A DNA stretch of 64,000 nt from positions 3,162,001 through 3,226,000 of the forward strand of contig NC_089443.1 in the NCBI RefSeq assembly GCF_026210795.1. Reading direction: 5' to 3'. Positions within the stretch are counted from its first letter, which is position 1, and each line of letters opens with the position of its first letter. Positions 1 to 64,000 of the stretch are shown piece by piece. The notes under the pieces are model-generated. The model worked only from the letters and a program-made list of their open reading frames with translations, was not told the DNA's origin and did not search any database. This DNA comes from Rhizophagus irregularis. Its lineage: Eukaryota; Glomeromycota; Glomeromycetes; Glomerales; Glomeraceae. The position numbers were made by a program, and so were the translations under genes.

Positions 1-527
1 AACGTGAAAAGTTCCAAGCCGTTATTCATGACATTCCGGAGGATATGACGATGGCTACCTTGTGGATAGACCGTAAACCATGTGAATTTTTAATGAAGTG
101 CGGTGCTAGCTCATTTAAAATTATTCAAACAAGCAAAGGAAGAAGGAAACTTGTGGCCTATTTCGAGAATTGGGAAACCACACTAAGAGCCTTAGATACG
201 CCACAGTTTTTCGTACCTGACGGTAAGGAGTTGAAATGGTGTTGACACTCCATTCCTACCTTGAAGAAAGCACAAACCAAACCGAAGGCTAAAAATACAC
301 CGAATACGAAAAAGTCAGGTAAGTCTGACAAAAATTTGGAAAGTAATCAGCCTAAGAAGAAGGATAAACCCACGTCTTCGAAGAAAGTCCCGAAAAATAA
401 TAACCAGGAGGAGAAACACCCGAAGAATCAGAAGAAGGCAAAGAATACCTCGAAGATTAAGGGTGGTAATAAAGATAACAAGGCGGTTTTAGCAGAGATT
501 TTAACTTTATTACAGAAACTAGTTTAG
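1..527 (+). pseudogene. ORF1 C-terminal part, copy A
   Basis: The frame runs from the window edge to the TAG at 525-527. It reads through a conserved block (REKFQAVIHDIPEDMTMATL, WMDRKP-like, FKIIQTSKG, YFENWETTL, KELKWC), then a very lysine-rich tail, and ends in LAEILTLLQKLV. A TGA at 243-245 replaces the CAA (Gln) found after KWC in copies B, E and F, so this copy is broken. The two-part layout (folded block, then basic tail) suggests an RNA-binding, gag-like ORF1 protein. That role is inferred; no RRM signature was tested. Confidence 0.7.
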
Positions 528-849
528 CCTACACTTTAATTAGCGAGTTTACTAATTTCAGAATTGTATTATTTTTTAGGATAGAATAGGTTTATGTGTT
601 TGCACCATAATTTCTTGGAAAGGGGACTTGTCCTCTCCACTTTTTTTTTATTTTTCCCAGTGTGTTTGCCTGGACCTTTATCGGACGTGGTAGTGGTACA
701 GGTCTTTTTTTTCAAGTAGTTCGGGTTGGCTTCTGGCTTCTCTGAAAATCGATGGTAGGATTAATTTGGGTTGTATTACTTCGGAATCATGCCCTTTGTT
801 AAAATCCCCTGCCGGCTTCACATAAAATAAATAAATAAATAAAATAAAT
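1..849 (+). mobile_element. ORF1-only non-LTR element, copy A (3' part, cut by window edge)
   Basis: This is the 3' part of an element that starts outside the window. It contains the end of an ORF1-like reading frame, a GT-rich 3' untranslated region of about 310 bp, and a tail of AAAT repeats (about 826-849). Its 3' UTR is nearly collinear with that of copy F (15516-15846), including the block around TTTCTTGGAAAGGGGACTTG, so A and F are close relatives. A tail of short A-rich repeats right after a 3' UTR is typical of non-LTR retroelements. No endonuclease or reverse transcriptase follows ORF1. Confidence 0.75.
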
Positions 850-862
850 ATTTACGACATAT
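850..862. repeat. Left target-site duplication of copy B
   Basis: ATTTACGACATAT is repeated exactly at 2711-2723. The match can be extended leftward only through the AAAT tail, which is ambiguous because copy B landed right after the tail of copy A. Confidence 0.8.
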
Positions 863-2710
863 TCTGAAAAAACTCTTTCTCGAATACATTTTTTACGAAA
901 ATTTCTGCGTAATAATTTTTTTTAAAAAAACATTTCCCTTTATTAAATTTTATTACAAATATTTAAAAATGTCTATGGATAAGGGTAGAACACCTAACGG
1001 AGCAGCTATAGACTTTGTTTCTGAGTTTCAAGATACTTTTTTTGAAACAATATCACAACACTTAGATACCTTTATACAGGACGGTTTCCTTAAAGACCTA
1101 TATGAAAAAAGCCTACTACACCTGTGGATAAAGCCCAGATGTTAATAGATAGGTTTGGCGAGTCAGCCAACCCTCAGAAATTTATAGAACAGGCCCGTTC
1201 TCTGAACATACAACCGACCACCCTTTCGCTCATTTTTTCTATAGCCCTTTCCGTAGTGTCCAGGTCGTGGGATAATTTTACCACTCACTTCTACATGGAA
1301 TTTGGAGATATGGGTGATGATGAGGTTGAACCTGATTTTTTCGATGAGTCAGAAGATGATGAACGGAATGAAGCTGAATTAGGCTCTCGGCTGAGCGAAT
1401 TAGGAGTACAAACACCAAATCCAGTACTTGAAACGCCTCCAATACTGCCCGATGTGGAAATGACTATTGCTGATCAAACTGTGACACCTGAAACTTCCCG
1501 GAAGAAAGATAAACAAAAAGCGCGTGCTATAGTTGATAAACAAGTCAAGAACCAATCAACAACGGCAAAACCTGATGCTAAAACATCAGCCAAAAATTCC
1601 CAAAAGAATAAGAAATCACCTGATAATGAAGTTACTCAAATACTGACAGGATACGAAGCTGTCGGAGATGAGCAGGAGCGAATCCGAGACATAATAGTTT
1701 ACGATATCCCGTATACCTGGGACTTGCAGAAGATATTAGCAGAGTTAAACTTTTGGGGAACACTATCAAGTGTTCGGTTAAACGCCAACACAAGTATCAG
1801 ACTCTTCGAGTCAAGATAGCACTTTTCTCCTTCTCCCTTCCCCAGTTCAACAAATATTGGATGACAGACCTGGGAGGTATACCTGTGAGATGGTTCCCTG
1901 CAAGTTGGACTTTACGAGAAAGAAAACCACGTGAAAAGTTCCAAGCCATCATTCATGACATTCCGGAGGATATGACGATGGCTACCTTGTGGATGGACCG
2001 TAAACCAAATGAATTTCTAATGCATAGTGGTACTAGTGCATTTAAAATTATTCAAACAAGTAAAGGAAAAAGAAAACTGGTAGGTTATTTCAAGAATTGG
2101 GAGACCACGCTCAAGGTCTTAGATTCACCGCCGGTTTCTTTGCTCTCGGGCAAAGAGTTGAAATGGTGTCAACATTCTATTCCTAACTTGAAGAAAGCAC
2201 GTAAACCAAAGACTAAAAAGATGCCGGACACAAAGATATCTGGTAAAGCAGGTAAGGTTCTGGACAGTAATAAGTCTAAAAAGAAGGATCAAGTTTCGTC
2301 CTCGACCTCAAATAAGAAGAATGAAAACCAGTTGAAGGATTCCCGCGCTCAGGAGAAGGCAAAGAATACCTCAAAGAGTAAAGACCGTGATAAGGGTAAC
2401 CAAGTAGTTTTAGCAGAAATTTTATCCCTTTTACGTAGACTAGTATAGTCGTTTCTTTTCTTTCTTATTAGAATCTTAGCATTTTAGGGCTGAGTTACCT
2501 TAACGCTAGGATGTTCTCATCTTTTTCTTTCCTGTTTTTATCTACTCTATTAACGGTTGTGTTTTAGAGTAGCTAGTTTTTTACAAAAATCCTAGTCAGG
2601 GTTTGCTTTTTAGTGGACGAAGTTTAACATTGTGTTTTACATAGTATTTTACTAGCTCTAAATTATCAATGTCATCCTCCTGGCTCGCCTTAAAATAAAA
2701 TAAAATAAAT
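863..2710 (+). mobile_element. ORF1-only non-LTR element, copy B (full length)
   Basis: The element starts with a short AT-rich 5' region containing AAAAAACTCTTTCTCGAATA, carries ORF1, a 3' UTR and an AAAAT-type tail. It is bordered by a target-site duplication ATTTACGACATAT at 850-862 and 2711-2723, so both ends are defined. About 1.85 kb long. There is no room for an endonuclease/reverse transcriptase ORF, so it must have been moved by enzymes made elsewhere. Confidence 0.85.
969..2448 (+). pseudogene. ORF1 protein of copy B, two frameshifts
   Basis: The frame starts at an ATG in the context AAAAATGTCTATGGAT, also seen in copy F, and should give about 490 residues. Order of parts: N-terminal helix-rich segment, the conserved DKAQMLIDRFGES block, an acidic stretch, a basic linker, IIVYDIPYTWDLQKILAEL, DLGGIPVRWFPASWTLRE, IIHDIPEDMTMATLWMDRKP, a lysine-rich tail and a terminal LAEILSLLRRLV. 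One base is missing near 1113-1120 (after LYEKS) and another near 1756 (in FWGNTIK), judged against copy F. The two I-x-DIP-x(n)-L-W/L repeats look like a duplicated RNA-binding fold. Function by analogy with LINE ORF1 or gag. Confidence 0.75.
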
Positions 2711-2824
2711 ATTTACGACATATGCCGTAATGCTGAAATGCCGTAATTAGGGAATTTCGATGGCACCTATAAATTCAACATCACTCATATTTTCAAGGTT
2801 TCTGTAAAGTAGCTATTGTCATTT

Positions 2825-3314
2825 CCTCCAGAATATCATGAATAACGGCTTGAAACTTTTCACGTTATTTTCTTTCTCGTAAAGTCCAACTTGCAGGGAA
2901 CCATCTCACGGGTATAACTCCCAGGTCTGTTGTCCAATAGTTAGTGAATTGGGGAAGGGCAAATGAGGATAGTGCTATCTTGACTCTAAGAGTTTGATAC
3001 TTGCCTCAAAATTTTAACTCTGCTATAATTTTCTGCAGGTCCCAGGTATACGAGATATCATAAACTATTATGTCTCAGATTCGCTCTTGCTCATCTCCAA
3101 CAGCTTTATATCCTGTCAGTATTTGAGTGGCCTCAGGTATAGATGCCTTTTTGGAATTTTTGACTAATGTTTTTGCATCAGGATTTGCCATTGTTGATTG
3201 GTTCTTGACTTGTTTATCATCTGTAACATGCACTTTTTGTTTATCTTTCTTCTGGGAAGTTTTGGGTTCTGGGAATGCTAGACAACAGTCAGGTAATATT
3301 AACCTCAAGTCCAA
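2825..3314 (-). pseudogene. ORF1 fragment, copy C (inverted)
   Basis: On the minus strand this reads KTSQKKDKQKVHVTDDKQVK, ATQILTGYKAVGDEQERI, stop, DIIVYDISYTWDLQKIIAEL, a deletion, LRVKIALSSFALPQFTNYW, DLGVIPVRWFPASWTLREK and REKFQAVIHDILEEMTIATL. It covers the middle of ORF1. The stop after ERI is TGA where copy B has CGA, and the same change is present in copy F. No element ends were found, so this is a fragment. Confidence 0.7.
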
Positions 3315-3329
3315 TGCTAATAAGCAAAT

Positions 3330-3678
3330 AAAAAAAATAAGGCAAATAGAAGTAGTGAAGGTTTTAGCAGAAATTAGTATTACTTTAGAACTTAGTCTAA
3401 TTTTTACTTGTAACTGTATATTTTAATTAATAAGGCAGAATTTTTTTTTACTTTTTTTGACTGAGAACTCTAGCTTAGCTTGAGTTGTGGCCAGGCCTGT
3501 GCACCTTTATGGGACAGGACCGTGCAACTACTTGGCGTAATTTATTGTGTTAAGTGGTTGGGTTAATTCTGTTGATAGTTGATTTTTTTATTTTATATTG
3601 TTATGTAATATTTTTCTGGATGGAATGATCCCAGTATTGGTTGTTTATATTAAAAATAAAAATAAAAAATAAAAATAA
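3330..3678 (+). mobile_element. 5'-truncated 3' end of a related non-LTR element
   Basis: This short piece starts inside the last codons of an ORF1 (VLAEI is readable), has a 3' UTR of about 250 bp and ends in an AAAAAT-repeat tail at about 3650-3678. It lies back to back with inverted copy C. It looks like an extreme 5' truncation of a second subfamily. Confidence 0.55.
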
Positions 3679-3689
3679 GATATTGCTGC

Positions 3690-4900
3690 ATATCAACAAA
3701 TTTTTATAAAACTACTAAAGCCAGTCTTACATAAAAGAGTTCTTTAAAGAAGATATTACCAAGTGCGATAAACTATTACTTGACATGTTTGGGAAGGAAG
3801 CCAACTTAAAAGAGTTTACTATACAGTCTAAATGAATAAAAATAGAGCCCACTATGCTTTCTTTACTTTTTTCTATCTTCACGACTACAGTCTATTCAAT
3901 GTAAAGAGAAATATACATTAAGAATTGCCTGATAAAGTAGTAGTGGATATTCTTATATTACCTTACCAATCATTTGTCAATTATATATTTGTATTTATTA
4001 AAAAAACTAATTTTTGAAAGAAATATGATGAAATAAATAACTAGACAAAATGAAAAGTGTCATGTTGTTATACAGCTTTGATAAATACATAAAATTTAAT
4101 AAATATATGCTACTAATTATTTTTTTTACTAAAACTTAAATTTATTTAAATTTATATTAATTTATATTTGTTAAATATAAATTTAAATCTAATATTAATA
4201 CATAAACTCATGTATTAAATATAAGTTTATTTGAAGATTGAATAAGTGATTGACAAATGATCATTAAAATTTGGATTCCATTATGTTTAATAGATTTATA
4301 TATCAAGGTTATGATACTAAAAGTACTCGCATCCTGATATTTAGCCACAGATATAAAGAAAACCCTATAAGGGTAAAAAATTATCTGAACCCAATGTAGT
4401 GAATATATTGGATGAGCAAAAGTGAATTCTTGACATAATAATATATGATGTTCCTTATACCTGAGACTCTACTAAGATTTTAGCAAAGTTAAAATTATGT
4501 GTTACTGCTATTCAAATGAAAGTTAAATAGGACCCTGCCTACTACTAAGATATGTTACTGGTAGAAATTTCACTTTCATATGAAACTTTACCTTAGGATT
4601 TACTTAAATTCTATTGGTTAATTAAAAAAATCATAACAATATAACATAAAATTTCCTTTTATAATAAGGATCTTTAAAGAGTTTTATATGTAAACCTTAC
4701 CTTAGGCCACAGGGTGACCTATCTTAATAGTAGGAGGGGTTCTGTGTCAAGATAGCACTCACCTTGTTTATTTTTCTTTAATTCATTAAATTTTGGACTA
4801 CTGATTTAGGAGGTATACCGTACAATAGTTTTAAATTCCCATTATGTATAATATGTATGATATTCTGGATTAAATGCATATGGACACCTTGTGGGTAGAA
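3690..4900 (+). pseudogene. Very old ORF1 element relic, copy D
   Basis: Several degenerate blocks lie in the right order: EFFKEDITKCDKLLLDMFGK (compare DKAQMLIDRFGES), PTMLSLLFSI at about 3850, IIIYDVPYT then TKILAKLKL at about 4435-4495, and FWTTDLGGIP at about 4790-4820. Stops and frameshifts are everywhere and AT-rich sequence fills the gaps. This shows the family has been active over a long time. Confidence 0.5.
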
Positions 4901-5189
4901 TGCAAACTCATCCCAATTCCCTTGGCAATTGCTATTGATGGGTGTATTATTATGCATATTTGATGTATCAAAGGATGCTTAATTTAAACCAGTCAGAGTG
5001 GAATTTTGTTGGAACTATTAGCACATGATGGTATGTTATCATTATTTCTTTGATAATGATAAGATTTCCTATTTCTTAAACTTTTTATTTGAAAGTGTAT
5101 TTTCTTGTGGTGTTGTAGTTTAATGTGTACAGTCAAATCTTTATATACTGATATATAGAGGTATGTGAAATAAATCTTTTTATTAAGTA
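4901..5189. other. AT-rich gap
   Basis: I see no gene, repeat border or RNA here. A 72-codon open frame on the minus strand has AT-driven composition and no recognisable domain. Confidence 0.4.
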
Positions 5190-5440
5190 GAATATAGCGG
5201 AATCCATTCAATCTAAAATTAAGAATGAATAGATTTCAGATTGATTAGATGTTATACAGATAACCAGATTGACCAAATCCAATATTTTTTTTTTTAAAAA
5301 AAAAATACTGGTTAATCTTTCTTTTCAGAATTTGGCTTAACAGCTTAGGACATTCCTTTTACTTCATTTTTCTAGAGAACACCTTCCTAGAACTGGATTT
5401 CAGCTTAAGATTTCATTTCTTTTTTATTTTTTTTATTTTT
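5190..5440 (+). repeat. Relic of the 13787-17475 inverted-repeat element
   Basis: Two blocks match the larger element. The first, around AAGAATGAATAGATTTCAG with ACCAGATTGACCAAATC, matches 13857-13877 and 15861-15935. The second, GGCTTA..GCTTAGGACATTC to TGGATTTCAGCTTAAG (about 5330-5410), matches 16010-16085. The copy is shorter and older and lacks the tandem array that follows in the larger element. Confidence 0.55.
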
Positions 5441-5981
5441 TTATTTTTTTAATGTTATGTCAATTATTGGTATATAAACTATTATTGAACTTATTGTTTG
5501 CTTTGTCATTGCATTTGTGTCATGCATATTATTTGATTCTGGCTGTGTTTGTGTGTAAGATATAAGGATGCTTGCCAAACCTATTTTTCAAAATTTTAGT
5601 TTTCCAAAACTAATTATAATTTAAAAAAGTTTCAGATTTACCAATTATTTCATTAAAAATAAAGTTTTAAGTTTCAGATTTTTGAATTTATTATTTTATC
5701 ATTAATTGCCGATCCATAAATAAATCAGAGCACTAATTTAGGAAATTTTTGGGGCGATCTTTATATTGTGGCTAATTAATGGATAATATTTGCCACAAAT
5801 GAATCTAATAAAAATATCATATGACTTGCAAAAAAAAGAAAACATTACGTAAATGAAATCTTAAAAATTTAGATTATTAAGTAACGAAGTCATTTATATT
5901 TCTCTACAAAAGAATTTACTATATTGGAAATATAGATTTAGACGGTCCCAAAAATTCAGAATTTATTAAATTTATACAAAT
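5441..5981. other. AT-rich gap
   Basis: A T-rich stretch at about 5415-5450 is followed by anonymous AT-rich sequence. No gene or repeat boundary is evident. Confidence 0.4.
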
Positions 5982-8900
5982 TTAGCAAGTTTTACTAGCC
6001 AAAGTTATTTTTTTTTGGCGTTTTATATTATTACAAACTTTTTTTTCTTCCTCACACCACAATCTTTTATTTCTAATTCCTCTTGTCTCCTGAGTATTAT
6101 GACCGCTATTAGTATTATTAATGTCATTATTATTGTAAGGTTGTATGACCTGATTCAATATTTCATTTTGTCTATTACCAGAAATATTGTTATTGTTTTC
6201 TGCAATTCTTTGCACTGCATATTCTTTTCTCAAACTTGACAAAAATCTTGCTATCCAACCCTCTACAGTTTTGATCTCTGGAACATCATCTAGTTGGATT
6301 TAACCTTCTTTTGCTAGATTTTGGAGCTCTTTTACCATATCCTTTGCTGACATACGATCTGTTTTGTTTGCATTTTCTGACAAGAAATATCCCTCAAGGT
6401 AAGCTTTACTGTTGCTGTTATATGCTTTCCACTACCTTTTTTTCCATATTTCTGATTATTTCTTAATGCCCATCCATTCGTTAATGAAAAGCTTTCAATA
6501 TCTAAATAAACCACAACAATAACAACAAATTAGAAGCGCAATACTTTTCCAAAAAAATATTTTCTACGCACTTGAAATTGAGTGTACATTTCCGTTAACT
6601 ATCGGGATAATAATATTTGGTAAATATTTTAGGAATAGTCAAATAGAAAATCAAGTTGTGATGAACTTACCATGTATCAGTTTATTATTAGTTGTACATT
6701 GGACTCAGGAAATAGGAAAGTTCCATGTTGTACTTGTTTGGTATTGGTTTAAGTAAGGTGCTTTTACTAATTTTGTAATATCACTAGGTGAAAATCGTGA
6801 CCACGGACCCATGTGAGGCAATGTTTGGACTTAAATATAACCAGCATAATCTCCTGTAATTGGCCATTCAAAGTATGACAACTTGGTAATACCAGCAATT
6901 GTTTTAACAGTTGCATTATTTTTTACTGGCTCGAGATTTGCAACAGAAGTTCCTCCTAATCCAGCAATAGCCGTTTGAATATTTTTCCCTTCATCTAAAC
7001 AATGCCCAATACGTACAAAGGGCGATCAAAATTATCCGGCCAGTTTATTTTGCTAAAATTTTGTTGATCATGATGTGTTAATGTAATATAAATAAGATAT
7101 AATTTTGTATTTATAATCACAATAAACAAATTCCAATGCTTCATATTTTCGAAAATATGAAGTCACCCTATTGTATGAATTTTATTTTTGTGTAAACAAA
7201 CTTAAAAATATTAAAAATATCATAATTTCGCCAATATCGATCTGATCGACCTATCAAAAGAGCTATAAATCGTAAAATTTCAATCACAGGATCAGAAAAT
7301 ATTGTAGATGACATTTAGACTTTTAGAGCGTAATCATGTGATGAATATCGATCCTACAAACATTCAAAATTTCAATCACTAGATCTCAAAATAACCTTAA
7401 CATACAATTTTAAATTTTAAAATTCGCGAATTTCGCAAACTCGAAAAATTTATAATTTACATAGTATTACATTTGCATAATACCTGTAATTAATATGTAA
7501 TATAATGGCATAATACTTTTTCAACATTATGCTTGCATACCTTATTAAATTTTCTGATAAAACTACTTGAAAAGTACTATGTTAAAGTTGCATTGAAAAG
7601 TATTCCTCCAGAATATTATAAAAAATCTATCAATAGCATATCTCTGTGAATTGGGGAGTTATTTTTGCAAATGGAAATAGAATTTATTATTAAAATTTTA
7701 TCTGAATTAGTAAACAAAGACATAATGAATTTGTTTAACTTAAATTTTTATTATTGCTATATTATATATATATAAATTTTTTCAACTTGAAAAGTGGCCG
7801 GATAATTCTGATCGCCCTCTGTATGTATCTCTTTATAGCATGTGCTATCTGTAATAAAAAAAAATTTAATAACAGATAATTCGCATTAATTACAGTTTCT
7901 CACCTGTGCATGATGGGAGTCTACACTTGTTTTAGCTTCTCCTGGCTCCAGAAAATACCACCCACGAACCTCAATATTATACCATTGATGCCAGTTTGTA
8001 ATTAATGTCATTAATTCAGAGTTGTGATAATGCCCGCCATTATCAGATAAAATTTTAACCCATTGTGGTTTTGGATCTAGAGTTTCAAAAACTGCATTAA
8101 AAGAGAATGCAGTGAACCAAGCATCCTGCTTAGTATCTGTAGACCAATGGTCAAAGGCGTGAACATTCAGGTTTGTATCATCCTTTTTTGTAAAAACCAA
8201 AATCGTATGAAGTGTCCATCCTCTTTTCCCAAAAAATTCTTCTTTTGTTTCACGTGCACTTTTTGGTAAAATTCTCATTTTGTAGTCGCATACTAAGATT
8301 GCTCCATATTCATCTAATTCTAGAAGCTGCGCTTTAAATTGACTATTTAGATATACTTTTCTCACCTGATGAGCCAAAAAGTAATGCATTTTATCTTTAG
8401 ATTCTAGATTCTTGGATTGTTTCATGAAAATTTTCAGGAAGAATTGTGATAAGTTCTTGCATTAATATAAATAAATGATCACAATTTGCACATCTGGATT
8501 TATGTTGATTGTTACATTCTCCAACATACCATTTTCATTTACAGAAAGTTCATTTTCAAAGCCTCTTCTTAAATGTAGACGTAATTTTTCAACATCATGG
8601 ATTAATCTATTCTAAAATAAGGATAAGAAATTAGATTTATATTGACTATTATATGTAAGTAATTATATATTTACCTTTGTTTCCTTTTCGTTTATATTCA
8701 ATCGAATTATATTAATCAATGTATCAAAAACTTCATATCCATATTCATTACATATATTGCAGAGGCCACCTAAATCTTTACGATAAACATATCTTCCATT
8801 GGCTAATCTTGCCATAAATGATGCTCGTTTAATACCATCTGGATATGTAAGCTTCAAATTTATCCAAAGTGCTTTTTTATTATCCTTGAGATAAAGAAGT

Positions 8901-9468
8901 GGGAGATTAGTTTTTGAATCCACTATATATGAACTCATAGTTATGTTGTCTTTATCAGCAAAAAATGCTTCAAATTCTTGATCTTGTATTTCTGATACTC
9001 AACTTTTAGTAATAATAGGTTTGGTCATTACAACACATCCTGGTCCATTTGTATGTGCACTTATGAGATCATTTGAAATCTATTAAACATAACGATAAAT
9101 CATTATTTTTTTGCGTTCTTATATATAGTTTCCAATACTTTCTAATATGTAAAATTTTATTATCAAATTTGAAATTACATGTATTCTATTATATATTCTA
9201 ACATTTCTAAAATTTCATTATAATACAATAAAAATATATTTATAAATATAAAAAAGTTCACCTTCAATTTCTCTCAAATTTCTCGATGTCCAAAATTGTC
9301 TGCAATAACTGATAAAATTCTTGTTTTTCCATCAAATCCACACTTATTCATATGTATAGACTCGTCAAAACTTTTCCAGAATTTGTCAATAGTGTTATGC
9401 ATTTTCAAATTATTATTTTTAATATCTGGTTCAGGTGGATTGTAATTTAGTAGATTTTTTATATACAC
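5982..9468 (-). pseudogene. Broken DDE/RNase-H-fold transposase-like gene (SDNGGHYHN family)
   Basis: Read right to left: an N-terminal exon with CGFDGKTRILSVIADNF (about 9468-9274), KTNLPLLYLKDNKKALWINL (8938-8663), VRKVYLN..DEYGAILVCDYKM, KSARETKEEFFGKRGWTLHT, VHAFDHWSTDTKQDAWFTAF, then VKILSDNGGHYHNSELM and FLEPGEAKTSVDSHHAQ (8425-7886). After an 806-bp MITE it resumes with IGHCLDEGKNIQTAIAGLGG (about 7012-6700). The likely C-terminus (GWALRNNQKYGKKGSGK at 6514-6332, and 6242-5982) is frame-shifted. The aspartates in CDYKM and SDNGG are plausible catalytic residues, with an acidic residue in or after FLEPGEAKTSVDSHH. The superfamily is not assigned. Introns near 8672-8612 and 9273-9062 are plausible. 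Frameshifts and stops make it a pseudogene. Confidence 0.65.
7016..7821. mobile_element. 806-bp TA-flanked MITE inserted in the DDE pseudogene
   Basis: The ends are inverted repeats of about 28 bp, CARAGGGCGATCARAATTAT then CCGGCCA, with TA on both sides (7014-7015 and 7822-7823). Removing it and one TA restores the reading frame of the interrupted gene (..KEIRYV then RIGHCLDEGKNI..). The interior is AT-rich without coding potential. The TIR and TA target fit a Tc1/mariner-type non-autonomous element. Confidence 0.85.
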
Positions 9469-9845
9469 TACCCTTCCAAAAGTATCCGGTCAACCAATAA
9501 AGATCATATTTTATTAATAATAATTAATATTTAGTTGGCCATCCATTGTTTTTAATGCATGCTTCAATTTAGCGTAGCATGCTCTCAATTAAATTAATTT
9601 AAGTTTCCGATGGAATTCTTTCTCACTCTTCTTTTAGCTGTTAATCCAGTTGTGTCCTAAAATTTCCAAAAAGTACCATTACAGACACGATTGTTCGATA
9701 CAAAAATTTTAATCCTGATAGCTTCATGTCCTTTCCAAAGGCCAATAATTTGCCCACACTCACTCAATTCACTAGTTTTTCCCATTTTAAAAGTAGTCGA
9801 ATGGCGTAGTAACAAAAAAAAAGCAAAGTTTGGCATTAGCAAAAA
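9466..9845 (-). mobile_element. Internally deleted Tc1/mariner-type relic
   Basis: A terminal sequence TACACTACCCTTCCAAAAGT followed by ATCCGGTCA at about 9466-9494 has the look of Tc1 inverted repeats and resembles the end of the 61952-62836 element. Minus-strand translation shows the transposase N-terminus MGKTSELSECGQIIGLWKGH (about 9786-9727, a helix-turn-helix start) and, at about 9640-9530, a C-terminus like RIPSET..LIESMLRKIEAC.KNNGWPTKY. The catalytic core between them has been deleted. The right end was not located. Confidence 0.65.
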
Positions 9846-10079
9846 TTGAGGCGTTATTATTTTTTATTGCCAAATCTGGTACAAGTATCATAACACAATA
9901 AAAATACATTCATTTTAATTGCTAAAACCAGGGGAATTATTTTTTTTAAAAAAAATAATACTTTATATATTCAATCTTGAGAATTTGTCCAGAATTCAAA
10001 CTATTATCAAAAATTTGAAAGGTGAATAAGTTATTTAAAAAAAAGTTTCCCATTTTTAAATAATACGTAATTTATCACA
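9846..10079. other. AT-rich gap
   Basis: No gene or repeat seen. It includes a short T-then-A palindromic run near 9938-9957. Confidence 0.35.
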
Positions 10080-10689
10080 TAAATACTAACAAATGATTGT
10101 TTTTTAGTAAAAGGTGTAATATTTGTGCATCCTACTTTACGCATGATACTTCTCCAAGCTTGTAATTCCCAATCAATAAATTCATAATTCTTTGAATATA
10201 CCCATGTTAGGTGAGAGGAAAGTTCAATGATATTTGATTGTTGGTTTTTCCACTCAATAAAAAAAAGGTTCCAATTTAATCAAGCAACCGATATTTTTCT
10301 TTTTAGACATTGTTCAAAAGCCTGAGTCATAATTTGAACGTTACTCCAATCAGTTACACAACGTAGTGGCTTATCAATATAGTTTTAAATTGCCATTATT
10401 ACATGCCGATTATTAATACCAAATAATTCTTTTCCATCGATATTATTAAGAATTTTGAGTTTTGACCAAACATCCTTTGGTGATACGCCACTACAAGTCT
10501 GAATTTTTTCTGCTTGTTGATATATATTTATCTTTAAGAATTGATTGAACTATAAGAGATTGTTTTCCACAAAATTTGTGCGAAAATGATGATTGATAAC
10601 CAGTACCCGCAAAGTTCAACTCCTCTAATGTAGAACTGCCTAATGCAAAAATAAAAACTGTCTATTGTAACTCTAAGGTTTAGTAATAA

Positions 10690-11060
10690 ATTACGAAATA
10701 TAGTTTTCCTGCTTCCTTTTATAAATAGCATAGTACAGTAATTGGTCTTTTGCTTGGTGATGGTTGGATTCAAAACCTATGGCCGGTGTACTTTTAGGGT
10801 AAGAGAGTTCCTATCTTCCCTAGCTATCCTCCATAGTTACTTAATCTATTTTTGTAACATAATTGAAAAAGGAGTTGATTTAATATACTTACCCTTAGCA
10901 ACCTTATTAAATGAACTATGGCAAGTTAGCTCAGAATACGGCTAGAGGGATTTGAACCATCACGGTATTACCCACGTGATCCTAAGTCACACTTGTCTGC
11001 CAATTCCAACATAGCCGTGTTTTCAGTGTGGCAAATAATTCTTTGAACATAGAACGATTT
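10690..11060. other. Insertion with organelle-type DNA inside the pseudogene
   Basis: This block sits between two halves of the host pseudogene and does not encode it. It holds a complete tRNA-Leu of organellar/bacterial type. Just upstream of it is TTAGCTCAG, resembling the A box of a second tRNA. A nuclear copy of mitochondrial DNA is the simplest reading, but the exact ends are uncertain. Confidence 0.45.
10938..11018 (-). tRNA. tRNA-Leu (anticodon UAG), organelle-like, probably a nuclear mitochondrial copy
   Basis: The 81-nt sequence folds as a class II tRNA. Acceptor ACGGCTA pairs with TAGCCGT over seven pairs. The D arm is TTG-GAATTGGCAGA-CAA. The anticodon arm TGTGA-CTTAGGA-TCACG gives anticodon TAG at 10984-10982. 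There is a long variable arm, and the T arm is GATGG-TTCAAAT-CCCTC. The T stem has one mismatch (T against C). The GGAATTGGCAGAC D arm is the bacterial/organellar leucine type, unlike the usual fungal nuclear tRNA-Leu. Together with its place inside a pseudogene, this favours a mitochondrial insertion that is starting to decay. Confidence 0.75.
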
Positions 11061-12329
11061 ATAATGACAGAAGTTTGGTTTTAATATTATGAACGCTAAT
11101 TTTAAAGGGAAAAAATAGAACACCAACTTGAAGTTTTTCAGCTATTTTTTCATCATCAAACCCCATAACTAACGGTCCTGAATATCGTGTTTGAACATTG
11201 AAAAGTTTTTTATAAGTTTTGTTAATTGCTGCAGTAGGAGTTGAATAAACCATTGCAGCTTGATCAGTTTCACATATGTAACCAGGTAGATAAATATTAT
11301 TACTTTGTTTAATAATACAAATAATGAACTCTGTTTTATTAAGTTCAAATTTAATTCTCATATTAACGCGTATAGGAATACACGAGTATTTTTCTGGCAT
11401 TTTTTTAATAAAAATCCACCAGTTTATTGCAAAAACACTATAGTGTAATGTTTCAATGATATCACCAGTGGACAAAAGTTGTCTTTTGTATTTGTCTGTA
11501 AACATTATAGAAGGTTCAAATGAGTTAGAAATAGAGATTTGAAAAAAAAGTAGTTTTACTATGATTAACTAACCCTGTAATTTACTATTAAATGTGGAAC
11601 ACGTGCACCAGTTTATTCATGGATTGGCAATTAAATGAGTTTTGCACATGTTAAAGAGATCTGCTTCACTTTGGAACTCAACAATGATTTTATTTGGATT
11701 TTGTTTGAAAGCACTTTTAATAGCCTTTGCAGACGATAAATAAAATTCTTGATATTAATGGACAAATATTCTTTAGCAACTGTCTTGCATATTCATCCTT
11801 TACTGTGAAGTAAACAGTCATAGTGTTTTTAAACTTATATTTAAAACTATTGTCCATTATAAAGAAAGGACTTTCATGTAGCAAACATCAAATGCTACTT
11901 TCAATAACAGCTTTATCAATACTATTGGAAACTTCTAAAATCTTAAACTTTTCTGCTTGATATTTTTTGTCTGTGTAATATATAATACTTTTTTTTTGAA
12001 ACTGTTCTTAAATAATAATTAAAAACCTGCACCATTTTTCTCATCCCGCCTAATACATAATTCTTGATGATAATATGTTTATTGACCATGTTATATTCAA
12101 TACCAGTAAAATTAGAAAGTTGTGAATGTTAAGTTTCATAAAAGATAATTTGTCTTTAGAATCTATATCATTGATTAAAATGAATGCATCATAAATTATG
12201 ACCTTTTTTTCTGTCTATAAGTTATTGCATGATAGAAAAAAACTCTTTCTCCTTTCATTTTTACGAAAAATTCTGCAAAAATTTTTTATAAACTTTTTCA
12301 CTTTATTTAAAATTTTTTTACATAAAATA

Positions 12330-13602
12330 AAATGTAAAGTTTATCTTGTATAATGAAGACATGTTTTTACATGGAGTAATTGCTTAGCTCAGTTCGTTTG
12401 TAGAAAATGGTTTCCTAAAAACTTTATTTGATAAGAGTCCACAGGCTATGGACAAAGCTCAGCTTCTAGTAGAGACATTTGGCGAGTGGCCAGGCAAAGG
12501 TGATGAATATACAACCTACCACACTTTCACTAATATTTTCTATAGCACTTTACGTTTCGTCCAGATCGTGAAATAATTTTGCTACCCGCGCCTATACTCT
12601 ATATGGTGATATGAGTGATAACACAGAATCGGAATGTCCCTCCGTCGATTACAAATTGTTTGCATCTACTAGCTCATCAAATACAAAAATTACACCAAAT
12701 CCAGTACTTAAAACGCCTCCAATACTGCCAGATGTGCGCGTGTTACAGATGATAAACAAGTCAAGAACCAATCAATAACGGCAAATCCTGGTGTACAAAC
12801 ATCAGCCAAAAAACCCCGTAAGGGAAAGAATTTATCCATACCCAAGGCTACTCAAATACTGACAGGATACAAAGAAGCCGATGACCAGCGAGAGCAAGTC
12901 AGAGACATTATTGTATACGATATTCTGTATACCTGGGATGTTGAGAAAATATTAGGAGAATTAACATTATGGGGTCATACTATCAAGTTGTCAGTAAAAT
13001 GGCAGTATAAATATCAGACTCTTAGAGTCAAAATAGTTTTGAACTCATTTACCCTTTCTCAATTTAATAAGTTTTGGACTACTGACCTGGGAGGTATACC
13101 GGTGAGATGGTTTCCCGCAAGTTGGACTTTACAAGAATGAAAACAACACGAAAAGTTCCAAGCTGTCATTTATAATATTTTGGAAGAAATGACAATGGCT
13201 ACCTTGTGGAATAACCGTAAACCACAATTATTTTTACAGACGTGTGGTATTAGCACCTTTAAAATTATACAAACAAGTCGCTATTTTGAGAATTGGGAGA
13301 CTACACTCAAGGCCTTAGATACTCCTCAAGTTTTCCTTAATGATAAGGAGTTGAAATGGTGTCAACACTCGATCCCTACCTTGAAGAAGAAGCACAAGCC
13401 GAAGGCTAAAAATACTCTGAACAAGAAGTCTAGTGGTACTGGACAAAGTTCAAATAGTAATCAGCCTAAAAAGAAGGATAAGAAGTTCTCAACCAAAGCC
13501 ACTAAGAATGATAACCAGTTGATGAACCCAAATTCTCAGAAGAAGGCAAAGAATTTCTCAAAGAGTAAGGGCATAATAATGGTAACAATGAGATTAAATT
13601 AG
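12330..13602 (+). pseudogene. ORF1 of copy E, degenerate
   Basis: The N-terminal half is badly decayed: MDKAQLLVETFGEWPGKGDE at about 12450 is readable, and the start codon region is gone. The second half is clearer: VTDDKQVKNQS, ATQILTGYKEADDQREQVRD, IIVYDILYTWDVEKILGELT, DLGGIPVRWFPASWTLQE, then an open stretch at 13180-13602 with MTMATLWNNRKPQLFLQTCG, YFENWETTLKAL, KELKWCQHSIPTLKKK and a lysine-rich tail. A frame loss near 13575 removes the usual LLxxLV end. Confidence 0.65.
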
Positions 13603-13902
13603 TTTAGCTTCCATTAATGGTCACATTTATTAATTAGAATATAGTGCAATTTTAGCTGCAGAATTTTTTTTTCTCTATTTTATTTCGCTCTATACACCCT
13701 CAGCTATAGAGAAGGCTTACCCTGGTTGATTCCTTTTATTTTACCCAGTGCGTTTGGGTTAGTCTAGGCGGCGTTGTTTCACCTAGGTAGAGGTATGCTC
13801 TGGTGGAATCCGTTCAATCTGTCATCCATTTTTTGACCGAATCAGATGATCCAGATTAAGAATGAATAGATTTCAGTAAATCTGGATGGATCCGTTGGAT
13901 AA

Positions 13903-15846
13903 AAAAAGATAAAAAAAACTCTTTCCCAAATACATTTTTTTACAAAAATTTCTGCATAATAATTTTTTTTAAAAATAATCCCCTTTATTAAATTTTATTA
14001 CATAAATATAAAAATGTCTATGGATAAGAGCCGAACAACAAACGAAGAAGCTTTAGACTTCGTTTCCAAGTTTAACGAAATTTATTTTCAAACTGTTACA
14101 TATCACTTAAGTTCTTTTATACAGGACAGTTTCCTAAAAGACTTATTTGAAAAAAACCCTTCAGTACCTAAGGATAAAGCCCAGTTACTGATACAGAAGT
14201 TTGGCGAGTCAGCCAACCCTGCGAACTTCACTGCACAAGCTCAAGCTACAAATATACAACCCACCACCCTTTCGCTAATATTTTCTATAGCGCTATATTC
14301 TGCGTCCAGGTCTTGGGATAATTTTCTACCCAATACTATTACAAATTTGGCAATACGGGTGACGATGATGATGACGAAGATGATAATTCTCAGGATATTA
14401 ATGATTACCTAATGGATGCGTCACCTTTTCTTGAGCAAGATGTAGATGATCTAATACGCCAAGGATTCCAAAAACTACCAAATCCAGTACCTATCAAGCT
14501 TCCATCAACGCCTGATATAGTAATGACCCCTGTTGATCACACTGTAATACCCGAAAACTCCTGGAAGAAAGATAAACAAAAGGCGCGTGTTACAGATGAT
14601 AAACAAGTCGCGAACCAATCAACAAAGGCAAAACCTGATGTGAAAACATCAGCCCAAAATTCCCATAAGGGAAAGAAATCATTTGAACCGGAAGCGACAC
14701 AGATACTGACAGGATACGAAGCTGTCGAAGAGGAGCTTGAGCGAATCTGAGACATAATAGTTTATGATATCCCGTATACCTGGGACCTGCAGAAAATTAT
14801 AGCAGAGTTAAAATTTTGGGGTAATACTATCAAGTGTTCCGTTAAACGTCAACACAAGTATCAGACTCTTCGAGTCAAGATAGCATTATCCTCATTTGCC
14901 CTTCCCCAATTTAACAAATATTGGACGACAGACCTGGGAGGTATACCCGTTAGATAGTTCCCTGCGAGTTGGACTTTACGAGAAAAAAAACAACGTGAAA
15001 AGTTCCAAGCTGTCATTCATGACATTCTGGAGGATATGACGATGGCTACCTTGTGGATGGACCGTAAACCATGTGAATTTTTAATGAAGTGTAGTGCTAG
15101 CTCATTTAAAATCATACAAATAAGCAAAGGGAGGAAACTTGTAGCCTATTTCGAGAATTGGGAGACCACACTAAGGGCCTTAGATACGCCACAGTTTTTC
15201 GTACCTGATGGTAAGGAGTTGAAATGGTGTCAACACTCCATCCCTACCTTGAAGAAAGCACAAAATAAACCGAAGGCTAAAAATACACCGAATACGAAGA
15301 AATCAGGTAAGTCTGACAAAAATTCGGTAAGTAATCAGCCTAAGAAGAAGGATAAACCTACATCCTCGAAGAAAATCCCTAAAAATAATAACCAGGAGGA
15401 GAAACACCCGAAGAATCAGAAAAAGGCAAAGAATACCTCGAAGATTAAGGGTGGTAATAAAGATAACAAGAAGGTTTTAGCAGAGATTTTAACTTTATTA
15501 CAGAAACTAGTTTAGCCTATGCTTTAATTAACGGTTTTACAAATTTCAGAATCGTATTATTTTTTAGGATAGAATAGGTTTATGTGAATGCACCACAATT
15601 TCTTGGAAAGGGGACTTGTCCTCTCCACTTTTTTCCCCCTATTTTTACCCAGTGTGTTCTCCTGGATTACTATCGGTAGTGGTAGTAGTGCAGGTCTTTT
15701 ATTTCTCAAGAAGTTTGGGTTGGGCTCCAGCTCCTCTGGTGTTCGATGGTAGGATTTAGTTGGGTTGTATTACTTTGGAATCATGCTCAGTTTTGTATCC
15801 CCTGCCGGCTTCACATAAAATAAATAAATAAATAAATAAATAAATA
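13903..15846 (+). mobile_element. ORF1-only non-LTR element, copy F (full length)
   Basis: A 14-bp target duplication GATCCGTTGGATAA lies at 13889-13902 and 15847-15860. The element begins with an A-rich leader and AAACTCTTTCCC, contains ORF1, and ends in a long AAAT-repeat tail. With about 1.94 kb between perfect duplications it is one of the younger insertions here. No ORF2 is present. Confidence 0.85.
14014..15515 (+). pseudogene. ORF1 protein of copy F, broken
   Basis: The start is MSMDKSRTTNEEALDFVSKF. The order of blocks is the same as in copy B: DKAQLLIQKFGESANPANF, an aspartate-rich stretch after a frameshift near 14325, a basic linker with KKDKQKARVTDDKQVANQS, ATQILTGYEAVEEELERI, IIVYDIPYTWDLQKIIAEL, DLGGIPVR, FPASWTLRE, MTMATLWMDRKPCEFLMKC, a lysine-rich tail and a terminal LAEILTLLQKLV. 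Two nonsense codons, TGA after ERI (14748-14750, CGA in copy B) and TAG after PVR (14956-14958, TGG in copy B), are C-to-T or G-to-A transitions. The protein cannot be made intact, although the insertion is recent. Confidence 0.75.
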
Positions 15847-16084
15847 GATCCGTTGGATAATACCAGATTGATCAGATGTTACACAGATGATTGAATTGAC
15901 CGGATTGATCAAATAATCTGGTTAAATCTGGTATTTTTTTTTTGCTTTTTTTTTAAAAAAATATATATAAATATAAAAATATAGAGCAGTCTTCCCTTCA
16001 GAATTCGGCTTAAATGGCTTAGGACATTCCCTTACTTCATTTTTCTAGGAAACACCTTCCTGGAACTGGATTTCAGCTTGAAGG

Positions 16085-16700
16085 TAAGTTAGAGGAGGTC
16101 TTTTTATTTGTTTTTTATTTATTTATTTTTCTAACATTTCTCTTTATTCTTTTTTGAAGATTTTGGCTTTTCGGGTTCTTTTGGATATTAGGTAAGTGTG
16201 TGGAAGCACGTGGTCTTAGAATTTTCTTTGAAGAAATGTACTAACGTTTCTTTTTTTATTCTTTTTTGTAGATTTTGGCTTCCTGGATTCTTTTGGATAT
16301 GTGGGAGCGTGTTCTTTTGGAATTTTCTTTGAAGAAACGTACTAACATTTCTTTTTTTATTCTTTTTTGTAGATTTTGGCTTCCTGGGTTCTTTTGGATA
16401 TGTGGGAGTGCGTTTTTTTGGAATTTACTTTGAAGAAACGTACTAACATTTTTTTTTATTCTTTTTTGTAGATTTCGGCTTCCTGGGTTTTTTTGGATAT
16501 TGGGTAAGTGTGTGGGAACGCGTTCTTTTGGAATTTACTTTGAAGAAATGTATTAACGTTTCTTTTTTTATTCTTTTTTATAGATTTTGGCTTCCTGAGT
16601 TTTTTGGGATATTGAGTAAGTGTGTGGGGTTAGTTCTTTTGGAATTTACTTTGAAAAAACGTACTAACATTTCTTTTTTATTGGGATATGGTAAGTGTGT
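16085..16700 (+). repeat. Tandem array of intron-like units, about 101-111 bp each
   Basis: Five or six tandem units each contain ATTTTGGCTTCCTGGGTTCT then TTTGGATAT. This is followed by GTAAGTGTGTGG (lost in two units), a TTTGAAGAAA block, TACTAAC or TATTAAC (16239, 16340, 16441, 16551, 16662), a T-rich tract and TTTTTGTAG/TATAG. Those are in turn a 5' splice site, a consensus branch point, a pyrimidine tract and a 3' splice site around a roughly 30-nt exon-like core. One frame of the core reads FGFLGSFGY. Whether it is transcribed or spliced is unknown. Confidence 0.65.
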
Positions 16701-16706
16701 GGAGTA

Positions 16707-17132
16707 AAGATGGTCATCGGTCCTACTGGTCCTACTAGGTCCTGGACCGGTCGGTTCCAGGACTTGTAGAACTGGACCGCAGTCTTTCATTTTTTCTTGG
16801 CGCAGTAGGACCAGTCCTGAGACTGACCTGGTCTTTGCATCGGTCTTTATATATAAGTTATTACATGCATATTGAAACTTCGCCTTATTTCTAGAAAAGA
16901 CTGTCTCCAAGGAAAAAAAAAAAATTAACGTTAATAAAGTATAATAAATCCGTCTTTATACTTGTTATTTGCTTATAATATACGTCTGAACTGGAATGGT
17001 TCCTGGAAAACTAAAAAGACCATCGGTCTTATTGTACGTGTTACAGGACTGAAAGACCGCAAGATAGACCAGTCCGTCTTTTTAAGGTGTAGGACTGCGA
17101 GATTGTGGTCTTTTAGGACCGATGACCATCTT
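16707..17132. mobile_element. 426-bp TA-flanked MITE rich in GGTCCT repeats
   Basis: The terminal inverted repeats are AAGATGGTCATCGGTCCT and complement, flanked by TA (16705-16706 and 17133-17134). About 130 bp at each end are built from inverted GGTCCT, GGACCGG and GACCGCGGTC-type blocks. The interior is AT-rich. It is the same family as 36502-37435. Confidence 0.8.
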
Positions 17133-17249
17133 TAGTGTGAAGTAGGTTTACTTTAAAGTTTAAGCAATGTAATAATTTTATTTGGTTCAAATTAATAAAT
17201 AAATTTTACATTACTATATAATAAACTATAAAAACTATAAACAATAAAT

Positions 17250-17461
17250 ATGAATTATGTTTTTAAGAAAAAAAAATTGAATGGATTGAACAGATTGAAC
17301 AGATATCTGTTGAACTATCTGGTCAATCTGGTCAAACCGGTGATACAAGGATTGAACAGATATCCATTGATCCATTCAGTCAATTTGGTGATACAACTGG
17401 ATCAATCTGAATCTGGTCAATTTTCGGATGGATGACCAGATATCTGGATTGATAGATTTTG
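17250..17461. repeat. Subterminal repeats of the 13787-17475 element
   Basis: Clustered variants of GGATTGAACAGATATC and CAATCTGGTCAA in both orientations sit beside the right terminal repeat. The left end (13801-13890) has a shorter set. They could be transposase-binding sites. The 61-codon frame here follows the repeats and is not a gene. Confidence 0.55.
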
Positions 17462-17652
17462 GAGCATACCTCTACACCTAGAAGGGTGAGGTCTGGTGAC
17501 AAGAGATTTAAGCTTCTAGCGCTGGATGCACTTTAGCAACTCATTTACACATATTTTAGTTTTTCGTATTCACATATTGATTTTCTTTAATTTGTATTGG
17601 TTATTACTGACTACTCTTGTAGAAATAAAATAAAATAAAATAAAATAAATAA

Positions 17653-17745
17653 ATTTTTTACTAGTTTTTGAAAAATTCAAAATATCAAATTTTCAAATTA
17701 AAAAATCATAGGGTCTTACAATTTTGCAATCAACTATAAAGCAAA
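17653..17745. repeat. Solo terminal repeat of the AGCTGATTGTAAAATTGTAA MITE
   Basis: The sequence matches the right end of 17827-18140 (ACTAGTTTTTGAAAAATTCA to TTACAATTTTGCAATCAACT), with a small deletion around GGGTCTTAC. Confidence 0.6.
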
Positions 17746-17826
17746 ATATTTATACTGTACAAAACTTTATTTACTCATGTTGTGGTATCTGGAATTGTTT
17801 TTTCTTGTACTAGGTATAATAATGTA

Positions 17827-18140
17827 TAGCTGATTGTAAAATTGTAAGACCACCCTATAATTTTTTAATTTGAAAATTTGATATTTTGAATTTTTCAAAA
17901 ATCAGTAAAAAATCAAGTTAAAAACCTGTTTATTCAACTCCTTAAATAAAAATAGAAATATATCATATGATTCAATATAAATAAATTACTTTAAAATTTT
18001 TATTAATTTTAAGGAGCTAAAGTTATTACCAAAATAGGTATTTAAACTTGCTTTTTTACTAATTCTTGAAAAATTCAAAATATTAAAATTTTCAAATTGA
18101 AAATCATAAGGTGGTCTTACAATTTTGCAATCAGCTGTAA
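17827..18140. mobile_element. About 314-bp foldback MITE
   Basis: The left end AGCTGATTGTAAAATTGTAA, then GACCACCCTAT, is the complement of the right end over about 85 bp with few differences. The central part contains TTTATTCAACTCCTTAAAT. A longer-diverged right half recurs inverted at about 30890-31142. The TSD is unclear. Confidence 0.65.
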
Positions 18141-19321
18141 TAATGCAATTTTACTGATTAGTGAATGTTTGGCTCAAATTAATTCTTTTTCCTTCTGGCA
18201 ACATATCATATTTCCAAATGGATAAATCTAATTGTAACAGCTTGTTACGCATCTTATTTGTAACAACCTTCAATTTTATCCAATTAAAATTTAAGATCAG
18301 GCGTAATGTAAACAAAAATAAAAGATCAGTCGTGTAAATAAGACAAAAGAATTTTTTAAAAAATTTCAAGAAACTGCTTATAACTTAAAATTTTGTCTAT
18401 GAAACTGTCTTAAATACATTAAGTAAAAGTTTTTCAAATTAAATTTTGCATATAAAAATTTTATTTGTAAAACACATTAAATTTATTATTAAAAAAAAAT
18501 AAAAAAAGGATGTTACAAATAAGATATGTACAGGCTGTTACAAATACATTTTTTCTTTCCAAATAACCTTTTTCTATATAAAATCAACAATATCAGTTAA
18601 TAAATGTATATAAAATTTAATTACCAAAACTTAACCAAGAAGAATTTAAAGAAAATTGTGATATCTTTATTTACCCTTAAGGATTCTCTTAGATCTTTTA
18701 GTATATCACACTTTATCAAATTAAAGGAAGTATTTGAGCTATTTGAGCTATATAGGAGCTATTTGAACTACTTGAATCTTCTGAACTTAATTGGACTGGA
18801 GCTTTCCCTTGACTTTATCACTGATGGCTTTTCTGGAATTTTGTCACCATTAGTTATCTTTTTATTATTAACACTAGTTACAGCACTTTCTTCATCTTTT
18901 TCACTAATACTGCTAGTTGTAGTGGTGTCACATTTTTCCATTTAATTGTTATATCCTCATCTGACAATATAACTAGCCTGTGAAAAACCCCCCATGAAGA
19001 AACAGCCTGTGAAGAACCTGGCACCATTCTTGCTGTTCTTGTATAATATTTAATATTTTTCAAAAAAATATTTGCTTGTTGGGTAATTTAGATAATCATT
19101 AGTTTTAAGTATATCTAATGGTGAAATAGGAATTAACTCTGTTGTTGATATGAATATAATTCAATCAAACCAAATGCTTTGTCAAAAGAAAGGCTTTATG
19201 CTTTACAAAGTAGAGTATTTAGCTTTAGAGAAACAGGTAACCTGCCTTTGATATTCAAGCTTCAGAATTAAAATAGCATTATGCAAGTAAATTACTTATT
19301 TGGCAGTGAGTTTGGTGGGTC
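18141..19321. other. AT-rich flank, mostly featureless
   Basis: Apart from the fragment at 18769-18945 I see no gene. The plus strand near 18720-18790 has a local duplication of GAGCTATTTGA. Confidence 0.35.
18769..18945 (-). pseudogene. Possible gene fragment, 58 residues, unknown
   Basis: A minus-strand frame starts MEKCDTTTTSSISEKDEESA and ends in IKSRESSSPIKFRRFK before a stop. The Ser/Glu/Lys-rich composition looks coding rather than random AT-rich translation, and a frame at 19063-18878 overlaps it with a shift. It may be the end of a broken gene next to the TAA-flanked element. Low certainty. Confidence 0.25.
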
Positions 19322-19324
19322 TAA

Positions 19325-20024
19325 GGGGAGGGCCCTAAATGACGTCATTTAATTTTTGGAATTTTTGTCCCCCCCTCCCTTCATCATCTTACTATTTAAG
19401 GAAAGTGTGTAACTTTATATACAAGTGACCATATTTTAATATCTAACACGTCAAATAAATATTTCAAATACATTTTTAATAAATTTTACAATCAATACAT
19501 TATACCGCAAATTATAAATTTTATTATGCTAAATACTTGTAATTAAAAAATATTTTACTATTGAAAATTAAATTTGAAATGTAAGATGATCTTGTTCCCA
19601 TGGTTGTGATTTTTTTATGCCACTTCTTTTGTATTTACCATCATGTATATCATTTTTTGCATTGCCATTAGCTTCAACATTAGCATATTTATGCTGAGTA
19701 TGTGACATTTCACCTGCATGAACCTCCGGGATTGTGTTATTTTCTTTTTCCTGCACCATTCGCACAATCTTTTCTCTTCCATTTGATGCATAACCTTAGT
19801 ATGCATTTTTAAAAACGCCTTTGTTGGAAAATACTTACCACATTTTTTGCATACAAGTTCATCATAAATTTCAGAAGAAATGCTTGGGCAATGCATATCA
19901 TAGCCAGGAAGTCGATCATTAACATATTCCAGTGTATGCAGCAAACTTAGAAAGTGTTTATCTTTACCTTGCACAACAGGAGGAAGAAAACCACTATTCA
20001 GCGATAAAAAGTCAAAAATATCTG
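19325..20024 (-). repeat. Left inverted arm carrying an inverted copy of the DDE gene end
   Basis: This segment is the complement of 27855-28554 with only scattered differences. It contains the minus-strand frame VQGKDKHFLSLLHTLEYVND..VCKKCGKYFPTKAFL, which duplicates the C-terminal zinc-finger part of the gene. One base is missing after KVMHQM, shifting the frame relative to the right arm. Confidence 0.8.
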
Positions 20025-20212
20025 GATACGGAATATTTATGGGAAAATCTACAATACAAAAATATTTGCAACCTCGTCATTCAGGAACAAAAGAGGCGAA
20101 ACTGAATCATTATCCTGCACAAATACGGCTGGCAGCTGTTGGAAGAAATGAAATGAATGAACATATTGATGAACATTATTGTTTAGCATCGGTCAAAGGT
20201 GTAAAATCATTT

Positions 20213-20220
20213 GCTTCAGT
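20213..20220. repeat. 8-bp target duplication of the hAT element
   Basis: GCTTCAGT is repeated at 26943-26950. It encodes ASV in the interrupted DDE gene, so the unoccupied exon can be read across the junction. Confidence 0.9.
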
Positions 20221-20490
20221 TAAGGATAGTGCTGTAATTGGGCAATTGCAGATTAATTGCAGATCCGCAAACCGCAATTATCTGCAAATCTGTAAAAAAT
20301 CCGCAAATTAGCCAATTAAATACTGTATCACGATCATTACTCAATCTATATATTTATATCGAATCATCAAATTTAGTATTATTACTCACTCTATTATAAT
20401 ATAATCAATTTATAATGCATCAAAACATCAAAACAATTGTATCTAAATTCTTCTTTTTCTATTTACTTTTTTCAACAATTTATTATTAAA

Positions 20491-22853
20491 ATGTCAAAAA
20501 CACCTTCTTCGGCTCTTAATTTAAAGATTCGTGGAAAAAAAGTTGAGCTATTGCCTGAAGACGAAGAATTAATTTCGTTAGCACTGTCAATTATTTGGAC
20601 TAAGTCTAATAAAAAAATTGAATCATGTAATTTTGACCAAGATAAAGTAAGATTATCTTTCAAAAAGAATGAGGGACGCGTTTATTTTGACTTGCAACAA
20701 TCGGCTTTAGATTTTACATTCATCAATAAGGTATTCCATAAGGCCCTTTTTAAATGATTTTGATTTCGCTTATAATTTTTTTTTTCAGTCCACCTTTTTC
20801 CCTTGAATTTTCGTTTCTGGACAATTTTGTCCACTTTTTTTTTGTTCTACCTTTTTCTCGTTTCTGGACAATTTTGTCCACTTTTTTCTGTTCTACCTTT
20901 TTCTCGTTTCTGGACAATTTTGTCCATTTTTTTTTGTTCCACTTTTTTCCCTTGAATTTCCGTTTCTGGACAATTTTGTCCACTTTTCGTTTCTGGACCA
21001 CTTTTTTCTCTTGGTATCAGAACCATTTCATTTTAGAACAAATGATTTCATTTCTGAACAAAATTCATTACTTTTTAGGGTAATTTGGCTAAACTTGAAC
21101 GCTACAAATCGCTATATGAATTATATAAAGGTAGATACGAAGTAATTCGTTTACATTTAAATATGTGAATGAATTTTAATATTTATATCTTAATTTTGTT
21201 TATATTTTATTTGTTTATTTATATATTTTCTAATAATAGCCAGAAAATACACGTTCAACTACATCTGGTACAACTGGTAGCGTGAATGAATCATTAAGAG
21301 AATTGTTACAATATTCAACACCCGAACACACGTGCCTAGAATCCTCTCCCAGCTCGTTATTATATCATAAACCCAACGATTCAGAACTTGCCCGTGTGTT
21401 AAACAGTGATTTATCCATAAATAATCTTTCTACTTCTGACACTGAAACAAAAATTTGGTCGAATTTGAATATACGCTGTATCGAAAAATTTGGCGGACAA
21501 GATCACATAAAAAATGATGTTTCTATTTCTGACATAATGTGGGCCAGTACAACCTTACCTGCGTACCGCAGCTGGAACACAATGAAGAATTATTATGATG
21601 ACATTGATGAATGGATCGCAAAAATTAGTAGCTTCTGTAAGTTAAATTTATCAAATTCTGAAATTGTTCTTGATTATTATATTTTTCTTATAATATTTAT
21701 ATCTAAATTTTCTAGGTACTGCTAATGATGATGAGGATAACAATTTTCAACCTACTGAAGCTGCAAATTCAAGTTCTACTAGGGATGAATCTGGCAACAG
21801 TGAAATTAATGAATTTAACCCACCTTCACAATACAAAGTAGTTCCAGCATCAGCACGAGCATCAACCACGGAAGTTGAAACATCGATGAAACCACCAACA
21901 AGATCAATAACATCTAAAGTAAAATTAGCAACACAAGTGCCAACTAGAGAAGTGATAGTATCTATAGAACCACGGGTACCACCTTCAGAAATGGCAGTGG
22001 AGGAATCAGCAGAATCACAAGCACTAGCTTCAGAAATGGAGGAATCAGAAGAATTAGAAGCATCAACATCTGTGTCGTTATCAAAATCCGTTGTACAAAA
22101 ACGTAATTTCTCAGATGATGATGACGACGACGATGATAAAGCCAAATTATTAAATTCTACCCAATTGTTATTATTCAAAAAGGGAAAGAAACTTCACGAT
22201 ATTTTGTTAGCAGATTCATCGTTTAATGGCGAACTCATTGCTTCTGAAGAATTAAAAGTATCAGATATATCCAATGACTTAAATGAAATGCTGAAAGATG
22301 ACCCAGTCAAAATCGTTGATGAGAAATCTGCTAAAGATCGAATCGATCAATGGCGAAGGCAAGAATTACAATGTGAAAATTTTGTTATAGCCGCTGAGTC
22401 TTTTAATTTATTACATTTGGTGTCCTTGGTCCAAATTTATGATGATCTATTTAAACTTGGAGAAAAATTAAGAACTGACCCTAATAATAATATAAAAACT
22501 ACAAAATCTTGGGTTATTCAGTTCATGCGGTCTGTACTTAAAATTGGCGACAAAATGGAACAAAGGAATAGGTAGGATGTGATCGATTACGAAGGTTATT
22601 TAATGAAGGAATCACGAGTACGCAACTTGCGAAAGCTGGGTGCCGTAAGTGCGATTTTTTCGTTAAACAAGAATATTATGAAGTATTTCTGTCCCAAGTT
22701 CCTACATTAGAAACTCATCGATCAATTTCAAGTTTGTCGAACGAACGTCTTTCTGAAATCTTGTCTACTGCTAATCCAGATAATACTGCACAAAAAAAAA
22801 AGAGAAGAGTTGAATTTATGGGGGAGGAATTCATTAATATAGCGGATAAATAA
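20491..22853 (+). pseudogene. Accessory gene of the hAT transposon, function unknown
   Basis: Four exons fit with GT..AG borders: 20491-20730 (MSKTPSSALNLKIRGKKVEL..), 21079-21141 (GNLAKLERYKSLYELYKG..), 21240-21636 and 21716 onward. The ATG at 20491 was chosen over one 54 bp upstream because of its AAAATG context. Exon 3 holds ISDIMWASTTLPAYRSWNTM. Exon 4 has a low-complexity acidic region with eight aspartates, then IDQWRRQELQCENFVIAAES. A one-base loss near 22570 creates a stop; the other frame continues CDRLRRLFNEGITSTQLAKA..CRKCDFF to a lysine-rich end (KKKRR) at 22853. The CRKC cysteines could bind metal. I do not recognise a named domain. Convergent placement inside the hAT borders and the array in intron 1 suggest a transposon-encoded partner of the transposase. 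Confidence 0.65.
20818..20982 (+). repeat. Left GGACAATTTTGTCC dyad array (4 copies)
   Basis: TGGACAATTTTGTCCA occurs at 20818, 20865, 20911 and 20967, with a partial fifth at about 20995. Spacing is 46-56 bp with T-rich sequence between. It lies within intron 1 of the accessory gene. Each copy is an inverted repeat TGGACAA-TT-TTGTCCA. Confidence 0.85.
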
Positions 22854-23067
22854 AAAAAATAGTGAATACATTGAATATGTTGGTTAGTGGGTAATATCAT
22901 TATCAACAAAGAAGCATGTATTTATATTGGCATAAGTTATACGCGTTAGATAGATAATTAAATGTATAGATAATTAAACGTAACATTTACATATTTTCAA
23001 ATTGCACGGGGAAGCTTCTGTCCAAAGTTTCTAAAGCAAAAAAAAGTAAAGTTTTCTGATTATAAAG

Positions 23068-23179
23068 TGGACAATTTTGTCCAAAATAAAAAATAAAGTT
23101 TTCTGAATACAAAAGTGGACAATTTTGTCCAAAATAAATAATAAAGTTTTCTGAATACAAAAGTGGACAATTTTGTCCA
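23068..23179 (+). repeat. Middle GGACAATTTTGTCC dyad array (3 copies)
   Basis: Copies at 23068, 23116 and 23164, at an exact 48-bp period, with AAAATAAA..AAAGTTTTCTGAATAC between. The array lies between the 3' ends of the two convergent hAT genes. Confidence 0.85.
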
Positions 23180-23306
23180 AAATAAAAAGGGAGGACAAAA
23201 TTGTTGATATGCATTATAAAATACTATCAAATTTATTATATATTAAATGTTCACAATAAGTACAAATATAAATATTATATAGGTAAAATAAAAGTCAAAA
23301 AAAGAA

Positions 23307-25871
23307 TTAGTTTAATTGTTCCGGATCCCATTCCTCTTCGCCATCACTATCATATCTTCGAGTAATAGTTGGAAGTATAGAATTATCAATAAAGACCCAT
23401 GGTTCTAGATCTACCGTGCTTTCAATATCTAATGTTTCATCATTCATATTTGTTTCATCAGATTGATGTTCATTAAAACTATCATCATCATTCTCACTCA
23501 TAATTTCTTCTTCTTCTTCAAATACTGTATTCAGCATGAGTTGAATATCATCATCTAACTTTGAACTGCTATCACCGTTACTTGTATAATTTAAGTCTTT
23601 TTTAGCATGTTTGAGAGAATAAAGATATATTTTCGCCATTGTCTCTATAGTTTCTGATTGCAAATTTATACGTCTCTTACCAAAGAGCCATCCCATGGCT
23701 GAAAATAATCTTTCACAACTTGCCGAGTGTGGGGTTATTGAAAATATTACTTTAGCTAGCCGCGAAAGAGAAGAAAATTTCCCATCAACTATGGAATTCC
23801 ACCAATGGTAAGCTGTGTCATGAACTGAATAAGACGTGTTATATGGTTCAGAATTATCAAAGTATGCACGAAGTTGTGCATCAAGTTCTAATCCAGAATT
23901 TTTTTTATGCCCAAGGTTTTTCCAGATTCGAAGGGCACACTTTCTGAATTTAAATAACAATAAAAAAATAATTACCTCAGTATTTAGGATGAAAGAAGAA
24001 ACCTAACAAATAGATATCCTCGTCAAACTCTTTATATCTATTAAAAAAATATTTAAAATTAAACATTAATTTTGAATCTTCTATTAAAGATACTAACCTA
24101 ATACATTACCGCTTATTAAAAATGCTAATACAAGAGTTTCTTAACTCTTTATAATCATCAGTTGGCATTGACTTAAAAAATGCTGCGATACGAAGAAGAT
24201 GCAGATAACAATCTGCTAAAGTTACATTACTTCCTTCTAACATGAGAATTGCTTTTTTTATCGGCTCCAAAATATCCGATAAAATACGAATGTCATCAAA
24301 AAACCCTCTTTTTTCAAAATTGCTTTTACAGCTTCATTAGAGATTTCGCGTTCATGATTGTCCAGGACCTAATTGAATAAACATTTTTGTATTAGGTTTA
24401 ATTATTATTAATTTAAAGGCAATTTCTATTTGTACATGGGGTGTTTAAACACGGGTCATATTAGTAGATTAAAAATGGCATTCAAACTCTCCTTTAATGC
24501 CTTAAGTAAACTTGCAGAGCAGGTGAAAATACATATATTTATCTGTAATATAATAAGAATAAAAAGTAAAAGAGTATAATGTCGGTAGCATTCAATTTCA
24601 AATTAAAAAACAAAAAATTAGTCTATTAAAAATTATATTTATATGACCCGTGTACAAACACCCCGTGTAAACTTAGAAATTTTCTAATTTAAATATAAAG
24701 TATACGTACATGTAATAAAGCATCTTTTAATCTGTACACCGAAGATATACATTCATGGACTGTCGTCCATCTTGTTTCGATGTACGTTTTCAGCCCTCCA
24801 CCTGCAATATTTTTTGCATCAATCGCAACTTTAAGCCAAGTGCTGGCAAGGGTTGAATTTTTGAAGTATCTTGTTAAAATATTTGCTCGTTTTACAAGAC
24901 ATTTAACTTGATCTACTATGACAATATCACTACTTATCAGATTGATGCAATGGGCGATGCATCGTATATTGATAATGGATGGATATTCATTCGTGATTAT
25001 TCGACGGGCACCTGCGACATTGGCAGCATTGTCACTGACAATAGCGACAATTTTGCTTATACCCACTTTACAAATTATATCATTTATAACTTTTGATAAA
25101 TATTCAGCGGTATGTGAATTTTTAGAAAGGTCTTCAAGTTGTAATAGATATTCCTTTCTCGATGGTGTCAGCAAAATAAACGCCCATAAGCTATTCCCTC
25201 AAGGGTCTGTCCAACCATCAAGAGCTAATAAAAAATATATGGATAGTTATTTTTTTAATAAAATATTTTGAAGCAATTATAGAAATTATAGATTTACCGA
25301 TAGTAAAATTAGACTCTTTTTCTAATTCATTGTTGACTCGTGCATTGACTCTGGATAATTCCGCCTCCAATAAAGTACCGTTTAGTACTCGTCGTGAAGG
25401 TGGATCGTATCCTGGCTCCAGCGCCTTTATCATGTCGATAAACCAAGGATTATCGATTGTGCTAAAGGGTATGTTGCACATCACGTAGGCTTTCGTTATC
25501 ACCCGGTCTAATTCATCACTCCGTCCTTTTTCTATTTTACCTCCTCCGTAAAAATTCTTAATTCCCGTTTGTCGAACCCTTTTGTTAGAATAATCTGATT
25601 CATCTTCATCTGCGCTTTCTTTTTCTTCTTTAGCAAGATTTTTCCTGACAATTTTGGCAAAATACAATGAAACATCATCGGGGCATTTTTTACAGTGGTT
25701 TGCCAAATGTGCACTGAGGACTTGGGGCCTTCCTTGTCTCCAGTATTGTCGACAGTAACTACACGTCGCTGAATAGTGTCCTCTCGACTGCACGTTACCT
25801 TGTATCATATGATTACACCATACATCTGATAGTGGTCGACTTTTGCTTACCTTAGAAGGACCGCTTGACAT
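23307..25871 (-). pseudogene. hAT transposase with BED zinc finger (five exons, broken)
   Basis: Exons on the minus strand: 25871-25298, 25224-24710, 24368-24110, 24037-23976, 23943-23307. Exon 1 has a BED-type finger (W18, C37-x2-C40, H55, H59/C60). Exon 2 reads LDGWTDP, then IVAIVSDNAANVAGARRI and NIRCIAHCINLISSDIV, a DUF659-like hAT core with the DNAAN and RCIAH motifs. The last exon has the C-terminal dimerisation region (WWNSIV..LAKVIFSITPHSASCERLFS). An acidic tail ends in EEEWDPEQLN. A TGA at 25201-25199 replaces the expected Arg codon after WTDP, and a frameshift occurs at an A-run near 24325, so it is inactive. The right dyad array lies 170-460 bp upstream of the start. Confidence 0.8.
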
Positions 25872-26044
25872 GACGTTATAAAGAGCAAAACTTGAAATTA
25901 AAAGAGTTTGTCATCAATATCGTTTTAAAGTTTGATTTAGTAGTACAAGATGTTGATTGATTAAGATCACGCCTAATTGTAAATTGTGAAGTTTAAATTT
26001 CAATAATATGAAAATTTGTAAATTTAACTGGACAAAGAGAAAAA

Positions 26045-26334
26045 TTGAACAAAATTGTCCAGAAACAATACGAGGAATAAGGTGACCAGAAATGATACAA
26101 GAAAAAAAAGTGGACAAAATTGTCCAGAAGCGATGGATGTCCAAAAATGATAGAAAAAAAAGTGGACAAAATTGTCCAGAAGCGATGGATGTCCAAAAAT
26201 GATAGAAAAAAAAGTGGACAAAATTGTCCAGAAGCGATGGATGTCCAAAAATGATAGAAAAAAAAGTGGACAAAATTGTCCAGAAGCGATGGATGTCCAA
26301 AAATGATAGAAAAAAAGTGGACAAAAATTGTCCA
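26045..26334 (-). repeat. Right GGACAAAATTGTCC dyad array (5-6 copies)
   Basis: TGGACAAAATTGTCCA at 26111, 26163, 26215 and 26267 at an exact 52-bp period, a +1 variant at 26318 and a degenerate one at about 26047. Each unit also has a half-site GATGGATGTCC. The motif is the complement of the left and middle arrays, so left and right arrays point in opposite directions. It sits directly upstream of the transposase start. Confidence 0.85.
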
Positions 26335-26572
26335 GAAATATTACGAGTAAAAAGTGTATAAAATTGAATCAAAGAAGTCTTGGTATAGCATGATATCATC
26401 ATCAGACGAAGTTGATTGTGATGAATAAATAGTATGTTTAATTCAGTATAATAACTTTGACAAAAAAAAAATTATAAAAATAACACTTCTAATTTCAACA
26501 ATTTTTAATATGTCGGGATGACGAATTCTTTATTTTGAATTGATGGTTTTTTACTTGATATTATTTTATTTA

Positions 26573-26890
26573 ACATTGCGGATTTGCGATACAGTATTGA
26601 TTTACGGATTCATTGCAGATTTGCGATACAGTATTGATTTGTGGATTCATTGCGAACTTGCGGATTCATTGCGGATTTGTGATACAGTATTGATTTGCGG
26701 ATTCATTACAGACTTGCGGATTCATTGCGGATTTGTGATACAGTATTGATTTGCGGATTCATTACAGACTTGCGGATTCATTGCGGATTTGCGATACAGT
26801 ATTGATTTGCGGATTCATTGTGGACTTGCAGATTCATTGCGGATATGCGGATTCATTGCGGATATGCGGACTCATATGCGCAATTCAATT
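26573..26890. repeat. Right subterminal GCGGATT minisatellite of the hAT element
   Basis: Irregular repeats of TTGCGGATTCATTGCGGATT and GCGATACAGTATTGATTTG. A short counterpart with CCGCAAACCGCAATTATC and ACTGTATCACGATC lies at 20250-20335 near the left end, in inverse orientation. Subterminal repeats of this kind are transposase-binding sites in other hAT elements. The open frames here only follow the repeat. Confidence 0.75.
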
Positions 26891-27854
26891 CTTAAATCCG
26901 CAATACTGCAGATTTGGAAAAGCAATTTCGGCGCCATCCTTAGCTTCAGTATTTTCGCAAGATGTTGTTCTGATTTCACAGGATGACAAAGCCAAGGTAG
27001 AGAAGTTTTTTATGCTATTTTTGGTTTTTTTTTAATAATTTTAGGTGATCATTAGGTTCCACTAGGGATCGCAGCAGTTGGAAAATCATTTAAAACTTTA
27101 CAGACAGTAAACGAACCTGTATCCGTTCCTGACCATGATTTTCCAAAGGGTACTAAGCATAAACTAATTCCATCCGTTTATTTGGTGATTAATCCTAGTA
27201 ACACCAATGATTCCTTACACTCTGGTAAAATGAGAATATTTGTTCGCCCTGAATACTTTTTGGGAACCTCATGTGAAACACATATGGTTGACCTTGTAAA
27301 AATCACTGAAAAGGAGTCTTTCCATGAATTTACGCATCATGATGGTATTGTTAAACCTATTTGGTGTTTATTAACGGATGGTGGACCTGATAAGAATCCT
27401 CAGTTTCTGGCCAATATTATGAAATATGCACTATTGTTTAAAAAACTTGATTTGGATTATCTTACAGTGTGAACACATGCACCGGAACAGTCAGCATATA
27501 ACTTAGTAGAACGAAGCATGGCATAACTTTCTGGAAAGTTGGCAGGAATTGTGTTTAATACTTTTAATTATGGAAATCACCTTGGTAACATGAATGGGCA
27601 AAGTACTATAATTGATGAAGAACTTGCTCATAAAAACTTCAAGCATGCCGGAGACCATCTTTGTGAAATTTGAAATCGTGATCTTATCAATGGGCATCCA
27701 GTTGATGTTACTTATATTGATGGACATGATCATAATATTTTTTTAGATACTGAAGTGATGTGGGATTGGATTGATCGTCATTCACAAATTTGCAAATATT
27801 CACTTGATTTACGCAAATGCAATAACAGGGATTGCTGTAGACCACCAAGAGCTC

Positions 27855-28554
27855 CGGATGTTTTTGACTTTTTATCGCTGAATAGTGGTTTTCTTCCTCC
27901 TGTTGTGCAAGGTAAAGATAAACACTTTCTAAGTTTGCTGCATACACTGGAATATGTTAATGATCGACTTCCTGGCTATGATATGCATTGCCCAAGCATT
28001 TCTTCTGAAATTTATGATGAGCTTGTATGCAAAAAATGTGGTAAGTATTTTCCAACAAAGGCGTTTTTAAAAATACATACTAAGGTTATGCATCAAAATG
28101 GAAGAGAAAAGATTGTGCGAATGGTGCAGGAAAAAGAAAATAATACAATCCCGAAGGTTCATGCAGGTGAAATGTCACATACTCAGCATAAATATGCTAA
28201 TGTTGAGGCTAATGGCAATGCAAAAAATGATATACGTGATGGTAAATACAAAAGAAGTGGCATAAAAAAATCACAACCATGGGAACAGGATCATCTTACA
28301 TTTCAAATTTAATTTTCAATAGTAAAATATTTTTTAATTACAAGTATTTAGCATAATAAAATTTATAATTTGCGGTATAATGTATTGATTGTAAAATTTA
28401 TTAAAAATGTATTTGAAATATTTATTTGACGTGTTAGATATTAAAATATGGTCACTTGTATATAAAGTTACACACTTTCCTTAAATAGTAAGATAATGAA
28501 GGGAGGGGGGACAAAAATTCCAAAAATTAAATGACGTCATTTAGGGCCCTCCTC
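27855..28554 (+). repeat. Right inverted arm of the TAA-flanked element
   Basis: It is the partner of 19325-20024. It carries the C-terminal exon of the DDE gene (SLNSGFLPPVVQGKDKHFLS to QPWEQDHLTFQI) and the 3' region ending in AAATGACGTCATTTAGGGCC. Confidence 0.8.
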
Positions 28555-28564
28555 TAAGTGGTGT

Positions 28565-30674
28565 TATAAAGATCAATTCTTTTAATAATGAACATAATCA
28601 CTCACTTACTTCAATAGTTCATGAAATAGCACCGCGATTTTGAAAATTAATGCCTGAAATGCTGGTAAATATTGAAAAGTATGTGATTCAAGGTCGAATG
28701 GACTCAGCATCTATTTATCCTTTACTTAAGCATGACTATCCAGATCAACCTATATATAAAAAGGATTTGTATAACGCAATCTATCAATTTTGTCAAAAAA
28801 ATAACCCTGGAGATACAGATGCTTCCCAGATGCTTGAACTATTAATGCAATGAAAGGATTCCAATCCACTATAGATTGTGAAACTTCGGCTAGATCCTGT
28901 CTCAAGAAAACTAAAATCTCTCTTGTGGATGTCACCTACACAAAAGGAACTATATAACAAATACAATGATGTTACTATTATTGATACCACCTACAATACA
29001 AACAGATTTCAAATGATGCTTTGCATCATAGCTGTAGTTGATAATAACTACAAGTCACGAATTGTTGCAACTGCTATAATTGATGATGAAACACTAAATA
29101 CATACCGATGGTTATTTGATACTATTCTTACTGAAACAGGTATTTCTCCTGGAATTATTTTTACTGATTCAGATCCTTCTATGATTCAATCAATTAAAGA
29201 AATTTATGTGAATACCAAGCATCTATTGTGCATTTTTCATATTGATTTGAATCTTCGAAAAAAACTCTAGGGAAAATTAGGAAATAAGTTTGAAGAATTT
29301 CGCCATAAGTTCTATATATGCAGAAATTCTCTTTGTGAAGACCTATTTGAACTTCGATAGAATCAATTAATTGATCAATATTCAGCAGCAGCAAAGTATT
29401 TGTCTGATACACTTTATATTAATAAAGAGTCTTGGGCAATACCTTGGATTCATAAAAGATTTACTACTGGAGCACAAAGCATACAGAGAATTGAGTCAAT
29501 CAACAGACATATACTGATATACATGATAAAGTTGATCGAGCTACTTCATTATATGATTTACTACTTAGTATCAAAGATCACGTTAGAAATGAAGAACATT
29601 TTGAATATTTTGAACTTAAACAAAATGCCATACCTACAATTGGTATGCCAATGCTAAATACAAGATTTTTTAGTTCTGTAGATAATGTCATGAAGGTCTT
29701 TTTAACGCCTGTAATGCTTGGAAAACAAAGATCACAAATGAATTAGTCTGTATATTATGATATTAATATGGCAAAACTTAATAGATGTAAGTGGTTCTAT
29801 TAGTGTTGATTATAATAATCTTAAACTAACAATTACCTTATAGGTGGAGATTGATAATGAAGAGATAAGCAATGGAATCAGGGAATAAGAACAAGATGTT
29901 CGACAAATTCTTTTCAAATCCTTGATTAAGAATATACTACCAGAAGCAATCCTAGAAGTATGGTTTGTTCGAGCAACTGGAACTCAAGGAATTGGTCATT
30001 ATGTGGTTCTGCTTGATGAAGGAACACATTTATGCACTTGCCTTCTCTTGATCAATAAAGGATTAATATGCTGGCATTTTTTTCGAGTTGGTACTTATTC
30101 TCAACATGCGGCATTTCACATGAATATTATTCCAAGCCGATGGTACTTAAATATCAATATTCAGTTAGATAATCTTTCTCCTATTTCAGTATGTGGTACA
30201 CAAACAGAAGATAGAGTAGGAATGGAAAAAAGTATTACCTTTCAACACTTTTTTTCATTTCGGGTTGATTCACATGTTTCTAATTTGGCTATAAAATCAA
30301 CTAAAGCTATTTATGCAGAATTGTTTGGGTTATCAAAGAAAGCTATTGATTGTGCACTTAAAGCCAATATGCAACATGAGTTGATGAATTTACTCAAGTC
30401 TTTTATCTATGATATACATAATAAGAATGTTGAAATTCAAGAAACTCAAGAAACCTTTACTGATATTAATAATCCTGCTATTACTAAACATAAAGGACGA
30501 CCTCCAAAAAGGTTTAAATCTAGTGTAGAAACTTTGGGAAAACGGGTTTTAAAGGATAGTACAAAGGTTAATATGATAACAGATAACGTTATAGTAAAAG
30601 AGGAAACAAATAATACAAAAGGGCAAAAATGTGGAAAGTGCAAGCAATATGGACATTATGCGAAGACATGTTAA
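28565..30674 (+). pseudogene. MULE-type transposase relic with SWIM and CCHC fingers
   Basis: It becomes readable directly after the TAA border, as EHNHSLTSIVHEIAP, so the insertion may have cut off its 5' end. It continues with MPEMLVNIEKYVIQGRMDSA, LYNKYNDVTIIDTTYNTNRF, IIDDETLNTYRWLFDTIL, GIIFTDSDPSMIQSIKEI, HLLCIFHIDLNLRKKL and GAQSIQRIESINRHI, the usual MULE core with D (IDTTY), D (FTDSDP) and E (RIESIN). A SWIM finger follows (LCTCLLLINKGLICWHFFRV, pattern CxC..CxH), then a zinc knuckle CGKCKQYGHYAKTC at the end. In-frame stops at about 28642, 28852, 28878, 29269 and 29360 plus frame changes near 29515 and 29740 make it a pseudogene. Its terminal repeats were not found. Confidence 0.8.
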
Positions 30675-30889
30675 AATAGTTGTTAAATTATAGCATGTAT
30701 GCGCACTTTTAATAGTATGTATATGCATGTATGTGCATTTAAATTTTATAATAAAAATAATAAAAAAAATTTTGCGCACAATGAAAATATTATCACGTGA
30801 TACATGTTTAAATGCCTGAAAAAATCAATTTTTTATTAATCATGTGATGCCGTGTTTGAGACACCCGTGTACGAATAGAAATTGCCTTT

Positions 30890-31142
30890 TAAATATTTCA
30901 AGAATTAGTAAAAAAGCAAATTTAAATACCTATTTTGGTAATAACTTTAACTCCTTAAAATTAATAAAGATTTTAAAGTAATTTATTTATATTGAATCAT
31001 ATGATATATTTTTATTTTTATTTAAGGAGTTGAATAAACAGGTTTTTAACTTGATTTTTTACTGGTTTTTAAAAAATTCAAAATATCAAATTTTCAAATT
31101 AAAAAATCATAGGGTGGTCTTACAATTTTACAATCAGCTATA
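30890..31142. repeat. Half copy of the AGCTGATTG MITE (inverted)
   Basis: GAATTAGTAAAAAAGCAAAT through TTTTTACTGGTTTTTAAAA to TTACAATCAGCT is collinear with the complement of 17827-18090. It lacks the left terminal repeat. Confidence 0.6.
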
Positions 31143-31338
31143 AAACTCTTTCGTCTAAAAGCCAGAGAACAAAAACCACTAGCCAAAATAATCCAAATCA
31201 GATAAAAATTGATTATCTGATTTTTATCTGATTTATAATAATTTTGGCCAATATTTTAAAAAGTAATGTTCCATTTGAGTTTTAAGTGATTGCTATTTGG
31301 ATATAATTCAAAATAAAAAATCAGATATAAATCAGATA

Positions 31339-31860
31339 CACCAGGAAATTTGTTTAGGCGTAATTTAGTGTAATATTTCGGAGGTGGTGTAAAATTTTGA
31401 AATATTACACAAAAAACATAATATTACAAAAGTTTACGCTTTTAAATTTGAATAATTATAGTAATTTAAGAATATCTCGCTATCTACTGATCCAATCAAG
31501 ACGATCTATAGCTCATTGGAATCAGCTCATTAAAACGAATCGAATGGTAGTAAATTCGCATTTCTACAGTTGATAGAACGTTCTATAGTATGCAATAAAG
31601 TTTTAAATTAATAGAAAGTCATCTATCAAACGTAGAGATATGATTTTACTACCATTCGATTCGTCTTGATGAGCTGATTCCAATGAGCTATAGATCGTCT
31701 TGATTGGATCAGTAGATAGCAAGATATTCTTAAATTACTATAATTATTCAAATTTAAACGCGTAAACTTTTGTAATATTACGTTTTTAGTGTAATATTTC
31801 AAAATTTTACACTACCTCCGAAATATTACACTAAATTACGCCTAAACAAATTTCCTGATG
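31339..31860. mobile_element. 522-bp TA-flanked foldback MITE
   Basis: Ends CACCAGGAAATTTGTTTAGG and complement (one difference in the first bases) continue as an inverted repeat of about 210 bp, with TA at 31337-31338 and 31861-31862. Each arm carries one CGAATCGAATGGTAGTAAA-type module. The arms would form a long hairpin in RNA. No coding. Confidence 0.8.
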
Positions 31861-31862
31861 TA

Positions 31863-32260
31863 TAAATCAACAAATACTACTAAATTTGATACTATTAATT
31901 AGACATAAATTAATTAAACTTATTATATAAATCAAATATAATTCAAATATAATTCAATTACAATTCAATTTATAAATTCAGATATACTATAAAATATACT
32001 ATAATACACAAAACTAAAAAAAAAAGTAAAAATTCAGATATGCTATAAAATATACTATAATATGCAAACTAAAAAAAAAGTAAAATAAATTTATATAGTA
32101 GTTCATATAAATAATGCATCACCTTGAATAGGATCCTGAACATCACATATATAACTCATAACTGATCTGCATGAATTTAAGTACTTTTTGCTCCTGCTAA
32201 AATAGACCTAATTTGCTAAAAATCAAATTATCACATTTCAAATCTATACTAATTTGCTAA
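31863..32260. other. AT-rich gap with a short local duplication
   Basis: AAATTCAGATATACTATAAA then ATATACTATAATA is repeated at 31975-32010 and 32030-32065. No gene. Confidence 0.4.
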
Positions 32261-32413
32261 GGGCGTCCTTAACGTACAGTGAGTGTGTACGATATTAACG
32301 TACGAACTGGCCCGAGTTTAGGAGTTATGCACTTGCACGTGATAGCGTTAACGTTAATTCCGGTCAGTTCGTACTTTAATATCGTACACCCTCACTGTAC
32401 ATTAAGGAACCCC
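32261..32413. mobile_element. 153-bp MITE
   Basis: Inverted repeats of about 50 bp begin GGGCGTCCTTAACGTACAGT (left) and GGGGTTCCTTAATGTACAGT (complement of right), with GTACGATATTAA and GTACGAACTG shared inside. The 9-bp direct repeat ATTTGCTAA flanks it (32252-32260 and 32414-32422), but AATTTGCTAAAACTC recurs through the surrounding sequence, so the target duplication could be accidental. Confidence 0.65.
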
Positions 32414-32422
32414 ATTTGCTAA

Positions 32423-33779
32423 AACTCAAAATATGAATTAATAATCTTTTTTTTTATTATCAATAAAAAAATAAATGATTAATATAAATTAAACTGCCAA
32501 TTTTTATAATTAAAATATGTAGATTATAGATAAAATAATTAATAAAAATAATAAATTAAATAAATAATTATTAAAAAATAAAATGTTGCGAAACTAAAAG
32601 GACAGTTTTTGGCCCGCATTATGCTTAATTTTGGCCGGAATTATACTTAATTTTGGCCAAAATATGACCCAGACCCTGAAACTAATATTTTTAAAAATAT
32701 TATTTATAAAGTTAAAAACAAAGGATAAGTTAAATTTAAAAAAAAGTACCAATTTGCTCAAATATAAAATATGACTTTGTAAAATCAATACAATTTGCTA
32801 AAACTTATAATTATGACTATTAATTAATTTTCAATCAATTTGCTCTTTCTAAAATTATGAGTTTAACCTAATTTTGATTGAATTTGCTAAAACTCAAATG
32901 TGAATTATATATGTGACGTCCGGAGTGTCCTCCTTGAATATTTAATTTTAATCTTATATATCAACATCAATTTAAAATCAAACATTATAAAAATTTAAAT
33001 ATCATATGAACTATCAAAATATACTAAATTTAATGTAAATTGATTTGTTAATTGTTCAAGTATAACACAATTTATCTAAAATTAAAAATATAACTAGAAA
33101 ACGGAAATCGTTGTAAGTTTAGAACAAAAAACTAAAATTTGCCAATTTTATTGGATAACGATCATGTGGTGAACAGAGAAACTCATGTAATTGATTTTTT
33201 TATAGTGCGTAAACATATATTGTCCTTCACTTTGCTTCAGACAACAACTACAAAAGTAATGCATCATCTTATAAATTAAGCATTTTATAAAAATTGGAAA
33301 TATGTTTTATTATAAATTAAGTGTTAAATAGATATAAATTGGTCTAAATTATTAAAAAAAATCAATTATTTTGATAGTTTATAATTAATTTTATTTAGAA
33401 AATATATTTTAATAATTACTATATTAATATATATAAAATTATAAGATTAACATATATACTAAGGATAACGGTAAACTGTTACGTAAATCCAGAACTTATC
33501 ACGTGATTTATGACGCTGAAAAGAATAATTATCACAGTTAAAGAACCAAACCAATGTATTGAGAAAAAGTTTAAATTAAAATATAATTTATCCAAATACA
33601 GCATAGAACATAAAATAATTAATAAATTTCATTAGATAATCATGTCAGCTAGTAATAAAATAAATCAATCAATTAGATTATCACGTCAGCTAGTAATAAA
33701 TTAGATTAATTAATGTATAAAACAATCATATTTTAACAAATATAGAACAATTAGAACAGAACAATTTGAATGTCAAAAC
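32423..33779. other. AT-rich stretch with scattered AATTTGCTAAAACTC motifs
   Basis: No gene is seen. AATTTGCTAAAACTCAAATG and variants (CAATTTGCTAAAACTTATAA and others at about 32750-32895, again near 39340) suggest remains of a degenerate tandem repeat. A duplicated ATTAGATWATCAYGTCAGCT with AGTAATAAA lies at about 33635-33700. Confidence 0.4.
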
Positions 33780-35416
33780 TACAAAATCACAAAGCAAAAA
33801 CTATATGAAAACGAAATAAAAAAAACCAAGAGACTAATAAATAATGAACAAAATGACTTGCATGAGAACAAGAATTAAAATGGCAAAAAAGAGCAAGGGA
33901 AATAGAACAACAATATGAGGAGTATCTTCAAAATGTTTGTGAAGAAAGAAAAAAAAATGACAGAAACTAACAGTGATCAGGAAAATTGGAAAAATCAGAA
34001 AAACTAACATAGACAAGCTGCGCATAAATAAACTCATAAATTAAAAAACTGAAATATATTAAAAGGACGAAACATCAACTAACAAACATAACAAAATCAT
34101 AAAGAACGAGAAATAAAGGAAATTTATATGAAAAATAATAACAGGAATTCAGACTCACAGCCTATACCACATTTAGCCATCACTACCATGAGCGAAGAAG
34201 AAATCAGTATGTTGCAGGATTTTTGCATAAAAATGATAATATATGTTACAATACATATGGGCTGATTTGTCTTTTATTAGCGATTAATATGGGCTGATTT
34301 GTCTACTCTGCATTAAAAAGAGTTATTGAATTGATTTGCATAATTTTCGTTATTCAAAATTGTTTTGTAATACCAAAAAATCATCTGATTGATGATCACT
34401 TGACTAAATAATAAGTTGAACAAAAATTTACATTTGCAAAACTTAAATTATTAAATGTAAAAGAGATGTGAAAAACCCCATTTTACTAATAAAAAACCCA
34501 TTTCTCATATATATGGAATTTTTAACATATATTATTAAAAAGTAAGTATATTTTAATAAAATATAAAGTAAAATAAAAATTTATATAGTCTTAGTAGCTA
34601 TAAATGTTTATAAAAGTATAATAAAAATATCATATAAAAGATGGTATCATAATAAATATTTTCAAACAATAAAAATAACTATTTTATGTCAGAGTTTGTA
34701 TTACCATCTTTAAATGCAAATATATCAAGATTCACTGATGATCTGTTTTCTATAATTTTAGGCTCGTTGGAAAGCCCTTGTTCTGGACTTTATAGGTGAA
34801 AAAAAAGCTCGCCAATTGAATTATTAGATCCAGAGATATTTACGTTTAAAGTTGAGGTACAAACTTTTTAACATGCTTAAATGCAAATATCTTGGGATCC
34901 ACTGATCCGTATTTTATAAATTTAGGCTCTTCGGAAAGCCCTTGATCTGGTCTATATGAGCGAAAAAAGAGCTTGCCGATTGGATCATTAGATCTGGAGA
35001 TATTTACGTTTAAAGTTGAGATACAAAGTTTTAATATATATAGTAAGTGCTAAGAATTATATTAATTTAAAAGAAATATTTACCAACTTATAGTATAATA
35101 ACATTAAATAAAAGTTTTTTAATACTCACCCCAATTTACTGTATATTATATAGTATTTTGTATAATAAAAATGTAATAAAATCAATATTTTAATTAAAGG
35201 TAGACAAATCAGCCCATATGATTTGCAAAGTATGTCAAGAGTAAATACCTTTATTACCGCTTGTTAAAGGATATGTAAATGCTATTATTATGAAAAAAAT
35301 ACAGACAGCACGTCAAAAAAGTTTCCTGAGGGTAATAATATGCATCCAGGTGACATTCCCAACAAACTTAAAGGACTTAATGAAATAGAAGAAATGCTTA
35401 TTTCTCAGGTTTTTCA
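33780..35416 (+). pseudogene. Helitron N-terminal relic interrupted by a MITE
   Basis: Degenerate frames give a basic region (about 33780-34120, WQKRAREIEQQYEEYLQNV), then MSEEEISMLQDFCIKM (about 34190-34240). After the 959-bp MITE it resumes MICKVCQE, LPLVKGYVN, GNNMHPGDIPNKLKGLNEIE and EMLISQVF (35219-35415). The order matches the N-terminus of Helitron Rep/helicase proteins as I remember them in Glomeromycotina. A second MITE starts right after it and no downstream part follows. Confidence 0.55.
34258..35216 (+). mobile_element. 959-bp TA-flanked MITE, copy 1
   Basis: Ends TGGGCTGATTTGTCT and complement, with TA at 34256-34257 and 35217-35218. The left end is doubled (a second terminal repeat begins at 34290). 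The interior has two tandem, diverged units of about 160 bp containing AAATGCAAATAT, GGCTCGTTGGAAAGCCCTTG and GAGATATTTACGTTTAAAGT. Its insertion between codons of the Helitron relic can be read on both sides. Confidence 0.8.
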
Positions 35417-35418
35417 TA

Positions 35419-36341
35419 TGGGCTGATTTGTCTACCTTTAATTAAAATATTGATTTTATTACATTTTTATTATACAAAATACTATATAATATACAGTAAA
35501 TTGGAAATGAATATTAAAAAATTTTTATTTAATGTTATTATACTATAATTTGGTAAATATTTCTTTTAAATTAATATAATTCTTAGCATTTACTATATAT
35601 GTTAGAAATTTGTATCTCAACTTAAAACGTAAATATCTCCAGATCCAGTAATCCAATTGGCAAGCTCTTTTTTCGTTCATATAGACCAGATCAAAGGCTT
35701 TCCAAAAAGCCTAAATTTATAAAAAATGGATCAGTGGATCCCAAGATATTTGCATTTAAGCATGTTAAAAGTTCGTACCTCAACTTTAAACGTAAATATC
35801 TCCGGATCTAATGATTCAATCGGCGAGCTCTTTTTTCGCCTATAAAGTCCAGAACAAGGGCTTTCCAACGAGCCTAAAATTATAGAAAACGGATCAGTGA
35901 ATCTTGATATATTTGCGTTTAAAGATAGTAATACAAACTCTGACATAAAATAATTATTTTTATTGTTTGAAAATATTTATTATGATACCATCTTTTATAT
36001 GATATTTTTATTATACTTTTATAAACATTTATAGCTACTAAGGCTATATAAATTTTTATTTTACTTTATATTTTATTAAAATATACTTACTTTTTAATAA
36101 TATATGTTAAAAATTCCATATATATGAGAAATGGGTTTTTTATTAGTGAAATGGGTTTTTTCACAGCTCTTTTACATTTAATAATTTAAGTTTCACAAAT
36201 GTAAGTTTTTGTTCAACTTATTATTTAGTCAAGTGATCATCAATCAGATGATTTTTTGGTATTATAAAACAATTTTGAGTAACAAAAATTGTGAAAATCA
36301 ATCAATAACTCTTTTTAATGCAGAGTAGACAAATCAGCACA
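35419..36341 (-). mobile_element. 923-bp TA-flanked MITE, copy 2 (inverted)
   Basis: Same family as 34258-35216 in the opposite orientation, only 202 bp away, with TA at 35417-35418 and 36342-36343. The right end has GCACA instead of GCCCA. A lone end AGACAAATCAGCACATATGA occurs at 38323, so the neighbourhood has been rearranged. Confidence 0.8.
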
Positions 36342-36351
36342 TATATAGGGT

Positions 36352-36438
36352 TGATCACCCTATCTCAGTAGTTGGTTACTGAGACCCTCATTAAGCCTGA
36401 GTATGGTGAGGTCGCAGGTTCGATTCCCATGATCATGG
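36352..36438 (+). other. tRNA-like sequence, candidate SINE head
   Basis: A perfect B box GGTTCGATTCC (36417-36427) and an A-box-like TATCTCAGTAGTTGG lie about 50 bp apart. A D-arm stem CTCAG..CTGAG and an anticodon-arm-like stem CTCA-TTAAGCC-TGAG (would-be anticodon AAG) form, but the T stem and acceptor do not pair properly. A short A-rich tract follows at 36441-36450. It reads as a tRNA-derived SINE or a tRNA pseudogene. Confidence 0.4.
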
Positions 36439-36501
36439 AAATAAAAAAAATTTTACTGCAGACGTTAGCACCAATAGCGTGAAGATACAGGGATTAGGTT
36501 A

Positions 36502-37435
36502 AGGATGGTCATCGGTCCTACCAGTCCTACTCGGTCCTGAACCGGTCGGTCCCAGGACTTGTAGGACCGGACCGCGGTCTTGCATTTTTTTGTGGCGCAG
36601 TAGAACTGGTCCTGTGAACCGACCAGTCCTCATACCGGTCTTCATATAATAAATAATTTTTATATTGAATAAACCTATTAATCTGATAAAGGTCTTCATA
36701 AAATAATATAAAGACCGGCCATTTCCAAACCAATAAATAATGACAATCACTCTTCCCACTTGTAGAGTTGCTTGTCTAAACGCTGAAACTCCAAAACTCC
36801 AAAAAAAGCGTTTAAGCGGAATATCTCATCATCCAGTGATCATAAAAGGATGAAACCACAACCATTCGAATTGTCTTAGCAAGACGCGTCGAATGGTGAC
36901 TAAATCATGTTTCTATGATCAATAGATAATCGGTAATTATTGAATTTATTATCAAATAGTTTTGCCAAAGTAATTTTTTTTTATCGATTCTAAAATCATG
37001 ATTTTGATACCATTCGACGCGCCGCAGCGAGACGATTCGAATGGTGGTAAAATCATCCTTTTATAATCACTGGATAGCGAGATATTACGTTTTGAAGTAT
37101 TTTTTCTCAAAGCTTTAAATTTTGCATGACGTTGTGATGATATCCAGGTGATTTGTAAAAAAAAAAAATTTATATTAAAAATCATTCCAATTAGTGTTCA
37201 TTTATAAAACAAGGCTATTCCTAATAAAGTTAGGGAAGAAAATCTTTTTTTATTTGCAAAAAAAAGAAAAAAGACCAATCGGTCTTAAAAAGACTGCTGT
37301 CCTTAAAAAGACCGACGGTCTTATTATATGTGATACAGGGACCGAAAAGACCGCGGTCCTACACTAAGACGGACCGGTCCGTCTTTTTATGGTGTAGGAT
37401 CCGTAGGACCGTGGATCTAGGACCGAGACCATCTT
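36502..37435. mobile_element. 934-bp MITE of the GGTCATCGGTCCT family
   Basis: The left end AGGATGGTCATCGGTCCTAC has TA before it (36500-36501). The right end complement AAGATGGTCTCGGTCC is followed by TG, a likely decayed TA. GGTCC-rich ends match 16707-17132. The extra interior (about 36780-37115) is an inverted repeat with CCATTCGAATTGTCTTAGCA and CCATTCGACGCG modules. Confidence 0.7.
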
Positions 37436-38320
37436 TGGACGGGGTGGAATTGGGATCGCACCTACTTGGTGAATTAGTGTGTACAGTTAGGCGCACATTT
37501 CAACAAAAGGTCGTGGGGTCCTCTAATGTTCCCTATGAGGTCATTGGAATGTTTGGAGTCCTATCTGTGAGGTCACTGCTTGCATACCTTGTGAGTAATT
37601 TCCTGTCCAGGTGGTCACTCAAATGATACCGCTTGGGGTCTAATGTGGCTAGATGGTTATTATAGATGGTAAAATCCTGGGTGCAATGACTTTGTGGTAG
37701 TTTACTTTCTAATAGGTTTAGGCCAACTAGGATATTCCTAAACAGACAAGTGTACTAGGTGAGGTATGATGGGGCTCAACTCCCCACTAGGCAAGGTACC
37801 GGGCTGGCAGCTTGTAGTAAGGGCACCACTGAATAATCCCAAACAAGCGAGTCTGTACTATCTCACGTTCTCTCTGTCTTAGTGGTCACTACTATACCAT
37901 TCGGGGGGATTCACAACTGTACCTTGGGACTAAGGAATCGTGGGCTGTAGTGGCCTTAAGTGAGCTTTAGTTCAGTTCTGAAGTGTGAATGTTGGTATAG
38001 AAGGGTTTCTAGATGATTGCCATTACATCTGACACTGAAAGTCCTCCATTACTTAAGACAGGCCAGGGTGGCATAATATAAATTCGAGCTTGTCTTGCCT
38101 CTAGAATGGATAAAGGATGAGTAGGGGTTATAGCTAGCCAGTTAGTATTCCGTCGATGGATAGGGACTATCCTGAGGTCAAACTAAAATGGCAGTTGTAG
38201 TGATAATAAGATTTGCCTACTAACACCAGTTGCTTGGATGGTAGTCGTTGGTAAACGTTGGACTACTATGCTATAAATAGGTTCTTAAATGTGAACCTTT
38301 ATCTTGAGTCAAATAACAAG
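37436..38320. other. Less AT-rich patch, about 0.9 kb, unexplained
   Basis: Base composition is clearly less AT-rich than the flanks (for example GGTGAGGTATGATGGGGCTC). It contains repeated phrases such as GTGGTCACT and GGTCACTGC but no long open frame, no tRNA fold and no known repeat ends. It ends at a lone MITE terminus at 38323. It could be a non-coding RNA, a gene relic or an unknown repeat. Confidence 0.4.
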
Positions 38321-38344
38321 ACAAATCAGCACATATGATTTAAC

Positions 38345-39898
38345 AGTAATAGAAGTATTATATGTATACCTATAGCGCTACTCTCTTGTAACTGTTTAAA
38401 AACTAACTCAAGTTTATCAGTAAACTCTATTTCTACAAAGCAGTCTACAGCTTTTTGGGTTTATTTCAAGCCTATTTTTTTTTTTACTGCAGCATATTTG
38501 TTAGTTTATTAAAATAATATTTATGTCAATACATATATAAGTAATACAACATAAATTTAAACTAATATCAATAACTAATAAACCACTCGTCATCCTACAA
38601 GAGGACCCTACGTGTGCACTGTCAGGTCATAGGTGAATTTGAAACTATGAGAGTAAGTCCAATGTGAAATTGTTCTTTTTTAGAGGGAATGTTCCTTCTC
38701 TCAGTTTCAATTCTAGAAAAATTCAACAAGACCTACTGTAAAACAACAAGAAAAAAAAAGAGATTTTAAACAAAAAATTTTAGGGTAAAAAAAAGGATTA
38801 ATAATATTTAGACTAGATGGCGAGTACTCCAACATCCCAAAACTCCTATTTGGCTCAGTCCTCCTATCAGTTGGCCAGTGATCTAAGCAACACCCTAATT
38901 CAGCTAAAATTAAAAGTTTGTCATTGCTGTTAAAGCCTTTCTTTCAAGCCTATTTGAGCATTGTTGTCATTGTTATTAGCCATATTTTATGAAAAAATAA
39001 AAAAATTTTTCTTCAAAAAAAATGGACCAAGTGATTGTCAGAAAGAGTTGCCCATTTAAAGATTTTTGGAATTCTATGTAATCTTAAATTATATATAATT
39101 AAATATTAAAAATTAAAATTTGGTATAATTATATTTTTGATATAGCTTATGATAATTTGTTTGTATGGTATATAAACTTAATATCAATAAAGCATATATA
39201 AATCATTAAAAAAAAAAAAAAAGGTATAATTATATTTTTATATAATATTATAAAAGAAATATTTTCTTATAAAACTAATCAGAACTAAACAATAATATAA
39301 TTAAAAAAAAAAGTAAGTAATTTAAGTCAAATTTAAACTAATTTGCTAAATCAAAATATGACTTACATTTCACATCATTAATTTTTTAAAATTATATACT
39401 GGATCTGATTTTTTTGAAATTATATTTTTCAAAATAATATTTTATTAAAATTAAATTTATACATCGTACTATGCAGGTCAAAAAGACAAGGTGATACAAT
39501 CCAAAAAAGGTAACTATTGCGATGCATAATAAAGAAATTTAATAAATAACATAAAAATGCAATCAAAAAAGTTATTATATATTATAAAAGCCTTTCAAAA
39601 ATTAAAAATTGCAAAAAAAATTTGTATTTTTACTACAAATGTATCAATAGGAAATTAAAGAATAGATTAGGTGGCCAAAACTCTAACCATTTAAGGAATA
39701 ATCTGTTTGTAATTACACTATTTCTGTACCGTCTTAGATTTTTTTTACTGTGCAGGAATATATCTGCAGGCTTAAAGAAAAAGTCTTGTGTTTATTAAAA
39801 GAATTTTCATGAAAATAAATATTGGTAGACATTAAATTAATTCAACTTTCTGTAACTTATTAAGCCGGAAAGCACAATTTTACATTATATCCTCCTTA
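38345..39898. other. Intergenic region upstream of the RING gene
   Basis: Mostly AT-rich with a run of A at about 39210. A 37-codon open frame at 38818-38931 (MASTPTSQNSYLAQSSYQLA..) has amino-acid composition unlike its surroundings and could be the first exon of a lost gene. AATTTGCTAAATCAAAATAT at about 39340 echoes the 32.4-33 kb motif. The promoter of the RING gene must lie here, but I cannot identify elements. Confidence 0.35.
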
Positions 39899-41337
39899 AT
39901 GCTTGTACGTTTGTTCAAACGGTTCCTCTTACTGCTATTGTTGGCACACTGCCCTTTTATCGCTCGTTGGAGTAATTTCGTTGTCGACGCCACTATTGTT
40001 GTTGTGGTAAGAGGTGTTCTCTAAGAAATTTACAGAAAATCAAATTATAAAATGTACAGGAAATATTTTTGGGCGACCGATGTTTTAGAAAATAACAGAC
40101 AACTCTCATGCAAAGCAATTTAGAGTTATATGTAGCGTGCTTTTGTACATTTGAAACTTTCTTTTATACAATTTTTTTTCGTTTGTTAAATTTTTTAAAT
40201 GCGGAAGCTTATATAAATTTTTATAAATATTTTAGTTTATCTTCTCATTCTTAATTCTTTATTTTACAATCATCTAATCGATTTCATTTTATCTTCGATA
40301 GGCAACTAATGTAACGTATCAAGATCGAATCGCTGCGTTTGGGCCACGGCTTACTGATGAAGGTCTTCTCGGATACCTTGTTTCAGTAGAGATGATTGAA
40401 GCTAATAATCAGAAGGGCTGTAGCAAGCTGAAAAGAAAAGCCCCTACTGAACAATGGATTGCACTTGTAGAACGCGGACAATGCACTTTCATTGAAAAGG
40501 TTCGAAACATGCAGGCATCAGGAGCTATTGCAGTAGTTGTAGGAGACAACGAGAAAAACGGGTTGATAACCATGTATGCCACTGGTGAGTTATTATGTAT
40601 TTATCTTTTTGTCATCATAATTACTGGTGATTTTTTTACTTGGTCTTTTTTTTCGTTTTTCCTATAACCATTCTTTTTATTTAGGGGATACTTCTGATGT
40701 GAATATTCCTTCTGTGTTTATTGCGCAGACTGAATATAAAGATTTAAGATCTTCATCCTTAAAACCAGTAGAAGTACACCTAGTAAAAGATAACCTTTTA
40801 CAGTGGTAATGCCGTATCTATATTACGCAATTAATATAATTCAACTAATAACAATTCATTAAATATTGTTTTTTTTTCTGTTGTAAAATAATTTAGGCCT
40901 TTACTTGATGTAATTATTGTTGTAATTCTTTCACCAACAGTAATGATGATCTTTATTTATGTTTTATGGCGTATCCGCCAACGTCAAAGGCGTAAACAAG
41001 ATATAGCACCTCAGCAAGTTGTTGGAAACTTGGCAACGAAAATATTTTTTGAATCAAAGAGACAAGAAAATGAACCACAAGAATGTGCTATTTGTTTGGA
41101 AGACTATGCTGATGGGGATGAGTTAAGAATTCTACCATGCAAACACGAATTCCATATCACGTGTATTGACAGTTGGTTGACAACAAGAAAGAAATTCGTA
41201 CGTATAATTTTTTTAATAAATGCGATGGAAAATTTTTTTATTAATGCTTTTTATTATAGTGCCCCATCTGTAAACGTGACATTTGTTCACCAACCGAGGA
41301 AACTCCTTTGTTATCAAATCATGAACCAACACCATGA
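39899..41337 (+). CDS. PA-TM-RING E3 ubiquitin ligase (five exons, 296 residues)
   Basis: Likely a membrane-bound E3 ubiquitin ligase of the endomembrane system (RNF13/RMR-like class). Exons: 39899-40006, 40302-40584, 40685-40805, 40897-41197, 41260-41337; all introns are GT..AG and phases join without a stop. Residues 1-20 form a signal peptide ([18 protein letters not shown]). Residues about 37-165 are the protease-associated domain ([44 protein letters not shown]), with a glycosylation sequon NVT at 39-41. One membrane segment spans about 172-195, followed by a basic stop-transfer stretch. The RING-H2 finger has C234, C237, C252, H254, H257, C260, C272 and C275, split by the last intron. 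The start is the first ATG giving a signal peptide. This is the only gene in the window without visible damage. PA domains bind cargo or restrict substrates in related proteins; the substrate here is unknown. Confidence 0.9.
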
Positions 41338-42280
41338 TAATTATATTTTAATATGGTTTATATTAATATTTTAACAATAATTTTTGCGTAGATTGAAATT
41401 ATAAGCCTCGGAGATTAATCATCATTCCGTAAGATGATCAAAGTTTGTAAATTATTAGGGTTTGGCTTTTACTGATACTTTTGATAACTTTCAATTCAGC
41501 AAATATTGTGTATTATACAAATGTATTTTTTAAATTCTGAAGCTAACCTATTCTTTCAGCAACCTTTTTTTTTTATTTGGTTTATAAATTTATATACAGT
41601 GTATTTATTTATAAAAAAAAAATTCTGTTTATAGTAAGTAGAAAGAAATTTATAGATCTGAATCCAATAAAAATTTTTTTTTATCAAGCAAGTTTAGAGG
41701 GATTTATATAAAATTATTAAAAAAGTTTGTAATTCAAATAAATTATTAAATTTTCCATTCATATTAAAATAATTTCCTGATATAGATTTAATGATTTATT
41801 AAAGTAATACTTAAAATTTAAAATTTTATAAATTATAAAAATTTTAAATAATCATTAATATAATAATTATAAATTTCTTATACTAAATATATAATTACAA
41901 AACAAAAAAGAGTATTGCTAAATAGTGATTATTATCTTATTAGAATTAAAGTATAATTTTAAGTAAAATTAAAAATGTTATAAAGCTCTGCCCATTAATA
42001 TTTGATGAAAATCACCTGTGATAAGATTTAACAACCCAATAAAAAAAAAAATTTTTTTTTTTATAATTGCTATACATTATTAAATAAAGTAAAATATATA
42101 ATTGTAAATACAAAAGTTACTAAACTAAACTATCTAGAACAAAATAAACTACTTATTATTTTATTAAGGTAATGCAATATAAGAAAACTCATATATGTAT
42201 AGTTAGACAGTTATAAAGCTATGCAGGTATAACAAATATACCAAAAAATGTTTTTTAATTTGAATTATAATTTTTTATTA
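41338..42280. other. AT-rich region downstream of the RING gene
   Basis: No gene is seen. AT content is very high, with A/T homopolymer pairs such as 42043-42062 that could form hairpins. The RING gene 3' end presumably lies within the first 250 bp. Confidence 0.4.
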
Positions 42281-42289
42281 TTATTACTA

Positions 42290-44690
42290 GAAGTACCTGT
42301 TGACTACGTCAACATTCTATACTTTACTTAATATAAATAATAATTGTAGTATATTCTTGGGTATAAGCATACTACAGGATCTATAATTGATCTTTTAACT
42401 GTATTAAAAATATTAGAATTGCTATTTTCATCAGGAATTTTTGCAGATATAATAGTATTATAATCATCAATAGTTTTAGGTTTATATTCTTGAGCAAGAA
42501 TAAAAAGAAGATAAGCATGAGGTAAATCATGCTTCTAGAATTCTATTGTGTATAAATAAACTATGACTTTTTCAAAAATGTCTTTTTTCAAAATATCATT
42601 CAATATTGATTCCAGTTTCATATTAAAGATATGACTTATTAAATCAGAATAATCTTTGCATATTTTGATTTGAAAGAAGAGCTTCACCATTTTGGATTAT
42701 ATATTATAGTGATAAATAAATCAGGTTTACCAAATACTTGTAAAATAGCTATTCTATTTTGATATATTTGTTAAGGTTCACCAATAAAACTTGAAGGTAT
42801 GGTAGTATAATCCACTGCCTTACATTTGACACATCATTACCTGAAATCATAGCATTCTGAAAGCCATTATATAATTCTGCACATATCTTCTTTTGATTAA
42901 ATTTTATATAATTTAATTGCATTTGTTTAACTACTGTATACATATCGACAATCTATTATTGAAATAGTCATCTATAGGAATATAAAGTCAATGCTTCTTC
43001 AGGTCATCCAACTTGAAAATAATATGAAAAATAATCATTGCAGTTACATTTTTTTTATCTGATGTGTTTAGTAATTCATTTTCATCACGATTTATTATTA
43101 TAAGTATAAGTAGATTCATTATTACATTTAGGAATGTTTGGATACCACATATCTTCTCCTCTTGGAAACATAAGAACATAATGAAGTACTGCATAAGCAT
43201 AATAAATCTTTGAAATTTGTTACATTTCTTTTTCACATGATGGTAATACAGTCAACTCCCTCTATAGTCACTTCCCGTTATAGTCACATTCTACTATATA
43301 GTCACACCAGTTGAATGTTCAAAACACTTTATTATTAAAATCTATCCTATATAGTCACAATCTATCTATAGTCACTATCACACCTATCCTCAAAAATCTT
43401 ATATTAAAAAGAACTATTTATAATCACAGTTATATAAAGAATATATTAAATAACTTGGCATCTAATAATCGTACAAAGATGTATTATAGCTTGTTAGAAT
43501 CGTCTCACTGAGACGAATCGAATGGTGGTAGTTTTATCCTTTTCCTTTCACTGGCTGACGAGTTATTCAACAAAATGTTAAACATCGGCATTATAATATT
43601 TCTTGATTTACATTTACTGCGCCATTTAACATTTTGCTAGATTTCTCGGTACCTAGTGATTGTAAAAAGACGATTTATAGCTCGTTGGAATCGCCTCATC
43701 GAGACGAATCGAATGGTGGTAAGCTCATCTCTCTGTGATCAATATTAACGGAGTTATTACTTAAAAACAATTTAATATTTTTTAATTTCGGAAATTGATC
43801 TAGTGATTGGATTTTGATGTATCTTATACCATTAGATTCGTCTCATCAAGACGAATCGAATGGTAGTAAGATCGTCTTTCTAGGATCAATATTGGCAGAG
43901 TTATTACACAAAAACCATTAATATTTTTTTAATTTTGGAAATTAATCTAGTAATTGGATTTCGACGTATTTTATACCATTAAAACCGTCTCATCAAGACG
44001 AATCGAATGGCGGTAAGATCATCCCTCTACAATTAATATTGGCGAAATTATGATACAATAAAGTTTTAAGTATAATTCTGGCTAAAATTATGTTAATTTT
44101 TGGCCGGAATTATGATATACAAATATAAGAAATTTTTTATATAGTTACATCTCTTTATAATCACCAAATATGGACTGTCCCAAATGTGTGACTATAAAGA
44201 GAGTTGACTGTATTATATCACGATTTTGATTTTCTGTTTCTTATTCATTTTCTATTATAATAACTACTACTTCTGATGTACTTGATGTATTATACCATTA
44301 TAAATCTCTTATTTTATTATCAATTATTGCTAATTTCAATTTAAATCTAATAATAGATCATTTCTTAGCAATTGTCCAGCTTGATGAAAGATATTAATAT
44401 ATGGATTGATTTTATGTAATATTTGTTGAAGTTCAATAAAAATATTAAAATCAAAGTTAGGTATTACACTTAATCTATTATTAATTTCATGGTCAAGTAT
44501 CATAAATGTAAATTGGGCAAAAGAAGATGGATTTTCAGGATTAGACAATAAAATACCCATTTTATGATACATTTCACCATGAATTCTAAAAGTGTAAATC
44601 CTACCTGTATCAGTAATTTGATAGTTAATATTTACTCTAAAGTAATTCTTGAAAAAGGGGAAGTATGACTTTTTTATTTGCATAGTATAT
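42290..44690 (-). pseudogene. Helitron Rep/helicase relic interrupted by a 962-bp MITE
   Basis: Read right to left: a 115-residue stretch with TGRIYTFRIHGEMYHKMGIL, SSFAQFTFMILDHEINNRLS and LQQILHKINPYINIFHQAGQ (44683-44336). After the MITE come ELLNTSDKKNVTAMIIFHI (about 43070), VVKQMQLNYIKFNQKKICAE then LYNGFQNAMISGNDVSNVRQ (42943-42790), and ILKKDIFEKVIVYLYTIEF then HDLPHAYLLFILAQEYKPKT (about 42600-42470). The last block corresponds to the HUH region (usually LPHAHIL) of the Helitron replication initiator; here the second histidine is Tyr. Stops and frame changes throughout make it inactive. Confidence 0.75.
43249..44210. mobile_element. 962-bp TA-flanked MITE (CAGTCAACTCCCTCTATAGT family), copy 1
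   Basis: Ends CAGTCAACTCCCTCTATAGT and the complement of GTGACTATAAAGAGAGTTGA then CTG, with TA at 43247-43248 and 44211-44212. The TIR and TA target resemble pogo/Tc1-type elements. The interior holds four copies of a module with GACGAATCGAATGGTGGTAA (first at about 43512, then 43705, 43853, 43999). The open frames inside are repeated in all copies and are not genes. Confidence 0.85.
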
Positions 44691-44811
44691 GGTATTTTGA
44701 TGCTTATTTATTCTTTCATCAATTTATATTATAGCTTTATATTTGTTATATCTATGTTCTATTTGACCTAGTGAATGGTATTCTAATCTAAAAGAAATCC
44801 ATGGATAAATA

Positions 44812-45771
44812 CATCAACTCCCTCTATAGTCACTCCCGTTATAGTCACATTCTACTATATAGTCACACCAGTTGAATGTTCAAAACACTTTATTATTAAA
44901 ATCTATCTTATATAGTCACAATCTATCTATAGTCACTATCACACCTATCCTCAAAAATCTTATATTAAAAAGAACTGTTTATAATCACAGTTATATAAAG
45001 AATATATTAAATAACTTGGCATCTAATAATCGTACAAAGATGTACCATAGCTTGTTAGAATCGTCTCACTGTGACGAATCGAATGGTGATAGTTTTATCC
45101 TTTTATGATCACTGGCTGATGAATTATTCGACAAAATGTTAAGCATCGGCATTATTATATTTCTTGATTTACGTTTACTGCGCCATTTAACATTTTGCTA
45201 AATTTCTTGGTACCTAGTGATTGTAAAAAGACGATTAATAGCTCGTTGGAATCGCCTCATCAAGACGAATCGAATGGTGGTAAGCTCATCTCTCTGTGAT
45301 CAATATTGACGGAGTTACTACTTAAAAACCATTTAATATTTTTTAATTTCGGAAATTGATCTAGTGATTGGATTTCGATGTATTTTATACCATTAGATTC
45401 GTCGCATCAAGACGAATCGAATGGTAGTAAGATCGTCTCTCTAGGATCAATATTGGCAGAGTTATTACACAAAAACCATTAATATTTTTTTAATTTTGGA
45501 AATTAATCTAGTGATTGGATTTCGATGTATTTTATACCATTAGAACCGTCTCATCGAGACGAATCGAATGGCGGTAAGATCATTTCTCTACAATTAATAT
45601 TGGCGGAGTTATGATACAATAAAGTTTTAAGTATAATTTTGCCCAAAATTATGTTAATTTTTGGCCGGAATTATGATATACTAATATAAGAAATTTTTTA
45701 TATAGTCACATCTCTTTATAATCACCAAATATGGACTGTCCCAAATGTGTGACTATAAAGAGAGTTGACTG
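44812..45771. mobile_element. 960-bp TA-flanked MITE, copy 2
   Basis: The same family and orientation as 43249-44210 and highly similar along its length. TA at 44810-44811 and 45772-45773. The left end has CATCAACTCC, a one-base loss against CAGTCAACTCC. Four modules at about 45072, 45265, 45413 and 45563. Confidence 0.85.
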
Positions 45772-45773
45772 TA

Positions 45774-46421
45774 CATGTTTTAGAAATTTGTGCTAATTAA
45801 TCAATTTTATTACCAACTTCATCCTTTTGTTCTTTTAGTTAGTCATGTTATAGGTACATTTTCCTTTTTACCTGAATGCTTTTAATTTAATTACAAAAAT
45901 ATTGCATTAAGTATTCTTTGACATTCTTTAAAAACTTCATAATTCATATTCATATTATATATTATAATATTATAATTAAATTTTAAAACCTTTTAAAAAA
46001 AATTTGGTTAGAAGTTTAGAAGTTTTAAATAAATTTAAAAACTTTTTAGAAAAAAGTAGTTAGGTGTTTCAAATGCATTTAAAAAGGTTTTAAAAAAAAG
46101 ATTATCAATATTAGTTATTTAATGATAAAAAATTACTATACAATTTTAACAAATTATGATTGTATTTATACTAATATGGTAATTCCGGCCAAAGTTAAGT
46201 GATTGTTATAATAATTTCCTTTTTTGTATTTTTGCGTAGCCTGAGCCTCAATTTTTGTGATAATCTATAGCTTCGGCCAGAATTAAGAGTTCGGCAAATT
46301 AATATCCTTTTTTGGATTTTTGTGTTTTCCCAAACTTGAAGTAATAGAAGTTATAGCTTCAGCCGGAATTAAGTGATCAGCAAATAAAATTCCTTTTTTG
46401 GATTCTTGTGTAATCCAAAAT
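45774..46421. other. AT-rich gap with a degenerate tandem repeat
   Basis: From about 46180 a unit of roughly 90-100 bp recurs three times: (A/T)TTCCGGCC-like start, AAGTGAT or AGAGTTCGGCAAAT, TTCCTTTTTTGGATTTTTGTG, then YCCAAA. A fourth piece follows the MITE at about 46650-46675. No gene. Confidence 0.5.
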
Positions 46422-46621
46422 GGGAAAATCTTACCACACCACCCTCAGTTACACAGTGACATTTAGCGTCACATTGTCACGTGATATCTGCGTTCGCATT
46501 TTTTATATTTATCTGAAGGACTTAGTTTTTTTTATTAGCCTGATCTCTATTTGTCACGCACCTCAGACATCACACCCTAACAAATATTTGTGTAACTGAG
46601 GGTGGTGTGGTAAGACTACCC
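46422..46621. mobile_element. 200-bp MITE
   Basis: The left end GGGAAAATCTTACCACACCA and right-end complement GGGTAGTCTTACCACACCAC continue through CCCTCAGTTACACA. Flanking 8-mers TCCAAAAT (46414-46421) and TCCAAAAC (46622-46629) fit an 8-bp target duplication of hAT type with one change. Confidence 0.75.
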
Positions 46622-46629
46622 TCCAAAAC

Positions 46630-48310
46630 GTTGAATTTTTCCAGGCGACAAAATTTCCTTTTTTGGATTTTGTATAGCGTCACGTGATATCTCGACCAAT
46701 GAAAACTGTATCACACAATTTAAAGTTTATTTATACAGGTAGTCTAAACATTACGCCACGTAATACCGTCAATGATTTTTAATATATAGATTATTATTAT
46801 TATACTTAAAAGAAAATTTGAATTATATATATATATATATTTTATTACAGTACATTTATGAATTTATTAAAATAATTAGTAAAGTTAAACTAATATTATT
46901 AATTCATAAACTGCTCATTATATTATTAAAATACCTTGCCAAATGATCTAATATATATATAATATGTTTTTTAGTTAAAAGCCCTATTTTTTCTGCAAAA
47001 GTAACTATAGGACCTATTATACTGCAATTGATTTTTCATTATTTTTATTAGTTCTTTTATTAATAACAATTTTTTGTTTTTTTCCCTTTCAATGATTATA
47101 CAGATCCATCTATTATATACAATAGAATATATTTTTACAACAAACTATTATTTCCATTTGATTTCTTTTTTATTAAGAGTACTAGTTATATATATAATAT
47201 AAATTTTACTATATAATGTTAGGAGATAGATGGCATCTAATAGTAATTATTTTTTTTTTAATACCTAAAATTACTTTACAAATATTCAATTCTGTATATT
47301 ATAAAATTCAGATGTTTTCTGAATGTGTTATGAAAATGTTTGATAATTTAAATGCGATATTAAACATTTTTTAGAGATTTTTTGTTAGAATTTTATTATA
47401 ATTGTATTTAAAAGAAGACTTCATGTAAGCTTTAAATTGTTCCATTTTTTATGTAAAAGAAAGTTTCATCTTTGTATTCAAAAAATAATTTTTAAGTGAA
47501 AGAAAGCTTCATCTTTGTATTCAAAAATGGTTTTTTCTAATTTTTCCTGTGACAGTTGTTTTAAAAAGTCAGATTTTCTGATAAATTACATAATTTTGGT
47601 AGTTACTTCTAATTTAATCAGTGTAAACTCTTGTTCATAACCTAAGTATTTGTTATACCTCCATAAATGCACCTTCTATAAGTGCATTCCCTTCCTATAT
47701 GTATGCCATGGTTTGGTCCTAAGCTAGAAATTTAGAGCTAAATGCACACCCTTTATGTTCTACACATACATATAATTCTGAATTCTGAGTATATTAGAAC
47801 ACTCTCCATAAATGCATTCACGTGACAATTATATAATATTGACCAATCATCAATAAATTTGGTTTTTTAAAATAGATAAATTTGACAATTTACTTTTTTT
47901 TGAATAAAAAATATTTTTCAATTTTTTTAATTTTATTATATTATTTTACACTACAGATCATTTTTATATGTGCAATTCTTTCATTAAAATGAAAATATAA
48001 AATAAAAGTGAATTTAAATAAATATTCTTTCCAATTACTAATATTGATTTTTCTATTAGCTTTTCTTTAAATGCACACCCTCTCTAACTGCATGTGCATG
48101 ACTAATGTGCACTTATGGAGATGCAAATATATATGAAAATAGAAGTTAGCAAATTTTATAATCAAATAGAAAAACAAAAAAAATAAAAGGATATTAAAAT
48201 AAAATAGATAAATAAACAAATTATAATAAATGCAATATAATAAAAAAAAAGTAAATATACCATACAATTATTAATAAAAGAGCCAAAAAATCTAATGAAA
48301 AAAAAAAATA
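46630..48310. other. AT-rich region without a recognisable gene
   Basis: An AT dinucleotide tract lies at about 46827-46842. GAAAGTTTCATCTTTGTATT is repeated at about 47460 and 47503, followed by CAAAAA. ATGCACACCCT and ATAAATGCAT-type phrases recur at 47640-48075. No coding or RNA structure seen. Confidence 0.4.
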
Positions 48311-48482
48311 CAGTAAACTCTTGTTATAATGAACCTTAGGTTTCAAACTTCAACTTCGCTATAAGGCTATAGTGAAGATTTTAAGAGATTTGATTGGTTA
48401 ATTCATTATAGCAAGGGGAAATTTATTATAGTTTTCTGAAAAATTCACTATATCAAGGGTTCGCTATATCAAGGTTTAACTG
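48311..48482. mobile_element. 172-bp TA-flanked MITE (CAGTMAACYCTTGTTATAAC family)
   Basis: TA at 48309-48310 and 48483-48484. The left end is CAGTAAACTCTTGTTATAAT and the right end is ATATCAAGGTTTAACTG. Same length and layout as 61627-61798 (inverted) and the shell of 55748-56365. Confidence 0.85.
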
Positions 48483-48606
48483 TACTATATTAGAATAAAA
48501 TTAAAAAAATGTAATGAATAAAATAAAAAAAATAAGACTAACATATTGTATTTGTAAAAACTGAAAAGAATAAAGACTTAGATATTTTCTTGAGGTATAG
48601 AGATAA

Positions 48607-48818
48607 GGGGATGGCCAGAAATGACATAATTTAAATTTTAGGATTTTTGACCCTCCCCTCTCTATGTCATCATTCATTTTAGAAAATGTAAAATTAAAAC
48701 ACAATTCTGACTAGAATTAGTATATTAATTACAAGTGTCTAAAAATGGAAGATGTGTAACATCATCATGATCTTAACCCTTCACCCTTTAGAAAATGACG
48801 TCATTTCTGGCCATCCCC
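48607..48818. mobile_element. 212-bp TAA-flanked MITE related to the 19325-28554 element
   Basis: Ends GGGGATGGCCAGAAATGACR and complement, with TAA at 48604-48606 and 48819-48821. The end pattern GGGG-x-GGCC, AAATGACGTCATTT and a nearby TTTTTG-x-CCCTCCC matches the termini of the large DDE element, so this may be its non-autonomous derivative. Confidence 0.7.
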
Positions 48819-49048
48819 TAAACTGTATTGCTTATACAATCAGCTAAACTATACTGTATGAATTTTTTTTTGAAATTTATTGTACAGTACAGTATAGTAC
48901 TATATAAAGCACTATATTGTACTGTATGATAAATTAAAAAAACTTGTATAGTACAATTTATTACTATACTTGTAATTACAGTCAACTCTCTCTATAGTCA
49001 CATTTTACTATATAGTCACACCAGTTGAATGTTCAAAACACTTTATTA

Positions 49049-49411
49049 CTTTACTAAAAATGGCCAATTTTTTGAAATGATTTTGTAATAATTTTAAAAT
49101 ACTACAAAAATACATTTAATACATCAAAATGTTTTTATTATATTTTTGCTATTATTTTGTAATTGTATTGTATCTAGGTCTATAAAAATAACTCAAAATA
49201 ATATCACAATAATTTTTTAATATTTTTGTTATTATTTTATTATTATAATATAATTAACTTTGATATTATTTTAATATTTTAATCTCAAAAATACCTTAAA
49301 TATATCTTGATATATTTTAAAAATTTTACAAAATAATTGCACAATTGTTTTGAAAGCCATTGTATCTAGGTCTATAAAAATATTTCAAAAAATTGGCCAT
49401 TTTTAGTAAAG
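49049..49411. mobile_element. 363-bp TA-flanked MITE, copy 1
   Basis: The terminal repeats CTTTACTAAAAATGGCCAAT then TTTTTGAAAT are perfect inverted copies of about 30 bp. TA is at 49047-49048 and 49412-49413. The empty site is present in sister MITEs (CACTTTATTATTAAAATC at about 43326 and 44886), which proves a TA duplication. Confidence 0.9.
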
Positions 49412-51763
49412 TATTAAAATCTATCCTATATAGTCACAATCTATCTATAGTCACTATCACACCTATCCTCAAAAATCTTATATTAAAAAGAACCGTTTAT
49501 AATCACAGTTATATAAAGAATATATTAAATAACTTGGCATCTAATAATCGTACAAAGATGTACCATAGCTTGTTAGAATCGTTTCACTAAAATGAATTGA
49601 ATAGTGGTAGTTTTATCCTTTTACTGTGCAAACAGTCTTATGACTTTATCTTTTATTTATATTTTGGTTTCAAAAGTTTAAAGTCGAACAATATTACAAA
49701 AATAAGAAAATAAACTAATAAAAAATAAAAAGAGTAACTTCATGACTCATACAAGTTAAACTAAAATAAATTAAAGCAAAGAAAAACTAAACTATTACAG
49801 AATCACATACCCCAACTTTACCCGAAGGCCAGCGTGAGTCAACTATCCAACATCCAAAAATCCAGTCCATTACCAGAAAGAAATCCTAAGAGGTTGAACT
49901 GTTAAGCGACGCAGAAAATCCAAGTGCGAGATCCAAGATCCACCCCGAATTATAGAAGAGGATATTCAAGAAATCCAGGAATCCTGAGAAACTGTCGCCA
50001 AAGAAGAGTTGTGATGATGAGAAGAAGTATTAAAAGGAGAAGCAGTAGAAGGGCCATGTTGTTTCATTGAAGCAGAAATTCCCTAAGATTCTTCCCAGGT
50101 ATGGAAAAGAACGTTTCTACACAGCCAAATTTCACTATATAACTTGACTTAAAAGTCGTTGAAGAGAGGAGAAAGAGTCTTATATACCATGAAAAGAGAA
50201 AAATAATTCTTCAAAAATGATATTAAATGAGCAGGGAGCAATCCTCTTGTAAGCCACAAGCATGAGGATGAAGAAGTATCAAAATTCCAACAATCCAGTG
50301 CAGAGAAATCGTCTTGGAAAGAGACAGGTAAAGGCTTCAAAGCTGAAAAGAAAATAAAACAACTATCCCAGAACTTAACAATTTCAGTACGGTATGTTAA
50401 ACACGAATTGAGATCAGGAAGAATATAAGGACAAGTCCAAAGATGATTCAAGTCTTCAGAAGCAGTATTGCATTGCAGGCAAAGCCATTCAGGAGAATAA
50501 AGATAAGGTTTGCGTTATTGTAAGGTAGTTAAAGTAGGCAACATATCTAAAAAGAGCTTGATACAGAAAATCCAAAATTCCAGACGACCGTTCTTATGTG
50601 AAGCAAAACCTTTGATACTGGAAAGACAAAAATGAATACCAGCCCAATTGAAGAGTGTAGGAGAACCTAGTAACACAGTGAACCGTGTCAATAAACAAAA
50701 AGATAAAAGATTATGAGCATTGGTGATAGATCGCAGAAAATGACAAATATTCATGTCAATAGGCAAGAAGTTGAAGGTCAGAACACATGGCACTTGACAA
50801 AAAGCCAAAGGTAAGAAAGTAGATTGAAAAGATGAATGTGCAGCTTTAGCTAAGGAATCCACTTGTATATTAAGCACATTGCCATTATAAGCAGAGACTT
50901 TAACCAATTCAACTTTTAAATTTCAGTCCAGAATGAGGCGTCTAATAGAAAGCCAAAGAAGGTGATTGGATTGCCGAAGCAGTTTAGGGGAAAAAGGGGC
51001 ATCAACAAAACACTTTCAAAGTGTAATAAACTGAGCACAATCCGTGTTAATCGTAACTGAAGAACCAGGAGAGAGAGCATATAAACCAAAAATAATAGCA
51101 TAAATTTCTGATCGTAGAGCTGAAGGAAAACAAGAGGGAAAGCTTAAGGGCGACGAGTCCAAAATAAATCCATCATCGTCCAAGGCCAACCAAGCAGAAG
51201 CCATAGAAGGAGAAGAAAAATTTTGTTCCTGGTGAAAAGAACTATCAGTATATAATGTTTGCGTAGAAAGAGGCAAAGATGATATAAAAACATCATCATT
51301 CGTTGCTACTGGACAATTAAAGCCAGCGGAAAACGTAGAGGGTGGATTAGCCAATTGTATAAGGGCCAAAGAAGTAGCGTAACTCTAAGAGGTGAACAAA
51401 GTTATAGGAAAATAGTTTGTAGGGTATCCCATGGTATCAGAAAGGATAATTTGGAAGAAACATTTTTTACTATTACAACGCTATTTAATTGCAGATTTCT
51501 TGGATAAGGCAGGAATGTTGTAGGAACAACCAGGATAAGGATTATAGGATTATTCATCAGCAGAGGTGAATACAGGAAGCCAATGAGACATTATAGCAGA
51601 GTCTTTTTTCCTGTAAGTAATACACACACGACCAACAGATAAAGTATGGGTAGCAGAATCAAAATTAATTGCCCATTGAGGATAAAAGCTATAATCTTTA
51701 GTAGATTCATCTAAAGACAAGGTGAAGCTAAAGTATAAGAAGAATTAATAAAATATGAAGACT

Positions 51764-52126
51764 CTTTACTAAAAATGGCCAATTTTTTGAAATGATTTTG
51801 TAATAATTTTAAAATACTACAAAAATACATTTAATACATCAAAATGTTTTTATTATATTTTTGCTATTATTTTGTAATTGTATTGTATCTAGGTCTATAA
51901 AAATAACTCAAAATAATATCACAATAATTTTTTAATATTTTTGTTATTATTTTATTATTATAATATAATTAACTTTGATATTATTTTAATATTTTAATCT
52001 CAAAAATACCTTAAATATATCTTGATATATTTTAAAAATTTTACAAAATAATTGCACAATTGTTTTGAAAGCCATTGTATCTAGGTCTATAAAAATATTT
52101 CAAAAAATTGGCCATTTTTAGTAAAG
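51764..52126. mobile_element. 363-bp MITE, copy 2 (inside the LINE)
   Basis: Identical in length and nearly in sequence to 49049-49411, with both CTTTACTAAAAATGGCC ends. The flanks are GACT and GATA, without the TA duplication seen for the other two copies. Confidence 0.85.
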
Positions 52127-52142
52127 GATAAAAACAAAGCTT

Positions 52143-52495
52143 TACAGAAACTTTAAGTTTTCAAGTGATATCATTTCGATATCATTTCAATATCATTTCA
52201 ATATCGATTTAATATCGATACAATATCAAAATAAAGTATTATCACTTCGATATCATTTCGATATTAAATCGATATTAAAATGATATCAAAATGATAATAG
52301 AAATAATATCGAAACAACATCTTTAAGTTTAATTTAAAGATGTCATTTCGATATTATTTTAATTATCATTTCGATATCATTTTAATATCGATTTAATATT
52401 GAAATGATATCGAAGTGATAATACTTTATTTTGATATTGTATCGATATTAAATCGATATTGAAATGATATCGAAATGATACCGTTAAGATAAACT
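52143..52495. repeat. About 350-bp palindrome of ATATCATTTCGATATC repeats
   Basis: Tandem variants of GATATCATTTCGATATC and AATATCGATTTAATATCG are arranged as an inverted repeat around about 52322 (CTTTAAGTTTAATTTAAAG). The two arms are near-perfect complements over about 160 bp. It interrupts the LINE reading frame, so it is an insertion. It would form a cruciform or long hairpin. Confidence 0.75.
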
Positions 52496-53235
52496 GAAAC
52501 CAAGTAAGAATTCGTCCTTTTTGTCCAACAATACCAAGGTATCGAAGATCAGACCAAATCATAAGGTAACGTCTGCAAGGTAAAGCTAGTTAAGCAAGGA
52601 CAAAGACGTTCAAATTTTTCCAAAGTTTTCAACCTTTCTAAAAAATGGATAGTGGTAGAATAGATCGCAAAGGCAGGGCAGGTTGTAGATCACGCCTTAG
52701 AGGTCGGAGGAGAAGAGACCACGTGATATTGATTCATGAAGAAAATAAAATCGAATTAAACAAAGTATGGGTCTGAAGGGAAACAACTTGTAACCATGGT
52801 TCCAGGTTGATAGTAGTCAGGCAACTTTCAGCGCCCAAATAGTCTTGAAGATAGGAAATAGCATAATTGGTAAAACCTTTAAAATCAGGATGGGTAAAAA
52901 TTTTTTGCCAAGATGCAATATGAGAAGAAAGGAACCGATAAAAGGCGTGCTGAATTGAGAAAGGAAGTTTTAAGAAAAGCAAAGCCAGAGGAGTAGTAGC
53001 AGCAAAGTTTTATCCTTTTACGATCACTGGCTGATGAGTTATTCAACAAAATGTTAAGCATCAGCATTATTATATTTCTTGATTTATGTTTACTGTGCCA
53101 TTTAACATTTTGCTAAATATCTCGGTACCTAGTGATTGTGAAAAGATGATTGATAGCTCGTTGGGATCGCCTCATCAAGACGAATCGAATGGTGGTAAGC
53201 TTATCTCTCTGTGATCAATATTGACAGAGTTACTA

Positions 53236-53598
53236 CTTTACTAAAAATGGCCAATTTTTTGAAATGATTTTGTAATAATTTTAAAATACTACAAAAATAC
53301 ATTTAATACATTAAAATGTTTTTATTATATTTTTGTTATTATTTTGTAATTATATTGTATCTAGGTCTATAAAAATAACTCAAAATAATATCACAATAAT
53401 TTTTTAATATTTTTGTTATTATTTTATTATTATAATATAATTAACTTTGATATCATTTTAATATTTTAATCTCAAAAATACCTCAAATATATCTTGATAT
53501 ATTTTAAAAATTTTACAAAATAATTGCACAATTGTTTTGAAAGCCATTGTATCTAGGTCTATAAAAATATTTCAAAAAATTGGCCATTTTTAGTAAAG
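53236..53598. mobile_element. 363-bp TA-flanked MITE, copy 3
   Basis: CTTTACTAAAAATGGCCAAT ends, TA at 53234-53235 and 53599-53600. The empty site GTTACTACTTAAAAAC is seen in MITE copy 2 at about 45315. Very few differences from the other two copies. Confidence 0.9.
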
Positions 53599-54051
53599 TA
53601 CTTAAAAACTATTTAATATTTTTTAATTTTGGAAATTGATCTAGTGATTGGATTTCGATGTATTTTATACCATTAGATTCGTCGCATCAAGACGAATCGA
53701 ATGGTAGTAAGATTGTCTCTCTAGGATCAATATTGGCAGAATTATTACACAAAAACCATTGATATTTTTTTAATTTTGGAAATTAATCTAGTGATTGGAT
53801 TTCGATGTATTTTATACCATTAGAACCGTCTCATCAAGACGAATCAAATGGCAGTAAGATTATCTCTCTACGATTAATATTGGAGGAGTTACGATACAAT
53901 AAAGTTTTAAGTATAATTTTGACCAAAATTATGTTAATTTTTGGCCAGAATTATAATATACTAATATAAGAAATTTTTTATATAATTACATCTCTTTATA
54001 ATCACCAAATATGAACTGTTCCAAATGTGTGACTATAAAGAGAGTTGGCTG

Positions 54052-54599
54052 TGTATTTATAATAGGTATGTAGATAATTTTTGATATACTGATTAATTTA
54101 ATTCAAATAATAACTTTTTAATCTACACGTTTTTCACTTATAACTGCACTTTTCTTATTAAAATAAATAAAATAAATTAAAATATTTTATTAATTATTAT
54201 TACGATTGAAATTTTATTAATATTACTAATTTACATAAAATTCTTTTTACAATTTAACAGATTTTTTTATTTCTAATAAATTTTAAAGGATATTTATTTA
54301 AGAATGTTGCTAATTTGCACTCGAGGTGAAATCACCTAAGGGTGATTTCACCTAGATCACGATTAATTTATTAAATTTATTAAATTTAATATTTCTCACT
54401 TCATAATTTGGCATATAAATCCCCTGTAAATTTTTTAAAATTTTTTGATTGGCTAAATTTTTTTAAATATACTGTATGCTTAAAATATTTTTGCACTAAA
54501 AGTTTATAACAATTTATTAATTTTTAATAGATTACATGATTTATTGATTGAAAAAAACAAACTCATACTATCCAAAATTCTAAATTTTTTGATAGAAAT
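54052..54599. other. AT-rich gap with a small palindrome
   Basis: GGTGAAATCACCTAAGGGTG then ATTTCACC (about 54325-54353) is a palindrome. Related GGTGAATTTCACC-type phrases recur at 56625-56745, 59420-59440 and 60830-60915. No gene. Confidence 0.4.
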
Positions 54600-55028
54600 G
54601 ATAAAAAGAATGAGTCACAACAATAAAAAAAGAGAATATATGAATGAAAAAGGAAAAAAAGAATGAGGGTAAATGAAAAAAATAGGAAGAGTAAAAGGGA
54701 ATGAAAGAAACGAAGGAGAAGTAAAGGAGGAACGAAATGGAGTAAAGAGAAAGTGAAAGAACGAAAAAAATGAAAAAGATAAAGTGAGAATGAAAAAAAA
54801 TGAAAGAATGAAGAGGACAAAATGGAGTAAAGGGAAATAAAAAAAATGAAAGAAACAAAGGATAGTATAAAGAAATAAAAAAAGAAATGGGAATGGAAGA
54901 TAACAAAGGATAATGTAAATGAACGAAAAAGATAAAGTGGGAATAGAAAAAAATGAAATTAACGAAGGGCAGTGTAAAGGAACGAAAAAGATGAAATGTG
55001 AATAAAATAAAAATGAATGAAAGGTAGT
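54600..55028. repeat. Polypurine low-complexity tract
   Basis: GAATGAAAAAATGAAAGAAA-type sequence, almost all purine, with a loose period that includes AACGAAGGAGAAGTAAAG, GAACGAAAAAGATAAAGTGG. Long minus-strand open frames (Phe/Ser/Leu-rich) result from the composition and are not genes. It resumes at 55312-55545 and 56370-56480. Confidence 0.7.
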
Positions 55029-55031
55029 GTA

Positions 55032-55308
55032 CACTGGTAAAAAAATGTCTATCCCTACACACACACTACATATATCTTACATATATCGAAGACTTCAAAA
55101 TGTAGAAAATCATACACAAATAATACACATATCATACACATATCGGGTACTTATATATATAGTATACTATCAGGTGTGATATATGTATGATATATATATT
55201 AGTACCCGATATGTGTATGATATGTGTATTATTTGTGTATAATTTTCTACATTTTGAGTACCCAATATGTGTAAGATATGTGTAGGATAAATCATTTTTT
55301 TACCAGTG
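55032..55308. mobile_element. 277-bp MITE with CACTGG termini
   Basis: Ends CACTGGTAAAAAAATG and complement, with GTA on both sides (55029-55031 and 55309-55311). Inside is a near-palindrome with ACACATATCRGGTAC and AATACACATATCATACACAT. CACTG ends and a 3-bp duplication suggest a CACTA/EnSpm-type non-autonomous element. Confidence 0.7.
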
Positions 55309-55311
55309 GTA

Positions 55312-55745
55312 AATAAATGAAAAAAAAATGGGAATGAAAAAAAAGAAAGGAATGAAAAAAACAAAGTGGAAACAAAAAAAAAGTAGGAATGAAAAAAAAT
55401 GAAAAGACCAAAAAAGAAATAAAAATAATGGAAAAAATGAAGAAAGGGAAGAACAAAAAGAGCAAAAGAAATGAAGAGACGAAAAAAAAGCAAAAAATGG
55501 AGAAGGGGCGAAAATGAGATAAACAGGGGACCAAGTAACAACCAAACCCATAAAATAAAACAAGAAATAAAGTTAGTAGGGAATAGAGATTATATGTAAT
55601 AAATAAACGAAAACAAAAAAATAAAAACATACCTTAGTAGTTGCAGAGAAAAACTAAAAGGCTTAAAAAGAACGTACAAAATGTAAGAAACGAAATACAA
55701 GAACGAAATAAAAAATAAGAAAAAATGGCTATGTAGTGCTGGACA
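55312..55745. repeat. Polypurine tract, continued
   Basis: AAAAAATGGGAATGAAAAAA-type repeats continue past the MITE, so the MITE landed inside the tract. Open frames on the minus strand are compositional. Confidence 0.6.
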
Positions 55746-55747
55746 TA

Positions 55748-56365
55748 CAGTCAACCCTTGTTATAACGAACCCTAGGTTGCCAGACAGGACCGAAAACCT
55801 ATAATGGAGGTCACTAGCATCAAGACACTAGTAAAATCCATTGAATTTTTTATATATACAATTTTTAATGAAGCCAAAATGTGTGGATTAAACTTATCTG
55901 TTTAAGTTTAGAGTTAAATGCATGATTTATACATTCAATTTAGATTTTTATATATTCTGTGTAATACAAAAAGGTGGTTCGCATAATTAGTAAATTTTTT
56001 AAAAAGTGGTTCGCGTTATTATAAAATTTTTTTCGGAAAATTTAATGATCTCAGTTAATATTGATATTAAAAGAATAATTTATGATTCATTTTATTTTTC
56101 AGACATTTCTGTATGATTTGTTAGATTTTTAGTTTAATTACTTAAGAAAACTTTTTATTAATTTGGGCAAAACCATCATTTTACTATTGTCCAGTGACCT
56201 TTATTATAAGTTTTCCCGGTCCTTTCCAGACCTCAACTTCGCTATAGGGCTATAGTGGAGATTTTAAGAGATTTGATTGGTTAATTCGTTATAGTAAGGG
56301 GAAATTTATTATAGTTATCTGAAAAATTCACTATATCAAGGGTTCGCTATATCAAGGTTTAACTG
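55748..56365. mobile_element. 618-bp TA-flanked MITE, longer relative of the 172-bp family
   Basis: TA at 55746-55747 and 56366-56367. Left end CAGTCAACCCTTGTTATAAC then GAACCCTAGGTT; right end ATATCAAGGTTTAACTG. The right 150 bp (from about 56220) match 48345-48482. An extra segment of about 450 bp holds AAAGTGGTTCGC repeats. Confidence 0.8.
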
Positions 56366-56751
56366 TACTTAATTGCAAAACTGAAAGAGCCAAAAAACCT
56401 AAAAAAAATGAAATAAAGTTAGTAGGAAACAAAATGCAAGAAGCAAAAATGAAAAAAAAAGAAAACGTACCATAGTGCTATGCAAAGGAGTGAAAGGACC
56501 TAAAGAAAAAAAGATTATCTGAGTACGTTTAAAAAAAAAAATAAACAAACATAAGCCGAAAATGATCAGCACATTAATTAGCCAATAAAATTTAATAGGG
56601 TGCACGTGTACAAATTTAATAATGAGGTGATATCACCGGGTAAATTATCTGTTATATAAAATTATCGGGTTAAATCGCACAGGTGAAAATGAGGTTAAAT
56701 CACCCTAGGAGAAAATAATTAAAATTCACCCCGGAGGTAAATTATTATAAT

Positions 56752-56935
56752 TAGTCAAAACTCGATATACCGATATTTGATATACTGATACATTATTAAA
56801 AACTTGATATACCGATAAAATTTTACATTCTCACTATATGTGAGGACATATAAATATCGGTATAATTTGATATAATGATATTTTTTAAATTTTTTCTTAT
56901 GAGTCCCGACATATCATTATATAAAGGTTTGACTG
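56752..56935. mobile_element. Small pogo-like MITE, left end worn
   Basis: The right end AAAGGTTTGACTG is followed by TA; the left end GTCAAAACTCGATATACCGA lacks the expected CA. The interior has TCGATATACCGATATTTGAT-type repeats in both orientations. Confidence 0.5.
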
Positions 56936-56999
56936 TATTCTTTATTTAATATTTTTATAAAATACAATTAATTTAATATTTGTTTATTTTCAAAACTGC

Positions 57000-57215
57000 C
57001 CTTAAATTAAAAAGAGTAAAAAATAGAGATAGGATAAAAATGAAAAGAAATAGAAAAGCAATGAAAGGAAAATATCATAAGTAGAAACAAGTGTTAGGAA
57101 TTAATATACGAAAGTGAAGTACCAGAAATGAAAAAAAATAAAATAACAAAAGGAAATGTTAGGAATAAAAAATGATAAATGGGAAACGTCAGAAATGAAA
57201 ATAACAAAAGAGAAG
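57000..57215. repeat. GAAGTATCAGAAATGAAAAA low-complexity repeat, left part
   Basis: Loose purine-rich repeats with AAGTACCAGAAATGAAAAAA and variants. The same repeat continues at 58308-58620 beyond an insertion. Confidence 0.6.
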
Positions 57216-57219
57216 TATC

Positions 57220-58307
57220 GAGAGGATCCCGGAAAATACTTATATAGGTAAGATCAAAAATATTTTTTATTAGTAGCTCTAACTAGGTTTTACTATGATC
57301 ACTAAGCATTATTGATATCTAACCTTAAAAATTATATAAAAATAAGCAAATCAATCTTCTAATCTAATTAAATTTTTATTATAACACATATAATTTATAA
57401 AATATATTTATTAATTAATATATTTTATTAAATCCAATTTTAAATATGTTGTGAAGCTAAACTAAACATAATATACAAGTAAATTAACAATATTCAATTA
57501 ATAAAGTTAATAAATAGTAAAGAAAAATTTGAAATTAATACTATTACAAAAAATGTAAATTTCTCCATAAGTATTATACTTACATCCATGAAAATTAATA
57601 ATGTAGGTAGTTTCGACCTTGCTGAACAACTTTCAATTGCTCTGAAGTTATAAACGAAAAAGTGAAAAATTTAAAAGTTATTACTGTTAAAAAAAATATG
57701 CTTTTCTATATAAATATCATATTTAGCCTTATGAAAATTCAAATACAAGTAGATTTAACTTGCCGAACAACCTTACTTAAACATAAAAGATAATTTGATA
57801 TAACCAAAGTGATGAGTAGTGAAATTATATTTTAAAGTAAAACATATTTATAGTAATTTTATTTAACAAAATAAACATGTATAATATAGTAATTTTATAT
57901 TAAAAATAATACACTGAGTTTAATAAAAATTAAAAAGATACTATTAACAGATAATTAATAAAACATTGAAAAAAAAATGAAATTTCATCAAAAAAAAATT
58001 TTTGTTTATGTATTTATATAAAATTGTGAAATGTAGTACAAAATTAACACTCACCGTTAGTGAAAATAAAATAAAAATTAATTATAAATTCAATATATAA
58101 TATTTTAAAAAGTTCTATAAATATGAAAAATAAGCAACTAAAAACTCTTAGTATTTTAAAATAATACCAAAACTATACAATTTAATTATCTTACATAGTA
58201 TAAAATTTTCTTAAAATTAAGCATTATAAAATTCTTACATCATAAAACTTTTCTATGTTGGCTAAGCACCTTGGTATCTTACATATATAAGCATTTTCTG
58301 GGGCCCT
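57220..58307. mobile_element. About 1.1-kb element inserted into the GAAGTATCAGAAATG repeat
   Basis: The left end AGGATCCCGGAAAATACTTA then TATAGGTAAGAT is an imperfect inverted copy of the right end (complement AGGGCCCCAGAAAATGCTTA then TATATGTAAGAT). AGTATC flanks both sides. The interior is very AT-rich with a repeated CTTGCYGAACAAC phrase. No coding. Confidence 0.55.
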
Positions 58308-59108
58308 AGTATCAGAAATGAAAAAAAATGAAAGGGAAGTATCAGAAACAGAAACAAAGAAAGAAAAGCATTAGAATGAAAAGAAATGAAAAGGAGATGT
58401 CAAGAACAAAATAAGATACATCAGGAATGAAAAAAAATGAAAGAAAGGTGTTAAGAATAAGAAATAACAAAAGGGAGATATCAGAAACAAAAAACAAATA
58501 GACATAGAAGTATCAGAAATGGAAAACAATAAAAGAGAAGTATCAGAAATAGAAAAAAATTAAAGGAAGCGTAAGAGGACAAAAAACAAAAGAAAAAAAG
58601 CGTTAAGAGCAAAAAAAATAAAAAAAAGGTGTCGTGAGGACAAAAAAAGAAATATAAGAAAGATGTTAGAAAGTAACAGTAACAAAAAAAAAATTAGAAA
58701 TAAAAAAAGAAAACCGCCACCTATAAAAAAAAAGAAATGATTAATAAATTTCAAAATCAAAAGAAGTAACAGAAAACAATAAAATAATAAGAAAAATGAC
58801 ATACTTCAGTTTCTTAGTAGCTAAAATATTTCAGCAAGAAGCAATTATATTGAAATTGTCTAAAAAACAGTTAGCAAAAGTAAAAAGCAATAAATAAATA
58901 AATAAATAAAACAGTAAAATAGTAAAAACACAATAAAAATTACCTTGAACTGTGTGCTAGACTTTTTTAAGAAAGTCATTTTAAGTCTTAAAAAAAAAGA
59001 TTTCAAAAAATAAGAGAACAAAAGAAAAAAAATAGTACATAAAAAGTGGATGAAAAAAAGAGTATCTGTGATAAACAAACAGATTAAATATATACATGAC
59101 AAAATCAC
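58308..59108. repeat. GAAGTATCAGAAATGAAAAA repeat, right part, and A-rich tract
   Basis: Purine-rich repeats continue to about 58620, then give way to A-rich low complexity with AAATAAATAAATAAA (about 58893). Minus-strand open frames here are compositional. Confidence 0.55.
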
Positions 59109-59689
59109 GTAAAAAAAGAACTGTACTGTACAGAAAAAAAAATCGTATAATGATTATTTGTACAGTACAGTTTAGCTGATTGTACAGTACAGTTTATATA
59201 TATACCCTAATTTAGGCACTTTAGTCAAAGAAAATATCTAAAATCTTCTTAAGTAAAGTTGTTCAGCAGGTTCGAATTTACTTACATATAAATTTTTATC
59301 ATGATTGAATAGATATTTATGGATTTATTTATGTTTTTCATAATGCCACCAATATGTGGAATTTTTATTTTTAAAATTTACTGTAAAATTTATTAAAAAA
59401 AAGGATCATTTTAACGCTCACCAAAGGTGAAATTCACCATATCATGTGATATTTATTATTATATTAAAATTTAGTAAAATTCATCACATCAAATTTTTTT
59501 TGTGTTTGAATAAACATGTAAAAAAAAGTTTTTTCTATTAACCATTTAAGCATAAATTTTTAAAGGTTTATTGACAAAAAGTTTCTTTTTAAATTAACAT
59601 AACTTCAATTAAACTATTACACCTATCCACTAACCATTTAATCCAGATTTTTCATTAATTTAAAACCTATAGTAATGCATAATATATAA

Positions 59690-60540
59690 TTCTTTATAAT
59701 AATGAAAAATGAAATGAAAGTGAAATAGGTTGATGAAAACAGAAATGGGATAATGTAAAACAAAATAAAACAATACAAAGTGAATTGAGATAATGAAAAA
59801 TAAAGTGGAATGTTGCAAAATGAAATGGAGTGATGAAAAATGATATGGAGTAATATGGAGTGATGAAAACTGATATGATACATTATAAAGCGATATGGAA
59901 TGATGAAAATGATATGAAGTGATATGGAGTGATGAAAAATGATATGGAGTAATATGGAGTAATGAAAATAATATGGAGCGATATGGAGTGATGAAAACTG
60001 ATATGAAATAATATGAAGCAATATGGCAGGATGAAAAACAATATGAAGCAATATAGAGTGATGAAAATGATATGGAGCGATATGAAGTGATAAAAAATGA
60101 TATGGAGCAATATGGAGTGATGAAAAATGATATGAAGTAATATGGAGTTAAAAAGCGATATGGAGCAATATGGAGTGATAAAAACTGATATAAAGCGATA
60201 TGGAGTGATGAAAACTAATATGAAGCAATATGAAATGATGAAAACTGATATAAAACGATATGAAGCGATATGGAGTGATGAAAAATGATATGAAGCGATA
60301 TAGAGTGATAAAAAATGATATAGAGCAATATGGAGTGATAAAAAATAATATGGAGCAATATGGAGTGATGAAAAGCGATATGGAGCAATATGGAGTGATA
60401 AAAACTGATATGAAGCGATATGAAGTGATGAAAAGCGATATAGAGCAATATAGAATGATGAAAACTGATATGAAATGATATGAAGCAATATAGAGTGATG
60501 AAAAATGATATAGGAGCAAAAGGGACAATGATAAATGAAA
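59690..60540. repeat. ATATGGAGTGATGAAAA satellite, about 0.85 kb
   Basis: About 25 diverged copies of a unit near GATATGGAGTGATGAAAA(A/C)T with GATATGAAGCAATATGGAGT linkers, roughly 16-38 bp long, degenerating toward the left edge. Open frames of up to 224 codons on the minus strand and 72 codons on the plus strand follow the repeat and are not genes. Confidence 0.8.
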
Positions 60541-61217
60541 AGGATAATTAAAAACAAAGTGGAAGCAAAGGGAATGGTAGAAAAATAAAAATACTAGCAA
60601 TAAAAGTGAGTCTTACCTTAACTTCTTGAAGTTATTTGAAATTGTTGTTTTCTGAAAAACAAGTTAACAAGTTAGCATAAGAGAAAAAGAATATTAAACA
60701 AGCGAAGTAATAAGAAAATAAAAAAATTCTACCTTAGAAGTTTCAGGTAAAAAGCTAGTCATTTTGAAAATAATACTACAAGAAAAGCAAAAAACAAAAT
60801 ATGTATTACGCGTTTGTATAATATGAAATCGCCTGTGAATTTCACGTAGGGTAAATTTAAAATTTTAATAATTTTAATGCATTGCAGATCAAGGTGAAAT
60901 TCACTGATGGTGAATGTAAAATTAATCCTAAAAAAAATATTTTTAAAAAATTTTCTAAGTAAAAATGAAATAACTTTTATTGATTAATATAAAAATTATA
61001 GTGTAAAATTATAAAAAAACAGAAAAACACTTATTTTTCCCTTTCCACCCACCTGTTGCTCTCATTTTTAATATATATTTTTTAAATATTACACAGACGT
61101 GTATATGATTTATATTTTTAATGTTACATAGACACGTATTTGTTTTATCAACATTCTTACGATCGTAATCTAAAAATAGTCACTGTATTATATATACAAT
61201 TAACTTAATCTTTGTAT
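60541..61217. other. AT-rich gap
   Basis: No gene. It has a TTTCACGTAGGG and GGTGAAATTCAC pair at about 60838-60900 and a duplicated ATTACACAGACGTGTAT / GTTACATAGACACGTAT phrase at 61070-61120. Confidence 0.4.
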
Positions 61218-61219
61218 TA

Positions 61220-61488
61220 CAGCAATATCCAAAATAAAGGAAACACTTGAAAATTTTGTTGCCGAGAATCTGTCAGGTTGTCGGCTTGCCAGCTTGCCGG
61301 TAAATTGAAAAAATAAATAAACACATGACAAGTTTATTATGTAACATAAACATTTGATTTCGCTAATTTCGCATAACTATACTAACATGTCATATATTTG
61401 TTATTTTTTCAATTTACTGGCAGCTGGCAACATGACAGATTTTTGGCAACAAAATTTTCAAGTGTTTTCTTTATTTTGAATATTGCTG
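61220..61488. mobile_element. 269-bp TA-flanked MITE
   Basis: Ends CAGCAATATCCAAAATAAAG, then GAAACACTTGAAAATTTTGT, and complement (about 45 bp, few differences). TA at 61218-61219 and 61489-61490. Inside, TTACCGGCAAGCTGGCAAGC-type blocks are partly inverted. Tc1/mariner type. Confidence 0.85.
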
Positions 61489-61626
61489 TAAAAATAGTAA
61501 ATTTCTTTTACACAAACATGTTTATAACTTTGTTTACATATTTAATTAGATTTTTTTAATGTAAAAAATGTAAAATATATATTATATTATATATATTAAA
61601 AAAATCTATCTTGCTACACAAATATA

Positions 61627-61798
61627 CAGTCAAACCTTGATATAGCGAACCCTTGATATAGTGAATTTTTCAGACAACTATAATAAATTTCCCCTTGCTA
61701 TAACGAATTAACCAATCAAATCTCTTAAAATCTTTACTATAGCCCTATAGCGAAGTTGAGGTCTGTAACCTAGGGTTCGTTATAACAAGGGTTGACTG
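61627..61798. mobile_element. 172-bp TA-flanked MITE (inverted copy of 48311-48482)
   Basis: TA at 61625-61626 and 61799-61800. Starts CAGTCAAACCTTGATATAGC and ends AACAAGGGTTGACTG. Exactly the same length as 48311-48482, in reverse orientation. Confidence 0.85.
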
Positions 61799-61951
61799 TA
61801 TATCTGACTATTAATAATTTAAATATTCTGTTATGCATAACTATATCTAACTATTTTAAAATTATATTATCAAATAAGCAATAATAAATCTCACATAGGA
61901 AAAAATTTTTATATATTGGCTAAGCAAACTCAAAACCTATATTTATATATA

Positions 61952-62836
61952 TACCTACCTGCCGAAAGTATCTAAATACCTCTAAAAAATGACTATAATT
62001 AAATCACATTATTTTGACATTCAGTGATCAGAATTTAACGATTTATGATTCATTGGATTTATCTAATTAAGATGCATCTAACCGCAGTATTTTCAAGTCT
62101 GTAAATTCAATAGAACAGAAGTTATTACTGAATGTCTAAAAATAGTAAAATGCAAATAACTATTGATCCATTAATTCTAGAGACATGAAAATAATAGATA
62201 CTATGTACCTTAATAAGACAAATCTAATGAATTATATTTCATCTTTCTAAGTTTAATAGAGAAGAAAACATTTTGAAATTTGTATATGTCAAATTTTTAA
62301 AAGTGAATAATGAATTATTTGCATTTTACTATTGAGAATAACATCTGATCCATCAAATTTAGAGACATAAAAGCACTGCAATTAGATGCATCTTGATAAT
62401 ATGAATTCATTGAATCATAAATAATTAAATTCTGGTCACTGGTTATTGAAATAATATGATTTAACTTTATGAAGTAATTTATTTTTTATCTTTAAAACTT
62501 TAGCAAATACAAATTTCACAGCATTTTCTTCCCTATTAAACATAGAATAATGAAATATGATTCATTAGATTTATCTTATTAAGGTACATTGTATCTATTA
62601 TTTTTATGCCTCTAGAATTGATGAATCAAAAGTTATTTACATTTTACTATTTTTAGACATTCAGCAATAACTTCTGTTCTATTGAACTTACAGACTTGAA
62701 AATACTGCAGTTAGATGCGTCTCAATTAGACGAATCCAATGAATCATAAATCGTTAAATTCTGATCACTGGACATTAAAATAATGTGATTTAATGGTCAT
62801 TTTTAAAAGTGTCCAAATACTTTTGGCAGATGAGTG
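61952..62836. mobile_element. 885-bp TA-flanked Tc1-type MITE with about 370-bp inverted arms
   Basis: The ends resemble Tc1 termini (complement of right: CACTCATCTGCCAAAAGTAT) with TA at 61950-61951 and 62837-62838. The arms are inverted over about 370 bp and include CAGTGATCAGAATTTAACGA then TTTATGATTCATTGGATT. The end is similar to the relic end at 9466. No transposase. Confidence 0.75.
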
Positions 62837-62838
62837 TA

Positions 62839-64000
62839 TTATTCGGGATTTTAACTAAGTGAATAGTTTTAAATAGTAAGGCTCAGCTGACTAAAAAAAA
62901 ATAACAGCATGCTTTATTAAAACAAATTATATCAGTTATGATTAGATATGAACTAATAACTTCTAGTACATAATTCTTTCAAAACTGTAAGTTTTTGGCT
63001 TAAATAAATTTTCTTTAAGTTATAATATCCAAAAAGTAATTTATAAGCAAATACTATAAGTTAAAAAAACTAAGTTTTTTTTTCAGCTAGTAACTTCTAC
63101 TGAAAAAATAATCAAAAAATTAGTAAGTGAGAAAATAGTTGATTTTTTTAAAAAAGGAATTTTTTATATATAAAAATTAAATTATTATATTTTTCTTAAA
63201 AATTGCCTTTTTTAATATAAAAAATACATCATTTTTTTATAAATTTATATATAATAAAGTTAAAATAATATATTATTTAAAATTCTAAAACTAAAAATTA
63301 TATATAAAAATTCAAACATTGCATTTTTTTAAAAAACTATTTAAGTAATAATTTTTTAAGAATCTTATTAATTTACTCTTTAAGTAAAATCATCCAGATA
63401 ATTTTACTCATATATAAATTTATTGAAATCAAATTATTTTACTCATAATAAATCATATATAAAATTTTTAATTTAATCTGCATATAAATAAATTTTTACA
63501 AACATACATTTATTGTAAATAGAAAAATTTATAATCACATTATATTATATATATAGTTTATATAATAACTTTTAATATTACTACTAAAATTAAAAATAAT
63601 TAAAATTATAATGAACTAAAAATAAAATTAAATGAGATTAAATGAAATCAGAAATAAAATATATAAGATTAAAATGAATTAAAATCAAAGAGAAAATAAA
63701 TAAATAATTAAAATCATAATAAAATCAAATTAAATATAAGTAAAATAAAATCATATAAAGAAATAAAAAAATTCTAATTAAAGAAAAAAAGTTTAAAAAG
63801 AAACCCAAGAAAGAAACTCAAAGAAAAAAATTCAAAAAAAAACAAAAAAAAATCTAAAGAAAAGATCTAAAGAAATCCAAAAAAAATCTAATTAAACTCA
63901 AGAAGAAATCCAAAAAAAAGATCTGAGAAAAAAATCTAAAAGAAATCTAATGAAACTCAAGAAGAAATTCAAAGAAAAAGTTTAAGGAAAAATTCAGCCA
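62839..64000. other. AT-rich, A-rich end of window
   Basis: No gene. The last 250 bp become polypurine (AAAGAAATCCAAAAAAAATC), similar in style to the 54.6 kb tract. Confidence 0.45.

Follow-up and report, generated by a model that had tools for sequence, protein, structure and literature searches.

A hAT transposon of Rhizophagus irregularis carries, beside its transposase gene, an accessory gene and three arrays of the 16-mer dyad TGGACAA(N2)TTGTCCA, and a related gene with the same dyad occurs in a KDZ transposon. Judged by their distribution over the genome, the accessory gene and the dyad arrays are parts of a single module: they co-occur, they are common to hAT and KDZ elements, and they are jointly absent from L046, a hAT that falls among the carriers. 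Our preferred reading, to which we give a probability of about 0.6, is that the accessory protein binds the dyad arrays and most likely counters silencing, in a VANC-like manner.

The hAT element and its two genes

The window is a stretch of 64,000 nucleotides, in which an element of a family that we call F1 occupies exactly positions 20221–26942. Its features are as follows.

20213..20220, no strand: left copy of the 8-bp target-site duplication GCTTCAGT, from flank comparison
20221..26942, no strand: the complete hAT element, of family F1, whose ends TAAGGATRGYGCYG recur in six other F1 copies
20491..22853, + strand: accessory gene, predicted exons 20491-20730, 21079-21141, 21240-21636 and 21716 to 22853, splice sites inferred
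20818..20982, + strand: left dyad array, four copies within accessory intron 1, spacings 47, 46, 56
23068..23179, + strand: middle dyad array, three copies between the convergent 3' gene ends, spacings 48, 48
23307..25882, − strand: interrupted gene of the hAT transposase, with DUF659, a hAT dimerisation domain and, judged by eye, a BED-like N-terminus
24421..24681, no strand: small insertion with 46-nt inverted-repeat arms, 83% complementary, absent from all 14 other F1 copies
26046..26334, − strand: right array of dyads, on the upstream side of the transposase, with four exact copies, one whose spacer has an extra base and one with one mismatch
26574..26880, no strand: array of terminal repeats of the GCGGATT type close to the right end, candidate sites for the transposase
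26943..26950, no strand: right copy of the target-site duplication, from flank comparison

The assignment to hAT made in the preliminary description is correct: the ends are exact, the 8-bp duplication lies beside short terminal inverted repeats, and the transposase exons match DUF659 (PF04937, E 2e-17) and Dimer_Tnp_hAT (PF05699, E 1e-7) in Pfam, both above cut-off. Perfect 8-bp duplications were found in the window and in six other F1 copies, that is, in seven of the nine copies with both end motifs (15 copies in total); the six other copies have differing duplications at the same element ends. When the empty site was rebuilt by joining the flanks, a 133-aa stop-to-stop reading frame ran across the junction. 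A BED-type Cys/His pattern can be seen by eye in the N-terminal exon of the transposase; Pfam gave no zf-BED match at E 0.1. Neither gene of the window copy is whole: the accessory frame is broken near 22572, where other copies are open, and the 261-bp insertion interrupts the transposase gene.

The second, convergent gene was also correctly described. Against Pfam its predicted exons gave nothing above cut-off (exon 1 has two sub-threshold matches, E 0.06 and 0.08), and those submitted to NCBIfam gave zero matches. Comparison with solved structures returned only matches at E 0.1–1, and no known DNA-binding domain was found by domain profile and solved-structure searches. Two single-sequence AlphaFold predictions of the window exons had pLDDT values of 38 and 35, and the models were unusable.

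The window holds 11 exact dyads, one whose spacer has an extra base (26318) and one single-mismatch copy (26046). With up to three mismatches allowed, there are 25 strand-wise matches versus 1.16 expected, a number reached in 0 of 100 shuffles. These copies bear out the three arrays in the places described earlier, with directions + + −, so that left and right are opposed. The arrays had also been called phased; a phasing with the DNA helix is not supported. Spacings are not uniform across the three arrays (52, 52, 52 and 51 within 26111–26334), and 20 distinct F1 spacings have no 10–11 bp period (p 0.38–0.98). Among 50 spacings from the related families F2 and F3, p was only 0.04 at 10.0 and 10.4, 0.06 at 10.5 and 0.13 at 10.6.

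Related hAT elements with and without the accessory gene

All 15 F1 copies found contain the accessory gene and dyads, in the left array in 15/15, the middle in 14/15 and the right in 14/15. The number of units differs widely: where the right array was found, it has from 3 to 17 dyads. F2 and F3, two further hAT families with eight loci, retain the accessory gene, whose C-terminal exon has 43–58% identity in the main matches, and the arrays. Dyads lie between the genes at 8/8 of these loci, beyond the transposase at 6/8, and in accessory intron 1 at 7/8, those where the DNA analysed covers it. The two genes are in tandem in F2 and F3 whereas they are convergent in F1. An inversion of the whole array–transposase–array block between F1 and F2 was considered and rejected, because the array directions (+ − + in F2) do not fit it. 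A search with the F1 end motif did not locate the termini of F2 or F3.

Other hAT elements lack the module. The transposase of L046 is sister to that of F2 (support 98/97) and about as close as F2's, and neither accessory gene nor dyad is present in the 5.8 kb analysed. The dyad is likewise absent from L037 and L039, two accessory-less hATs, with which the partial, long-branched F3 row groups in the transposase tree, apart from F1 and F2. Among the 150 transposase matches listed, an accessory gene lies within 10 kb in all 15 that have at least 90% identity, in 7 of the 11 at 58–90% (the other four being without an accessory match), in 0/69 at 50–58% and in 1/55 at 30–50%.

KDZ transposons with accessory genes

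C5:487168-504588 is a complete KDZ element of 17.4 kb, with a transposase unrelated to that of hAT. Its KDZ domain matches PF18758 at E 1.2e-30 with a score of 107 against a cut-off of 26.6 bits, and an 8-bp duplication, CCTACCAC, flanks its CACCCAATCC ends; 8 bp is the length given for Zisupton target-site duplications in the relevant passage of PMC12730594. Dyads occur at each of its ends and within intron 1 of the accessory gene, and the accessory domain is 53% identical to that of F1 over 236 aa. This element and the C2 palindrome alike have subterminal arrays at their two ends, inverted in orientation.

In two other KDZ transposons, KDZ-A and KDZ-B, the arrays that precede the accessory gene on its upstream side consist of the palindrome ACGCGT, and the TGGACA dyad is absent from the DNA analysed for them. 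The KDZ transposase domains of C5 and KDZ-A are 72% identical, but their accessory proteins only 30%. The accessory tree separates KDZ-A and KDZ-B from a group of C5, the hATs and two stand-alone genes with support of 100/100.

Genome-wide association of the dyad with the accessory gene

The whole genome contains 318 exact dyads and none of the reversed control. We read 287 of them in context, and 259 are in elements with an accessory gene; the other 28 comprise 18 in KDZ-ended sequences, one in a hAT-ended sequence and nine unexplained. Of 34 sites with the variant TGGACAACTTTGTCCA, 33 lie no more than 5 kb from an accessory locus, and such regions make up about 0.3% of the genome. The preliminary description had named wide occurrence of the dyad array outside this transposon as evidence against its reading; dyads are indeed found outside it, but mostly beside relatives of the accessory gene. 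The dyad tracks the accessory gene, not the transposase.

Some loci have only part of the module. Two accessory relatives, C13 and C21, are accompanied by no dyad and no transposase in the DNA analysed. No gene that could be named was seen at L033, where C18 has eight dyads, or in L038, the DNA upstream of it. At L035 there is a single dyad, for which no explanation was found.

Selection and CpG decay

The pN/pS of the accessory gene is 0.48 and 0.63 for two F1 exons, 0.40 for the F2 domain and 0.59 for the F2 C-terminal exon. Within F1 tandem units, purifying selection on the dyad was not seen (mismatches 0.042 in the dyad versus 0.030 in the rest, p 0.07). In the C5 and L034 units the dyad is more variable than the rest, partly from one differing base at the dyad edge.

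Methylation has probably acted on F1 elements, because transitions at CpG exceed those at other C/G (4.7% versus 1.2%). At distances of up to 150 bp from a dyad, CpG decay is lower than elsewhere (2.1% versus 4.1%; p 0.02 by permutation), a difference that is not significant without the array columns (p 0.14). A pair of accessory-less hATs also has CpG change, at 8/22 differences.

Probable function of the accessory protein

The preliminary description offered either the BED finger or the accessory protein as the binder of the dyad. The evidence favours the latter, because the dyad is also found in a KDZ element, whose accessory gene is related but whose transposase is not, and because it is missing from L046, which has a similar transposase and is accessory-less. 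A transposase as dyad binder was judged unlikely on L046, L037, L039 and the C5 element, and we give very little credence to the dyads being subterminal sites for the hAT BED finger. The right array does lie upstream of the transposase, and hAT transposases bind subterminal repeats (stated in the part of PMC8097297 used here), but the F1 ends have separate GCGGATT repeats, and it is probably sites such as these that the hAT transposase uses. The earlier suggestion of a coupling between transposition and transcription finds no support in this analysis.

The accessory protein would then be a sequence-specific DNA-binding protein that recognises TGGACAA(N2)TTGTCCA, which we consider likely, and binding is probably as a dimer, since the site is a dyad. 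It would coat the arrays that lie in non-coding DNA of its own element family, and the coated element would stay transcribable and mobile. The likely route would be by opposing DNA-methylation silencing, as VANC proteins do on Arabidopsis VANDAL elements; given binding, we put the chances of an anti-silencing role at about even. Several results weigh against the preferred reading: the searches that found no known DNA-binding domain, the poor single-sequence models, the dyad that is no better conserved than the rest of its unit, the CpG difference that loses significance without array columns and the CpG change in accessory-less hATs, the C13 and C21 relatives, the 28 dyads away from an accessory gene, the place of F3 in the transposase tree and the 4/11 hAT matches without an accessory match. 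More tentatively, the protein gene and the sites that the protein reads might be a portable module that moves as a unit between the unrelated superfamilies hAT and KDZ. Changes in protein and palindrome would go hand in hand, and each element in this arbuscular mycorrhizal fungus would be privately protected from host silencing, or activated against it.

The protein might instead bind the dyads as a co-factor of transposition that bridges or compacts the element ends, as Spm/En TnpA does, with no part in anti-silencing. The inverted subterminal arrays of the C5 element and the C2 palindrome would suit this, but the hAT families have one array between the genes, and KDZ-A and KDZ-B a single ACGCGT array, 5' of the accessory gene, in DNA that may not extend to both element ends; we consider it unlikely. 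ACGCGT is known in yeasts as the MluI cell-cycle box, one of the established kinds of site in fungal promoters, and it could be argued that it and the dyad arrays are alike sites for a host transcription factor driving the element genes, the more so as arrays lie near the accessory 5' end in F1, F2, F3, the C5 element, KDZ-A and KDZ-B. We find this more doubtful still, as most exact dyads read in context are inside transposons and L046 loses dyad and accessory gene together. It is hardly credible that the arrays are selfish tandem repeats with no protein ligand, expanding in non-coding DNA: the widely varying unit number and a dyad no more conserved than its unit within arrays would be expected, but the dyad is kept across families while the unit sequence differs, and its place relative to the gene is unchanged between the hAT and KDZ superfamilies.

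Comparison with known systems

VANDAL elements belong to the MULE superfamily of plants; here, by contrast, gene and sites are in hAT and KDZ elements of a fungus. The passages of PMC5735166 on VANC describe a non-transposase protein, encoded by the transposon, with an anti-silencing function. Its motifs are short and form tandem arrays in non-coding parts, including accessory introns and upstream of the transposase; related VANC proteins have different motifs, and the VANC6 motif also occurs in a non-VANDAL transposon. The accessory gene, the non-coding arrays and the motif that changes with the protein are all paralleled here, with the arrays taken as the protein's own target from co-occurrence. 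Because the accessory exons scanned had no match at E 0.1 to DUF1985 or DUF287, the domains named for VANC in that source, we say that the system works like VANC and not that it is one. For an effect on methylation like that of VANC, CpG decay is a weak proxy.

Spm/En TnpA is an accessory protein that binds repeated subterminal sites of its own element. It resembles our case by description, in the combination of protein and repeated sites, and differs in belonging to the CACTA superfamily of plants. Fungal DNA transposons with TET/JBP genes, as treated in the sections of PMC12730594 drawn on here, have an accessory gene that is thought to act against methylation and has moved between superfamilies, with hAT and KDZ members as in our case. 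That gene encodes an enzyme, unlike ours, its carriers are in Basidiomycota and Ascomycota, and those sections do not mention cognate arrays; 'Glomero' and 'Rhizophagus' are absent from the text. Harbinger and Nuwa elements (same source, in part) likewise pair a transposase with a partner, a Myb/SANT DNA-binding protein, in another superfamily; no Myb/SANT domain was found in the accessory exons scanned. In open papers we found no earlier description of the accessory gene or the dyad, and the 16-mer itself is unmentioned.

If our reading is true, this is a sequence-specific accessory system encoded by transposons in a fungus, unusual in that the unit of gene and sites is found in two transposase superfamilies. 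In R. irregularis some recently expanded transposons, including hATs, have numerous copies with low methylation, according to the part of PMC8647823 consulted, and the module might then help to explain such copies. Similar transposases with and without the module, and members of the same superfamily with different modules, form natural pairs in which its role is directly testable.

The window hAT element and its family

The genome searched comprises 146,748,485 bases on 32 contigs, with the window at C15:3162001-3226000. All components ascribed to the element in the preliminary description (8-bp duplication, hAT termini, transposase gene, accessory gene and three dyad arrays) were found:

window 20221-26942: whole hAT element, ends TAAGGATRGYGCYG, target duplication GCTTCAGT on both sides

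The minus-strand gene matches DUF659 and Dimer_Tnp_hAT in Pfam, and the plus-strand accessory gene matches no Pfam family above the cut-off. Exact 16-bp dyads of the form TGGACAA(N2)TTGTCCA number 11 across the three arrays, which also include one copy whose spacer is longer and another with a single mismatch. Joining the flanks yields a 133-aa stop-to-stop frame, and insertion of the element therefore probably broke an open frame. The window copy has itself decayed, with a break in the accessory frame near 22572 and a 261-bp insertion in the transposase gene (24421-24681) that has 46-nt inverted-repeat arms, looks like a MITE and is not present in the 14 other copies of the family. Some of those copies have longer open frames for the accessory and transposase parts that are broken here.

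This family, F1, has 15 copies: the window copy and 14 in L001-L015, with one copy split between L013 and L014. Both end motifs were located in 9 copies; 7 of these are flanked by perfect 8-bp duplications, which differ in sequence, and the other two (L004 and L011) have no matching duplication. Left dyads occur in all 15 copies (a single one in L010), middle dyads in 14 (L010 is deleted there) and right dyads in 14 (the match of the C29 copy stops short of this array). The array directions (+, +, −) are constant and the number of units varies, the right array, where found, having 3 to 17 dyads. The preliminary description asked whether position and number are kept: position is, in nearly all copies, and the number of units is not.

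Other hAT families with the accessory gene

Two further families carry both the accessory gene and dyads: F2 (L016, L017, L018, L020, L021, L022 and L029) and F3 (L019, probably also L032). Leaving L032 aside, the two genes are in tandem rather than convergent wherever both can be read; dyads lie between the genes in all eight loci and beyond the transposase in six of the eight. Dyads in accessory intron 1 were found in six fetched F2/F3 stretches and, by a genome-wide variant search, in L022; L029 was not covered. The array directions are +, −, + where all three can be read. The usual form in F2 intron 1 is TGGACAACTTTGTCCA, which has 34 sites genome-wide (reversed control, 0). Of these, 33 are no more than 5 kb from an accessory locus; such stretches amount to about 0.3% of the genome. 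Accessory homology was the sole basis for fetching six accessory loci: L040-L043 all contain dyads, two variant dyads lie 0.8-1.1 kb past the fetched end of L045, and L044 has no dyad in the fetched part. L032 (C18) has at 8252-8761 a reading frame with a LLVCGGSHSGKTN nucleotide-binding motif, which we take to be reminiscent of the packaging ATPases of large DNA viruses or Mavericks.

A KDZ element with a related accessory gene and the same dyad

C5:487168-504588: KDZ element, ends CACCCAATCC, duplication CCTACCAC on both sides
C2:1730881-1743170 (L027 1-9901, L028 1-2800): near-perfect palindrome of 12.3 kb, 98% over 9.3 kb, duplication AGATTTGT

The C5 element encodes a KDZ transposase domain (PF18758, 1.2e-30) together with an accessory gene. 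It has 8 exact, outward-pointing dyads at each end and one exact dyad in accessory intron 1, and its left end keeps a 49-bp period through at least 25 registers. The C2 palindrome has the C5 ends, dyad arrays at both ends and no reading frame over 77 aa; a C7 sequence (L034) has a C5-type end (one end seen) and dyads. When 23 KDZ matches were grouped into 14 loci, 11 proved to have an accessory relative no more than 10 kb away, and the remaining three are partial matches under 70 bits.

The dyad follows the accessory protein

C5 and KDZ-A (L030) share 72% identity in the KDZ domain but 30% in the accessory protein; between C5 and F1, identity in the accessory protein is 53% over 236 residues. 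In the accessory tree, KDZ-A and KDZ-B split with support of 100/100 from a group of C5, the hAT families and two stand-alone genes, within which C5 may be closest either to the hAT families or to the stand-alone genes. A search of the 9.0 and 9.9 kb fetched for KDZ-A and KDZ-B found no TGGACA dyad, even allowing up to two mismatches in the arms; directly upstream of the first accessory exon recognizable by eye, both have tandem arrays built around ACGCGT (L030 7276-7579; L031 3119-3575), a motif that in our view resembles the yeast MluI cell-cycle box. Judged from these sequences, the dyad appears to track the accessory protein, and the motif to change with it. Either the BED finger or the accessory protein had been suggested as the binder; the accessory protein is favored by this tracking, and the F1 transposase more likely has its candidate sites in the terminal GCGGATT repeats. 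Many hAT-derived BED proteins prefer CGG, but the one R. irregularis protein tested had an AT-rich motif (excerpts of PMC8097297).

Among hAT elements, 150 transposase loci were scored out of 589 candidates. The proportion of loci with an accessory relative 10 kb away or less is 15/15 at ≥90% transposase identity, 7/11 at 58-90%, 0/69 at 50-58% and 1/55 at 30-50%, the single locus in the last class being the neighbor of an F1 copy. The transposase of L046 groups with F2 (98/97), and the 5.8 kb of L046 contain neither an accessory gene nor a dyad, even with as many as three arm mismatches allowed; gene and dyads are therefore missing together inside the carriers' clade, through either joint loss or separate joint gains. 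L037 and L039, of the 55% group, likewise have no dyad in 4.5 and 4.0 kb. A caveat is that the F3 row, which is partial and long-branched, falls with these two in the transposase tree, and that the program warns of false joins.

Several observations count against binding by the accessory protein. No DNA-binding domain was recognized in it, structure prediction gave no usable model, and the dyads within arrays are no better conserved than the rest of the unit. Accessory relatives at C13:692480 (L025 2385-4545) and C21:3459101 (L026 2661-4742) have open reading frames (468 and 480 aa), and the DNA fetched there contains neither dyad nor transposase; these two relatives may be host genes, either the source of the module or its domesticated form. 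The genome contains 318 exact dyads, of which 287 lie in fetched loci and were read in context. Outside accessory-bearing elements there are 28 of these 287: 18 in KDZ-ended sequences, eight in L033, and one each in L035 and L036. The L033 dyads form a tandem array (779-1803; C18:3475500-3477500) with no nameable gene in 3.2 kb upstream, about 15 kb from a KDZ fragment at C18:3491586-3492636. L036 (467-758; C9:720700-722200), with its dyad at 743, 276 bp from a hAT-like end TAAGGATGG identified by eye, and with CCGCAAT repeats, is probably a short non-autonomous hAT relative.

Proposed function and novelty

In the VANC anti-silencing system of Arabidopsis VANDAL elements, the introns of VANC21 and VANB21 contain arrays, as does the region upstream of VANA21, and the VANC6 and VANC21 motifs differ (sections of PMC5735166). 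The arrays of our hAT elements fill several non-coding spaces, including the accessory intron, whatever the gene orientation; as with VANC and its targets, the motif varies with the protein. Because array layout and motif change match in this way, we propose that the accessory protein is a DNA-binding companion that would mark its own element and keep it active. The main rival is that it bridges the ends in transposition, nearer to TnpA, the Spm/En accessory protein, which has such a bridging role; this would fit the subterminal arrays of the C5 KDZ element.

A second gene in a hAT element is not in itself new, since TET-carrying hAT elements are known from rust fungi (PMC12730594, in the portion consulted). 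The literature searched contained no description of this particular gene, of the dyad, or of a shared gene-plus-site module. The surprising part is that gene and site are common to two transposon superfamilies.

Selection and silencing

Relative to L003, pN/pS is 0.48 and 0.63 for F1 accessory exons and 1.35 and 1.42 for two transposase exons; among F2 it is 0.40 for the conserved accessory domain, 0.59 for the C-terminal accessory exon and 0.68 for a transposase exon. The pairs share one reference and are not independent, so these values are descriptive. They nonetheless suggest that the accessory gene is kept.

In F1 copies, transitions affect 4.7% of CpG cells, compared with 1.2% for C or G outside CpG, an excess indicative of past methylation. 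Transposable elements of R. irregularis are reportedly methylated, recently expanded hAT being one of the families in which many copies are lowly methylated (PMC8647823, in part). Within 150 bp of a dyad, CpG decay affects 13/608 cells versus 161/3893 elsewhere (permutation p 0.02), or 8/320 when array columns are removed (p 0.14). In the accessory-less pair L037/L039, 8 of 22 differences are at CpG.
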